The position numbers and the translations under genes were made by a program. The notes below the pieces were generated by a model. That model worked only from the letters and a program-made list of their open reading frames with translations, searched no databases and had not been told where the DNA came from. 50,159 nt of DNA from Kofleriaceae bacterium (GTDB taxonomy: Bacteria > Myxococcota_A > Polyangia > Haliangiales > Haliangiaceae): NCBI GenBank assembly GCA_018058095.1, contig JAGPCO010000015.1, forward strand, positions 1-50,159, in the 5' to 3' direction. Each line of letters starts with the position of its first letter. Within the stretch, counting starts at the first letter, position 1. This document shows, piece by piece, positions 1 through 50,159 of this stretch.

Positions 1-632
1 CCCGGGCAGTCGGCGCGCAGGCCGCAGCCCGCGCACTCCTGGCCCGACCAGATGCGCTCGAACACCGCCTGGGTGTGGTCGAGCAGGAGCGCGTCGTCGC
101 TGACCAGGCCAAGCTCGAAGTTGCGGCGGCCGCGGCCGCGCGCGCCCAGGCCGGCCCCGGTCCAGTTGGCGCTGCCGAGGTAGCCGAACGCGCCGTCGAC
201 CACGACCAGCTTGAGGTGGACCCGCGGGCAGCGGCGCAGGGCCAGGCCGCCCTCCGTCAGCACCGGCTGGCGCAGCAGCTCGGCCCGGAACGGGCGCGAC
301 GGCAGCTCGGCGTGCAGCACGCGCAGCTCGACGCCGCGCCGGGCCAGGTCGGCCAGCACCTCCAGCACCGAGCGGTAGGAGGCCGCGCCCAGGCGGCGGC
401 GCTGGCCGGGCCGAGCCCGGCCGTCCTCGACCATCAGCTCCTTGAGAGTGGCGGTGGCGATCCACACGCTGGTCTCGGCGGCGGCGACGGCGGCGATGAC
501 CCGCTCGTAGTGGGCCCGACCACCGAGCAGCTCGACCACGATCGGCCGCGCCGGCAGCGCGCGGTCGACGATCGACGGCGGCGCGGTCGCGGCCGCGCCC
601 CGGGGGCGAGTGGTGCGAGCGCGGCGCGGCAT
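1..632 (-). CDS. Phospholipase D-like protein, C-terminus cut by window edge
   Basis: The reverse strand is open from an ATG at 632 to the window edge (210 codons seen). Residues 139-146 form the PLD HxKxxxxD motif (HLKLVVVD), followed by GYLGSANWTG and a RRNFELGLV segment, the usual continuation of one HKD half-site in phosphodiesterase/cardiolipin synthase-type enzymes. Residues 30-70 (VELLGGRAHYERVIAAVAAAETSVWIATATL) match the strand-helix start of a PLD fold. After the HKD part comes a short Cys cluster (ECAGCGLRADC, residues 199-209), not usual in PLD enzymes and possibly a metal site. A TACCGT box lies 6 nt before the ATG and supports this start. Only one HKD motif is visible; a second could lie outside the window or the enzyme may dimerise. 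Substrate is unknown. Confidence 0.82.
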   Translation of the reverse strand, partial: MPRRARTTRPRGAAATAPPSIVDRALPARPIVVELLGGRAHYERVIAAVAAAETSVWIATATLKELMVEDGRARPGQRRRLGAASYRSVLEVLADLARRGVELRVLHAELPSRPFRAELLRQPVLTEGGLALRRCPRVHLKLVVVDGAFGYLGSANWTGAGLGARGRGRRNFELGLVSDDALLLDHTQAVFERIWSGQECAGCGLRADCP

Positions 633-638
633 GTTCGG

Positions 639-644
639 ACGGTA
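639..644 (-). promoter_or_regulatory. -10 box of the PLD-like gene, leaderless type
   Basis: TACCGT on the reverse strand, 6 nt before the ATG at 632. It fits the TANNNT-N5-8-start pattern repeated across this window. Confidence 0.5.
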
Positions 645-969
645 CCCCGCCTCAGCGCCCTTGCCCCGGCCCACGCCGGGCCAGCCGGTGCAGGTCTCCG
701 CCCATCGCGACCCGGGCCAGCGGCGGGTCGGCGTGGCCGTCGCGCCGGCGGCGCCGGTGCGGGGCCGCCTCGATCGCAACCGGCGGGCGGGCCGGCCGCC
801 TGAAAAAAACACGGAACCGATCGCGCGGCCCGGTGTCATGGACAGGGCAAGCGACGCGATGGGGTGGCCCGGATGGCCGCACCGCCGCGCCGCCGCCGCA
901 ACGCCATCGTCGGCGTCGCCGCGTCATCCCCTGGTCCGGGCCTGCATCGCCCGGCGGAAGGCCCCCTCC
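645..969. other. Gene-free stretch between PLD-like gene and small secreted protein gene
   Basis: Frames are open here on both strands only because of GC content; none has a recognisable product. It holds a GC-rich block ending in a run of seven A residues near 803-809 and, at its right end, the GGAAGG ribosome-binding site of the next gene. No clear promoter hexamers or terminator are visible. Confidence 0.4.
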
Positions 970-1368
970 ATGCGCTCGCTCCTCGTCCGCTCGTTCGCCA
1001 CCCTCGCCCTGCTCGCCGTCGTCGCTGGTCCCGCGTTCGCCGGCAAGAAGACCACCAAGGACGCCAAGGCGAGCAAGAAGCGGTCGCTGGCCGAGTGCAC
1101 CAGCTTTGGCCAGCAGGATCGTGAGGCCGAGGACGGTGTCGACCTGGCGGTGACCAACTCGTGCTCGGTCCCGGTCACCTGCTCGGTGTCGTGGACGCTG
1201 ACCTGCGCGCCCGAGTCCAAGAAGCGGCGCTCGAGCAAGGCCGACAGCCACGTGTTCTCGCTCGACAGCGCGGCCGCCCTCACCGTCTCGGCCACCACCG
1301 AGCGGTGTGGTGATGCCGGCTGGGCCCTGACCGACATCCAGTGGAGCTGCGCGCCCAAGGCCGACTGA
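970..1368 (+). CDS. Small secreted Cys-containing protein, function unknown
   Basis: This 132-residue protein starts with MRSLLVRSFATLALLAVVAG and an AFA cleavage site, a classical signal peptide. The start is chosen because it gives the signal peptide and is preceded by GGAAGG at 8-nt spacing; the open frame continues upstream to 610 but that part looks like shadow. The mature part opens with a Lys-rich stretch (KKTTKDAKASKK) and then has six Cys in a compact beta-like domain (NSCSVPVTCSVSWTLTC ... RCGDAGW ... WSCAPK). I do not recognise the family. The even Cys number and export suggest disulfides. A strong hairpin terminator follows 41 nt after the stop. Confidence 0.75.
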   Translation: MRSLLVRSFATLALLAVVAGPAFAGKKTTKDAKASKKRSLAECTSFGQQDREAEDGVDLAVTNSCSVPVTCSVSWTLTCAPESKKRRSSKADSHVFSLDSAAALTVSATTERCGDAGWALTDIQWSCAPKAD

Positions 1369-1408
1369 GGCGCTTGCGGCGCGGGCGCCCCGCGCCCATC
1401 GTTCCCGG

Positions 1409-1449
1409 CGCGAGCCGGCCGGTTCCCCCGGCCGGCTCGCGGTCGTTTT
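1409..1449 (+). terminator. Rho-independent terminator
   Basis: A perfect 14-bp stem (1409-1422 with 1428-1441, core GCGAGCCGGCCGG) has a 5-nt loop TTCCC and is followed by GTCGTTTT. It lies just downstream of the small secreted protein gene and is the clearest intrinsic terminator in the left half of the window. Confidence 0.8.
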
Positions 1450-1693
1450 CGGCTAAAATTCAATCACTTGACGGGCCCGGGCGGCACCTTGAGTGGGCCC
1501 CTGAACGGCGATTAGATCGCCGGCGCGCCTCTTGCGTGTACATGCCATGAGCCCTCCAGCATGACCGCCCGGTCGCCCCGCCTCAGCCCGACGTCGCCCG
1601 ATGTCGCCTGCCGTCGCCCGCGCCCAGGTCGGCCCACGCTGGCTCGTTCCCTTGGCCCATCGTTTCCTGGCCGTCGGCATTCTCCGCCCGCCG
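1450..1693. other. Intergenic stretch upstream of the anti-sigma-like gene
   Basis: This is the 5' region of the anti-sigma-like gene. It contains a TTGACG hexamer at 1468-1473 with no convincing -10 at 17 nt. No sigma factor gene sits here, which is where one would be expected for an anti-sigma protein. A 75-codon reverse frame (1453-1680) has no recognisable features and I treat it as noise. Confidence 0.35.
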
Positions 1694-1699
1694 TAGTAT
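1694..1699 (+). promoter_or_regulatory. Probable -10 box (TAGTAT)
   Basis: TAGTAT precedes the ATG at 1716 by 16 nt, with an AAGGA ribosome-binding sequence between. The in-frame ATG at 1698 overlaps this box, so it is probably part of the promoter and not a start codon. Confidence 0.4.
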
Positions 1700-1715
1700 G
1701 AGTAAGGACAAGCCC

Positions 1716-2924
1716 ATGACCCGCAACCGCGAAGACCTCGATGCGCTGCTCATCAGCGCGCTGTACGGCGAGCTATCGCCGGGTCAGCGGGTCGAGCTCG
1801 ACGCCCACCTGGCGGCGCACCCGGGTGACCGCGGCGTGCTCGACCAGCTGGCCCTGGCGCGGCAGCTGGTGCAGACGTCGGGTGTGCTGGTGCCCCACCT
1901 CGATCCGGCGCCCGCGGTCAGCGCCCAGCTGGTGCAGGCCGCGGCCCGGCGCGCGCCGGCGCGGGCCAGCGAGCCCGGGCTGTGGGCCAGCGTGGTCGGG
2001 TTGTTCGCCGGCCTGGGCCGCCACCCGGCCATGGCCAGCGCCGCCGCCCTGGTGCTCGTGGTCGGCGTGTGGGGCGTGCTGCGCCTGCGCGGCGAAGACC
2101 ACCTGGCCACGTCCGAGGCACCGGCCCGGGCGGCTGCAACCGCCGAGGCGGCGACCGGGGCGTCGGCCGGATCGGCCGCACCCGCGCCCGGCCAGGCCGG
2201 CCCGGCCGATCGCGGCTTCCAGGTCCAGCTGGCCGATGGAGATGGCGCGGACCTGGCGCTGGCCGGCGGCGAGCGTGCGGCCGGGGATCCGGCCGTGGCC
2301 GACAAGCTGGACGAGGGCAAGACCCTGCGGCGGGGCGGCAACGCCGCCGCGCGCGAGCCAGGCGATCGCGTCGACACCAAGCCTACCGGTGACAAGAAGT
2401 CCAAGGCCGACGAGCTCGCGTTCTCCGATCCGCCGAAGCCGCGCAAGGACGCTTCCAAGCCGGTCGTGCGCGGGGTCGAAGTGACCACCGCGGATCCCAC
2501 GCTCAAGGCGGCCGACGCCGAGCTCGACGACGCCGGCAACGAGCTGGCCGGTGCCGATGAGGCGCAGCGGCGCGAGGTCGTGGCCCAGCGCAGCGCTGGT
2601 AAGGCCGGCGCCAGCGGGCCGGTCGGAGGCGCGCCGCCGGCGCAGACGGTGCCGGCGGCGCCCACGCCCGACACCGCGGCGGTCGAGGTCGCGCGCACGC
2701 TGCATCGGCGCATGGTCGACCTGGTCAAGGCCAACAAGTGCGCCGACGCCAGCAAGGTCGGGCGCGACCTGTTCGCCCGCTTCCCCGACTACTACGCCGA
2801 GTTCGTGGCCAACGACCGCGCGGTCGCGCCGTGCAAGTCGTACACCGAGCGCGAGCGGCGCAAGCAGGCCGAAGAGACCAGCAAGTCGCGCGCGCCCAAC
2901 ACGTCGGCCGATCAGGTCAAGTAA
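1716..2924 (+). CDS. Anti-sigma-factor-like single-pass membrane protein
   Basis: The protein has 402 residues. Its N-terminal ~75 residues (DLDALLISALYGELSPGQRVELDAHL and on) resemble the helical cytoplasmic domain of zf-HC2-type anti-sigma factors, but the HxxxCxxC zinc ligands are absent. One membrane segment follows near residues 107-124 (AMASAAALVLVVGVWGVLRL). A long Ala/Pro/Lys-rich low-complexity region then leads to a C-terminal helical domain (MVDLVKANKCADASKVGRDLF ... APCKSYTERERRK) with two Cys that could form a disulfide. Start 1716 is preferred over the in-frame ATG at 1698 because AAGGA lies 7 nt before it and 1698 falls inside a -10-like box. No sigma factor gene is adjacent, so a partner cannot be named. 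The stop overlaps the convergent PLP-enzyme gene by 8 nt. Confidence 0.7.
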   Translation: MTRNREDLDALLISALYGELSPGQRVELDAHLAAHPGDRGVLDQLALARQLVQTSGVLVPHLDPAPAVSAQLVQAAARRAPARASEPGLWASVVGLFAGLGRHPAMASAAALVLVVGVWGVLRLRGEDHLATSEAPARAAATAEAATGASAGSAAPAPGQAGPADRGFQVQLADGDGADLALAGGERAAGDPAVADKLDEGKTLRRGGNAAAREPGDRVDTKPTGDKKSKADELAFSDPPKPRKDASKPVVRGVEVTTADPTLKAADAELDDAGNELAGADEAQRREVVAQRSAGKAGASGPVGGAPPAQTVPAAPTPDTAAVEVARTLHRRMVDLVKANKCADASKVGRDLFARFPDYYAEFVANDRAVAPCKSYTERERRKQAEETSKSRAPNTSADQVK

Positions 2925-4098
2925 CGCCGGCGCCGAGGCCGAGCCAGGTCCGCATCGGCGCGGGCAGGCGGGCGATCGCCGCCTCGTCGTCGGGCGGGAG
3001 CCGCGCCGACGACCGGGTCAGCCAGAACAGCGTCGGTCCGGCGTGGCCGGCGACGTCGAGCACGCAGGCCGCGGTCTTGGCGGTGTAGACCGGATCGAGC
3101 TCGGGCAGGGGCGGCTGGTGGGCCCCGGCCGCGCGCGCGAACACCGCCCGGGCCCAGGCGGCGGCGCCGGTCGGGTGGCCGTAGCCGGCGCCGAGGTAGC
3201 CATGGTCGACCACCAGGCCGCGCCGCAGCGCCGAGGTCGGGATCGCAGCGACCGGCCCGAGGGGGCCGACCAGCTCGGCCAGCGCGGCCGCGGCCAGGCG
3301 CGCGATCCGCCACGCCTCGGTGATCGGCCAGGGCGAGATCGCCACCGCACGCACCAGCGGCGGGTGTGGCCAGGCGCCGAGGCGGGCCGCCAGCGCCGCT
3401 CCGGCCAGCAGGCCGGCGGCGGTGGTCGTGCTCCCGGCCGGCACCACGACCTGGCGCGGGCGCGGACACAGGCCGGCGGCGACCTGGTCGGCCAGCTCGA
3501 GCATGGCGCTGACTGCGCCGAGCGCGCCACGGGGGCTGGCCCCGCCCGGTGGCATGACCCGGTCATCGGGGTGCTGGCGCCGATGCCGGCGCATCACCCA
3601 CGGCAACCGCAGCGGCGACGCCATGGCCACCACCGTCGCCCCGGTGCTGGCCAGCGCGCGCAGGTTGCGCTGCGCCGCAGGTTCCGCCGGCTGCGGGAAC
3701 AGCATGGCGCCGGCCTCCAGGCCGAGGCGGGGTGCGTGGATCGCGGTCGCCAGCGCGTGGTTGGAGCCGTAGCCGCCGGTCGACCAGATGCGGCGCGCGC
3801 CGTCGGCATGGGCGGCCGCGAGCAGCAGCTCGAGCGTTCGCAGCTTGTTGCCGCCGTACCAGGGGTGCGCCAGATCCTCCCGCTTGATCCACACCTCGCC
3901 GCCGGCGGCGGCGCTCACCGCGGCCGCGGCCGGCTCGATCGGCGTCGGCCAGCGGCCGAGCACGGCCCACGGCACGGCGTGCGTCAGCGCCGGGGCGACC
4001 CGCAGCAGGGCGACGCTGGTGGACTCGCCGAGCCCGGCGTCCGCGCCGCGCCGACCGTCGGCCTCGGCGCGGTCACGCGGTGGCGGCGCGGTCGCCAT
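2917..4098 (-). CDS. PLP-dependent lyase/deaminase (D-cysteine desulfhydrase / ACC deaminase family)
   Basis: This 393-residue fold-type II PLP enzyme shows WIKREDLAHPWYGGNKLRTLE at residues 70-90; Lys85 in GGNK is the expected Schiff-base lysine. STGGYGSNHALA matches the substrate-carboxylate-binding SxGGxxSNH segment, and VVPAGSTTTAAGL the phosphate-binding Gly/Ser/Thr loop. The family contains D-cysteine desulfhydrase (D-cysteine to pyruvate, sulfide, ammonia) and ACC deaminase; I cannot separate them by eye. A proline/alanine-rich N-terminus of ~35 residues is longer than usual. The start has AGAGG about 6 nt upstream and lies 10 nt after the yggX stop, so the two are probably one transcript. 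The 3' end overlaps the convergent anti-sigma-like gene. Confidence 0.83.
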   Translation of the reverse strand: MATAPPPRDRAEADGRRGADAGLGESTSVALLRVAPALTHAVPWAVLGRWPTPIEPAAAAVSAAAGGEVWIKREDLAHPWYGGNKLRTLELLLAAAHADGARRIWSTGGYGSNHALATAIHAPRLGLEAGAMLFPQPAEPAAQRNLRALASTGATVVAMASPLRLPWVMRRHRRQHPDDRVMPPGGASPRGALGAVSAMLELADQVAAGLCPRPRQVVVPAGSTTTAAGLLAGAALAARLGAWPHPPLVRAVAISPWPITEAWRIARLAAAALAELVGPLGPVAAIPTSALRRGLVVDHGYLGAGYGHPTGAAAWARAVFARAAGAHQPPLPELDPVYTAKTAACVLDVAGHAGPTLFWLTRSSARLPPDDEAAIARLPAPMRTWLGLGAGVT

Positions 4099-4108
4099 GG
4101 CGAACCTC

Positions 4109-4384
4109 TCAGGTGGCAGGCGGGACGTAGTCGGGCGGCGCCTGCACCGGCGCGTCGCTGAACAGGAACTGCTCGCACTGCTCCTTGAGCAGGTCGTGCG
4201 TCTTCTTGAGGGTCAGGTCGAGCCGGTACTCGTTGACCAGCTTCTTGGAGTGCTCGACCCACTGTTGCCAGGCCTCGGCCGAGATCGAGTCGTAGACCCG
4301 CTGGCCGAGGGCGTCGGCGAACGGGCGGTAGGCGATGGCGGGCAGGTCTCGCCCGAGCTTGGCGCAACGTACGGTCCGTGACAT
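4109..4384 (-). CDS. yggX: Probable Fe(2+)-trafficking / oxidative damage protection protein
   Basis: This 91-residue protein matches YggX along its whole length: MSRTVRC start, LGQRVYDSISAEAWQQWVEHSKKLVNEYRLDL core and a C-terminal LLKEQCEQFLF. YggX proteins are small cytoplasmic proteins linked to protecting Fe-S clusters from oxidation in enterobacteria; an iron-trafficking role is the usual annotation. The conserved near-N-terminal Cys (Cys7) is present. The start was set at 4384 to match the family MSRT start; an in-frame ATG at 4393 would add three residues. It heads a two-gene unit with the PLP lyase and is divergent from the PHP lipoprotein gene across only 60 nt. Confidence 0.9.
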   Translation of the reverse strand: MSRTVRCAKLGRDLPAIAYRPFADALGQRVYDSISAEAWQQWVEHSKKLVNEYRLDLTLKKTHDLLKEQCEQFLFSDAPVQAPPDYVPPAT

Positions 4385-4432
4385 GGCGCGCATTCGAGCA
4401 TTCTTTGCCCTGCGCAGCAACGACCTATCCGA

Positions 4433-4438
4433 TACAGT
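4433..4438 (+). promoter_or_regulatory. -10 box of the PHP lipoprotein gene, leaderless type
   Basis: TACAGT lies exactly 6 nt before the ATG at 4445, leaving no room for a ribosome-binding site if transcription starts at or near the A of ATG. Confidence 0.5.
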
Positions 4439-4444
4439 CGCGCC

Positions 4445-7400
4445 ATGAAGTCGAGGGGACGACGTCACTTCACCGCCCTGCTCCTGGCCACCTCGGTCGG
4501 CGCTCTCGCTGGCTGCGGCGACGACGCGGTCACCCCGCCGTCGCTCGCGGACTTCTACCCCGAGCTGCCGCCGGCCACCGGCGCGGCGCAGCAGGTCTTC
4601 GTCGGCCAGATCGCCCAGGCCAACGCCGGCGAGCTGGTCACCGGCCCGGCCCAGACCGGCATGATCGGCGACTACTTCCTGCGCAACGACAAGGCGTCGT
4701 TCGTGGTGTCGGCCCCGACCCGGGTCATCGGCGTGGTGCCGCAGGGCGGCAACATCGTCGACGCCGCCCTGCGCGACGGCATGACCCAGCTGACCCAGGA
4801 TCACTTCGGTGAGATGTCGCTGTTCTACGTGCTGGGCCGCACCTGCGAGCACGACCAGATGGAGGTCGTGCGCGACGGCGCCGGCGGCGGGGTCGCCGCC
4901 CTGCGCGCCATCGGCCACGCCGCCGCCAACGACTTCATCAGCATCAAGGGCATCGGCGTGTTCCCGGTCGACGGCGCGGTCGATCCGGACATCGAGGACA
5001 ACGTGGTGTGCGCCACCACCTACGTGCTGGCCCCGGGCGCCAGCCACGTCGAGGTCCACTACAGCCTGTTCAACCCGACCGAGTCGAACATCTCGGGCCC
5101 GATGGGCACGCTCAACGACACCGGCGGCGAGGTCGAGGCCTGGGGCAACAAGCTCGGCTTCAAGCGGGTCAGCATCAGCGACATCGGCTCGCTCGGCGAG
5201 CCGGCCCCGGTCGAGTACGTGGCCTACCAGGGTCCCGGCAGCGCGTACGGCATCATCCCGCGCCACGACGTCCCGACCGACAACGTCGCCGTGCTCATCG
5301 CCGGCGTCTCGCTCGTGCTGCTCGGGTCCGACAGCGTGTTCGACCTGCTCAACCGCGACAACTACTTCCTGCGCCTGGCCGCCGGCGACGGCCAGCGCCA
5401 GCGCTTCGACTTCGCGGTCGGCCGCGACGGCGAGGACATCGACGTCGTCTACCGCTCGGCCAAGGGGGAGGCGCTGACCGCGATCGGCGGCACCGTCACC
5501 TGGTCGGCCGGCGGCGGCGCCACCGGCGCCCGGGTCGGCGTGTACGAGGACCTCGACGGCAACGGCGCGATCGACGACACCGACGTCATCGTCTCGTACA
5601 TGGACGTCGCAGCCGACGGCAGCTACGCCGGGCAGGTCCCGGCCGGCAACCTGCTGGTGCGGGCCGAGGTCAAGGACGTCGGCCGCTCGCCCCAGGCCCC
5701 GGCCGGCGCCGCGGTGGCGCTGACGGTGCCGTCGCCGGTCCGGGTCGACTACCAGATCGTCGACGACCTCACCGGCGGCTCGATCCCCGGCCGCCTGCTG
5801 GTGGTCGGGCAACACCCGGCCCTGCCCGACACCCGGGTGTTCGAGACCTACGACCGCCTGCCTGGCGTCGTCCAGTCGGTCCACGCCATCCGCGGCACCA
5901 CCACCGACGTCGGTGACGGCGCCGACCCGGCCCTGCTGCTGCCGGCCGGCGGCATCTACAAGATCTACGCCTCGCGCGGCACCGAGTGGTCGACCGACGC
6001 GGTCCCGTTCACCGCCACCGCCGACGGCAACCTCACCTTCCACCTGCGCCAGGTCGCGCCGGCCACCGGCTACCTGTCGACCGAGTGGCACGTGCACCAG
6101 ATCGGCTCGCCCGACTCGCCGGTCGGCAGCCTCGATCGGGTCCGCACCGCGCTGTCGTCCGGGGTCGAGATGTTCTCGGTCAACGACCACGACTACGTGA
6201 CCGACCTGCAGCCCATCGTCACCGACCTCGGTCTCGACGCCGCCCTCCGCATCATCCCCGGCATCGAGGTCACGCCGTTCGCGTACGGTCACTTCAACGC
6301 CTGGCCGATGGAGCCGGACGCGCTGTCGCCCAACCGCGGCGCGGTCGACTGGGGCCGTGGCATGGCCGGCTACGCCATGATCCCCGACGAGATCTTCGCC
6401 GCGATGCGGGCGCGCGGCGCCCAGCTCATCCAGGTCAACCACCCGCGCTCGGGCAGCTCGCTCGGCGAGTTCCAGTCGTACTTCGACCGGGCCGAGGTGG
6501 TGTACGACTACGACAACCGCACCATCTTCGGCGACTTCCAGAACGCCACCGTGCCCAACGGCGAGCTGCGCCTGCCCAACACCTCGCTGTGGAGCGGCGC
6601 CTTCAACATGCTCGAGGTGTGGAACGGGTTCGGCCACGAGGACTCCGACGCCGACGGCCGGCGCGAGAACACCTCGCTCGACCGCGTCCTGCGCGACTGG
6701 TTCAACATGCTGTCGATGGGCCTGCCCATCACCCCGGCCGGCAACTCCGACACCCACACCCAGACCGCCGACCCGATGGGCATGCCGCGCACGTACGTGC
6801 GGGTCGCCGACGACAGCGGCGCGGCGCTGGCCTCGGGCGCGGCCGTCGATCAGGTGCTGGCGACGCTGGCTGGCACCGGCCCGTCCCCGCGCGACGTGGT
6901 CGTCACCGACGGGCCGATGATCGAGGTGACGGTGGCCGGCCAGCCGGCGCTGGGCCGGACCGTGTCCGGCAGCCCGAGCGTGACCTTCGAGGTGACGATC
7001 ACCGCGCCGGAGTGGGCCGACCTCGACACCCTCGAGGTGTTCGCCAACAGCACGCCGACGGTGCCGGCCCCCGACGTGAGCGCGCTGGCCCCCCTCAAGT
7101 GCTACACGACCCGGGCCCTGGCCTCGCTGCCGGCGACCGACCCGTGCCGGCTGGCCACCCTGGCGGCTGAGGCCATGACCGTCACGGTCAACAACGTGAG
7201 CGGCCCGGGCAACCATCGCCAGCGCCGCGCGGTCGTATCGATCACCATGGACGCGGCCGACGTGACGACCCGGGCCGGCGCGACCGGCACCGACGCCTGG
7301 TTCGTGTTCCGGGTCAGCGGCGACCGCGCCATCTTCCCGATCATGACCCAGGGCGCCATCGACGACACCACCCTGCCGCTGCTGGTGGCCGGGACCCCGG

Positions 7401-7513
7401 CCGAGGTCGACGCCGCCCTGCGCGGCCGCGGCGTGCAGGCCATCGCCTTCACCGCCCCGGTCCTGGTCGACTTCGACGGCGGTGGTTACCGCGCCCCGTT
7501 CGCGCCGCAATAG
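4445..7513 (+). CDS. Large lipoprotein with CehA/McbA-like PHP metallohydrolase domain
   Basis: The 1022-residue protein begins with a lipoprotein signal (TALLLATSVGALAGCGDD). Residues ~40-370 form a beta-rich region, ~380-430 contain a carboxypeptidase-regulatory-like Ig fold with a DLDGNGAIDD calcium-type loop, and ~540-800 form a PHP-type metal site: EWHVHQ (~548), NDHDY (~579), QVNHPR (~664) and GNSDTH (~765). The arrangement matches the PHP domain of CehA/McbA carbaryl esterase relatives, although most relatives have unknown substrates. Conserved His/Asp residues suggest an active phosphoesterase or esterase at the cell surface. A C-terminal beta domain (~830-1022) ends the protein. The large antisense open frame over this gene is a codon-bias artefact. 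Confidence 0.83.
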   Translation: MKSRGRRHFTALLLATSVGALAGCGDDAVTPPSLADFYPELPPATGAAQQVFVGQIAQANAGELVTGPAQTGMIGDYFLRNDKASFVVSAPTRVIGVVPQGGNIVDAALRDGMTQLTQDHFGEMSLFYVLGRTCEHDQMEVVRDGAGGGVAALRAIGHAAANDFISIKGIGVFPVDGAVDPDIEDNVVCATTYVLAPGASHVEVHYSLFNPTESNISGPMGTLNDTGGEVEAWGNKLGFKRVSISDIGSLGEPAPVEYVAYQGPGSAYGIIPRHDVPTDNVAVLIAGVSLVLLGSDSVFDLLNRDNYFLRLAAGDGQRQRFDFAVGRDGEDIDVVYRSAKGEALTAIGGTVTWSAGGGATGARVGVYEDLDGNGAIDDTDVIVSYMDVAADGSYAGQVPAGNLLVRAEVKDVGRSPQAPAGAAVALTVPSPVRVDYQIVDDLTGGSIPGRLLVVGQHPALPDTRVFETYDRLPGVVQSVHAIRGTTTDVGDGADPALLLPAGGIYKIYASRGTEWSTDAVPFTATADGNLTFHLRQVAPATGYLSTEWHVHQIGSPDSPVGSLDRVRTALSSGVEMFSVNDHDYVTDLQPIVTDLGLDAALRIIPGIEVTPFAYGHFNAWPMEPDALSPNRGAVDWGRGMAGYAMIPDEIFAAMRARGAQLIQVNHPRSGSSLGEFQSYFDRAEVVYDYDNRTIFGDFQNATVPNGELRLPNTSLWSGAFNMLEVWNGFGHEDSDADGRRENTSLDRVLRDWFNMLSMGLPITPAGNSDTHTQTADPMGMPRTYVRVADDSGAALASGAAVDQVLATLAGTGPSPRDVVVTDGPMIEVTVAGQPALGRTVSGSPSVTFEVTITAPEWADLDTLEVFANSTPTVPAPDVSALAPLKCYTTRALASLPATDPCRLATLAAEAMTVTVNNVSGPGNHRQRRAVVSITMDAADVTTRAGATGTDAWFVFRVSGDRAIFPIMTQGAIDDTTLPLLVAGTPAEVDAALRGRGVQAIAFTAPVLVDFDGGGYRAPFAPQ

Positions 7514-7582
7514 CTGGGGGTCCGGTGCCAGGCCTGCCCTCCGTGCTACCTTCTCGACTCCGCCCCTGCCGGCAGGCCAACC

Positions 7583-8302
7583 ATGGATGATGTCTGGGAA
7601 CTGATGAGCCATGGCGGTTACGCCATGTGGGCGATCGCCATCTTCTCGGTGCTCGCCCTGGCGGTGGCGATCGAGCGCGCCTACGTGCAGTGGGGCTTCA
7701 CCGAGCGGGCCCGGGCCCTGGCCGAGGTCGTCGGCAAGTGCCTCGACCGCGGCGCGGTGGCCGACGCGCGATCAGCGTGCGAGCGCTCGAGCTCGCCGCT
7801 GGCCGACGTCTTCCTGGTCGGCTACGCCCGGCTCGGCCGGCACAAGCCCGACCACGTGGTCACCGCGGTCCACCGCGAGCGGACCCGGGTCGGCCAGGAC
7901 CTGCGCGCGCGCATGTGGATCCTCGGCACCATCGGCGCCACCGCGCCGTTCGTCGGCCTGTTCGGCACCGTCATCGGCATCATGGACGCGATGAACAGCC
8001 TCAAAGGCGACGTCACCCTGGAGACCGTGTCGGGTCCGATCTCGTCGGCCCTCATCGTCACCGCCGCCGGCATCCTGGTCGCGGTCGAGGCGGTCGTGCT
8101 GTTCAACCTGTTCTCGCAGCGGGCCGCGGCCATCGCCACCGAGCTCAAGCTGCTGACCGACGAATTCCTCGAGCAGCTGCTCGAGGCCCCGGTCGAGCCG
8201 GCCGGCCGTGGCAAGGGCGACGGCGCCCAGGGCGACGCCCCGGCCGGGCGCACGCCGGCCGCCAGCAAGGGGGCCGGCGATGGCGATCGCGAAGCTGCAT
8301 AG
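7583..8302 (+). CDS. MotA/TolQ/ExbB-type proton channel protein
   Basis: The 239-residue protein has the three-membrane-helix plan of ExbB/TolQ: a helix at ~13-33 (AMWAIAIFSVLALAVAIERAY), a cytoplasmic helical loop, and a helix pair at ~115-140 and ~155-185. Between them is the family signature LGTIGATAPFVGLFGTVIGIM, followed by SGPISSALIVTAAGILVA. A Gly/Ala-rich tail (~205-239) is not conserved. It overlaps the next gene (ExbD) by 23 nt, so they are one operon and should form the inner-membrane stator that couples proton-motive force to a TonB/TolA-like partner. A TonB-like protein is encoded 3.7 kb downstream but not in the same operon. Confidence 0.93.
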   Translation: MDDVWELMSHGGYAMWAIAIFSVLALAVAIERAYVQWGFTERARALAEVVGKCLDRGAVADARSACERSSSPLADVFLVGYARLGRHKPDHVVTAVHRERTRVGQDLRARMWILGTIGATAPFVGLFGTVIGIMDAMNSLKGDVTLETVSGPISSALIVTAAGILVAVEAVVLFNLFSQRAAAIATELKLLTDEFLEQLLEAPVEPAGRGKGDGAQGDAPAGRTPAASKGAGDGDREAA

Positions 8303-8801
8303 CGGCGACGACGGCGAGCCAGGTGATGACGGCGGCATCTTCGCCGAGATCAACATCACCCCGCTGACCGACGTCTTCCTGGTCCTGGTCCTCATCTTCA
8401 TGATCTCGTCGCTGGCCGCGCTCGGCGTGGCGCGCGATGAGAAGCGCAAGAAGGAAGAGGTGACGGAGAAGATCGCCGAGGTGACGGAGAAGATCGCCGA
8501 GGAGAAGCGGGCCGGGCTCAAGGTCAACCTGCCGGCCGGCGCGGCCCAGGAGATCGATCCGACCAAGGCCTCGGTCGTGCTCATCATCCCGGTCAACGGG
8601 GAGGTGGTCATCGCCGGTCGGCCCATGCCCGACGCCGACATCGACAACGTGTTCCGGGCCGCGTTCGCCAAGGACAAGCTGACCCAGGTGGTGCTGCAGG
8701 CCGACAAGGGCGTGCCGCACGGCCGGGTGGTCAACCTGATGGAACGGGCCAAGCGGGTCGGGCTGACCCGGCTGGCCATCGGCACCGCCGGCGGCGGGTA
8801 G
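8280..8801 (+). CDS. ExbD/TolR-type biopolymer transport protein
   Basis: This is a 173-residue protein with the ExbD/TolR plan: a short cytoplasmic N-terminus, one membrane helix bearing the motif INITPLTDVFLVLVLIFMI in which Asp is the expected proton-carrying residue, and a periplasmic domain (TKASVVLIIPVNGEVVIAGRPMPD ... VVLQADKGVPHGRVVNLMERAKRVGL). The start at 8280 is chosen because AAGGGGG lies just upstream and because longer versions would put 24 low-complexity residues before the family start. The linker after the membrane helix contains a duplicated EVTEKIA heptad encoded by an exact 21-bp tandem repeat, and should form a charged helix or coiled coil. Confidence 0.92.
   Translation: MAIAKLHSGDDGEPGDDGGIFAEINITPLTDVFLVLVLIFMISSLAALGVARDEKRKKEEVTEKIAEVTEKIAEEKRAGLKVNLPAGAAQEIDPTKASVVLIIPVNGEVVIAGRPMPDADIDNVFRAAFAKDKLTQVVLQADKGVPHGRVVNLMERAKRVGLTRLAIGTAGGG
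8457..8498 (+). repeat. Exact 21-bp tandem duplication inside the ExbD gene
   Basis: Two identical in-frame copies (8457-8477 and 8478-8498) each encode EVTEKIA. The heptad period would keep helix register. Confidence 0.9.
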
Positions 8802-8815
8802 TTTGTCGGGGCGCG

Positions 8816-8850
8816 CCCGGCCCGGCCCGGCCCGGCCCGGCCCGGCCCGG
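8816..8850. repeat. (CCCGG)7 microsatellite between convergent genes
   Basis: Seven perfect CCCGG units sit between the ExbD stop (8801) and the stop of the reverse-strand lipoprotein gene (8852). The period of 5 is out of coding frame. Confidence 0.95.
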
Positions 8851-8851
8851 A

Positions 8852-9709
8852 TCAGTGCGTGAAGTACACGAACTGCGAGCTGCCGACGACGACCTCGAGC
8901 GGGCCGGCCGGGGTCGCCACCTGGGCCCGATCGAAGCGCATCATCCACGACGGGTGCGACTCGAGGCCGTTGCTGCGCGGCAGATCGGCGATGAGGCCGC
9001 CCGGCACCACCAGCTCGCCGTCGTCGGGTCCCTCGCACAGCAGCAGCGCCTCGTACGGGGCGCCGTGCCAGCCAACCACCAGGCCGAGCTGGATCTGACC
9101 CGAGCCGGCCGCGCTCCAGCGGACGGTGGTGTCCTGGCCGTCGACCAAGGTGAGGCTCGCGTCGGGCCCACCGGTGAGATCGGCGACGCCGGTCAGGCCG
9201 ACCGAGAACCCCGGCCCGGTCGCGCCGGGTGCGCTCACGCCGATGGCCGCGCCCGGCGCGAACAGGTCCTTGCCCGGGGCCGGCGTCGGCTCGTACCCGA
9301 ACTGGCCGGGCACGAAGCGCAGCGGCTGGCGCAGGCCGGTGACGGTGATGGCGCCGACGTCGACGTTGGCCGGCCAGGGCGTGCAGGTGCCGGGAGCGGT
9401 GCACACCCCGTCGGTGCAGGCCGGGCTACACAGCGCCGGCTGCGGGCGGACGAACACGGTGCACTCGCCGGCCTGCGCGGCGGCGATCGGGGTTGGCCGC
9501 TCGGGCCCGTCCTGGATGAGGGCGAACACCGACAGGAAGCCCCCGCCTTCGATGAGGTTGATCATGCCGGCGCGATCGACGCGGTGGTTGGTCGGGCCGG
9601 CGTCGACCACCGGGCCGGCGTCGGGCCGGTCGGGATCCGCGTCGCCGTCGCCGCAGGCGGCGAGGGAGATCAGCAGGAGCGAGGTGGCGGCGCGACCAGC
9701 GAGGGACAT
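8852..9709 (-). CDS. Lipoprotein of unknown function
   Basis: The 285-residue protein starts MSLAGRAATSLLLISLAACGDGD: a lipoprotein signal with lipobox LAAC and an Asp/Pro-rich tether. The rest is a beta-rich body with a paired Cys cluster (ECTVFVRPQPALCSPACTDGVCTAPGTCTPW, residues ~80-110) and a second part rich in Gly and Val. No catalytic motif is recognised. The start is fixed by the signal peptide and by a TAAGGT box 8 nt upstream. It is divergent from the lipoprotein gene at 9884 and convergent with the ExbD gene. Confidence 0.75.
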   Translation of the reverse strand: MSLAGRAATSLLLISLAACGDGDADPDRPDAGPVVDAGPTNHRVDRAGMINLIEGGGFLSVFALIQDGPERPTPIAAAQAGECTVFVRPQPALCSPACTDGVCTAPGTCTPWPANVDVGAITVTGLRQPLRFVPGQFGYEPTPAPGKDLFAPGAAIGVSAPGATGPGFSVGLTGVADLTGGPDASLTLVDGQDTTVRWSAAGSGQIQLGLVVGWHGAPYEALLLCEGPDDGELVVPGGLIADLPRSNGLESHPSWMMRFDRAQVATPAGPLEVVVGSSQFVYFTH

Positions 9710-9717
9710 GGGCCGTG

Positions 9718-9723
9718 ACCTTA
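9718..9723 (-). promoter_or_regulatory. -10 box of the lipoprotein gene at 9709, leaderless type
   Basis: TAAGGT on the reverse strand ends 8 nt before the ATG. Confidence 0.45.
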
Positions 9724-9883
9724 GCAGGGGGTGTGCCAGCGCCGGCCCCTGGTCGGGTCGACCGGATCTGCGCACTTCGGTCATGGCTGCCTCGGAAATG
9801 TGAGGTTGGTCCGACGGCGCCGGCGTGGCCGCGGGTGCTTGCGCGGTGGGCCGGGTGGCCCGGGCCTTGCTCGAGCGAGGCAC

Positions 9884-11374
9884 ATGCGCCTCGTGGTCCT
9901 CGCCCTGTTCCCGCTGCTGGTCACCATCACCGCCTGCGGTGACCCGCCGCCGACGTCCCAACCCGACGCCGGCGCCGACGCCGACACCGGCCTGTGCGCG
10001 GGGCGGCCGTGCCGCACCCGCATCGCGACCGAGGCCGATTGGGCCGCGGTGAGCGTGCCGCACCCGGCCGACGAGCGGTGTGACTTCGTGGAGGAGGCCA
10101 AGTTCATCGCGCCCGCCACGGCCGCCGCTGCGCTGCAGGAGGTGGTGTTCCAGGACCTCGAGGCGCACCGGCTCCACCTCGACTTCATGACCCAGGTCTT
10201 GCCCGAGTACTTCGGCGGCCTGTCCGGGCAGGCCTACGCCGCGCTGGTGCAGCGGCGCGCGACCCGGCAGTACTACGCCGGCGCGCTGTACCGCCTGACC
10301 GACGCGGCCGGCGCCACCACCGGCTACGGCTTCGACGTGGTGGTCGACCCGTCGTGGGACGAGCAGCTGACCGAGGCCGAGGTGAGCGCGCTCGGCGCCC
10401 GCCTGAGCCAGGCCTTCACGCTGCCGCTGCGCTACGCGCCGACCACGCCCGACGCGCTGGTGGCGGCCCAGCAGTTCCAGCAACCCATCACCCACTTCCC
10501 GCGCAGCTGCACGCTGACGACGTGCCCCGACCCGGCCACCGACTGCATCGTCGTGCCGGCCGCGGTCAGCCTGTGTGGCCACTTCAGCGAGGGCCGCACC
10601 ATCGCGCTCGAGTACGCCGCCAAGACCCGCCTCGACCTCGCCGCCGCCACGCTCAGCTTCCCGCGCGTCGACGGGACCTACCCGGTGCCGCCGCTGTTCA
10701 CCGGCGGCGCGCGTGGCCCAGGCCAGGCCCCGATCACGCCGGTCGTCGGCAGCGCGGAGGTCGAGGTGCGGGCCTACCCCGCCAACAACTACGTCGACCG
10801 CACCTACCGGCAGCGCCTGCAGATCGGGGCGGTGACCCACGAGCTGGCGTGGAGCCTGTACCTGCCGGCCGAAGGCGGCGGGCTGCTGGTGGCCGAGCCG
10901 CACCTGACCGGCGTGCCGGCGGCGGTGATGGCGCCGCTCGGCAACACCAGCAACGACGAGGTCGCGCTGCTGTCGGCGTGTGCGCCGCGCCACCAGCGCT
11001 GGCAGGTCCGTGGCGACATCGGCGACGGCGCCGGGGGCGGCTTCACCATCGACGTGCAGTACCAGCCGCCGGCCGCCGGTTCGGGCCCGCTCTTCCCGAC
11101 CGCGGCCGAGGTCCGCCTGGGCGGGCAGACGGCGACCGTGAGCGACTACTTCCGCCTGGTCTACGCCGGCGAGCACCACAACTGGAACAACCAGTACTGG
11201 GTCCTGTTCGCGACCCCGCTCACCTACGCCGGCCACGCCGTGCACGGGCTGTGGATCGACGAGGAGCCGTTCTCGTCGTCGCTCGAGCAGGCCCGCACGC
11301 TCGACGCGGCCCGGCAGCCGCTCGAGGTGTTGCCGGTGACCGGCTACGAGTTCGCCTTCGTCCCCGGCGGGTGA
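9884..11374 (+). CDS. Lipoprotein of unknown function, 496 residues
   Basis: It begins MRLVVLALFPLLVTITACGD (lipobox ITAC) and a short Pro/Asp/Ala tether. The body is mostly beta-structured, with six or more Cys in its middle (SCTLTTCPDPATDC ... VSLCGHF) and a tryptophan- and histidine-rich segment near the end (GEHHNWNNQYWVLF). I recognise no enzyme family. The start at 9884 gives a clean signal peptide and has GAGG a few nt before it; the open frame to 9731 upstream is Arg-rich shadow. The 3' end overlaps the convergent membrane protein gene by 31 nt. Confidence 0.73.
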   Translation: MRLVVLALFPLLVTITACGDPPPTSQPDAGADADTGLCAGRPCRTRIATEADWAAVSVPHPADERCDFVEEAKFIAPATAAAALQEVVFQDLEAHRLHLDFMTQVLPEYFGGLSGQAYAALVQRRATRQYYAGALYRLTDAAGATTGYGFDVVVDPSWDEQLTEAEVSALGARLSQAFTLPLRYAPTTPDALVAAQQFQQPITHFPRSCTLTTCPDPATDCIVVPAAVSLCGHFSEGRTIALEYAAKTRLDLAAATLSFPRVDGTYPVPPLFTGGARGPGQAPITPVVGSAEVEVRAYPANNYVDRTYRQRLQIGAVTHELAWSLYLPAEGGGLLVAEPHLTGVPAAVMAPLGNTSNDEVALLSACAPRHQRWQVRGDIGDGAGGGFTIDVQYQPPAAGSGPLFPTAAEVRLGGQTATVSDYFRLVYAGEHHNWNNQYWVLFATPLTYAGHAVHGLWIDEEPFSSSLEQARTLDAARQPLEVLPVTGYEFAFVPGG

Positions 11375-12372
11375 GGCGTCGGGCGCGGCGGTGACCAGCG
11401 CGGGCCGAGCGCCAGCACCAGGATGGCGACGACCACCAGGCCGGCGCCGACCAGCTCGGTCGTCGGCAGGTGCGCCGAGGCGCCGGTCGCGGCCAGCACG
11501 CCGGTGGCGGCCACCCCGGCCAGCACCGACGAGGCGCGGTTGACCGGGATGCAGAAGCTGTGGTCGCGTTGATCGAGCAGGATGAGGCCGCCGAACAGCC
11601 CGGTCAGCTGCGAGGCGACGCCGATGGCCAGGCCACGGACGGCGTCCGGCCGATCCCAGAACGAGGTGAAGCCGGCGCGGATCTCGTCGACGCCGGCGAG
11701 GGCGGCCAGGGCCAGGGCCAGCAGCAGCGCGGGCGCCGACACCAGCTGCTCCTCGACGAAGTAGCGCAGGTTGGTGGCCGGGTCGTGGGCCTTGGCCAGG
11801 CGGCCCATCAGCGTCAGGCGGACCATGTACAGGCCGAGGTAGGCCAGCACGTTGACCGTGCACAGCACGGTGATCTCGGTCCGGCCGTCGAGCACCACGG
11901 CGACGATCAGCGCGGCCAGGGCCAGCGCGAGGGCCAGGTACGAGTACCAGCGCGGGCGTCGGTGTCCAAGCACGTCGATGACCGGCGCCAGCACCAGCAG
12001 GCCACCGCGCATGAGCAGCATGACGAAGACGATGCTGATCCCGTCGAACGTGTAGGCCAGGGTGGTGGTGGCGATGATGCCGGCCGAGCACAGGCCCGAC
12101 AGCAGGGTCGGTAGCGTCGGCACCGGCCAGCGCCCGCCAGCCACGACCGAGCCGGCCTTGCGCCACCAGCCGGTCACCAGCAGGAACCCGAGCACACACA
12201 CCACCCCGGCCAGCAGGGAAGGCGGCAGCAGCTCGAGGCCCGTCGCGGCGCCAGGCCCCGACGACATCGACTTGGTCAGGGCCGCGTACGGTACGTAGGC
12301 GGCGAAGTACCCGAAGGCCCACCACCAGATGGAGGGCGGGGACCGCCCGAGCGGCGAGGTCGGGGCGGCCAT
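11344..12372 (-). CDS. Multi-span membrane protein, DMT/EamA-like
   Basis: This 342-residue protein has about ten hydrophobic helices distributed over its length, with paired short loops as in drug/metabolite-type transporters (for example SIWWWAFGYFAAYVPYAAL, LLSGLCSAGIIATTTLAYTF, YSYLALALALAALIVAVVL). GIIATTTLAYTFDGISIVFVMLLMRGGLLVLAP resembles the EamA signature around the fourth helix. Substrate unknown. The start was moved from the ATG at 12384 to 12372: the upstream ATG is inside the TATGCT box that sits 7 nt before 12372. The 3' end overlaps the convergent lipoprotein gene. Confidence 0.68.
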   Translation of the reverse strand: MAAPTSPLGRSPPSIWWWAFGYFAAYVPYAALTKSMSSGPGAATGLELLPPSLLAGVVCVLGFLLVTGWWRKAGSVVAGGRWPVPTLPTLLSGLCSAGIIATTTLAYTFDGISIVFVMLLMRGGLLVLAPVIDVLGHRRPRWYSYLALALALAALIVAVVLDGRTEITVLCTVNVLAYLGLYMVRLTLMGRLAKAHDPATNLRYFVEEQLVSAPALLLALALAALAGVDEIRAGFTSFWDRPDAVRGLAIGVASQLTGLFGGLILLDQRDHSFCIPVNRASSVLAGVAATGVLAATGASAHLPTTELVGAGLVVVAILVLALGPRWSPPRPTPHPPGTKANS

Positions 12373-12379
12373 GGCGGCC

Positions 12380-12385
12380 AGCATA
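12380..12385 (-). promoter_or_regulatory. -10 box of the EamA-like gene, leaderless type
   Basis: TATGCT on the reverse strand, 7 nt before the ATG at 12372. The alternative ATG at 12384 is part of this hexamer, so the box decides the start. Confidence 0.5.
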
Positions 12386-12503
12386 CGCTCGGCGCCGGCG
12401 ACATGCTCGCCGGCGAGGTGCGACCCGGGTGCCGCGCCGGCGGCGCACCGGATGCGTGGCTGTCAGGAACGAGGGCGGCCGCGATCGGCGGGGGCGTGGC
12501 TTG

Positions 12504-13442
12504 ATGGAGCCCATGCCGAACTGGCGCGCCGCCGCAGCCTCGGTGGGGATCCACGTGGTGGTCCTCGCGCTCGGGACCTGGCTGGGCCCGTCGCTGCGCC
12601 GGCCCGGTGCGGAGGAGGCGAGCGGTGGGCTGGAGCTCGTCGAGGTCGCCGCGGTGGCCGGGCGCGACCTGTCGCCTCCGGCGCCGCCCGAGCCGGTGGC
12701 GAGCGAGCGGGTGGCGGCGCCGCGCTCGAGGCGGGTGGAGGCGCGGGTGGAGCCGAGTCGGCGGGAGGCGCGGGAGCAGCGGCAGGAACAGGAGCAGCGG
12801 CAGGAACAGCAACAGGAGCAGCCTCAGGAACAGGTACAGCCACAGGAGCAGGAACAGCCGCAGCTGCAGCCGCAGCCACAGGCGCAGGAACAGCCGCAGC
12901 CGCAGGCGCAGGAGCAGGCGCAGGCGCAGGAGCAGCCGCAGGCGCAGGAGCGGCCGCAGGCGCAGGAGCAGGAACAGCCACAGCCGCAGGCGCAGCCGCA
13001 AGGACCGGCACAGCCGCACGGGCAGGCGCAGCCGCCTGGGCAGGTGCAGGGAGCGGGGCAGCGGCAGGCGGCGCGAGGAGGTCACGGGGGGCCCGCCGGT
13101 GGAGGGGCAGGGCGGTCGGGGCTCGGCCCGGGTGGTGGTGGTGGCCGAGGTGGCGCGGTGGGGCCGGGTGGCGCGGGTGGGAGTCGGTCGCGGGCGCGGC
13201 CGCCGATCCTGGTGTATCCGTCGCGGACCCGGCCGGTGCGCGACGTCGACGACCTGTACGTCGTGCGCCTGGTGATCGACACCCGCGGGCTGGTCGACGG
13301 GGCCCGCCTGGTGCGCGGAAAGGGCGGCCGGCGCGACCAGCACGCGCTCGATTCCGTGTGGCGATTTCGCTACTTGCCCGCGCTCGACCACGCCGGCACC
13401 CCGGTCCGGGCGGAGATCGACCAGCGCTTCATGGTGCAGTGA
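12504..13442 (+). CDS. TonB-like energy transducer with long Gln/Glu/Pro linker
   Basis: The 312-residue protein has the TonB plan: a short cytoplasmic start, one membrane anchor at ~7-28 (WRAAAASVGIHVVVLALGTWLG), a long periplasmic linker and a C-terminal domain (PPILVYPSRTRPVRDVDDLYVVRLVIDTRG ... DSVWRFRYLPALDHAGTPVRAEIDQRF) that matches the TonB C-terminal fold including the FxPA-like RYLPA. The linker (~95-205) is built of Gln-Glu, Gln-Ala and Gln-Pro dipeptides and is followed by a Gly-rich segment, unlike the usual Pro-Glu/Pro-Lys spacer. An ExbB/ExbD pair lies 3.7 kb upstream. An alternative Met at 12513 has GGAG just before it. An Hsp70-like gene starts 19 nt after the stop. Confidence 0.83.
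   Translation: MEPMPNWRAAAASVGIHVVVLALGTWLGPSLRRPGAEEASGGLELVEVAAVAGRDLSPPAPPEPVASERVAAPRSRRVEARVEPSRREAREQRQEQEQRQEQQQEQPQEQVQPQEQEQPQLQPQPQAQEQPQPQAQEQAQAQEQPQAQERPQAQEQEQPQPQAQPQGPAQPHGQAQPPGQVQGAGQRQAARGGHGGPAGGGAGRSGLGPGGGGGRGGAVGPGGAGGSRSRARPPILVYPSRTRPVRDVDDLYVVRLVIDTRGLVDGARLVRGKGGRRDQHALDSVWRFRYLPALDHAGTPVRAEIDQRFMVQ
12780..13035 (+). repeat. CAG-rich degenerate repeat encoding the Gln-rich linker
   Basis: Short imperfect repeats such as CAGGAGCAGCCG and CAGGCGCAGGAG alternate through this stretch and encode the (Q-E/A/P) linker of the TonB-like protein. Replication slippage is the likely source of length changes. Confidence 0.8.
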
Positions 13443-13461
13443 AGCGGTCGATCTACGACCC

Positions 13462-14655
13462 GTGGCTGCGCGGCGCGACCTCGTCCTGGGCATCGACTTC
13501 GGGACGTCGTACTCGTCGGCCGGCGCGCTGATCGACGGCCGGGTCGAGCTGGTGGTCGACGACGGCGAGCCGATGATCCCGAGCGTGGTGTACCTGCCAT
13601 CGAGCGGTCCACCCCAGGTCGGCCAGCGCGCGGTCATGCGCATGCTGCACGACCCGCAGAACACCGTGACCTCGGTCAAGCGCTTCATGGGCCTGGGCGA
13701 CGACGAGGACGCCATGCGCCGGTTCGCCGCCTCCGTGCCGTACAACCTGCGCGCCAGCGGCTCGCAGATCCTGCTGCACGTCGGCGGCCGCGAGTACGCG
13801 ACCGAGCAGATCGCCGGCTACGTGCTGACTCGCCTGCGCGAGCTGGCCGAGGCCCGCTTCGGCGCCACCATCGAGCGTGCGGTCATCACCGTGTCGGCGG
13901 CGGCCCCGGTCGGCTACGTCGAGTCGATCCGGCGCGCCGCCCGCATCGCCCGCCTCGAGCTGGTCCAGATCGTGTCCGAGCCCATCGCCGGCGCGCTCGC
14001 GTTCGGCCTGCATGGCGAGCCGTGCCACCGGCGGCTGGTCGTGTGTGACTTCGGCGGCGGCACGTTCGACGTCACCGCCGTGGTCCAGCAGGGCCTCAAG
14101 TTCCAGCCGGTCGCCGCCGGCGGCAACGCCTTCCTCGGCGGCGACGACCTCGACCTGGCCATGGCCAACACCATCGCCGGGCACATCTACAAGCGCAGCC
14201 GGTTCGACGCCCTGGCCGACGTCGTGCGCAAGAGCCAGCTGCTGCTGCGGTGTGAGAGCGTCAAGCGGGCGCTGTCGACCAAGCTCGAGGCGCCGCTGGT
14301 GCTCAAGGACGCCTACGTCGAGAACGGCCAGGCCCGCGCCCTCAACCTGGTCATCGACCGCGGCTGGGCCGAGCCGGTGTGGGCCCCGCTGCTCGAGCAG
14401 GCGGCCGGCCACGTCGACGTCCTGCTGCAGCGCGCCGGCTGGCGCGCCGACGAGGTCGACCAGGTCGTGCTGATCGGCGGCTCGTCGCTGGTGCCGGCGT
14501 TCCAGCGCACCATCGAGGGCCGGTTCCCGCCCGAGCGGGTCGTGGTGTCGAGCATCGCCAACGTCGCGGTGGCCATCGGCGCCACCCTGGTCACCGGTGC
14601 CCACAACCCCAGCATCGGCCGCGTCCCGACCCTGACGATCGACAGCGCGGCGTAG
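13462..14655 (+). CDS. Hsp70-like ATPase domain protein without substrate-binding domain
   Basis: At 397 residues this matches only the nucleotide-binding half of DnaK. Phosphate-1 motif LVLGIDFGTSYSSAG is at ~7-21, SEPIAGALAFG at ~173-183, phosphate-2 VVCDFGGGTFDVTA at ~194-207 and the adenosine motif VVLIGGSSLVPAFQ at ~335-348. After ~390 residues the protein stops, so the beta-sandwich peptide-binding domain and lid are absent. The start is a GTG 19 nt after the TonB-like gene; no better in-frame start exists close by. Such stand-alone Hsp70/actin-like ATPases occur in several phyla with unknown roles. Operon position suggests it acts with, or is merely co-expressed with, the TonB-like protein. 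Confidence 0.87.
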   Translation: MAARRDLVLGIDFGTSYSSAGALIDGRVELVVDDGEPMIPSVVYLPSSGPPQVGQRAVMRMLHDPQNTVTSVKRFMGLGDDEDAMRRFAASVPYNLRASGSQILLHVGGREYATEQIAGYVLTRLRELAEARFGATIERAVITVSAAAPVGYVESIRRAARIARLELVQIVSEPIAGALAFGLHGEPCHRRLVVCDFGGGTFDVTAVVQQGLKFQPVAAGGNAFLGGDDLDLAMANTIAGHIYKRSRFDALADVVRKSQLLLRCESVKRALSTKLEAPLVLKDAYVENGQARALNLVIDRGWAEPVWAPLLEQAAGHVDVLLQRAGWRADEVDQVVLIGGSSLVPAFQRTIEGRFPPERVVVSSIANVAVAIGATLVTGAHNPSIGRVPTLTIDSAA

Positions 14656-14689
14656 CGGTCGCGGCGGGCGCAGCCGGCGCTCGGCCTGG

Positions 14690-14695
14690 TATCTT
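14690..14695 (+). promoter_or_regulatory. -10 box of the MopE-motif lipoprotein gene, leaderless type
   Basis: TATCTT followed by a 6-nt spacer and the ATG at 14702. Confidence 0.5.
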
Positions 14696-14701
14696 CGCTT
14701 C

Positions 14702-15763
14702 ATGCAGCGCATCCGCGGCGTCGGCTGGGCCGTGTCCATCCCGGCGCTGGCGGCCGCGCTCGGCGGTTGCGGCGCCGACGTCGACGCCAGCCCGGACGCC
14801 GAGCCGTGTGTCGACGGCACCGTGTTCTACCCCGACAACGACGGCGACGGCTTCGGCAACTTCGCCCTGCCGCGGACCGAGTGCCCGCGCCCGGCCGGCC
14901 ACGTCGACGACAGCCGCGACTGCAACGACGGTGACCCACGCATCAGCCCGCTCACGGTCTGGCACCTCGACTTCGACGGCGATGGCGCCGGCAGCAAGAC
15001 CGCCACGGTCGGGCCCGAGTGCCAGCAGCCGAGCGGGTACATCCTCGATGGGCGCGACTGCGATGACAACGACGCCGCGGTCCGCCCGGGCGTGGTGACG
15101 TGCCCGATCGAGACCAGCGCCAGCAGCTGCAAGGCGGTGCGCGACGCCGGCCAGGGCGAGGGTGATGGCGCCTACCTGCTCGACCTCGACGGCGCCGGCC
15201 CCGACGCGCCGGCGCCGCTGTGGTGCGACATGACCACCGCCGGCGGTGGCTGGACGCTCCTGACCGGGATCGCTGGCCTGCCCCGGTCCGCACCCGGGGT
15301 CACGGTCGTCGGCGACACCGTCGGCGGCACCGTCGGGTCGTGCACCGGCCCGGCCGTCGACATCACCCAGAATGGCTGGCATGGCGTCAACCACTACCGG
15401 TGTGGCGACCAGCACGCCCGCCTGACCCTGACCTGGCCCAACCCGATCGGCGCGACCGACCTGGCCTTCCTCGCCGTGGTGCAGGGGCAGACCGTCAGCC
15501 TCACCGTCGACGGCGCCGAGCTGGCGCCGACCGGCAGCGTCACCGACGGAAGCGGTGCGATCTGCCGGTTCTGGAACGGGCCTGGGGCCACCGTGACCCC
15601 GGCCGTCAACGCCTGTTACCAGACCTACCTCGACGTCGCGCCGACCGTCGCCGCCGGCGCCATCGCCGGTGACTTCGCCCTGCAGTTCACCGCCGGCCCG
15701 GCGTGTGCGCCCCTGTGCACCTACGGCGCCGGCGGCAACCTGCAGCGGGTGATGGTGCGCTGA
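14702..15763 (+). CDS. Lipoprotein with MopE-like metal motifs and fibrinogen-like domain
   Basis: The 353-residue protein has a lipobox (ALAAALGGCGAD). Residues ~35-135 contain two repeats of the putative metal-binding motif known from MopE-type proteins: YPDNDGDGFGN ... DSRDCNDGDPRISP and FDGDGAGS ... DGRDCDDNDAAVRPG. From ~140 comes a fibrinogen-related domain start (SCKAVRDAGQGEGDGAYLLDLDG ... PLWCDMTTAGGGWTLL), followed by a beta-rich remainder with Cys pairs. The D-rich motifs suggest calcium binding; the fibrinogen-like fold is used for sugar or protein binding elsewhere. A surface adhesin or ligand-binding role is an inference. The start is supported by TATCTT 6 nt upstream. Confidence 0.82.
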   Translation: MQRIRGVGWAVSIPALAAALGGCGADVDASPDAEPCVDGTVFYPDNDGDGFGNFALPRTECPRPAGHVDDSRDCNDGDPRISPLTVWHLDFDGDGAGSKTATVGPECQQPSGYILDGRDCDDNDAAVRPGVVTCPIETSASSCKAVRDAGQGEGDGAYLLDLDGAGPDAPAPLWCDMTTAGGGWTLLTGIAGLPRSAPGVTVVGDTVGGTVGSCTGPAVDITQNGWHGVNHYRCGDQHARLTLTWPNPIGATDLAFLAVVQGQTVSLTVDGAELAPTGSVTDGSGAICRFWNGPGATVTPAVNACYQTYLDVAPTVAAGAIAGDFALQFTAGPACAPLCTYGAGGNLQRVMVR

Positions 15764-15845
15764 TCCTCTGGCGCGACACCCTGTTGCAGGAGTTGGCCCG
15801 GCCCCAGGTCGCGGCGGCGGTGGCGCTCGTGGTACGTCACGCGGC

Positions 15846-16181
15846 ATGACCCAGTGCAAGCCCGCCTTCCTGGTCGGCTCGATCGCCGCGGCGCTGGCCG
15901 CGTGTGGCGTCGAGACCGATGATCGCCCGCCCACCTTCGAGGTCGTGTTCGAGACGATCATCAAGCCCGGCTGCGCCCGCGCCGGCTTCTGCCACTCGTC
16001 GTCGGCCGCGGTCGAGGGCCTCAAGCTCGACGTCGCCAACAGCGAGACCCGGGCGGCCGTCAAGGCGTCGATCTGCCGCCTGACCGACAGCTGCCCCGGT
16101 GGAGAGGAGCCGATGCCGCGCGACGGCCGGCTCAGCGACGCCGACATCGCGCTCATCGAAGCCTGGGCGGCGAGCGAGTGA
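15846..16181 (+). CDS. Small cytochrome c-like lipoprotein with atypical CX5CH motif
   Basis: The 111-residue protein has a lipobox at Cys20 (ALAACGVETDD). The remainder looks like a compressed cytochrome c-type domain of the kind found in planctomycete/myxobacterial proteins: VVFETIIKPGCARAGFCHSSS, GLKLDV, and the end EPMPRDGRLSDADIALIEAWAAS, where Met90 occupies the usual axial-ligand place. The heme-attachment signature is CARAGFCH (residues 43-50, CX5CH) instead of CxxCH, so covalent heme binding is uncertain. The stop overlaps the start of the CxxCH beta-barrel gene in TGATG, so the two should be translated together. A TACGTC hexamer lies 7 nt before the ATG. Confidence 0.75.
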   Translation: MTQCKPAFLVGSIAAALAACGVETDDRPPTFEVVFETIIKPGCARAGFCHSSSAAVEGLKLDVANSETRAAVKASICRLTDSCPGGEEPMPRDGRLSDADIALIEAWAASE

Positions 16182-17278
16182 TGCGCGCCCTCGTTGCCAT
16201 CGTGGTCGGCCTGGTCGCGCTCACCGGCGCGGAGCGGGCCCAGGCCTATCCCCAGTTCCAGTTGACCCAGGACGGCGGCGCCACCTGCGGGCGCTGCCAC
16301 GTGTCACCGGCCGGTGGCGGCCTGCTCAGCGACATGGGCCAGTTCACCGCCGAGGAGATGTCGGCGCGGGGCGGCGAGCCCGCCTTCCTGCACGACGTGT
16401 GGACGCCACCGGCGTGGTTGCGGCTCGGCGGCGACATCCGGCTCGGCGTCGGCGGCAGCGACGCCGGCTTCGGGCCGGGCCCGGCCATCGCGCCGATGCA
16501 GGCCGAGGTGTACGCGGCGGTCGGCTCGGGCGCCTGGACCGGGTACCTCAGCGTCGGCGTGTTGCCCGACCTGCTGCGCGAGCACTACCTCATGTACCAG
16601 CCGTCGACCGACGGTCTGTACGTCCGGGCCGGGCGGTTCATGCCGGTGTACGGCCTGCGCCTGGCCGAGCACGTGTACGCGACCCGGCGCTGGGGCGCGG
16701 CGCCGCTCGGCGGCGAGGTGTACGGCCTGGCGGTGGGCTACACCGGCGAGGGCTACGAGGCGCACCTGACCGGCTTCGTGCACGACCCGCTCGACGGCAA
16801 GCTGCCGCTGCACGGCTCGGTCGAGAAGGGCGATGGCGCCGCGCTGTACGCCGAGAAGCGGCTGGGCGAGCGGGCGGCGATCGGCGTGCAGGCCCGGTAT
16901 GCGCGCAGCGACCTCGAGCACCGCACCGCCGGCGGGGCCACCGGCAAGGTCTGGCTGCCCGGGCCGCGGCTGCTGCTGCAGGCCGAGGCCAGCATGATCC
17001 GGCAGCGCATCGGCAGCACGCCGATAGGCCAGCTGGCCGCGCAGCTGGTCGCGACCCGCTTCTTCGGCGGCGGCGTGTTCGTCGACCTCGGCCTGGGCCG
17101 GGGCGACACCGACCTGGGCCTGGCCAAGAACGAGCGCGACGCGGTCGATCTCAACGTGCACTGGCTGGGCACCTCGCACCTCGAGCTGGTCCTGTCGTCG
17201 CGCTTCGCCATGGTCGGCCTCGGCGACGGCGGCGCCAGCACCTGGTACTCGCTGCTCCAGCTGCACTACCGCCTGTAG
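16181..17278 (+). CDS. Outer-membrane beta-barrel protein with N-terminal CxxCH heme motif
   Basis: This 365-residue protein carries a Sec signal (MRALVAIVVGLVALTGAERAQA, AQA cleavage). Immediately after it, DGGATCGRCHVSPAGGGLL places a c-type heme motif CGRCH at residues 36-40. The rest is a run of amphipathic strands with Tyr/Trp girdles and short turns (for example YLSVGVLPDLLREHYLMYQPSTDGLYVRAGRFMPVYGLRLAEH) ending in HYRL, typical of a porin. The start is the ATG at 16181, which overlaps the upstream stop; a GTG one codon earlier is possible. Together with the CX5CH lipoprotein it could form a small periplasm-to-surface electron-transfer or metal-binding pair; that is inference. Confidence 0.75.
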   Translation: MRALVAIVVGLVALTGAERAQAYPQFQLTQDGGATCGRCHVSPAGGGLLSDMGQFTAEEMSARGGEPAFLHDVWTPPAWLRLGGDIRLGVGGSDAGFGPGPAIAPMQAEVYAAVGSGAWTGYLSVGVLPDLLREHYLMYQPSTDGLYVRAGRFMPVYGLRLAEHVYATRRWGAAPLGGEVYGLAVGYTGEGYEAHLTGFVHDPLDGKLPLHGSVEKGDGAALYAEKRLGERAAIGVQARYARSDLEHRTAGGATGKVWLPGPRLLLQAEASMIRQRIGSTPIGQLAAQLVATRFFGGGVFVDLGLGRGDTDLGLAKNERDAVDLNVHWLGTSHLELVLSSRFAMVGLGDGGASTWYSLLQLHYRL

Positions 17279-17435
17279 CCGGTAGTCGCCCCACCGCGCG
17301 CCGGCGTCGACCTCGGGCATCGATCGCCGACCGTGGCCTCGGTGCTTCGCCCCGCCGGAGGTGGTTGGCGCGCCGCAACTGCGCGTCTCCGCAGGGGCGC
17401 CGGCCCTGGCCCGGATCGTGAAGAGGGGTGCGACC

Positions 17436-18740
17436 ATGAACACGTATGGACGACAGGGGTGGATGGTCCGGCTGGTGGTGGGGCTGTCGATGGCGTTGGC
17501 CGGCTGCATGCCCGAGGTCGACGACAGCTCGCAGGAGGCCTGCGTCGGCCCGCTCGGTCCGCCGATCACCAACTTCGCGGGCATGACCGCGTGTGGCCAG
17601 GCCGAGGGGGGGCAGGGCCACTGCGTCGACGATGCGGCGCTGCCGGCCGAGCTCAAGCCCTTCCTGGCCGCCTGCGACGGCGGCCAGCTGTGTGTGCCGG
17701 ATCAGTTCCTGCGCACCGGTGGCGCCGAGCCGCCGACCTCTTGCACCGCGTTCGGTGGTGATGGCGTGTGCCTGTCGATCACCATCCCCGACGTCGCCGC
17801 CAACGCGCTCATCCTCAAGCAGGACGGCTGCACCACCGGCGTCGACCCCGACCTGTACTGCGTGCCGTGTATCAGCCCCCTCGACAGCATGCCGACCGGG
17901 GCCTGTGACCTGCGCCAGCTGGCCCAGCCGATCTGCCCGGGCGACGAGGACCCGACCGGTCCGGGCCCGAGCCCGGCCGCGTGTGACGATCCGAGCACGT
18001 GCGTGTACGAGGCGAGCTGCGCCCCGTTCCTCGATCCGTCCACGCTGCCGAGCTGCGCCGCCGACGCCCACTGCGTCGACCGGGCCCTGCTGGCCGGGAC
18101 CGATCCGTCCCTGCTCGAGCGCCTGGGCGCGTGTGAGGGCGGCGGCGCGGTGTGTGTGCCCGACCTGATGATCCGCACCAACAACAAGTTCACCCCGGCC
18201 ACGTGTACGTCGATCAACGCGGCCGAGGGGAGGTGCCTGTCGAAGGCGCTGCCGGAGGTCGCCGGGCAGGCCGAGCTGCTGCCGAGCGAGGGCTGCGGCG
18301 GCAACGAGGCGTGTGTCCCCTGCTACGACCCCGTCACCGGCGCGTCGACTGGCGCGTGTGACCTGTCGTGCGACGCCGGGCCGACCCAGCCGGCGGCGCC
18401 GCTGGCGGCGTGTTGCGACGGCCGCGCCCGCTGCGTGCCGACCGGGCTGGTGCCGGCCGACCAGCAGGACCAGCTCGAGCAGGACAGCTGCGAGGACCTG
18501 CAGGAGGACGCCTTCCTGTGCGTGCCGGTCGAGGTCCTGGCCGACGGCCCGTTCCCGACCTGCAGCGCCGACAGCTTCATCCTCGGCGACTACACCGGCG
18601 TGTGCCTGTCGGACTGCCTCGACTTCGGCATCCAGGGCCTGGCCCTGGCCCGCGGCAGCTGCGGCAGCGGGTTCAAGTGCGCGCCGTGCGAGCGGGACGG
18701 CGCGCCGACCGGGGCGCCCGGCTGCCCGCCGACGCCGTAG
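17436..18740 (+). CDS. Cys-rich lipoprotein with three related ~100-residue modules
   Basis: The 434-residue protein has a lipoprotein signal (VRLVVGLSMALAGCMPE). After a short start segment, three modules of similar plan are visible, each with C-V near its start, then CVPD/CVPV, TC, C-LS, a GC/SCG pair, CxPC and GAC/GC: module 1 begins CVDDAALPAELKPFL, module 2 CVDRALLAGTDPSLL, module 3 CVPTGLVPADQQDQL. Within each, Cys spacing is conserved although the rest diverges. More than 40 Cys in all predict a disulfide-stabilised surface protein. The family is unknown to me. The start has GAGGGG 8 nt upstream. The stop codon TAG is the first base triplet of a structured repeat (18738-18810). Confidence 0.78.
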   Translation: MNTYGRQGWMVRLVVGLSMALAGCMPEVDDSSQEACVGPLGPPITNFAGMTACGQAEGGQGHCVDDAALPAELKPFLAACDGGQLCVPDQFLRTGGAEPPTSCTAFGGDGVCLSITIPDVAANALILKQDGCTTGVDPDLYCVPCISPLDSMPTGACDLRQLAQPICPGDEDPTGPGPSPAACDDPSTCVYEASCAPFLDPSTLPSCAADAHCVDRALLAGTDPSLLERLGACEGGGAVCVPDLMIRTNNKFTPATCTSINAAEGRCLSKALPEVAGQAELLPSEGCGGNEACVPCYDPVTGASTGACDLSCDAGPTQPAAPLAACCDGRARCVPTGLVPADQQDQLEQDSCEDLQEDAFLCVPVEVLADGPFPTCSADSFILGDYTGVCLSDCLDFGIQGLALARGSCGSGFKCAPCERDGAPTGAPGCPPTP

Positions 18741-18810
18741 CAGGGTGCTGAGAAACGCCGAAGGCGTTTCGAAGTCACCCTGCCCCGTGCCCGTGCCCGT
18801 GCCCGTGCCC
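18738..18810 (+). repeat. Structured repeat element A starting at a stop codon
   Basis: TAG of the Cys-rich lipoprotein gene is followed by an outer stem CAGGGTG (18741-18747) / CACCCTG (18776-18782), an inner perfect stem GAAACGCC (18752-18759) / GGCGTTTC (18763-18770) with loop GAA, and then four CCCGTG units (18784-18807). The same order of parts with different but still paired bases occurs on the reverse strand at 26035-25955. It could act as a terminator or mRNA 3' end. Confidence 0.75.
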
Positions 18811-18885
18811 GCGCGCTTGGACTTCGATAAGCGCGCCGGAGTGGGAAACTTGCCCGGCCGGCAGCGCGCCCCGGACAATGGCTTC

Positions 18886-19509
18886 ATGTCCGACTTCGAC
18901 CTCGATCTGGAGCTCGACCTGCTCGACCTGACCGGCTACCGGCGGTCGAGCCCACGGGTGACCGTCGAGGCGTTGTGCCTCGAGGTCGAGGACGCTGGCG
19001 AGCACGAGGCGCAGGTGCTCAACCTGTCGCAGCGTGGGGTCCGGCTCGAGCGGCCGTACCTCGGAGGCGGCGGCGCCCCGCGCGAGGTCTACCTCGAGCT
19101 GGCGGTGCCCGGCATCGACGAGATCCTGGTCGCGCGTGGCCAGCGTTGCTTCGATCAGATCGGCGCGCCCGGCCCACACAGCGACGGCGGCCCGCTTGGC
19201 CTGGTCCGCCGCACCGGCTACCGGCTGGCCGCGGCCTGTACCCGCGACTTCAACATGCTGCGCGAGTACGTGATCGAGCTGCATCGCGAGCGCCTGGCGG
19301 CGCAGCGCCACGAGGGCGTGGCGGCCATCGCACCCGCGGTCGCGATGGCGGCCGCGGCGGGCCCGGTGCTGGCGGTCGGCACCAGCGTCGGCCCGGCGCC
19401 GACCCTCGAGTCGCCGTCCCGGCTGGTGCACGCACCGGCCTCGGTCGTGGTCGCGCCGTCGACGACCAGCTGGTTCGATCAGCTGGCGATGACCACCCGC
19501 TACGCCTGA
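18886..19509 (+). CDS. PilZ domain protein, predicted c-di-GMP receptor
   Basis: The 207-residue protein starts with an acidic stretch (SDFDLDLELDLLDLTGY) and then RRSSPRVTVEALCLEVED...AQVLNLSQRGVRLERP. This supplies both PilZ c-di-GMP motifs: RxxxR (RSSPR) and NxSxxG (NLSQRG). The domain covers residues ~18-125. The C-terminal ~80 residues are low-complexity Ala/Val/Pro, ending WFDQLAMTTRYA, and are of unknown function. ATG 18886 is the first start giving the acidic N-terminus; longer upstream frames run through repeat A and are noise. It is followed by a 701-nt gap holding the tandem array. With both binding motifs intact it should bind c-di-GMP; the output is unknown. Confidence 0.87.
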   Translation: MSDFDLDLELDLLDLTGYRRSSPRVTVEALCLEVEDAGEHEAQVLNLSQRGVRLERPYLGGGGAPREVYLELAVPGIDEILVARGQRCFDQIGAPGPHSDGGPLGLVRRTGYRLAAACTRDFNMLREYVIELHRERLAAQRHEGVAAIAPAVAMAAAAGPVLAVGTSVGPAPTLESPSRLVHAPASVVVAPSTTSWFDQLAMTTRYA

Positions 19510-19544
19510 GCCTGCGGCCCCTGCTACGCGCAGCACGGCCTGTT

Positions 19545-20210
19545 CCGGCTCCCCCATCGCCAGGACGCCGTGAGGCGTCCGGATGACGACTAGCCAGCGT
19601 CCTCACCACGGTGGAGGCGTGGGTGGTGAGGCGGGGACCACAGGTCTCCGCCGGTGGCGCAGCACTGCGCCAGTGCTGGCGGACGATGACGGCCCGGATG
19701 GGGGTTTGGGGGAGCCGTCCCGGCTCCCCCATCGGAGGACGCCGTGAGGCGTCCGGATGACGACTGAGGGCCAGCCTCACCTGGGTTGAGTCCGGGGCGG
19801 TGACGCGGGGACCGCAGGTCCCCGCCGGTGGTGCGCTCAACGCGCCACGCCCCGCGGCTGGAAACCGCCCGGATGGGGGTTTGGGGGAGCCGTTCCGGCT
19901 CCCCCATCGGAGGACGCCGTCAGGCGTCCGGATGACGACTAGCCAGCGTCCTCACCACGTTGGAGGCGAGGTGGTGAGGCGGGGACCGCAGGTCCCCGCC
20001 AGTGGCGCAGCACTGCGCCAGTGCTGGCGGACGATGACGGCCCGGATGGGGGTTTGGGGGAGCCGTTCCGGCTCCCCCATCGGAGGACGCCGACAGGCGT
20101 CCGGATGACGACTAGCCAGCGTCCTCACCACGTTGGAGGCGAGGTGGTGAGGCGGGGACCGCAGGTCCCCGCCAGTGGCGCAGCACCGCGCCAGTGCTCG
20201 CGGACGATGG
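19545..20210. repeat. Four tandem ~175-bp hairpin-rich units
   Basis: Unit starts (CCGGCTCCCCCATC) lie at 19545, 19720, 19895 and 20068, giving periods of 175, 175 and 173; the fourth unit ends near 20210. Each unit can fold into GGACGCC/GGCGTCC, CCTCACCAC/GTGGTGAGG, GGCGGGGACC/GGTCCCCGCC and GGCGCAG/CTGCGCC hairpins, and a 10-bp stem GGGGGAGCCG/CGGCTCCCCC forms across each unit boundary. Unit 2 differs most, yet keeps several stems through paired or G-U changes. There is no coding pattern. It fills the gap between two convergent genes (PilZ and ahcY). Confidence 0.9.
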
Positions 20211-21668
<1,458 letters not shown>

Positions 21669-21748
21669 GGTGATGCTCCAGATGCGGTTCGTGAGGGTTG
21701 TCGGTTGCCAGAAGGGGGAGGGCGGTGTGGTCGGGATCGGTGGTCGGC

Positions 21749-22720
21749 TCAGTTCCCGGTCGGGCGGCGGCCGATGGCCAGCTGCAGGGCCGGGCGATCG
21801 GGGCCGGGCAGCGGCGCGAGGTGGACCTCGTCGAGCTCGGCCGCGCCGAGCCAGGTGCGCAGGCGGGCCGGCTCGAAGCCGAGCCACACGTCGCCCTGCT
21901 CGCGCATCGCCTCGTCGGCGTGTGGCAGGTAGTCGACCACCAGCAGGTGGCCACCGCGGCGCAGCAGGCGAGCCGCCGCGGTCAGCGCGTCGCCGGGCCG
22001 GGCCGCGTGGTGCAGCACCCGCGCCATCAGCACCACGTCGGCGCCGCCGCGCTGGCCAACCTCGGCGGCCAGGTCGGCGTCCTCGGCGTCGCCCTCGCGC
22101 AGGCGCACGTTGGGCAGGCCGAGCTGGCCGACGCGGGCGGCGCAGCTGGCCAGCCGGGCCGGGCTGCGATCGACGGCGACGACCCGGTCGAACAGGGGCG
22201 ACAGCAGCGGCAGGAACGTGCCGTCGCCGGCGCCGAGGTCGACCGCCAGCGCGCGGCCCGGCAGCAGCGGGGCGAACAGCGCCAGCATCGGCAGCAGGTC
22301 GGCGCCGGCGTCGCCACGGGCGCCGGCCGGGTGGTCGGCGCTGGCGTGCGCAGCGTGGGCGAAGTACCGGCGCGAGTGCTCCTCGCGCTGCGCCACCACC
22401 CCCGGCACGCGGGCCAGGCTGCCGTCGCGGGTGCACAGGGCCCGACCCTCGTCGAGCGCGACCGCGAGCACGCTCGCCGCGACCGCGGCCTCGTCGCCGA
22501 GGTGCGCCCGCAGCAGCGTGCGGGTGCCGTCCCGGCGTGACACCAGCAGGCCGGCGTCGCGCAGCGGCTGGCTCTTCTTGCTGACCTGGGGCTGGCTCTC
22601 TCCGAGCAGGGTGGCGAGCTCACCCACCGTCAGCTCCTCCTCGCGGCACAGGGCGAGCAGGCGCAGCCGATCCTCGTCGCCCAGCAGGCGGAACAGGTCG
22701 ACGCGCGAGGCGGCCAGCAC
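21749..22720 (-). CDS. ArsR-type HTH fused to SAM-dependent methyltransferase domain (SahR-like regulator)
   Basis: The 323-residue protein has an ArsR winged helix at ~1-75 ([51 protein letters not shown]) and a class I methyltransferase fold at ~145-320: motif [10 protein letters not shown] at 161-169, VAVDRSP at 181-187, and [15 protein letters not shown] near 225. No ArsR metal-binding Cys pair is evident. Fused HTH_ArsR-methyltransferase proteins next to ahcY or met genes are described as S-adenosylhomocysteine-responsive regulators (SahR-type); here ahcY is immediately downstream, which fits. The methyltransferase domain may serve as the SAH/SAM sensor. The start is a GTG, and an AT-rich stretch unusual for this window precedes it. 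Confidence 0.85.
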
Positions 22721-22808
22721 GAGACTCAGACTATGCGATCATGCGAATTTTGGCAATAATGAATAAGTATAGTGATTACAACTTAATACGGATTAGATCG
22801 TCACAGGG
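22721..22808 (-). promoter_or_regulatory. AT-rich control region upstream of the SahR-like gene and ahcY
   Basis: Positions 22740-22800 are strikingly AT-rich for this genome. On the reverse strand a TATACT hexamer can serve as -10, and a direct repeat TCGCAT-GA-TCGCAT lies between it and the GTG start, a candidate operator. I could not identify a perfect palindrome. The region also separates this operon from the nitroreductase gene on the same strand. Confidence 0.5.
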
Positions 22809-23882
22809 TCAGCCGACCACCACCTCCTCGAGCGGCCGCCGCGGGGTTGCATCCATACCCGGCCCGTAGCCGAACCGGAGCACCAGCTGGGGAAATCCCC
22901 CGCTCTTGCACGCGCGGGCGATCTGGGCCCGCAGGTCACGCGACTCGACCGCCTGGTTGAGGAACGACACGCCCAGGCCACGGTGGGTCGCGCGCAGCAT
23001 CACCGCCTCGAGCGCCTCGCCTGCGGCCAGCCAGGCCCGCGGCGCGTCGAACGCCGTGCCGAGCACGCCGATCATCGGCGCCGCCACCACCAGCTGGCGC
23101 TCGTGCTGCGCCACCTCGACGCCGCGATCGACGTGGCGCACCAGCATCGGCCCGGCCACCGGCATCGTGCTGGCGACGTCCCGCTTGCTCATCGGCACGC
23201 CATCGCGCCGGCCGCTGCCGCGCGGGACCAGCCACTGCGCCAGCTCCTCGCGGTAGGCCGGATCGCGCCCGAGCCGCTCGTCGTTCTCGGCGATGATTTC
23301 GGCCAGCACCAGCTTGCCGTGCGGGTGCAGCCGCTCGAGCCAGGCGCCCTCGGCCGCGGCCTCGCTGGCCAGCTCGGCGGCGAGGGCGGCGCCGACCGGG
23401 CGGGGCAGGAACGGCGCCCGGTTGGTGCGGCGGCGCGGGATGGCGGCGAACAGCGCGAGGTCGCGCCGGTGCGGGGGCTCGGCCGGGCCGAGCCAGACCC
23501 GGGCCAGCAGGTCCGGCCGCTCGGGATCGGGCAGGTACTGCACCAGGTCCTCGAAGCCGAAGCGCCGGATGGCGACCCGCAGGTTGAGCAAGGCGGCGCC
23601 GCAGCTGATGTGCAGCTGGCGTCGGTCGGGGTCGATGGTCGGTAGCAGGCGGGTGCCGTCGGCCAGGACGTGGACTGTGTCGCCCACCAGCTCGAACCGC
23701 CACGGCTGGGTGTTGTGGGTGCTTGGCGCCAGCACGGCGTAGCGGAGCAGGAAACGCAGCTGTTCGCGCGGCCGGACGCCAGGGCCGGCCGGAAACGCGC
23801 GCAGCTCGGGGGCGGTGGCGTCGTCGATGGTGTCGGTGTCACGCAGGGGCGCGACGTCGAGGATCGGGTTGGCGGCGACCAT
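22809..23882 (-). CDS. Acg-type nitroreductase-family protein
   Basis: The 357-residue protein carries the nitroreductase FMN-binding start LAPSTHNTQPWRFEL (residues 51-65), RRRTNRAPF and, near the end, the HRGLGVSFLNQAVES...LVLRFGYGPGMDATPRRPLEEVV block typical of Acg/Rv2032-like two-domain nitroreductase homologues. Those proteins bind FMN but some lack classical nitroreductase activity and are thought to store or handle flavin; I cannot tell which applies. The start ATG has AAGGAG 5 nt upstream, one of the best ribosome-binding sites in the window. It lies upstream of and in the same direction as the SahR-like gene, but the AT-rich promoter region between suggests separate transcription. 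Confidence 0.85.
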   Translation of the reverse strand: MVAANPILDVAPLRDTDTIDDATAPELRAFPAGPGVRPREQLRFLLRYAVLAPSTHNTQPWRFELVGDTVHVLADGTRLLPTIDPDRRQLHISCGAALLNLRVAIRRFGFEDLVQYLPDPERPDLLARVWLGPAEPPHRRDLALFAAIPRRRTNRAPFLPRPVGAALAAELASEAAAEGAWLERLHPHGKLVLAEIIAENDERLGRDPAYREELAQWLVPRGSGRRDGVPMSKRDVASTMPVAGPMLVRHVDRGVEVAQHERQLVVAAPMIGVLGTAFDAPRAWLAAGEALEAVMLRATHRGLGVSFLNQAVESRDLRAQIARACKSGGFPQLVLRFGYGPGMDATPRRPLEEVVVG

Positions 23883-24177
23883 GGGGGCTCCTTGCCGGTG
23901 CGGCTGGCGAAGGGCTCAGCAAGCCTCGTACCGGGCTCGTACAGGCCAGAAGCGGCGAGGCCCTGCGCCGCACTTGCGCGCGACCAGGCCGGTGCGCACT
24001 CGCTGCGCAAACCGCGCCGTCCTGCACCGGCCGGCGCTGGCGGGCCTGGGGCCCCGACGCTCACCCCTGGGCATCAACACCTCGCTTGGGCCAGGCCGCT
24101 GCGCGCAGCCGGCGCTGGCGGGCGCACGGGATGCGCGCTTGCGCGACGAAAATGTCACACTGCGCTGGCCCCCGTTC
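23883..24177. other. Gene-free stretch between nitroreductase and DUF2254 genes
   Basis: Divergent promoter region of about 300 nt. It holds a 16-bp direct repeat (GCCGGCGCTGGCGGGC near 24035 and 24108) but no recognisable gene. Open frames here continue into genes on either strand but have no family signature. Confidence 0.4.
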
Positions 24178-24183
24178 TACGCT
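24178..24183 (+). promoter_or_regulatory. -10 box of the DUF2254-like gene, leaderless type
   Basis: TACGCT, 6-nt spacer, then the GTG start at 24190. Confidence 0.5.
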
Positions 24184-24189
24184 CGGTCC

Positions 24190-25725
24190 GTGCGTGTCCT
24201 GTTCCTGCGGTCGCTGATCCTGGCGTTTGCCGTGTTCGCGACCCTGTTCGGCCTCGAGTTCTTCCTCGAGTGGCAGCGGGCCGGCTACCCCGGCGTGGCC
24301 GAGCTGAGCTGGGCCCACACCAACAACGCCAAGCTGGTCGACGTGCTGTCGCCGATGGCGCGCGCCTACAACAACGTCCTGTCGATGTTGCTCGGCCTGA
24401 TCGGGCTCGCCATCCCGCTCACCGCCAACATGCACACGCCCAAGCTGATCGACATCTTCCTGCGTGATCGCATCAACCGGCTGGTGCTGTCGTTCATGGC
24501 CCTCGGCGCCGCCCACGTGTTGTGGGTCGCCTACATGATCGGCCCCGAGTTCGCCCCGACCTGGGCCATCGCCATCGCCGTGTACGCGTCGATCCTGGGC
24601 TGGGCCGTCCTCATCCCGTACTTCTTCTACGTCGTCCGCTTCCTCGACCCGTCGCGCATCATCCACCGCCTGCGCGACGAGATCCTGCGGACGATCAAGA
24701 AGGTCGCCGCCGGCAAGGCCGACCCGGTGCGGGCCCAGGAGGAGATCTCGCTGCGCATCTCCCAGCTCGGCACCATCATCCTCAAGTCGCTCGACCGCGA
24801 CGACCGCGACGTCGCCCGCGAGGGTGTGTGGTCGCTCAAGCAGCTGATCGACGCCTACGCCACCCACAAGGGCCGGCTGCCGCCGGGCTGGTTCAAGGTC
24901 GACCGGGCCGACTTCGTCGGGCTGTCGGCCGAGGCCCTCGACATGATGTCGGAGGACCACACCTGGTTCGAGATGAAGTGCCAGCTTCAGCTCGAGCTCG
25001 GCTACCAGCGCGCGCTCGGCGCCGCGTCCGACTCGGTGTCGAGCATCAGCGACGCGACCCGGGTCATCGCCCAGGGCGCGCTCGAGCGCGGCGATCGCCG
25101 CGCGCTCGAGCTGTGCGTCCGCTTCTTCAACAACTTCCTGCGCGAGGCGATCAAGGCTCGCAACCTGCGCGCGGTGTACGACGTGTTCCACCAGTACCGG
25201 CTGCTCGGGCGCGAGCTGACCGACGAGCCCGAGCTGCTGCGCGACATCGGCCGCTACTTCTCCTACTACGCGGTCATGGCCCGCAGCTTCGGCATGTTGT
25301 TCGCGCCGCAGCTGGCGGTGTTCGACCTCGGCTACATGGTGCGGCGGGCCTACGAGGCGGGCAGCCAGGCCGCGCCCGAGCTGCTGGCCGAGGTGCTGGC
25401 CATGCCGCACCGATCCAACGACGACGTGCACAGCCTGGCGGTGAAGGCCAAGCTCATCCTCGGCGGCTTCTTCCTGGCCGCCGGCAAGGCGGACGAGGCC
25501 GCGCAGGTGCAGGCCAACCTGGCCGACATCGACGCCGACGAGATCGGCCGGGCCGAGCGCGACCTGCTGGAGGCCCGGCGCGCCTTCTTCGAGGTCACCG
25601 ATCGCCAGCTCAACCTCGAGTACCTGCCGCCCGAGCGGCGCGAGCCGCTGCGCCAGTTCTGCGCGCGGTTGCTCGGGCGCGAGCCGAGCACTGCCGGCGT
25701 GGTCGGCGCCGCGGCCGACGCGTGA
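24190..25725 (+). CDS. Predicted membrane protein of the DUF2254 type
   Basis: This 511-residue protein has four N-terminal membrane helices (LFLRSLILAFAVFATLFGLEFFL, VLSMLLGLIGLAIPLTAN, LVLSFMALGAAHVLWVAYMIG, IAVYASILGWAVLIPYFFYVVRFL) followed by a large soluble helical domain. The fourth helix runs into FLDPSRIIHRLRDEILRTIKK, as in DUF2254 proteins. The soluble part (~165-511) is alpha-helical with TPR-like spacing in its last 150 residues. The GTG at 24190 is preferred: it begins the first helix and has a TACGCT box 6 nt upstream. The frame is open up to 23815 but overlaps the divergent nitroreductase start. Function unknown. Confidence 0.75.
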   Translation: MRVLFLRSLILAFAVFATLFGLEFFLEWQRAGYPGVAELSWAHTNNAKLVDVLSPMARAYNNVLSMLLGLIGLAIPLTANMHTPKLIDIFLRDRINRLVLSFMALGAAHVLWVAYMIGPEFAPTWAIAIAVYASILGWAVLIPYFFYVVRFLDPSRIIHRLRDEILRTIKKVAAGKADPVRAQEEISLRISQLGTIILKSLDRDDRDVAREGVWSLKQLIDAYATHKGRLPPGWFKVDRADFVGLSAEALDMMSEDHTWFEMKCQLQLELGYQRALGAASDSVSSISDATRVIAQGALERGDRRALELCVRFFNNFLREAIKARNLRAVYDVFHQYRLLGRELTDEPELLRDIGRYFSYYAVMARSFGMLFAPQLAVFDLGYMVRRAYEAGSQAAPELLAEVLAMPHRSNDDVHSLAVKAKLILGGFFLAAGKADEAAQVQANLADIDADEIGRAERDLLEARRAFFEVTDRQLNLEYLPPERREPLRQFCARLLGREPSTAGVVGAAADA

Positions 25726-25838
25726 TCCGATCTGAGAGCTGCGTCAAAGGTGGCGACCATCTCCACGTCGCCGTCGCCGTCAAGGTCCACGACCATGACG
25801 ACGACCACGTCGGCGTCAACGCCAGCTGGGGACAGGCC
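25726..25838. other. Intergenic stretch left of repeat element B
   Basis: Between the DUF2254 stop and element B. The reverse strand reads VVMVVDLDGDGDVEMVATFDAA, reminiscent of FG-GAP/VCBS-type calcium motifs, but no start, flanking repeats or continued frame support a gene; it may be a decayed fragment. Confidence 0.25.
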
Positions 25839-26036
25839 CTAGCAGGCTGCTGAGAAAGGCCGTCGCCGCCTCCGTCCTGGCGCCCACACTCGCGTTGCTC
25901 GAGCGGGTCGTCGCCATGCTGGCTCGTCTGGCCGGAGCCTGACCGAGCAGACTCGGGCACGGGCACGGGCACGGGCACGGGCACGGGGCAGGTCGCTGCA
26001 AACGCGGCTGCGCCGCGTTTGTCAGCGGCCTGCTAG
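25839..26036. repeat. Element B: 198-bp MITE-like repeat with inverted ends
   Basis: The left end CTAGCAGGCTGCTG (25839-25852) and right end CAGCGGCCTGCTAG (26023-26036) are inverted copies matching at 13 of 14 positions. Inside are five GGGCAC units (25955-25984) and a perfect hairpin AAACGCGGC (26000-26008) / GCCGCGTTT (26012-26020). Read on the reverse strand, the right half has the same part order as element A: TAG, CAGG stem, inner hairpin, CCTGCCCC, (GTGCCC)n. The left half also encodes a short forward frame ending ...LLERVVAMLARLAGA-stop, possibly a remnant. The right end supplies the stop codon of the reverse-strand lipoprotein gene. Confidence 0.7.
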
Positions 26037-26560
26037 CGTGCGGTCGGCAGCGCGACGATCTCCTCGAGGATCGCCGCGTTCTCGGGGGCCGTCGGGGTCA
26101 GCAGGAACACCGCGACCGCGACGTCGTTGGCGCCGCCGTGCTGGAACGCGGTCCAGCTCCGGGTCCCGGCCGGCAGCTGGCGCAGCTGGCGCAGCGCCTG
26201 GCGGGCCGGGTCCGACTCCGGGCCGAGCTTGGCCCGCAGCGCCACCAGCTGGTTCCAGCGCTCGACCGCCCGCTCGTCGTCGTCGTAGCGCTCCCACCGG
26301 CGCACCCGGATCAGCCGATCCCCCTCGTACTCGACCTGCACCCACGAGTCGCCCCACTCGCTGCCAGGGCGATCGCAGCGCGGGAACACCTCGAGCGCCG
26401 CCTCGGTCGGCTCGCCCGGGCAGTAGTCGAAGCGGCGCAGCGCGGCGGCGGTGCCCTGGCGGTCGAGCCCGAGCGGGACGGTGAGCGGCCGGTCGAGCGC
26501 GCTGGCGCCGCACCCGGCGCTGGTGACCGACGCCATCAGGAGCAGGGCAGGGAGGCGCAT
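26033..26560 (-). CDS. Small lipoprotein of unknown function
   Basis: The 175-residue protein begins MRLPALLLMASVTSAGCGAS (lipobox SAGC). The mature part (LDRPLTVPLGLDRQGTAAALRRFDYCPGEPTEAALEVFPRCDRPGSEWGDSWVQVEYEGDRLIRVRRWERYDDDERAVERWNQL) has two Cys and charged strands followed by a helical end. No family recognised. The start is fixed by the signal peptide and a TACCGT box 7 nt upstream. Its TAG stop is the first triplet of element B read on this strand. It is divergent from the deacetylase-like gene. Confidence 0.75.
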   Translation of the reverse strand: MRLPALLLMASVTSAGCGASALDRPLTVPLGLDRQGTAAALRRFDYCPGEPTEAALEVFPRCDRPGSEWGDSWVQVEYEGDRLIRVRRWERYDDDERAVERWNQLVALRAKLGPESDPARQALRQLRQLPAGTRSWTAFQHGGANDVAVAVFLLTPTAPENAAILEEIVALPTAR

Positions 26561-26567
26561 CGCCGGC

Positions 26568-26573
26568 ACGGTA
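26568..26573 (-). promoter_or_regulatory. -10 box of the small lipoprotein gene at 26560, leaderless type
   Basis: TACCGT on the reverse strand, 7 nt before the ATG. Confidence 0.45.
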
Positions 26574-26710
26574 GCAGCCGGCGCGATCGGCGCCAGCCCC
26601 GGCCCGAGGTTTCGCCCCGTCTGGTGGGTAGTCGCCGAACTCCGTGACGGGCATTTCCGGACTCGGCCTGTGCGGGTGGGTTTGTTCGACCTGCTTCGGG
26701 CCAGCGGTGC

Positions 26711-26716
26711 TAGCGT
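26711..26716 (+). promoter_or_regulatory. -10 box of the deacetylase-like gene, leaderless type
   Basis: TAGCGT, 7-nt spacer, then ATG at 26724. Confidence 0.4.
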
Positions 26717-26723
26717 GCCGGCG

Positions 26724-28061
26724 ATGCGTCGGCACCTCGCGCCCGCCACCCTGTGGATCCTGCTCACCACCCTCGGCGCCGCTGGTGCCGTCGCCTGCGG
26801 CGGGCCCGGCGGCCCACCGCCGCCCCGGGTCAACGCCCCGGTCGCCCCGGCCAGCAACGACCCGGCCTTCGTGGTCAGCGGGCTGCGCCGGTGGTACGTG
26901 GTCGGCAACGCCGCCACCCCCGGCGACGCCGAGGTGTTCTTCGCGGTGACCGCGCCGGCCGAGGTCGAGTACGTCGACTGGTGGGTCGCCGGTCAGCCCG
27001 GGCGGCGGATGGTGGCCCAGGACGGCCAGTTCCTCGAGGCGCTCGCGCTGTCCGAGCTGCCGGTCGGGGTGCACGAGGTGCTGCTCGCCGCCGACGGCGC
27101 GGCCACGGCGTTCGCGCGCGCCGAGATCCGGGTCAGTCACCCCTACTACGTGCTCATGTCGACCGACTGGGACTTCGCCGATCCGTCCGACCAGGCGCTG
27201 CGCCGCCAGGACAACCTGCACAGCCAGCACCCCGAGCTCAAGCTGACGCACTTCGCGGCGCCGTACACGTTCACCGACCCAGCGTTGACCGAGCCGCGCA
27301 AGGAGGAGCTGGCGGCCTGGCTGCGTGCCCAGCGCGACGACTTCGGTGACGAGATCGGCCTGCACATCCACCCGTACTGCCACTTCGTGGTGTTCGCGGG
27401 CCTGACCTGCGTGACCGATCAGTCGACCGTGTACACCACCGACCCGTCCGGATACACGGTCAAGAACTCCGCCTACGACGAGGACCAGTTCGCGACCCTG
27501 CTGGCCGCCGCCGATGGCCTGTTCCTCGAGCGTGGCCTGGGCAAGCCGACGACCTACCGCGCCGGCGGCTGGACCGCGTCGATCGAGACGCTGCGCGCGC
27601 TGGCCCGGCAGGGTTTCGTCGCCGACACCAGCGCGCTCAACTGGGCCCGGCTCGAGGAGTGGGTCGGCCAGGGCACGGGCGAGCTGTACCGGTGGAACAT
27701 GGCGACGTGGGCGCCGATCGGCGACACCAGTCAACCGTATTATCCGAGCATGACTGACGCGCTGGCGTCGACGGCCCCGACCCTGAGTCTGCTCGAGGTT
27801 CCGGACAATGGCATCATGGTCGACTACGTGTCGGTCGAGGAGATGCAGGACATCTTCGCCGCCAACTGGGATGGCGCCCCGCTCGCGGCGCCGCGGACGC
27901 TGATGATGGGCTTCCACCCCGCCGACGGCTTCGGGCCGGCCGAGCACGCCCGTGTCGACGGCATCCTCGACCACGCCGATCAGTTCCTGGCGGTGCGCGA
28001 CGCCGGCCCGGTGGTGTACGCGACGCTCAACCAGATGCCGCTGGTGTTTGCTCGGCCGTGA
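26724..28061 (+). CDS. Polysaccharide-deacetylase-like lipoprotein
   Basis: This 445-residue protein has a lipobox (LGAAGAVACGG) and a short beta domain (~35-135), then a (beta/alpha)7-barrel-like part: VLMSTDWDFADP, HSQHPELKLTHFAAPYTF, GDEIGLHIHPYCHFV, PTTYRAGGWTASIETLRALARQGFVADTS and MMGFHPADGF. The Asp-rich WDFAD, the His pair in GLHIHP and the YRAGG segment occupy the places of the catalytic and metal motifs in carbohydrate esterase family 4 enzymes, although sequence is divergent, so the fold assignment is firmer than the activity. The substrate may be a cell-envelope glycan. The start is supported by the signal peptide and a TAGCGT box. Confidence 0.68.
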   Translation: MRRHLAPATLWILLTTLGAAGAVACGGPGGPPPPRVNAPVAPASNDPAFVVSGLRRWYVVGNAATPGDAEVFFAVTAPAEVEYVDWWVAGQPGRRMVAQDGQFLEALALSELPVGVHEVLLAADGAATAFARAEIRVSHPYYVLMSTDWDFADPSDQALRRQDNLHSQHPELKLTHFAAPYTFTDPALTEPRKEELAAWLRAQRDDFGDEIGLHIHPYCHFVVFAGLTCVTDQSTVYTTDPSGYTVKNSAYDEDQFATLLAAADGLFLERGLGKPTTYRAGGWTASIETLRALARQGFVADTSALNWARLEEWVGQGTGELYRWNMATWAPIGDTSQPYYPSMTDALASTAPTLSLLEVPDNGIMVDYVSVEEMQDIFAANWDGAPLAAPRTLMMGFHPADGFGPAEHARVDGILDHADQFLAVRDAGPVVYATLNQMPLVFARP

Positions 28062-28155
28062 CCGATGGTAGCGCGGAGGGATTGGGACACGTTGTGTTCA
28101 CACTGCTGATGTGCCAGATTGCGCGCAGTCTCAATTCACGAAAGCAGTATGAACG

Positions 28156-28590
28156 ATGAGTGACATCCAGACTCAGATCGACAAGCTGGTGGCCGGCTTC
28201 GTCGCCGACCTCACCACCCTGGCCCGGGCCCAGGCCCGCGAGGTGTTGCTGGCGGCGCTCGACGGCGCCGGTGGGCGATCGGCGGGGGGGCGTGGCAAGG
28301 GCCGGGCCCTGGCGCCGTCCGCCCGCCGCGGCAAGGGCGCCAAGCGCTCGGCCGGCGAGCTCGACAAGCTGTGTGACCGGGTGACCACGTTCGTGGCGGC
28401 CCAGCCCGGACTGCGCATCGAGCAGATCAACAAGGAGCTGGGCACCAGCACTCGCGATCTGGCGCTGCCGATCCGCAAGCTCATCGCCGACGGTGCCATC
28501 CGCACCGAGGGCGCGAAGCGGTCGACCAAGTACTTCCCCGGCGAGGGTGGCGGCAGCGGCGGCGGCAAGCGCCGCCGCAAGAAGCGCTGA
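28156..28590 (+). CDS. Small winged-helix-like DNA-binding protein with basic tail
   Basis: This 144-residue protein has a helical N-terminus (QIDKLVAGFVADLTTLARAQAREVLLAALDG), a basic Gly/Arg/Lys linker (~38-65), a winged-helix-like region at ~68-127 (LDKLCDRVTTFVAAQPGLRIEQINKELGTSTRDLALPIRKLIADGAIRTEGAKRSTKYF) and a GGGKRRRKKR tail. The helix-turn-helix IEQINKELGTSTRDLALPIRKLI followed by a short beta-wing suggests DNA binding; a nucleoid-associated or regulatory role is an inference. The upstream 90 nt are AT-richer than the surroundings and contain GTGTTCACAC, a small palindrome. No strong ribosome-binding site is visible. The acyl-CoA synthetase gene follows by 64 nt. Confidence 0.7.
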   Translation: MSDIQTQIDKLVAGFVADLTTLARAQAREVLLAALDGAGGRSAGGRGKGRALAPSARRGKGAKRSAGELDKLCDRVTTFVAAQPGLRIEQINKELGTSTRDLALPIRKLIADGAIRTEGAKRSTKYFPGEGGGSGGGKRRRKKR

Positions 28591-28654
28591 CCCGGACGCG
28601 ACGGCGCCGTACCGGCCGCGGCCGGCGCCAGGTGCGAGGTTGCCAGGAGGGCAC

Positions 28655-30415
28655 ATGCGATTCGACACGATCCCGCACCGACTACTGACCCAGGCCGCGC
28701 GTCGGCCGTCCGCGCCGGCCTACCACGTGCGCGTCGGCGGCCACTGGGTCGCGACCAGCTACCGGCGCTACGCCGAGGAGGTCCGGACGGTGGCGCGGGC
28801 CCTGATCGGGCTCGGCGTGCCGGCGGGCGGCACGGTCTGCCTGCTCGGGTTCAACCGGCCGGAGTGGGCCATCGTCGACCTGGCGGCGATGATGATCGGC
28901 GGCGTCCCGGCCGGCATCTACACCACCTGCTCGGCCGACGAGGTGCAGTACATCGTCCACCACGCCGAGGCCAGCGTGGTGCTGGTCGAGGACGCGGCCC
29001 AGCTGGCCAAGCTCGAGGCCCGGCGCGCCTCGCTGCCGCACCTGCGCCACGTCGTCCTCATGCGCGGGGCGACGGCGCCGGCCGGGACCTCGCTGGCGGT
29101 GCTGAGCTGGGACCAGCTGGTGGCCGCGGCCGAGCCGGTCGGTGACGACGCCGTCACGGCCAGGCTCGAGGCGCTGGCGGCGGGCGACCTGGCCACGTTG
29201 ATCTACACCTCCGGCACGACCGGGCCCCCCAAGGGCGTGATGCTGTCGCACGGCAACCTGGCGTGGACGGCGCAGCTGCTGGTCACCATCGGCGCCGGGG
29301 CCGAGGACGACGTCAGCCTGTCGTACCTGCCGCTGTCGCACATCGCCGAGCAGACCGGGACCATCCACATGCCGATCACCAGCGGCGCCTCGGTGTACTT
29401 CGCCGAGTCGATCGACAAGGTGGCCGACAACCTCAAGGAGGTCCGGCCGACCGTGTTCTTCGGGGTGCCGCGCATCTGGGAGAAGCTGCACGCCGGCATC
29501 GCCGGCAAGCTGGCCCAGCTCACCGGCGGCAAGAAGCGGCTCCTGGCCTGGACCCAGGGCGTCGGGCGTCGGGTCCACGCCCGCCGCGCCGACGGCGCAC
29601 CGCTCGGGCTGGCGCTCGAGCTGCAGCACCGGCTGGCCGACCGCCTGGTCCTGCGCAAGCTCAAGGCCGCGATCGGCTTCGACCGGACCCGGCTCGCCAT
29701 CTCCGGCGCCGCCCCGATCGGCAAGGACGTGCTCGAGCTGTTCGCCAGCCTCGACCTCATCGTGTACGAGGTCTACGGACAGTCGGAGGACACCGGCCCG
29801 ACCTCGATCAACCTGCCCGGCGCGGTCCGGCTCGGAACGGTCGGCCGCCCGGTGCCGGGCGTCGAGGTCCGGCTCGGCGACGACGGCGAGATCCTGGTGC
29901 GCGGGCCCAACGTGTTCCTCGGTTACTTCAAGGAGCGGGCGGCCACCGCCGAGGCCCTGGTCGACGGCTGGCTGCACTCGGGTGATCTCGGCGCGTTCGA
30001 CGCCGACGGCTACCTGTCGATCACCGGCCGCAAGAAGGACATCCTGATCACCGCCGGGGGCAAGAACGTCGCGCCGCGCAACATCGAGGATGCGCTCCGG
30101 GCCAGCCCGCTGGTGGCCGAGGCGGTGGTCATCGGCGATCGGCGCAAGTACCTCACCGCGCTGCTCGTGCTCGACGAGGCGGCGCTGGCCAGCCGGGGTG
30201 GCGACGCGGCGGCGTCGGCCGTGCGGGCCGAGCTGCAGCAGGCGGTCGACCACGCCAACGCGGCGCTGGCCCGGGTCGAGCAGATCAAGAAGTTCACCGT
30301 GCTGCCCCGCCCGTTCTCCATCGAGGCAGGCGAGCTGACGCCCACGCTCAAGATCAAGCGCGCGGTGGTCAGCGAGCGCTACGCCGACGAGATCGCGGCG
30401 ATGTACGCCGAGTAG
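28655..30415 (+). CDS. Long-chain acyl-CoA synthetase (AMP-binding enzyme)
   Basis: At 586 residues this is an ANL-superfamily ligase that activates a fatty acid as acyl-AMP and transfers it to CoA. Core motifs are intact: A3 LIYTSGTTGPPKGVMLSHGNL at ~182-202, A5 YEVYGQSEDTGP, A7 GWLHSGDLGAFDADGYLSITGRKKDILI, and A10 TPTLKIKR with the catalytic lysine near the C-terminus. HIAEQTGTI and the PTVFFGVPRIWEKLHAGI segment are typical of long-chain (FadD15/Faa-like) members. A near-perfect AGGAGG lies 5 nt before the ATG, one of few genes here with a canonical site. Chain-length preference cannot be told. The neighbours do not form a clear fatty-acid operon. Confidence 0.93.
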   Translation: MRFDTIPHRLLTQAARRPSAPAYHVRVGGHWVATSYRRYAEEVRTVARALIGLGVPAGGTVCLLGFNRPEWAIVDLAAMMIGGVPAGIYTTCSADEVQYIVHHAEASVVLVEDAAQLAKLEARRASLPHLRHVVLMRGATAPAGTSLAVLSWDQLVAAAEPVGDDAVTARLEALAAGDLATLIYTSGTTGPPKGVMLSHGNLAWTAQLLVTIGAGAEDDVSLSYLPLSHIAEQTGTIHMPITSGASVYFAESIDKVADNLKEVRPTVFFGVPRIWEKLHAGIAGKLAQLTGGKKRLLAWTQGVGRRVHARRADGAPLGLALELQHRLADRLVLRKLKAAIGFDRTRLAISGAAPIGKDVLELFASLDLIVYEVYGQSEDTGPTSINLPGAVRLGTVGRPVPGVEVRLGDDGEILVRGPNVFLGYFKERAATAEALVDGWLHSGDLGAFDADGYLSITGRKKDILITAGGKNVAPRNIEDALRASPLVAEAVVIGDRRKYLTALLVLDEAALASRGGDAAASAVRAELQQAVDHANAALARVEQIKKFTVLPRPFSIEAGELTPTLKIKRAVVSERYADEIAAMYAE

Positions 30416-30452
30416 GGCCCCCGCCCCGGCGCGCCGGCGCTGGTGCCCACGG

Positions 30453-32420
30453 TCACGGTTGCAGCACGACCAGCGAGCCGGGGCCGCGGGCCCAGATCCG
30501 GCCGAACTGGTCGAGCGCCAGGTCGAGCAGCTGGCTCTCGACCAGGCCGCGCCGGGTGTCGAGCCGGCGCAGCTTGCGTCCGTCGTAGCTGGCCAGGCCG
30601 CGCTCGGTCGCCATCCACAACACGCCGCTGTCGGCCAGCGCGACGTCGTTGGCGGCGAACGCCAGCGTCGGCGGGAACGACCACGACGTGCCGTCGAACA
30701 CCCCGACCCCGGCGCTGGAGGCGACGAAGACCCGACCGCCGCGGCTGGCGGTCACGCCGTGGAACAGGTCCGACGGCAGGTTGTCGCGCTCGCTCCAGAC
30801 GTCGACCCGGCCCGCGGCCATGCGGGCCGCACCCTGGCTGGTCGCGAACCAGATCTCGCGATCGGACACGAAGGCGATGTCGTTGGCCCCGAGCGGGACC
30901 GGCAGCTGGCCGGCCTTGCGGTCCCTGGCCCGGGACGTGGCGTGGTGGTAGGTGACCGTGGCCGCCGACAGGTCGACGACCGCCACGCCCCACGGCGCCA
31001 GCTCGTCGCCGTCCTGGTACTGGAGGCCCAGCCACAGCTGCCCGCCCGGCGCGAAGTGGGCGAAGCTGACCGCCGGGGTCTTTCCGGGTGGCTTGATCTG
31101 GATGCCGGGCACGGGCTCCCAGGTCTCGCCCTGGATGCGCGAGACCTCGATCTCGTCGTCGCGACTGCCGCGGTGCAGGGCGTAGATGCCGCCGCCGGGG
31201 TGGCGGACCATCGCCAGCACGACCTGGTCGGGGCCTCCCGGCGTGAAGCGGTCGTCGCGCCAGTGCCAGGCCCGTCGCGCGCCGACGGAGATCCAGCAGT
31301 CGTCGCGGCGAGCGCACGCGACCGACAGGCTGCGTGCCTGATCGAACATGACCTGGCGGCGGAGCCAGCTGGTCGGGCGGACGGCGCGGGTCGGGACCCG
31401 GGCGATGCCGACGTGGCGCGTCGCCAGCAGGAGCTCGCCGGGTGCGGCGGCCAGCGCGACGATGTCGGCCGGCACGGCGATGGTGAGTGGATCGACCACG
31501 AACGGGCTGGGCCCGGCTGCGAGCGGGACCAGGCGGGCGCCGTCTCGGGCCAGCGGCCGAACGCCACCGTCGGGGCGGGCCAGGCGGTACAGGCGCGATC
31601 CGGCCATGGCCACGACCTGGTCGCCATCGGTGATGACCCGGTCCCAGCGCTGGTCGGGCAGCAGCCGGAACGACGCCCACGCGCCGTCCTGCCGGACCGC
31701 GAGCCGCTGCCGGCCCTGGCCGTCCTCGCCGACGACCAGCACGCCGCCGCCGGGTGCGGCCGCCAGCAGGCGCGGTCGGGCCACCGCCAGGCCGTGTTCG
31801 GCGCCGTAGCGCAGCGTCTCGCCATCGGGCTTGCGCCCGATGAGGCCGGTGCTGGCGGCGATCCACAACCAGCCGGCGTCGTCGCGCCACAGGTCGAGGA
31901 TGGGCTCGGTGATCGGCGTCGAGGCCCAGCCGCCGGTGGGCGACACGAAGAACAGGCCACGCGGATGACCCAGCCACAGGCCACCACCGGCGTCGGCGGC
32001 GAGCTGGACCGGGCGGTCGAGCAGGGCGCCGAGCTGGGCCGGCGGCGAGGCGACGGTGGCGAACACGCCGTCCTCGACGTCGTAGGTGCCCAGGCCCTGA
32101 TCGGTCACCACCCACAGGCGGCCACGGTCCGGATCAGGCGCGGTGCCGAGCACGCGGTCGCCCGGCAGGCCCTGGCTGGCCGACAGCGGCAGCACCTCGC
32201 CGCCGTCGAGCTCCCAGCGCTCGAGCCCGACCTCGGTGGTGGCGAAGGCGACGCGTCCGACCACCTCGAGGTCGGTCACCGGCGTCACCTCGGTCGACAC
32301 CCGCAGCTTGACCCGGCTCGGCGCCGGCGGGCGCGGCGTGGTCGGCGCCGGCGGGTCGGTGTGACAGGCCGGGGCCGCCGCGGCGACGGCGAGGCTGAAC
32401 ATGAGGCGAGCGGCGCGCAC
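30453..32420 (-). CDS. Beta-propeller (ligand-binding/Reg_prop-like) lipoprotein
   Basis: At 655 residues, the N-terminus VRAARLMFSLAVAAAAPACHTD is a lipoprotein signal, and a Pro-rich tether follows. The body is a string of 40-50-residue blades with GLWLG, RLWVVTDQGLGTYD, WLWIAASTGLI, QLWLGLQYQDG, EIWFATSQGAARM, VLWMATERGLASYDG and RIWARGPGSL endings, the two-component regulator propeller pattern, giving 10 or more blades (probably two propellers). There is no kinase or HTH domain, so it is a sensor-type or binding lipoprotein only. The GTG at 32420 is preferred over ATG at 32402 because it supplies the positively charged signal-peptide start. A TACCGT box lies 11 nt upstream on this strand; the gene is divergent from the one at 32471. 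Confidence 0.77.
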   Translation of the reverse strand: MRAARLMFSLAVAAAAPACHTDPPAPTTPRPPAPSRVKLRVSTEVTPVTDLEVVGRVAFATTEVGLERWELDGGEVLPLSASQGLPGDRVLGTAPDPDRGRLWVVTDQGLGTYDVEDGVFATVASPPAQLGALLDRPVQLAADAGGGLWLGHPRGLFFVSPTGGWASTPITEPILDLWRDDAGWLWIAASTGLIGRKPDGETLRYGAEHGLAVARPRLLAAAPGGGVLVVGEDGQGRQRLAVRQDGAWASFRLLPDQRWDRVITDGDQVVAMAGSRLYRLARPDGGVRPLARDGARLVPLAAGPSPFVVDPLTIAVPADIVALAAAPGELLLATRHVGIARVPTRAVRPTSWLRRQVMFDQARSLSVACARRDDCWISVGARRAWHWRDDRFTPGGPDQVVLAMVRHPGGGIYALHRGSRDDEIEVSRIQGETWEPVPGIQIKPPGKTPAVSFAHFAPGGQLWLGLQYQDGDELAPWGVAVVDLSAATVTYHHATSRARDRKAGQLPVPLGANDIAFVSDREIWFATSQGAARMAAGRVDVWSERDNLPSDLFHGVTASRGGRVFVASSAGVGVFDGTSWSFPPTLAFAANDVALADSGVLWMATERGLASYDGRKLRRLDTRRGLVESQLLDLALDQFGRIWARGPGSLVVLQP

Positions 32421-32458
32421 GAACGGCGGCCACGGTAGCACGGCCCCCTGGGCCCCGT

Positions 32459-32464
32459 TATGCT
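32459..32464 (+). promoter_or_regulatory. -10 box of the gene at 32471, leaderless type
   Basis: TATGCT, 6-nt spacer, then ATG. Confidence 0.5.
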
Positions 32465-32470
32465 GGGCCC

Positions 32471-33145
32471 ATGGCTGGTCCCCGGCGCCGCGCAAGCTCG
32501 TTCTCTCCTCCCGAACTGCGCGGCACCCTGGGCACGCTGGTGCGAACCACGCTGGCCCAGGCCGGCGTGGTGCGCGACGTGCTCGAGCGGGGCGCGCGGG
32601 AGGGGCGGGCCCGCTGGGACGACGTGCGGGCCGACCGGCAGCGGCGCGACCTCCTGGCCGAGCTGGGCCAGCGCGTGCTCGAGCGGGTGCAGGACGGCGC
32701 GCTCGACGAGCTGGCCGACGATCCCGACATCGCCCCGATCATCGACGACCTGCTGGCCGAGGCGGCGCCTCCACCGCCGCGTCGCGCCGCGCCGGCGCGA
32801 GGGCGCGCACCTGCGCGCGCCGGCGAGCGTGCCGTCGCGCGACCAGGGCAGGGCGGCGGCGCCCGTGGCCGCGATGCCGGCGCCGGCGACGACGCTGCCG
32901 ACGACGCCGACGACGCCGATGACGGCACGGTGTCGGCGCGTGACTGGCGGCCGCCGCCCGCGCGCGCCGCGGGCGCGGTGTGGCGCCCGCCGATGGACGA
33001 GGAGTTGGCGCCTGGCTCGACCGCGGCGACGCTGGCCGCGACCGAGGCGCCGCCACCACCCCCTCGTCGCGGCGGCATCGACTTCGACGACGACGGCGAT
33101 CTCGCCGACTACATGCACCCCGACGACGTGCCCCCCCGGCGGTGA
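32471..33145 (+). CDS. Hypothetical protein, helical N-terminus and acidic C-terminus
   Basis: This 224-residue protein has no signal peptide. Residues ~12-100 are predicted helical (LRGTLGTLVRTTLAQAGVVRDVLERGAREGRARWDDVRADRQRRDLLAELGQRVLERVQDGALDELADDPDIAPIIDDLL). The middle (~100-190) is Ala/Arg/Gly-rich low complexity with an Asp-rich patch, and the C-terminus (GGIDFDDDGDLADYMHPDDVPPRR) is acidic. I do not recognise the family; the helical part recalls small helix-bundle proteins such as phasins but there is no firm match. The start is supported by TATGCT 6 nt upstream. The next feature downstream is the tRNA-Ala gene. Confidence 0.6.
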   Translation: MAGPRRRASSFSPPELRGTLGTLVRTTLAQAGVVRDVLERGAREGRARWDDVRADRQRRDLLAELGQRVLERVQDGALDELADDPDIAPIIDDLLAEAAPPPPRRAAPARGRAPARAGERAVARPGQGGGARGRDAGAGDDAADDADDADDGTVSARDWRPPPARAAGAVWRPPMDEELAPGSTAATLAATEAPPPPPRRGGIDFDDDGDLADYMHPDDVPPRR

Positions 33146-33216
33146 CCGGCACGGCTCCAGCACTGCCCCAGCCGGCCACTGGGGCGACCGGGGCCAGAGA
33201 GCGCCGCCCGCGCCGC

Positions 33217-33245
33217 TTGACATGTCCGGGCCGCCTCGGTAGAAA
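33217..33245 (+). promoter_or_regulatory. Sigma-70-type promoter of the tRNA-Ala gene
   Basis: TTGACA (33217-33222), 17-nt spacer, TAGAAA (33240-33245), followed by the GC-rich discriminator ACGCGTCGC. This is the clearest -35/-10 promoter in the window. Confidence 0.85.
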
Positions 33246-33278
33246 ACGCGTCGCTTCGGAGAGAAAACCGAAGAACCC

Positions 33279-33351
33279 GGGGATATAGCTCAGCTGGGAG
33301 AGCGCGTGAATGGCATTCACGAGGTCAGGGGTTCGATCCCCCTTATCTCCA
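33279..33351 (+). tRNA. tRNA-Ala(GGC)
   Basis: A 73-nt cloverleaf: acceptor GGGGATA pairs with TATCTCC (one G-U), D arm GCTCAGCTGGGAGAGC, anticodon stem CGTGA/TCACG with loop ATGGCAT giving anticodon GGC (reads GCC Ala codons, the dominant Ala codon here), and T arm GGGGTTCGATCCCC. The CCA end is not encoded after discriminator A33351. A TTGACA-N17-TAGAAA promoter lies upstream and a UUCG-loop terminator directly downstream, so it is a single-gene transcript. Confidence 0.97.
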
Positions 33352-33357
33352 CCCTCT

Positions 33358-33390
33358 AAGAGGCTGCTTCGGCAGCCTCTTTCGGTTTCG
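33358..33390 (+). terminator. Rho-independent terminator of tRNA-Ala
   Basis: A perfect 10-bp stem AAGAGGCTGC/GCAGCCTCTT closed by a TTCG tetraloop (33368-33371) is followed by TCGGTTTC. It starts 7 nt after the tRNA end. Confidence 0.9.
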
Positions 33391-33436
33391 GCGCCGGCGC
33401 CGCGGCCGCGGTGTCACCGGTCGACAGCTCCGCGCC

Positions 33437-34654
33437 ATGTTCCTCGATAGCCTGATCGATGACGCGGCGGCGACCGAGCTCGTCACCGATGCCTGGTTGG
33501 CCGGCCTCCCCGACGACCAGCTCCCGCCGGGTGAGGCCGACCTGCGCTGGTTCTCGTCGTACCTCGCGCGCGACCCGGTGTTCGCGGCCGGCACCGCCAG
33601 CGCCCAGGCCGCGCTGCGCGAGCGGGCGCTGCGGATCGAGCGCACCACGCCGATGGTGTCGAAGGAGCGACGGGCGCTGCCGGTGCCACACCGCCTGTTC
33701 GCCGCGCTGGAGATCGCGAAGTTCGTCCAGGGGCGGGTGGCCCCGTCGCTGTTCACGCTGCGGTCGGTCGTGATCTACCCCGACGCCGGGCGGGTGCTCA
33801 AGGGCCGGCCCGCGGTCGGCTTCGCGGCCCTGCGCGGTCCCCGCCACGTCCTCCGTCACCTCGACGCCATCGACGGCACGTTCGTGGCGCTGACGCCGGT
33901 GATCGAGCAGTCCGGCAAGGCGCAGCGTCGAAACCGCAAGGACACGCGGGCGCTGGCCAGGCAGCGCGAGCAGCTCGCGCGCTGGCGGACCCGGCTGGGG
34001 TCGGACGACTACGAGCCGGTCGCGGAGGCGGGACAGGTGATCGCCTACCTCGAGGGGCTGGCGAGCGAGCTCCGGCCGTTGCTCCTGCGCACCGTGCGCG
34101 CGCTGGCCCCCGACCTCGGCGCGCAGGACTACAAGCAGCTCGAGGAAGCCGTCGCCCTGGCGGCCGAGCGCATCGCCGCGCGCGCGGCGCTCATCACCAA
34201 GGCGAGCGACTCGCTGTCGTCCGCCAACGCGTCGAGCGTCCACATCAGCTGGATGGCGCAGATCGCGGGCCGGCAGACGCCGCACGACAACATCCTGGTG
34301 CACGAGCTGGCCCACGTCCTCGACTTCGAGCATGGCGGCCCCGACGGCTGCCCCAGCCCGAGCGCGCCCGGCCGCGCGATCGAGCCGTTCGAGCAACGGT
34401 GGGCCGCGGCGTACGAGCAGGCCACGCGTGGGGAGTTCACCTCGCTGGGGGACTACGCCCGCACCGACCCGCTCGAGCTGTTCGCGGTGAGCAGCGAGCA
34501 CTTCTTCTCGTGCGCGAGCGCGCTGCGCGCGAACGCGCCGGCGTTGTTCGAGCTGCTGGTCGAGACCTACGGCTACGTGCCAGCGGACCGCCGACCGGCG
34601 TCGTGGCTCGGTTCGATCCGCACGCTGTTCCTGTCGCGCCTGCGCGTCCTGTAG
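33437..34654 (+). CDS. MtfA-like zinc metallopeptidase
   Basis: This 405-residue cytoplasmic protein (no signal peptide) has VHELAHVLDFEHG at ~288-300; HELAH supplies two zinc ligands and the catalytic Glu. The later GDYARTDPLELFAVSSEHFFSCASALRANAPALFELL matches the MtfA pattern where a downstream Glu is the third zinc ligand. SWMAQIAGRQTPHDNILVHELAH resembles the start of the MtfA core. MtfA is a stress-linked peptidase that in E. coli interacts with the repressor Mlc; this protein is longer by >100 residues in its N-terminal part (~1-150). No role beyond a peptidase can be assigned. It follows the tRNA-Ala terminator by ~50 nt and is convergent with the M28 peptidase. Confidence 0.8.
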   Translation: MFLDSLIDDAAATELVTDAWLAGLPDDQLPPGEADLRWFSSYLARDPVFAAGTASAQAALRERALRIERTTPMVSKERRALPVPHRLFAALEIAKFVQGRVAPSLFTLRSVVIYPDAGRVLKGRPAVGFAALRGPRHVLRHLDAIDGTFVALTPVIEQSGKAQRRNRKDTRALARQREQLARWRTRLGSDDYEPVAEAGQVIAYLEGLASELRPLLLRTVRALAPDLGAQDYKQLEEAVALAAERIAARAALITKASDSLSSANASSVHISWMAQIAGRQTPHDNILVHELAHVLDFEHGGPDGCPSPSAPGRAIEPFEQRWAAAYEQATRGEFTSLGDYARTDPLELFAVSSEHFFSCASALRANAPALFELLVETYGYVPADRRPASWLGSIRTLFLSRLRVL

Positions 34655-34693
34655 CCGGCCGGCCGCCGCTGGGCGCGCGTCGCCGGTGTCGGC

Positions 34694-35731
34694 TCAGGCC
34701 AGGCGCGCCTCCAGGCCGCCGACCAGCACCCCGAGCAAGTGGCGCTGACGCTCCGGCAGGCGGCCGCTGCGATCGCAGGCGCGGCGCAGCGCGGCCACCT
34801 GCGGCAGCATGCGGGCCGCCTCGGGCGCGAGCGGGGCCAGCGTGGACAGGAGGTGCTGGACCTCGTCGAGCGTGGCGGCGTCGGCGCAGCCGGCGCCGTC
34901 CCACCGGATCGGGGACGGGCGCTGGCGCAGCACGCGCACGAAGCCGGTCAGCCAGCGGGCGGTGGCGGCGATCTTCGGCAGGTCGAGCTTCTCCGGCGTG
35001 TCGTCGACGGTGTGGTAGACGGCGGAGCGCCCGGCGCTGAGGAACAGGAACGGGATCTGCGCCCGCCAGAACGGGTCATAGTCCGACAGCGGCGGGATGA
35101 TGTCGGCGTCGGCCGGGCGCACGACGACGCCCGGCGTGCTGCGCTGCAGCGGCGCCAGCAGGTCGAGGGTCCCGGCGCTGCGCTCGGCGCCGAGCGCGAA
35201 CAAGGTGTGCCCGACCTCGTCTGGCACCAGCGGCGAGCCGAGGCGGTGACCGACCAGGTCCATACACACCATGAAGTCGATGGCCTGGCGCGGCACCGGC
35301 GGCGCCGCCACGAAGGCCTGTGAGCCCATCGCGCCGGTCAGGAAGAACGGCGGCTCCTCGCCATCGAAGGCGGCCAGGAGCACGCCGCGCCCGGCCCGCT
35401 CGGCGGCCAGCGTGTGGGCGACCTCGACCAGGACCGCCACCGCTGCGGCGTTGTCGTCGGCCCCGGCGTAGACGTTCGGGCCGTCCTGGCCAAGGTGGTC
35501 GAAGTGAGCGCCAACGACGATCCAGCGGTCGAGGTCACCGGGGATGGTGGCGAGGACGTTGGCGCCCCCACAGGCCGGGACCGCCTGCTCGTGCGGGTCG
35601 AGGCCGGCGCCGCGCAACGCCGCCGTCACCAGCCGGCGTGCCTCCCGCCCACCCGGCGTGCCGGGGCGACGACCGGCGCAGGCCGGCCCACACAGGTCGT
35701 CGACGAGGCCACGAATTCGAGTGAGCTCCAT
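34694..35731 (-). CDS. M28-family zinc aminopeptidase-like protein
   Basis: The 345-residue protein has the M28 metal set: VVGAHFDHLG (His77), YAGADDNAAAVAVLVEVA (Asp92), FDGEEPPFF (Glu125/126, catalytic and ligand), MDLVGHRLG (Asp) and YHTVDDTPEKLDL (C-terminal His). These bind two zinc ions in aminopeptidases. There is no signal peptide, so it probably acts in the cytoplasm, unusual for the secreted members. Divergent with a TetR gene 44 nt away; a 24-bp near-palindrome lies between, so repression by the TetR protein is likely. The ATG has AAGGA 5 nt upstream. Substrate unknown. Confidence 0.87.
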   Translation of the reverse strand: MELTRIRGLVDDLCGPACAGRRPGTPGGREARRLVTAALRGAGLDPHEQAVPACGGANVLATIPGDLDRWIVVGAHFDHLGQDGPNVYAGADDNAAAVAVLVEVAHTLAAERAGRGVLLAAFDGEEPPFFLTGAMGSQAFVAAPPVPRQAIDFMVCMDLVGHRLGSPLVPDEVGHTLFALGAERSAGTLDLLAPLQRSTPGVVVRPADADIIPPLSDYDPFWRAQIPFLFLSAGRSAVYHTVDDTPEKLDLPKIAATARWLTGFVRVLRQRPSPIRWDGAGCADAATLDEVQHLLSTLAPLAPEAARMLPQVAALRRACDRSGRLPERQRHLLGVLVGGLEARLA

Positions 35732-35737
35732 GGTTCC

Positions 35738-35761
35738 TTACAGCGTAAGCTTATGGTGTAA
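35738..35761. promoter_or_regulatory. Probable TetR operator between M28 peptidase and TetR genes
   Basis: A 24-bp inverted repeat, TTACA-N3-TAAGCTTA-N3-TGTAA, matches its own reverse complement at 20 of 24 positions. It overlaps likely -10 boxes of both genes (TAAGAT at 35759 on the forward strand, TACGCT on the reverse), so binding would block both promoters. Confidence 0.75.
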
Positions 35762-35775
35762 GATTGGCAAGGACG

Positions 35776-36336
35776 ATGGTGGCCTCCGACCGAACCGCGC
35801 TGACCCGCGACCGCATTCTCGACACGGCGCTGGCGATCGTCGCGCGCGACGGCCTGGCCGCGCTGTCGATGCGGCGGCTGGGCGAGGAGGTCGGCGTCGA
35901 GGCCATGTCGCTCTATCACCACGTCCCCAGCAAGGCGGCCCTGCTCGACGGCGTTCACGAGCGCATCCTGGCGCGCGTCCCGCCGCCGCCGGCGCACGAG
36001 CACGACTGGCGGCGGTACGCCGCGCATCAGGCCCAGGCGCTGCACGCGACGCTGTGTGCCCACCCGGGCGCGATCGGCCTGTTCGTGGCCCGACCCGCCG
36101 CCACCGCGTCGTCGCTGGCCCGGCTCGACGCCTACCTGGACGTCCTCGTCCGCGCCGGCTTCAGCCGACCCGAGGCGGTGCAGGTCGTGCACGTGGTGAT
36201 GGCGTTCGTGGTCGGGCATGCGTCGTGGGCGGTCGGTCCGGCGCATGGCGAGCCGCCGGCCGCGGAGTTTCGGTTCGGGCTCGACGCCTTGCTGACCGGG
36301 CTGGCAGCCCGGCTCCGCCGTTCACGCACCCGGTGA
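35776..36336 (+). CDS. TetR-family transcriptional repressor
   Basis: The 186-residue protein has an N-terminal TetR HTH at ~8-55 (TRDRILDTALAIVARDGLAALSMRRLGEEVGVEAMSLYHHVPSKAALLDGV), with LYHHVPSKAALL matching the recognition helix of the TetR class proper. The C-terminal all-helical ligand domain resembles TetR_C. It is divergent from the M28 peptidase and is expected to bind the palindrome at 35738-35761. ATG 35776 is chosen because AAGGA lies 4 nt before it; a TTG at 35764 would add four residues. The ligand is unknown. Confidence 0.9.
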   Translation: MVASDRTALTRDRILDTALAIVARDGLAALSMRRLGEEVGVEAMSLYHHVPSKAALLDGVHERILARVPPPPAHEHDWRRYAAHQAQALHATLCAHPGAIGLFVARPAATASSLARLDAYLDVLVRAGFSRPEAVQVVHVVMAFVVGHASWAVGPAHGEPPAAEFRFGLDALLTGLAARLRRSRTR

Positions 36337-36522
36337 GCCGGCACCCGGCCGACCTGGACCGGCCAGGATCCACGTGAGGGCCACGGCCCCGGCGGAGCGA
36401 CCACCACCTCCACCAGCAAGAGCCAACGAGATCGCGGTGTTGCGCCTCGGCGGCGGGTGTGGTCCCGGTTGGCCAGGGGCTTGCTCCATGGGCTGGCAAC
36501 CAACCAACCACCGGAGTCCGTC

Positions 36523-37044
36523 ATGCGCATCAGCCTGCTCACCGCCACCATCCTGACCCTGTCCACCACCGCCTGCGTCGGCCAGCCCGACGAGCTCGAC
36601 GACGTGGAGGATGACGCCACCATCGGCGACTACGTCGACTCGGCGTTCGAGGACGCCGCTGCCCAGGCCTGCAACTTCCAGTACGGCAACGGCACCGGCG
36701 CGCCGCTCGGGACGGCGCGGGTCCAGGTCGACTACTCCCTGGTCGGCGGCGTCACCAAGCTCAAGTCGGTCGGGTACGACATCTCCAACCGCGAGCACCT
36801 GTCGGGCGACAACAACAAGGTCCAGATCGACGTGCAGAAGTCGGTCGACGGGCGCTGGAAGGACGCCGCTGGCAACGGCGGGCCCGACTACGCCCTCAGC
36901 CACCTGCCGCTGGGCGGGGACACCCTCCAGGCCAACACCAGCGTCGAGACCGGCGCCCACGCGGTCCGCCTCAAGGTGCGGGTGTCGTGGGACATCCGGC
37001 TCGCCTCGGACCCGGCCAGCACCTGCTACATGTGGCTGTCGTGA
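36523..37044 (+). CDS. Small lipoprotein coupled to the subtilase gene
   Basis: At 173 residues: MRISLLTATILTLSTTACVGQP is a lipoprotein signal (TTAC), followed by an acidic linker (DELDDVEDDATIGDYVDSAFED) and a beta-rich domain with two Cys (QACNFQYGNGTGAPLGTARVQVDYSLVGG ... VRLKVRVSWDIRL ... TCYMWLS). GGAG sits ~7 nt before the ATG. The stop overlaps the subtilase GTG start in GTGA, so translation is coupled. It may be a substrate, partner or inhibitor of the protease; none of these is proved by sequence. Confidence 0.75.
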   Translation: MRISLLTATILTLSTTACVGQPDELDDVEDDATIGDYVDSAFEDAAAQACNFQYGNGTGAPLGTARVQVDYSLVGGVTKLKSVGYDISNREHLSGDNNKVQIDVQKSVDGRWKDAAGNGGPDYALSHLPLGGDTLQANTSVETGAHAVRLKVRVSWDIRLASDPASTCYMWLS

Positions 37045-38147
37045 GCGCCATGCCCGCCGCGGTTCACCTGCAGGTCGTGCTGGCGCTCGCGCTCACCGCG
37101 TGTGTCGTCGGGGACCCGAGCCCGCTCGAGGTCGGGCCCGGGCGTCGCCACGTCGTGCTGGTGGCGGCGGGCGAGGCGCGCGACCTGGCCGACGCGCTGC
37201 GCACCGACGGCGTGGCGGTCGACCAGGTCCTGTCCGAGGTCGACGTCGTGACCGCCGTGGTCGACGACGCGACGGCCCAGGTGCTGGCGGCCCGGACCGA
37301 CGTGGCCGGGGTCGAGCTCGACCACGGCTTCGTCCTGTCCGCCTTCGCCGGCGCCCGCGCCGGGGCACGTCCAGCCGCCGACGCGACCCAGACCGTGCCG
37401 TGGGGCGTGGCGCGGGTCGGTGGTGGCGACGATCGCGGCGACCACGCCCTGTGGGTGCTCGACGGCGGGGTCGACCTCGACCACCCCGACCTCGAGGTCG
37501 ACCGCGTGCGCTCGCGCGACCTGGTCCTCGAGCGCGACCCCGACGACGACGCGGACACCAGCCACGGCACGGCGGTGGCTGGCGTGGCCGCGGCCGTCGA
37601 CAACGACCGCGACGTGATCGGCGTCGCGCCGGGGACGATGGTGGTGAGCGTGCGTGTGCTCGACTCGGGCGGGCAGGGCGCGGCCAGCGATCTGCTGGCC
37701 GGGCTCGACCACACCCTGGCCGGCGCCAGCCCGGGCGACGTCGCCAACATCTCGGTGGTGGCCGACCACCGCAGCGCCGCCATCGAGCGGGCGGTGGCGC
37801 GCCTGGGCGACCGCGGCGTCGGCGTGGTCATCGCCGCCGGCAACGACGGCGCCGACACCGCCGGCTACACCCCGGCCGGGCTCGACCACCGCAACGTGTG
37901 GACGGTCGGCGCGGTCGCCCAGGGCGACTGCCAGGCCTCGTTCTCCAACCAGGGCAGCGCGGTCGACGTCGCCGCGCCCGGCGTCGGCGTGCTGACGCTG
38001 GCGCCGGGCGGCGGCATGGTCGTCGTCGACGGCACCTCGTTCGCGGCGCCGCACGTGGCCGGCCTGCTCCTGCTCGGCGGCTACGACCGCGAGCCCGGCC
38101 AGTGCGCGGCCGGGGCCAGCGCCGTCCCCATCGCGGTCGCGCGCTGA
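37041..38147 (+). CDS. Subtilase (S8) lipoprotein peptidase
   Basis: The 368-residue protein has a lipobox (VVLALALTACVVG), an inhibitor-I9-like prodomain at ~30-95 (HVVLVAAGEARDLADALRTDGVAVDQVLSEVDVVTAVV), then a subtilisin catalytic domain with Asp in LWVLDGGVDLDHPDL, His in DTSHGTAVAGVAA, oxyanion Asn in IAAGNDG and Ser in GTSFAAPHVAGLLLL. All catalytic residues are present. The GTG at 37041 overlaps the previous stop; an ATG at 37050 is the alternative. The catalytic domain is smaller than typical subtilisins and has no C-terminal extension. It should act in the periplasm or at the surface. Confidence 0.88.
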   Translation: MSAMPAAVHLQVVLALALTACVVGDPSPLEVGPGRRHVVLVAAGEARDLADALRTDGVAVDQVLSEVDVVTAVVDDATAQVLAARTDVAGVELDHGFVLSAFAGARAGARPAADATQTVPWGVARVGGGDDRGDHALWVLDGGVDLDHPDLEVDRVRSRDLVLERDPDDDADTSHGTAVAGVAAAVDNDRDVIGVAPGTMVVSVRVLDSGGQGAASDLLAGLDHTLAGASPGDVANISVVADHRSAAIERAVARLGDRGVGVVIAAGNDGADTAGYTPAGLDHRNVWTVGAVAQGDCQASFSNQGSAVDVAAPGVGVLTLAPGGGMVVVDGTSFAAPHVAGLLLLGGYDREPGQCAAGASAVPIAVAR

Positions 38148-38186
38148 CCCAGGCAACCCGCGACCGACCCGGCGTGTCCATCCAGG

Positions 38187-39041
38187 GTGCGCGCGGTCCA
38201 CGTCCTCACCGCCCTGGCCGCCCTCACCACGGCGGTCGCGGCCGGTTGCGGCGGCGACGCCATGCCGGTCGCGGTCACCTCGTCGCTGGCCGTGCCGGCG
38301 CCGGTGGTCGCGCCGACGCGCGGCCCGGCGTCAGCACGCGCCCTGCGTGTCGTGAGCTACAACGTCAACTTCGGGCTGGACGGGGACGCGGCCGGGGTCG
38401 AGGCGATCGCGCGGGTCGACCCCGACGTGGTGTTCCTGCAGGAGACCACCCCGGCCTGGCAGCACGCCCTGGTCGCCGGCCTGGGCGCCCGCCTGCCGCA
38501 TCACCGCTTCGACCCGAGCGACAGCTGGCCGGCCGGCGGGCTCGGCGTCATGTCGCGCTTCGCCATCGTCAGCGCCGAGACGCTGCCGAGCGCGGGCGGC
38601 CCGTTCTTCGCCAGCCGGGTCGTGCTGGCCACCCTCGACGGGCCGGTCCAGGTGCTGCACGTCCACCTGCGGCCGCCGATGAGCGACGGCGGCAGCTGGG
38701 TGATCGGCTACTTCTCGACCCGGGATGACCGGGTCCGCGAGATCACCGGCCACCACCAGGCGCTGGCGCCCGGGCTGCCGACGCTGGTCGTCGGCGACTT
38801 CAACGAGGAGGGCGACGGCGGCGCCGTTCGCTTCTTGACCGAGCGCGGCCTGGCCGACGTCTTGCCGCGCTTCGTCGGCGCGCGCCCGACCTGGCAGTGG
38901 GCGCTGCCGTCGGGCCTGACCCTGCGCCTGCAGCTCGACCACCTCCTGCACGACGCCCACTTCGTGGCCATCGACGCCGGCATCGTCGCCGCCGGCCGGT
39001 CCGATCACGTCCCGATCTGGGTCGACCTCGAGCGGCCGTAG
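38187..39041 (+). CDS. Endonuclease/exonuclease/phosphatase-fold lipoprotein
   Basis: The 284-residue protein begins with a GTG and a lipobox (ALTTAVAAGCGGD). The EEP fold follows at ~50-284: LRVVSYNVNFGL, DPDVVFLQETTPAWQ (metal Glu), GGLGVMSRFAIVSAETL, LVVGDFNEEGDGGAVRFLTERGL (Asp/Asn of the catalytic centre) and SDHVPIWVDL (the C-terminal Asp-His pair). Such surface members include nucleases, sphingomyelinase-like and phosphatidylinositol phosphatases; I cannot choose. It lies 39 nt after the subtilase gene, same strand. Confidence 0.87.
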   Translation: MRAVHVLTALAALTTAVAAGCGGDAMPVAVTSSLAVPAPVVAPTRGPASARALRVVSYNVNFGLDGDAAGVEAIARVDPDVVFLQETTPAWQHALVAGLGARLPHHRFDPSDSWPAGGLGVMSRFAIVSAETLPSAGGPFFASRVVLATLDGPVQVLHVHLRPPMSDGGSWVIGYFSTRDDRVREITGHHQALAPGLPTLVVGDFNEEGDGGAVRFLTERGLADVLPRFVGARPTWQWALPSGLTLRLQLDHLLHDAHFVAIDAGIVAAGRSDHVPIWVDLERP

Positions 39042-39077
39042 CACGACGGCGCGGCGGACGCCGGCGCGCCGTCGGCG

Positions 39078-39083
39078 TACCCT
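39078..39083 (+). promoter_or_regulatory. -10 box of the amine oxidase gene, leaderless type
   Basis: TACCCT ends 8 nt before the ATG at 39092. Confidence 0.4.
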
Positions 39084-39091
39084 GCTGGCCC

Positions 39092-40651
39092 ATGGCCCGC
39101 ACCCCGCTGTATGCCGCCCTGCGCCGCGCCCTGGTCCGCGCCGCGCTGGCCAACCGTGATGGCCTGACCACCCGCGTCGCGCCGCCCGCGCTCGGGCCGA
39201 GCCGGCGCGCGCTCCTCGGCGGCGTGCTGGCCGGGGCGGCGCTGGCCCCGCTGGCGGCGGCGTGTCGCCCGGCCCGGCGGCGCGACCAGCAGCCGGTGAT
39301 CGCCATCGTCGGTGGCGGCATGGCCGGCCTGTTGTGTGCGTACCGGCTCAAGCAGGCCGGGCTGTGGGCGACCGTGTACGAGGCGTCCGACCGCGTCGGC
39401 GGGCGGATGTACTCGCTGCGCGGCCACTTCGCCGACGGCATGGTGTGCGAGCTCGGCGGCGAGCTCATCGATACCGAACACACGCACATGCACGCGCTGG
39501 CCCGCGAGTTCGACCTCGTCCTCGACGACCTGGCGGCCGACACCGCCGGCCTCGCTGCCGACACCTTCCACTTCGGCGGCCGGGTGCTGGGGGCGACCGA
39601 GCTGGCGACGGCGATGCGCCCGGTGGCGGCGCGGATGGCGGCCGCGGTCAGCGCCGCCGACGGCAGCCCGGGCGAGTTCGCGCGCCTCGACGCGCTGTCC
39701 ATCGCCGCGTGGCTCGAGCGCGAGGCCCAGCTGGCCCCCGACGCGCTGATCCGCCGCGTCATCGAGGTCGCCTACACCGCCGAGTTCGGCGCCGAGGTCG
39801 ACCAGCAGTCGAGCCTCAACCTGTTGACGATGATCGACTACCAGCAGCTCGAACCGCTGCGCATGTACGGCGACTCCGACGAGCGCTACCACACCCACGC
39901 CGGCAACGACGCCCTCGTCGGCGCCCTGGCCGAGCGCCTGACCGATCGCATCGCGCTCGGCCACGTCCTGACCGCGCTGACCCCGGCCCGCGCTGGCCAC
40001 GGCTTCCAGCTCGGGTTCGAGGCCAGCGGCGACGACGTCGCCATCCCGGCCGACCACGTCGTGCTGGCGCTGCCGTTCACCCGCCTGCGTCAGCTCGACC
40101 TGGCCGCGCTGGCGTTGCCGCCGCGCAAGCAGCTCGCGATCTCCGAGCTCGGCTACGGCAGCAACAGCAAGCTGATGCTGCAGTTCGCGGCCCGGCCGTG
40201 GCGCACCACCGGCCGCGCCGCCGGCAACATCTTCACCGACGTCGGCCAGCTGCAGAGCACGATCGAGACCTCGCGTGGCCAGGCCGGGGCGCACGGCCTG
40301 CTCACCAACTTCGTCGGCGGCCAGCGCGGGCTGGCCAGCGGCGACGGCAGCGCCGAGGACCAGGCGCGCCGGGTGGTGCCGTGGATCGACGCGGTCTATC
40401 CGGGTGCGGCGGCGGCGTACGTGGCCGGGCGCGCGGTGCGCCAGCACTGGCCGAGCCACCCGTTCACCCTCGGCAGCTACTCGTGTTACCGGCCGGGCCA
40501 GGCCGGGCTGGCCGGGGTCGAGGGGGCGCGAGTCGGGCGCCTGCACTTCTGCGGCGAGCACACCTCGGTCGAGTTCCAGGGCTACATGGAGGGCGCGGCC
40601 GAGACCGGGACCCGGGTCGCGGCCGAGATCCTGGCCGACCTCGGCGGGTAG
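39092..40651 (+). CDS. Flavin-dependent amine oxidase, Tat-type lipoprotein
   Basis: At 519 residues, the N-terminus has a twin-arginine-like signal (GPSRRALLGGVLAGAALAPLAAAC) that also ends in a lipobox. The FAD-binding dinucleotide motif VIAIVGGGMAGLLCAYRL is at ~69-86, followed by VYEASDRVGGRMYSLRG and the C-terminal FAD-binding segment LHFCGEHTSVEFQGYMEGAAETGTRVAAEIL, as in monoamine-oxidase-like enzymes. YTAEFGAEVDQQSSLNLL and GYGSNSKLMLQF agree with the family. The Tat signal fits export with bound FAD. It is predicted to oxidise a primary or polyamine in the periplasm, but the substrate is not determined. Confidence 0.88.
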   Translation: MARTPLYAALRRALVRAALANRDGLTTRVAPPALGPSRRALLGGVLAGAALAPLAAACRPARRRDQQPVIAIVGGGMAGLLCAYRLKQAGLWATVYEASDRVGGRMYSLRGHFADGMVCELGGELIDTEHTHMHALAREFDLVLDDLAADTAGLAADTFHFGGRVLGATELATAMRPVAARMAAAVSAADGSPGEFARLDALSIAAWLEREAQLAPDALIRRVIEVAYTAEFGAEVDQQSSLNLLTMIDYQQLEPLRMYGDSDERYHTHAGNDALVGALAERLTDRIALGHVLTALTPARAGHGFQLGFEASGDDVAIPADHVVLALPFTRLRQLDLAALALPPRKQLAISELGYGSNSKLMLQFAARPWRTTGRAAGNIFTDVGQLQSTIETSRGQAGAHGLLTNFVGGQRGLASGDGSAEDQARRVVPWIDAVYPGAAAAYVAGRAVRQHWPSHPFTLGSYSCYRPGQAGLAGVEGARVGRLHFCGEHTSVEFQGYMEGAAETGTRVAAEILADLGG

Positions 40652-40669
40652 CTCCGGCAGGGGACCGGT

Positions 40670-41929
40670 TCAGCGCGCCAGGTGCGCGACCGTGCGATCG
40701 ACCGCGCCGAGGAAGGCCTGGATCGACAGGTCGAGCGCCGGCAGCGGCGTGTCCTCGAGCCGGGTGTGCGAGATGCCCGGGCTGCTCTGCGCGAACACCA
40801 TGGCGGTCGGCACCACCGCCGCCATCTCGGCCGCGTCGTGCAGCGGCCCCGACGGCAGCTCGGGCGCCCGGCCGGCCACCTGCTTCACCGCGGCGCGCAC
40901 GAAGCCCATCAGCGTCGGGTCGAACGGGCGCGGCGTGATGTGCAGGAGCGGGCTCCAGCTGACCGCGACGTGGTGCCTCCGGGCCGCGCGCTGGGCCGCG
41001 CGCCGGGCCTCGGCCAGCATGCGCGCCAGCACCTTGCCGTCGAGCGCGCGCAGGTCGATCGAGATCTCGGTCGACCCGGGCACCGCGGTCACGAAGTTGG
41101 GCTCGACCTTGACCACGCCACAGGTGGCGACGACCCGGCTGCGCGGGGTCTTGCCCGAGTGGGCGATGCTGATGTCGCGGCAGGCCAGCGCGAACTCGGC
41201 CGCGGCCAGGAAGGCGTCCTTGCGCAGGTGGATGGGGGCGGCGCCCGAGTGCGCGGCCTGGCCGACGAAGCGGAGCTGGTGGCGCTCGACGCCCATCGTG
41301 CCGAGCACCACGCCGACCGGCCGCTTCATCGACTCCAGCACCGGCCCCTGCTCGATGTGCAGCTCGAGGTAGGCCGCGGCCTCGAGCTGGTCGAAGTACA
41401 CGCGCGCGGACGCCATCCTGGCCAGGCTCACCCCGTTCTCGGCCAGCGCGTCGGGCAGGCGCACGCCCTGGCGATCGACCAGGTGGGCCAGCTCGGCCTC
41501 GGCGTCGAGCGTGCCGGCCGAGGCCGCCGAGCCAGTCAGGCTGCGCCCGAAGCGTGCGCCCTCCTCGTCGGCCCAGTCGACCAGGTGCAGCGTCACCGGC
41601 GGCGTGCCGGCGGCGCGGGCGCGGCGCAGCACCTCGAGCCCGGCCAGGACACCGAGGCAGCCGTCGAGCCAGCCGCCGCCGGGGACCGAGTCGAGGTGGC
41701 TGCCGATCACCAGGCTGCGCCGCTGCTGCCCCGGCAAGGTCGCCCACAGGTTGCCGGCACCATCGCGGTGCGGCGTCAGCCCGAGCTCGGCCTGCAGCTT
41801 GCCGGTGAACCAGTCGCGCGTCTTGCGCCAGACCGGGCCCCACGCCACGCGCTGGGCGCCGCGCTCGTCGGTGGTCAGGGCGGCCAGCTCCTTCAGATCG
41901 GCGATGACGCGGCGCGAGGGTGCTTTCAT
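40670..41929 (-). CDS. M20-family amidohydrolase (N-carbamoyl-amino-acid hydrolase / allantoate amidohydrolase type)
   Basis: The 419-residue enzyme has the HyuC/AllC zinc site: LVIGSHLDSVPGGGWLDGCLGVLAGLEVL (His and Asp ligands), VDWADEEGARFGRSLTGS (catalytic Glu pair), LELHIEQGPVLE (His) and GPLHDAAEMAAVVPTAMVF (C-terminal His). The dimerisation insert carries GQAAHSGAAPIHLRKDAF. No purine or hydantoin genes are nearby, so substrate remains open between carbamoyl amino acids, allantoate or ureidoglycine. It is convergent with the amine oxidase gene across 18 nt. There is no obvious -10 or Shine-Dalgarno signal before the ATG at 41929. Confidence 0.88.
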   Translation of the reverse strand: MKAPSRRVIADLKELAALTTDERGAQRVAWGPVWRKTRDWFTGKLQAELGLTPHRDGAGNLWATLPGQQRRSLVIGSHLDSVPGGGWLDGCLGVLAGLEVLRRARAAGTPPVTLHLVDWADEEGARFGRSLTGSAASAGTLDAEAELAHLVDRQGVRLPDALAENGVSLARMASARVYFDQLEAAAYLELHIEQGPVLESMKRPVGVVLGTMGVERHQLRFVGQAAHSGAAPIHLRKDAFLAAAEFALACRDISIAHSGKTPRSRVVATCGVVKVEPNFVTAVPGSTEISIDLRALDGKVLARMLAEARRAAQRAARRHHVAVSWSPLLHITPRPFDPTLMGFVRAAVKQVAGRAPELPSGPLHDAAEMAAVVPTAMVFAQSSPGISHTRLEDTPLPALDLSIQAFLGAVDRTVAHLAR

Positions 41930-42011
41930 GGCGGCGCCGACGATTGCAGAACCGGGCCGCAGGTCAAGGGGCGCGCGGGGCGCAGCCTCGCCCGGCCCGG
42001 GCCGCCCGCGC

Positions 42012-42017
42012 TACACT
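42012..42017 (+). promoter_or_regulatory. -10 box of RCC1 lipoprotein gene 1, leaderless type
   Basis: TACACT, 5-nt spacer, then ATG at 42023. Confidence 0.45.
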
Positions 42018-42022
42018 GGGCC

Positions 42023-44227
42023 ATGGTCCGCCTTGGCCACCTCGGGTGGATGCTCGCGCTGGCGGCGTGCGGGCAGATCGGCTTTGACGGTGCCGGTGCC
42101 GGCGGCGATGCCGACCCAGGCGCCGACGGCGCCACCCCGGCCAGCGGTCGGCGCTACTTCATCGGCAAGGAGAACGTGTGCCGCCTCGACGCGGCGGGCG
42201 GCCTCGAGTGCGCCGGCCACGCCGACCAGTTTCAGCTCGGGCTGGCGCCGCAGCGGCTCGACTCGGCCACCTTCGTGCCCCACCGCAGCGCGCCGGCGCT
42301 GCAGACGGTGAGCGCCGGTGACCACTTCCTGTGCGGGATCGATCTCGCCGGCGCCGCCCGCTGCTGGGGTGACAACTCCGGTGGTCGGCTCGGCACGTTG
42401 TCCGATGGCAGCACCCCGCTGCCGGTCGATGAGGTCGCGGCGGCGGAGGCGATCGCCACCGGCAACTCCCACAGCTGCGTGGTGACGGGTGGGCAGGTGT
42501 TGTGCTGGGGCTTCGAGGAGGCGGGCGAGCTCGGCTTCGGCCTTCGCCCGCTCGCGCCCGAGGGGCACCCGGCCAGCCCGGTGCCGGGCCTGCCGGCGAT
42601 GGCGCCGGCCATCGACAGCGAGGCCCAGCACACGTGCGCGCTCGATCAGGCCGGCGGGGTGTGGTGCTGGGGCCGCAACGACGCCGGCCAGTGCGGCACC
42701 GGCGCCGTGACGACCGTCGCGGCGCCGACGCGGGTCGGCCCCGACGTGATCCCGGCCGCGACCGCCATCTCGGTCGGGGCGACCCATACCTGCGCGCTCG
42801 ACGGGGCCGGGCAGATCTGGTGCTGGGGCGACAACTCGTCGGAGCAGCTCGGCCCAGGCCCCGGGCCTGGGCCGGCCGCGGCGCCGGTCCAGGTCGCCGT
42901 CCCGTTCGCCGCGACCGCGGTCGCGGCTGGCTACGGCGCGACCTGCGCGATCAGCCCTGGCGGGGGCGTCTGGTGCTGGGGCTACAACGAGGATGGCCAG
43001 CTCGGTCTCGAACCGCCGCAGTACGCGGCCCTGCCGGCGCAGGTGCCGGGGCTGTCCGGGATCACCCGGTTGGCCTCCAGCCACGGCGCGATCTGCGCTG
43101 GCGACGCCGCCGGGCAGGGCTGGTGCTGGGGCCACAACTACTACGGGCAGCTCGGCCTCGGCGACGGCAGGCTGCGCCACCTCGCCGCGCAGACCGTCCG
43201 ATCCGACGTGGTCGAGCTCGCCGCCGGGCAGGACCACGCGTGTGCGGTCGGCGCCGGCGGCGAGCTGGCGTGCTGGGGGGCCAACTGGGACGGTCAGCTC
43301 GGCGATGGCACCGAGGCGCGGCGCCGGGCACCCGTGGTGATCGGCACCGGCTACGCGGGCCCGACGATGGGCGCGTACCACACGTGTGCGCGCACCGGCG
43401 CCGGCTTGGTCGCGTGCTGGGGCGACGGTGGACGGGGCCAGCTGGCCGGGCCAACCGGCGCGTCGACGCCGACGCTCGTGTCCGGCCTGTCGATCAGCGC
43501 GACCGCGGTCCGCGCCGGCCTGCTCCACACCTGCGCGCTCGGCGGTGGCGCGGTGTGGTGCTGGGGCGACAACAGCGCGCTCCAGCTCGGCAACGGCACC
43601 GCGGCGATGCGGGCGACGCCGGAGCCGGTCGTCGGCCTGACCGCGGCCAGCGCGCTCGCGGTCGGGAGTCTGCATGGGTGTGCCCTCACCGGTGCGGGAG
43701 CGGTCGCGTGCTGGGGCCACGGCGAAGCTGGCCAGCTCGGCGACGGCACCTCGGGCAACCGGGCCATGGCGGCGCCGGTGCTCGGCCTGTCCGGCATGGT
43801 CGGGGTGACCGCCGGCGCCAACCACACGTGCGCCTGGACCGGCGGCGGCGAGGCGTGGTGCTGGGGCCACAACGGCAGCGGGCAGCTCGGCGATGGCAGC
43901 GGCATGACGCGCACGACCCCGGTCCGGGTCGCGACCGGCGTGGCCCAGGTCGTCGCCGGCGGCGACACCACCTGCGTGGTGAACACCGACGGCTCGACCG
44001 CCTGCGCCGGGGCGGGCGCCGACGGCGAGCTGGGCGACCTCGCGCAGCAGGACCAGGTCGGCTTCGTCCCGGTCCGCGCCGTCACCGCCGTGTCGGCCCT
44101 GGCCCTCACGTACCGTCGCTCCTTCGCGCTGGCCGGGAACACGCTGTTCGGATGGGGCTTCGACTACGCCGGCGAGCTGGGCACCGGCGGCAGCGGGGTC
44201 GAGGTCGCGCCGGCGCCGGTGCCATGA
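42023..44227 (+). CDS. RCC1-repeat beta-propeller lipoprotein 1
   Basis: The 734-residue protein starts MVRLGHLGWMLALAACGQIGF (lipobox LAAC) with an Asp/Ala-rich tether. About twelve blades follow, each with HxCA(L/V)...G.(V/I)WCWG.N..GQLG (for example GVWCWGRNDAGQCG, QIWCWGDNSSEQLG, GVWCWGYNEDGQLG, EAWCWGHNGSGQLG); one or two near the ends are degenerate. That is enough for nearly two seven-bladed propellers. Every blade has a Cys pair (H-T-C and W-C-W), suggesting periplasmic disulfides. RCC1 propellers bind proteins in eukaryotes; the bacterial lipoprotein versions have no assigned role. It is paired with a paralogue at 45766-46947. Confidence 0.87.
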   Translation: MVRLGHLGWMLALAACGQIGFDGAGAGGDADPGADGATPASGRRYFIGKENVCRLDAAGGLECAGHADQFQLGLAPQRLDSATFVPHRSAPALQTVSAGDHFLCGIDLAGAARCWGDNSGGRLGTLSDGSTPLPVDEVAAAEAIATGNSHSCVVTGGQVLCWGFEEAGELGFGLRPLAPEGHPASPVPGLPAMAPAIDSEAQHTCALDQAGGVWCWGRNDAGQCGTGAVTTVAAPTRVGPDVIPAATAISVGATHTCALDGAGQIWCWGDNSSEQLGPGPGPGPAAAPVQVAVPFAATAVAAGYGATCAISPGGGVWCWGYNEDGQLGLEPPQYAALPAQVPGLSGITRLASSHGAICAGDAAGQGWCWGHNYYGQLGLGDGRLRHLAAQTVRSDVVELAAGQDHACAVGAGGELACWGANWDGQLGDGTEARRRAPVVIGTGYAGPTMGAYHTCARTGAGLVACWGDGGRGQLAGPTGASTPTLVSGLSISATAVRAGLLHTCALGGGAVWCWGDNSALQLGNGTAAMRATPEPVVGLTAASALAVGSLHGCALTGAGAVACWGHGEAGQLGDGTSGNRAMAAPVLGLSGMVGVTAGANHTCAWTGGGEAWCWGHNGSGQLGDGSGMTRTTPVRVATGVAQVVAGGDTTCVVNTDGSTACAGAGADGELGDLAQQDQVGFVPVRAVTAVSALALTYRRSFALAGNTLFGWGFDYAGELGTGGSGVEVAPAPVP

Positions 44228-44270
44228 ACTGCCGGTCCATCACCACCGGCGCCGTGGCATCCTCGCGGCC

Positions 44271-45764
44271 ATGACGATGCCGTACCGGTCCGGCCTGACC
44301 TCGCTCCGGCGCGCAGGCGCCGCCACCTCGACGCTGCTGGTGATGGCCTGCGCCGTTGCGTGTGGCGACGACGCTGGCGCCACCGCCGACGCCGCGCCCG
44401 CCGGCGCGATCGACGCCGCCGTGGCACCGGCCGACGCCGACACCCGGGACGTGCTCGACCGCCTGGCCGACCTGCCCGGCGTCAGCGTGGTCGAAGAGGA
44501 GTCGCGCTACGACCCGACGCTGCGCTACTTCGTGCTGACGGTCACCCAGCCGGTCGACCACACCCAGCCGGCCGGCCCGACCTTCGGCCAGAACGTGACC
44601 GTGCTGGTGCGTGATGTGGCGGCACCGACGGTGGTCGGCACCACCGGGTACTGGAACTACTACCTCGACTACCCGACCGAGCTGACCCAGCTCCTCGGCG
44701 GCAACCAGGTGTTCTTCGAGCACCGCTTCTTCGCGCAGTCGCGACCGGAGCCGGCCGACTGGAGCCACCTCACCATCCGCCAGGCCGCGGACGACCAGCA
44801 CCGCATCATCACGCTGCTCCGCCCCATCCTGGGCGGGCCGTGGCTGTCGACCGGCGCGTCCAAGGGCGGCATGACCGCGACCTACCACCGGCGGTTCTAT
44901 CCCGACGACGTGGTCGCCTCGGTGCCGTACGTCGCGCCGCTGTCGCGGGCCGCGCCGGACCTGCGCTACGCGCCGTTTCTCGATGGCCTCGGCACGCCCG
45001 GCTGCGGCGACGCGGTGCGCGCCCTGCAGGTGGCGATGCTCGGCCCGCGCTGGGCGGCGCTGCTGAGCCGGGCCCAGGCCCAGGCCAGCAGCGAGGGCCT
45101 GGTCTACCAGCGTGTCGCCGTCGGCCCGGCGCTGGAGAGCTCGATCACCGGCCTCGACTGGGCGTTCTGGCAGTACCAGGGCGAGGCCTGGTGCAGCGCG
45201 GTGCCCGGGCCGGGTGCCAGCGACGACGCGGTGTGGACCTTCCTCGACGTGGTCAACCCGGTCAGCGGCTCGACCGACGACAACCTGGCCGCGTTCGAGG
45301 CGTACTACTTCCAGGCCGCGTACGAGCTGGGGTACCCCGGTGGCACGGGCACGCACCTGGCCGGGTTGACCCGGTTCGGCGACGTCGACTACGCCGGCGC
45401 CTGGCCGGTCGGGGTCACCCTGCCGCCCTACCGGGCCGAGGTGATGGTCGACATCGAGAGCTGGGTCGACGACGCGGGCACCCGCCTGCTGTTCGTGTAC
45501 GGCGAGTTCGATCCGTGGACGGCGGGCCGGTACCCGCTCGGTGCGGCCACCGACGCCAGCAGCCTGACCGTGGCGGCCGGCACCCACGGCGCCGGCCTGG
45601 TCGACCTCGCCGCCGCCGACAAGGCCATCGCCTACGAGCAGCTCGGGCGGTGGACCGGGGTCACGCCCGACGAGGGACGGCTGCTGCAGTTCGTGCGGCG
45701 CGCGCCGCCGCGGCTGCCTCGTCTGCCGCCTCCGCTGCTCCGGCGCCCGCTGACGCCGCGGTGA
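44271..45764 (+). CDS. Peptidase S37 (PS-10-type tripeptidyl aminopeptidase) lipoprotein
   Basis: The 497-residue protein has a lipobox (LLVMACAVACGDD) and Asp/Ala tether. The catalytic alpha/beta-hydrolase part shows the S37 features: FVLTVTQPVDHTQPAGPTFGQ, VVGTTGYWNYY, NQVFFEHRFFAQSRPEPADWSHLTIRQAADDQHRII, the nucleophile elbow STGASKGGMTATYHRRFYPDDV (Ser197), VYGEFDPW (Asp) and THGAGL (His). Family members release tripeptides from secreted protein N-termini in Streptomyces. The C-terminus (PPRLPRLPPPLLRRPLTPR) is Pro-rich. It follows RCC1 gene 1 by 43 nt, same strand, and ends 1 nt before the stop of convergent RCC1 gene 2. An alternative ATG at 44277 exists. Confidence 0.87.
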   Translation: MTMPYRSGLTSLRRAGAATSTLLVMACAVACGDDAGATADAAPAGAIDAAVAPADADTRDVLDRLADLPGVSVVEEESRYDPTLRYFVLTVTQPVDHTQPAGPTFGQNVTVLVRDVAAPTVVGTTGYWNYYLDYPTELTQLLGGNQVFFEHRFFAQSRPEPADWSHLTIRQAADDQHRIITLLRPILGGPWLSTGASKGGMTATYHRRFYPDDVVASVPYVAPLSRAAPDLRYAPFLDGLGTPGCGDAVRALQVAMLGPRWAALLSRAQAQASSEGLVYQRVAVGPALESSITGLDWAFWQYQGEAWCSAVPGPGASDDAVWTFLDVVNPVSGSTDDNLAAFEAYYFQAAYELGYPGGTGTHLAGLTRFGDVDYAGAWPVGVTLPPYRAEVMVDIESWVDDAGTRLLFVYGEFDPWTAGRYPLGAATDASSLTVAAGTHGAGLVDLAAADKAIAYEQLGRWTGVTPDEGRLLQFVRRAPPRLPRLPPPLLRRPLTPR

Positions 45765-45765
45765 G

Positions 45766-46947
45766 TCACGGCGGCAGGTTGATGAGCACCGGGACGGGCG
45801 AATCGACCATGGAGGGGTCGAGGGCCAGGGCGCCGCTGTTGTTGCTGCCCCAGCACCAGCGCTGCCCCGCGCCGTCGAGGGCACACACCAGCAGGCCGGC
45901 CCGGCCCGACAGGCTCACCAGATCGGTCAGCCCGGGCACCGGCGCCGGCGCGCTGCGGCCGGCGTGGGTCCCGTCGCCGAGCTCCCCGTAGGTGTTGCTG
46001 CCCCAGCACGAGGCGGTGCCGTCCTGGTGCAGCACGCAGGTCGAGCCGGCGTTGGCCACCACCATCACCACGGTCGCCACGCCAGGGACCCGGAGCGGCG
46101 CGCTGGAGCTGGCCGGGGCCGCCACGCCGAGCTGTCCGCTCGAGTTGCTGCCCCAGCAGGCCACCGTGCCGTCGCGCAGCCGCCCGCACGCGTGGGTATC
46201 ACCCACGGCGACGTGATCGAACGGCCCCGGCGCCGACGCGACCACGACCGGGACGTCCGACTGCGGGAGGTCCGGCACGCCGAGCTGTCCCGCGCCGTTG
46301 TCGCCCCAGCACACGGCGGTGCCGTCGGCCCGCACCGCGCACGAGTGGGTGTCGCCCGACTCCAGCGTGATCGCGTCGGCCAGCCCGACCACCTCGACCG
46401 GGACCAGCGACGAGCTCGACCCGCCGTTGCCGAGCTTTCCGGCGCTTCCATCGCCCCAGCACGCCACCGTGCCGGCCGCCCGCAGCGCGCACCCGAAGGC
46501 ATACCCGGAGGAGGCGGCGCGGACCGGACCGCCGAGGTCGAGCCGGCGCGGCACCAGGCCAGGGCTGGTGGTGCCGTCGCCGAGCTGCCCGGTCGTGTTG
46601 CCGCCCCACACCCACAGCCCGCCGGTCTCGTCCACCACGTAACGGGCGCCGTGCAGGTCGGCCCGGCGCAGCGGCGGCAGGCCGGGCACCGGCGACGGGA
46701 CGGCGTGGGTGCCATCGGCCTGGCCATCGCCCGGTGGCTCGTTGCCCCAGCAGTACAGCGTGCCGTCGGTGGTGGTGGCACAGGCCGAGATGCCCCCGGC
46801 GGCGATCCACGGCCCGACCGGGTCGGCGGCGTCGACGCTGTGGGTGTCGGCGTCGGTCGTGGCGGCATCGCCGCCGGCCGGCGCGAAGTCGATGTGCCCG
46901 CAGCCCATCCACAGGAGACCGGCGACGAGGCGAGCCGAGGTGGACAA
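45766..46947 (-). CDS. RCC1-repeat beta-propeller lipoprotein 2
   Basis: The 393-residue protein starts at a TTG (SARLVAGLLWMGCGHIDF, lipobox WMGC) and an Asp/Ala/Thr tether. Seven blades with TCV/HAC.. and (W/L/A)CWG.N signatures (YCWGNEP, WVWGGNTTGQLGDG, ACWGDGSAGKLGNG, VCWGDNGAGQLG, ACWGSNSSGQLG, SCWGSNTYGELGDG, WCWGSNNSGAL) would make one complete RCC1 propeller. The CGHIDF start after the lipid Cys matches CGQIGF in paralogue 1. A TAGGCT box lies 8 nt before the TTG, and there is no ATG that would give a signal peptide. It is convergent with the S37 gene. Confidence 0.83.
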   Translation of the reverse strand: MSTSARLVAGLLWMGCGHIDFAPAGGDAATTDADTHSVDAADPVGPWIAAGGISACATTTDGTLYCWGNEPPGDGQADGTHAVPSPVPGLPPLRRADLHGARYVVDETGGLWVWGGNTTGQLGDGTTSPGLVPRRLDLGGPVRAASSGYAFGCALRAAGTVACWGDGSAGKLGNGGSSSSLVPVEVVGLADAITLESGDTHSCAVRADGTAVCWGDNGAGQLGVPDLPQSDVPVVVASAPGPFDHVAVGDTHACGRLRDGTVACWGSNSSGQLGVAAPASSSAPLRVPGVATVVMVVANAGSTCVLHQDGTASCWGSNTYGELGDGTHAGRSAPAPVPGLTDLVSLSGRAGLLVCALDGAGQRWCWGSNNSGALALDPSMVDSPVPVLINLPP

Positions 46948-46955
46948 CGACCACG

Positions 46956-46961
46956 AGCCTA
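46956..46961 (-). promoter_or_regulatory. -10 box of RCC1 lipoprotein gene 2, leaderless type
   Basis: TAGGCT on the reverse strand, 8 nt before the TTG start at 46947. Confidence 0.4.
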
Positions 46962-47027
46962 GCAGGACCGGCCGCGCCTGGATGCGCAGGCGCCGCCACG
47001 GCAGCTGTATGCTGGCGCTGGACGGTC

Positions 47028-47033
47028 TATGCT
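47028..47033 (+). promoter_or_regulatory. -10 box of the MshEN-GAF gene, leaderless type
   Basis: TATGCT, 6-nt spacer, then GTG 47040. A second TATGCT lies 21 nt upstream (47007-47012). Confidence 0.5.
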
Positions 47034-47039
47034 GCCGGC

Positions 47040-48551
47040 GTGTTGCTCGGCGAGATCCTCGTCGCGGATGGGCTGGTGCTGGCCGGCCACCTCGAGCGCG
47101 CGCTGACGGCGCAGCGCCGGAGCGGGCAGCGGCTGGGCTCCATCCTGGTCGCGGCCGGGATGGTCACCGCCGACGGGCTGGCGCGGGCCCTGGCCCGACA
47201 ACACGGCGTCCCGGCCGCGCTCGAGAAGCACCTGGCGGCCCGCGACGTGCGGCTGACCGGGCGGCTGCCGGCCGAGCTGGCGCGTCGGTGGCTGGCGCTG
47301 CCGGTCGCGCGTGGCCGGGACGGCACCATCGTGGTGTGCCTGCGCGACCCGAGCCCAGCCGCGTTGTCGGCGCTGGCGACCGCCCTCGGCGCCCCGGTCA
47401 CGCCGGCGGTGGCGTGTGAGCTGGTGCTGCGCCGGCACGTCGAGCAGGCCTACCCGGCGCGGGCCGCTGGCGAGGCCGGCGACGAGTTCGAGGTCGACCT
47501 CGAGTCGGGCGTACACGTGCAGTTCGACCTCGACGACGCGGCCGAGGAGCTGCTGGCGGAGATCCACGCCCCCGCGCTCGCGGTCGGCGCCGGCGCGGAG
47601 GCCGACGACGATGGCCTGGCCGACGGCGTCGCGGTGCTGGCGTCGGGGCAGTTCGAGCTGGTCAGCCTCGACCACGCCCAGGTCGCGCGGCGCGACGTCC
47701 AGGCCGAGCCGACCGGGTTGACGCACGACCGGGCCCGGGTCAGCACCGACGGCCGCGCCGCGGTGCGCCCGCCGAGGGTCGATCCCCACGCGGCGACCGC
47801 GCTGGCCGGCGCGGCCGCGCTGGCCGAAACCGCCCTGGTCGCGGCCGCCGCGCCGACCGCCCCGGCGGCGGCGGCCGTGGCCACTCCGGCCCGGTCGACC
47901 CCCGCCGCGTCGATCGACGCCCTCGACGAGGCCTGGACCCTGCCCGAGGAGGCGGCCGGGTCGAGCGGCCCGGCGATCCGCACCAGCACGCGCCGGCCTC
48001 CGGATACGCTCGAGCTCGAGGCCATGGCCGGCGCCGATCCGACCCCGGCCTCGGTGCCGGCGACCATCGCCGGGCTCGGCCTGGCCCGGGCCCGCGACGA
48101 GGTGGCCGACCTCCTGCTGGCCGCGGCGTTTGGCCGGTTCGCCGCGGTGATCGTCCTGCTCGTCCGCGACGGCCTGGCGCTGGGCCACCGCGGCGCCGGC
48201 CCGGGCATCACGCCGACCACGGTCGACGCGCTGTCGGTGCCGCTGTCGACGCCGTCGCTGCTCAAGACGGTGATCGACAACCGCCAGCCGTACCTCGGCC
48301 GCATCCCGGCGGGCGGCAGCACCATCCAGGACCGGTTCTTCCGCCTGCTGCCGACGACACCCGCCGTGCTCCTGCATCCGATCGCGCTCGGCAACCGGGT
48401 GGTGGCCCTGGTCGTGGCCGGGGCGCGCGACGTCGAGACGGCCCGGCGCGAGGCGACCGCGCTGGCGCCGGTGCTGGCGGCGTGCGCCGAGGCCTACACC
48501 CGCCTCATCCGCGCCAGCAAGCAGTCCAGCCAGCGGCCGGTGCGGCCATGA
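47040..48551 (+). CDS. MshEN-domain protein with C-terminal GAF-like domain, predicted c-di-GMP receptor
   Basis: This 503-residue protein starts with a near-ideal MshEN (GspE/PilB N-terminal) segment at 1-60: LLGEILVADGLVLAGHLERALTAQRRSGQRLGSILVAAGMVTADGLARALARQHGVP, with two LG..L....G......L..AL..Q repeats, the signature of c-di-GMP-binding MshEN domains; the first repeat lacks the preceding Arg. A second T2SS-type N-domain part continues to ~145. A low-complexity, Ala-rich linker (~150-330) follows, then a GAF-like domain (~345-490, LLLAAAFGRFAAVIVLLVRDGLALGHRGAG ... LLHPIALGNRVVALVVAG). No ATPase domain follows, so this is not a pilus motor. GTG 47040 is the start. The ATGA overlap couples it to the next gene. 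Confidence 0.83.
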   Translation: MLLGEILVADGLVLAGHLERALTAQRRSGQRLGSILVAAGMVTADGLARALARQHGVPAALEKHLAARDVRLTGRLPAELARRWLALPVARGRDGTIVVCLRDPSPAALSALATALGAPVTPAVACELVLRRHVEQAYPARAAGEAGDEFEVDLESGVHVQFDLDDAAEELLAEIHAPALAVGAGAEADDDGLADGVAVLASGQFELVSLDHAQVARRDVQAEPTGLTHDRARVSTDGRAAVRPPRVDPHAATALAGAAALAETALVAAAAPTAPAAAAVATPARSTPAASIDALDEAWTLPEEAAGSSGPAIRTSTRRPPDTLELEAMAGADPTPASVPATIAGLGLARARDEVADLLLAAAFGRFAAVIVLLVRDGLALGHRGAGPGITPTTVDALSVPLSTPSLLKTVIDNRQPYLGRIPAGGSTIQDRFFRLLPTTPAVLLHPIALGNRVVALVVAGARDVETARREATALAPVLAACAEAYTRLIRASKQSSQRPVRP

Positions 48552-49501
48552 GCGCGGTCGCGGCGTCGATCCTGGTGGTCCACCGCGATCGCAAGACCCA
48601 GCGCGTGGTGCAGCGCATCCTCGGCGCGACCGGCCTGCGCCTCGACGTCACCGACGACCACGAGCAGGCCATGCGCCTGGTCGCGCAGACCACGCCACGC
48701 TTGCTGGTCCTCGACGGCGCCGATCTGCTCCAGCCGCACGGTCGGGCGCTGGTGGCCGCGGCCGAGCTGCGCGGCGCCACCTCCTGCCTGACCCTGATGG
48801 CGGCCGACGCCAACGCCGAGGTGCCGCGCCTGCTGGCGACCGGGGCGGTGTCGAACCTGCTGGTGCACGCCATGCCGGTGCTGGCCGAGGAGTTGATCGT
48901 CACCGCCCACAAGCTGCTGCGATCCGACATCTTCGGCCTCGAGAAGTACCTGCTGTGGGGCAGCGAGGTGGTGGCGCGCCGCCTGACCCGCTCGCAGGCG
49001 CGCTCGGCGTTGGTGCACGAGCTGTCGGATCACCTCCACGCCGCCGGCCAGAGCGCGCGGGTCGCGTCGATGGCCATGCTGGTCGCCGACGAGCTGCTGT
49101 CCAACGCCGTGCACAACGCCCCGGTCGACGCCGCCGGCGTCGCCTACCGGCGCGACACCCCGCGCGACCAGGACTTCGCCCTGACCGAGCGCGAGGCGGT
49201 CGCCCTGCGCTGGGGCTGCGACGCGCGCTACGTGGCGATCGAGGTGCGCGATCGGTTTGGCAGCCTGCGGCGCGACACCGTCCTGGCCGCGCTGGCCCAC
49301 GTCCGCATCCGCGAGACCGGGGAGGGCGCCGGCATGGGCCTGGCGCTGGCGTACCGGTCGTGTGATCATCTCGTCTTCGACCTCGCTCCCGGGGTGGCCA
49401 CCGAGTGCATCGCCTTGATCGACGTGCGCGCCCTCCCCAACCAGCGGCCGTCCGCCTCGTCCTACAACGTGTTCGAGGCGACCACGGGGCCGCATGAGTG
49501 A
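48548..49501 (+). CDS. Receiver-like domain fused to RsbW-type ATPase (anti-sigma kinase-like)
   Basis: The 317-residue protein has a receiver-like half (~7-125: SILVVHRDRKTQRVVQRILG ... LLVLDGADLLQPHG with Asp56 at the phosphoacceptor place) and a GHKL-type ATPase half (~150-295): N box DELLSNAVHNAP at 181-192, G1 IEVRDRFGSL at 231-240 and G2 GEGAGMGLAL at 258-267. The receiver lacks the usual conserved Lys and Thr, so may be degenerate. There is no HisKA dimerisation helix; the ATPase resembles serine kinases of anti-sigma partner-switching proteins (RsbW/SpoIIAB). It overlaps the upstream gene (ATGA) and the downstream STAS gene by 8 nt. Confidence 0.85.
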   Translation: MSAVAASILVVHRDRKTQRVVQRILGATGLRLDVTDDHEQAMRLVAQTTPRLLVLDGADLLQPHGRALVAAAELRGATSCLTLMAADANAEVPRLLATGAVSNLLVHAMPVLAEELIVTAHKLLRSDIFGLEKYLLWGSEVVARRLTRSQARSALVHELSDHLHAAGQSARVASMAMLVADELLSNAVHNAPVDAAGVAYRRDTPRDQDFALTEREAVALRWGCDARYVAIEVRDRFGSLRRDTVLAALAHVRIRETGEGAGMGLALAYRSCDHLVFDLAPGVATECIALIDVRALPNQRPSASSYNVFEATTGPHE

Positions 49502-50018
49502 TCGCCGGCGCACCCCGGACGGGATGGTCGGCACGGCCGCGCCGCCGGGCACCCACCGCCTGAGCGTGCAGCGGTCCGACGCCGACTTCCTCACGCTCGC
49601 CGGCGTGATCGACGAGACCTCACGCCTGACCGACCTGGTGCTGACCGCGACCGGGCGGCTGCGGGTCGACCTCGGCGGCGTCACCTTCATCAACTCGCTC
49701 GGGGTGCGGGCCTGGATCCAGTTCGTGGCCGAGGCGGCCCGGGCCGGCGTGCGCCTCGAGCTGTACCGGGTCAGCGAGGTCATGATCCAGCAGCTCAACA
49801 TGATCGTCGCGGCGCGCGGCCGGGCCGAGGTGCACTCGCTCCTCGCCCCCTACGTGTGCGACCGGTGCGGGCGCGAGGAGTCCATGTTGATCGACGTCGG
49901 GCGCGACCGGCACCAGCTGGTCGCGGGCCAGGCGCCGGCGATGACCTGCCCGGAGTGCGGCGCGGCGATGGTGTTCAACGACTTCCCGCAGCGCTACTTC
50001 CTGTTCCTGTCGGAGTAG
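49494..50018 (+). CDS. STAS-domain protein with C-terminal zinc ribbon
   Basis: The 174-residue protein has a STAS domain at ~20-118 (LTLAGVIDETSRL ... LRVDLGGVTFINSLGVRAWIQFV ... VRLELYRVSEVMIQQLNMI), the anti-sigma-antagonist fold, and then a zinc ribbon with CDRC (122-125) and CPEC (152-155). The phosphorylation loop reads INSLG (66-70) in place of DSSG: the usual phosphorylated Ser position is Leu. Either it is not phosphorylated or another residue is used. The operon puts it directly after a RsbW-like ATPase, so it is probably its partner. The start overlaps the previous gene. The zinc ribbon suggests protein or nucleic acid binding. Confidence 0.87.
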   Translation: MSDRRRTPDGMVGTAAPPGTHRLSVQRSDADFLTLAGVIDETSRLTDLVLTATGRLRVDLGGVTFINSLGVRAWIQFVAEAARAGVRLELYRVSEVMIQQLNMIVAARGRAEVHSLLAPYVCDRCGREESMLIDVGRDRHQLVAGQAPAMTCPECGAAMVFNDFPQRYFLFLSE

Positions 50019-50040
50019 CGGACGCGCCTGGCCCGGGGTC

Positions 50041-50111
50041 AGCAGGCTGCTGAAAAACCCGTGCCGGCGGCATTTGCCGACGGGACGGGCTCCGTGTTTT
50101 CAGCAGCCTGC
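50041..50111. repeat. Element C1: long palindromic hairpin
   Basis: A perfect 15-bp stem (50042-50056, GCAGGCTGCTGAAAA, with 50097-50111) encloses 40 nt that can fold further. Its ends resemble those of element B (AGCAGGCTGCTG). It lies 23 nt after the STAS gene stop and may serve as a terminator. Confidence 0.75.
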
Positions 50112-50125
50112 GAGATCAGAAATGG

Positions 50126-50156
50126 CTAGCAGGATGCTTCTTCAGCATCCTGCTAG
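50126..50156. repeat. Element C2: perfect 13-bp palindromic hairpin
   Basis: CTAGCAGGATGCT (50126-50138) pairs perfectly with AGCATCCTGCTAG (50144-50156) around a TCTTC loop. CTAGCAGG is also the end sequence of element B. Confidence 0.8.
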
Positions 50157-50159
50157 TCC

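Follow-up and report, generated by a model that had tools for sequence, protein, structure and literature searches.

A probable partner-switching operon in a Kofleriaceae bacterium with an MshEN–GAF-like protein as its possible input

The stretch of Kofleriaceae DNA analyzed here (50,159 nt, hereafter the window; positions 1–50159 of an 82-kb contig in a 7.57-Mb genome) carries a three-gene unit that we interpret as a stand-alone partner-switching operon, in which the first protein would serve as the input to a kinase–antagonist pair. We assign this explanation as a whole a probability of roughly 0.5. The protein 1 gene (47040–48551; 503 aa, GTG start) encodes an MshEN domain, a disordered linker, and a GAF-like domain, the protein 2 gene (48548–49501; 317 aa) a probable pseudo-receiver followed by a SpoIIAB/RsbW-type (GHKL) kinase domain, and the protein 3 gene (49494–50018; 174 aa) a STAS domain and a zinc ribbon. 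All three lie on the plus strand and overlap as originally described, by 4 nt (ATGA) between genes 1 and 2 and by 8 nt between genes 2 and 3. Each of the proteins gave full-length alignments with dozens of relatives, far beyond chance. The interpretation draws on computed domain assignments, catalytic-residue conservation, gene linkage within the genus, and SpoIIE linkage elsewhere.

Since the unit is flanked 5′ by a divergent RCC1-repeat gene and 3′ by a convergent gene that reads like polyphosphate kinase 2, the three genes stand alone. An inverted repeat read from the sequence 3′ of the operon (GCAGGCTGCTGAAAA / TTTTCAGCAGCCTGC; 50042–50111) is a probable terminator region between the convergent genes, and a terminator scan returned one terminator-like stem at the same position, on the minus strand. 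A consensus scan upstream of protein 1 found no sigma-70 promoter; the leaderless-type promoter that had been proposed for the unit was not confirmed, its sole support being a hexamer resembling TATGCT some 7 nt 5′ of the GTG codon. Further upstream (42502–46947), a peptidase-like gene is located between two lipoprotein-type genes with RCC1-like repeats (GxLGxG...WCWG).

The assignment of a receiver-like domain and an RsbW-type ATPase to protein 2 proved sound. The corresponding Pfam matches were weak (0.0097 and 0.0054, both below cut-off), and firm identification came from a profile match for the receiver (E 1e-7) and from the fold of the AlphaFold2 model (pLDDT 87), whose C-terminal half aligned with SpoIIAB (1th8) over 131 residues with a Z score of 13.7 and an rmsd of 2.2 and with RsbW (6m37) with a Z score of 12.3. 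In the HATPase/anti-sigma-type kinase domain (residues 138–294; 48959–49429, plus strand), the N-box Glu and Asn and the G1/G2 glycines of the Bergerat fold are present, and E182, N186, D235, G238, G262, and G264 were invariant among 23 sequences. The receiver-like domain (residues 4–126; 48557–48925, plus strand) retains Asp-56, and the acid pair is replaced by His-Pro/Arg and the conserved Lys by His, Asn, or Ala. Because these response-regulator residues are lost, the domain is probably a pseudo-receiver. Kinases resembling protein 2 were also seen fused to long C-terminal PEGA-like repeats in two genomes (G000:C18, L028:4392-6482; G020, L154:9937-12096), and in both cases an FHA–sigma54-regulator-like gene adjoins the fusion.

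Protein 3 matched the Pfam STAS family just above the cut-off (23.9 versus 22.6 bits), and its profile matched the TM1442 and RsbV structures. Its N67-S68-x-G70 motif was invariant among 21 sequences, providing the STAS fold with a phosphorylatable Ser; Ser-68 (codon 49695–49697, plus strand) corresponds to the residue phosphorylated in RsbV and SpoIIAA. The residue before this Ser is Asn, where classic antagonists have Asp, a point against the favored reading. The zinc ribbon (49857–49958, plus strand) consists of two CxxC pairs (C122-x2-C125 and C152-x2-C155) whose four Cys residues were all invariant in 21 relatives, and the combined STAS–zinc-ribbon architecture put forward in the original prediction thus stands. 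Eight protein 3–like domains were found in the window's genome, and across the class such domains occurred in 56 of 192 genomes, reaching 18 copies per genome. Some are fused to other domains, namely FIST, a Ser/Thr kinase (both C190), and REC-PilZ (C207). Literature searches of partial coverage (STAS and zinc ribbon, partner switching and c-di-GMP, Myxococcus switches) returned no description of the function of this family.

Proteins 2 and 3 are conserved as a pair across Myxococcota and beyond. Of 63 loci, 11 had a SpoIIE phosphatase gene close to that for protein 2, among them those of two MAGs, one of Candidatus Omnitrophota (L204) and one an unclassified bacterium (L203), with the order SpoIIE-2-3 on one strand. 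No SpoIIE/RsbU phosphatase gene is present in the window locus, and five strong SpoIIE domains are encoded elsewhere in the same genome. One region of that genome (C190; L031:765-11086, minus strand) carries, on one strand, genes for SpoIIE, a FIST-STAS-zinc protein, a Ser/Thr kinase–STAS-zinc protein, and a protein 2–like kinase, and constitutes a second, sensor-rich partner-switch locus. This gene run and the SpoIIE linkage support a phosphatase–kinase–antagonist logic. Since proteins 2 and 3 are conserved together and often lie near SpoIIE, partner switching is their most likely role; the kinase fold, the invariant ATP-site residues, and the N-S-x-G motif bear out the original assignment of the pair.

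We also weighed an alternative in which protein 2 is, in the manner of Leptospira LvrC, a classical anti-sigma factor whose target sigma factor is encoded outside this locus. The receiver–Bergerat architecture is indeed that of LvrC (Foldseek E 2e-9), but the canonical receiver active site, preserved in LvrC, is missing from protein 2. No member of the SigB/F/G family scored above cut-off in the window's genome, no such match was found on the contig of the window, and no sigma factor was recognized among the gene products up to contig position 60000. The observation that no sigma factor is in view was therefore correct, and the anti-sigma type of output that had been suggested finds no cognate SigB/F/G-type sigma in either the locus or the genome. 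In one relative, G020, the gene immediately 5′ of the protein 1 homologue encodes a FliA-like sigma factor (L154 1654-2388), an arrangement not seen in other genomes and one that speaks for the anti-sigma alternative; however, elsewhere the FliA-like genes are on contigs without any of these loci. We thus regard this alternative as unlikely. Two sigma candidates were rejected: a sigma gene as a conserved neighbor, as the FliA-like gene is adjacent in a single genome and a family-wide search placed the rest on other contigs, and cl11, which precedes the protein 1 gene in genera g3 and g6 and is not a sigma factor.

Protein 1 contains a complete MshEN domain (residues 1–142) that scored over the cut-offs of both the NCBIfam c-di-GMP_motif NF053729 (E 2e-15; 56.3 bits, cut-off 38) and Pfam MshEN PF05157 (E 2e-9), and its family profile matched MshE bound to c-di-GMP (5htl) and PilB/PilF domains. 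MshEN_N, with c-di-GMP motifs I and II, covers residues 1–54 (47040–47201), and the MshEN_C subdomain (PF05157) covers residues 67–142 (47238–47465), both on the plus strand. In the AlphaFold2 model, the MshEN domain (pLDDT ~96) is followed by a disordered linker (~146–327) and a second domain at residues 339–497 (48054–48530, plus strand; pLDDT mostly >90). For these residues Foldseek returned several GAF crystal structures as the best matches (E 3e-5 to 4e-4), and Pfam gave no GAF match in protein 1. Thus, the MshEN half of the predicted MshEN–GAF-like architecture was confirmed by family profiles, and the GAF-like half was recovered by predicted fold and not by Pfam. The statement that MshEN is known mainly from pilus ATPases does not hold: its occurrence outside these enzymes is already known, Wang et al. 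(2016, PMC5013675) having counted 22 MshEN genes in Myxococcus xanthus and listed MshEN fusions to REC, HD-GYP, CheA, CheX, and cyclase domains and to Ser/Thr kinases. The window's own genome yielded about 10 MshEN-like matches, at least three of them with an MshEN–linker–C-terminal architecture.

Using the 14 key MshEN residues from the structure paper (PMC5013675), we found that window protein 1 keeps 13, the exception being Arg-9 (MshE numbering), which is Leu; both motifs (RLGxx...LxxxLxxQ, twice, with a 5-residue spacer) are present. The predicted c-di-GMP motif is therefore near-intact in the window. Among the other genus orthologues, in contrast, Gly-40 of motif II is replaced by Cys, Val, or Leu in all 11 that were readable. 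In MshE, changing Gly-40 to Ile abolished ligand-induced stabilization, and XpsE, a non-binder, has Leu at this position (PMC5013675). More widely, position 40 of the protein 1 homologues is Cys in g7 and Gly (once Ala) in g3, g4, and g6, and the substitution maps to a single change on the MshEN tree. The protein 1 of G001 is frame-broken, and MshEN_N was not recognizable in it. Since Gly-40 is substituted across the genus orthologues, c-di-GMP, judged from these residues, is not a conserved input of the locus. The original prediction had named, among the grounds for its rejection, loss of the MshEN residues in homologues together with a failure of protein 1 to bind c-di-GMP, and the Gly-40 substitutions go part of the way toward this.

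These substitutions bear on a second alternative, in which protein 1 acts through its GAF-like domain or MshEN_C and not through c-di-GMP, and the intact motif of the window is an ancestral remnant. A genome-wide loss of c-di-GMP signaling was rejected as the cause of the MshEN decay: genus genomes with the substituted site still encode 9–24 GGDEF proteins each, and another MshEN paralogue keeps Gly-40 in nearly all the same genomes (in this control, the G004 and G007 sequences are a different, also substituted, paralogue). The motif II change is therefore specific to this locus, which, along with the missing lead Arg in window protein 1, favors the alternative. On the other hand, window protein 1 retains 13 of 14 residues, mutation of Arg-9 in MshE shifted affinity by at most fivefold (PMC5013675), and one Cys-40 orthologue still scored narrowly over the NCBIfam cut-off (40.1 versus 38 bits). 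A mode of action independent of c-di-GMP is accordingly a possibility that we take seriously while leaning against it. For the window locus itself, a c-di-GMP input is plausible, and the c-di-GMP site of its protein 1 is probably functional, though altered in the closest kin.

Protein 1 lies upstream of genes 2 and 3, on the same strand and within ~2.5 kb, in 12 of 12 genus genomes with the region assembled. In two more, protein 1 and an MFS gene are near one contig end and the pair, starting with an MFS gene, is at the end of another contig, which fits a joining at the MFS gene, as expected. An MFS gene separates genes 1 and 2 in all genus genomes except that of the window and G001; in the latter (L168:4700-6000), protein 1 directly abuts protein 2. 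The intervening transporters are of two types that come and go, and they are codirectional with genes 1 and 2 in most genomes and antiparallel in two genus members, so the genes do not form one operon there. Outside the genus, protein 1 homologues adjoin an MFS gene, the 2/3 pair is located elsewhere, and no linkage of protein 1 to the pair was found among the loci examined. The association of the three proteins thus holds in the 12 observable genus members and was not found beyond them.

It might be argued from this distribution that protein 1 is a neighbor by history only: the pair, still a partner switch, would have been placed beside an MshEN–GAF gene in the genus ancestor, the ancestral neighbors of protein 1 would have been an MFS transporter and a DedA gene, and the overlapping operon would have arisen after MFS loss. 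Consistent with this, in other genera the protein 1 homologues are convergent with the MFS gene, with no 2/3 pair beside them, the pair occurs without protein 1 in other genera examined, and protein 1 diverges faster (~30–45% identity) than protein 2 or 3 (~60%). However, order and linkage were kept in every one of the 12 observable genus genomes despite upstream flanks that vary among them, and the 4-nt overlap in the window implies translational coupling. We therefore consider a purely historical association rather improbable.

A different protein also connects c-di-GMP with the protein 3 family. A REC-PilZ-STAS-zinc-ribbon protein (G000:C207:40330-41451; L033:5331-6455) has a PilZ domain (E 7e-13), retains the NxSxxG motif intact, and is kept full-length in most Kofleriaceae genomes with ~56–67% identity. 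By its predicted domains, it joins a c-di-GMP receptor domain to a protein 3–type output domain and is independent support for the link. The PilZ RxxxR motif is intact in the 9 genomes with Gly-40 or Ala-40 in protein 1 and altered in the 10 without, in agreement for 19 of 19 scorable genomes. Significance for this correlation was rejected because only 1–2 independent changes are present on the tree, and the agreement between the two motifs is suggestive only. A broader proposal is that c-di-GMP directly sets a partner switch with a STAS–zinc-ribbon effector, not a sigma factor, through both the MshEN–GAF protein of this operon and a fused PilZ receptor elsewhere in the genome, and that the genus re-tuned or abandoned both sites together in most members; we hold this to be doubtful.

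In the favored reading, that of a stand-alone operon with protein 1 as input, the MshEN domain would probably bind c-di-GMP in this genome and the GAF-like domain would receive a second signal. Protein 1 would then act on protein 2 by protein contact, possibly via the pseudo-receiver, and so would substitute for the SpoIIE phosphatase that some other loci encode next to the pair. Protein 2 is predicted to phosphorylate Ser-68 of protein 3, whose phosphorylation state may decide which partner is held by protein 2 or by the zinc ribbon. STAS–zinc-ribbon proteins and their receiver–kinase partners form a large signaling family. Were protein 1 to control the switch, c-di-GMP would be linked to partner switching directly by a receptor, and the natural Gly-40 variants offer a ready-made test of the importance of the ligand.

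The locus combines known domains in an arrangement for which we found no description, and the 2/3 pair is an expanded, undescribed variant of a known bacterial switch. It resembles RsbU-RsbV-RsbW and SpoIIE-SpoIIAA-SpoIIAB in the kinase fold, the ATP-site residues, a STAS substrate bearing Ser at the site of phosphorylation, and the SpoIIE phosphatase near other copies. It differs from them in the pseudo-receiver on the kinase, the zinc ribbon on the antagonist, the Asn before Ser, and, in the window locus, an MshEN–GAF protein instead of a phosphatase or sigma gene. LvrC (PDB 9qih; PMC13269768) shares with protein 2, over the full length, a receiver and a Bergerat anti-sigma-type domain, but its receiver is canonical and phosphorylated (PMC13269768), whereas in that of protein 2 neither the acid pair nor the conserved Lys remains. 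The HsbR-HsbA-HsbD system of Pseudomonas aeruginosa (PMC5085249, PMC6482189) likewise ties a partner switch to c-di-GMP synthesis, and SypE-SypA of Vibrio fischeri (PMC8256260) is a partner switch with a non-sigma output; in these systems the link is a diguanylate cyclase or an unknown target, whereas the present operon pairs the switch genes with that of a putative c-di-GMP receptor. Finally, protein 1 shares both 24-residue motifs and the MshEN_C subdomain with MshE, PilB, and NfrB (PMC5013675), but in place of an ATPase or glycosyltransferase it carries a linker to a GAF-like domain.
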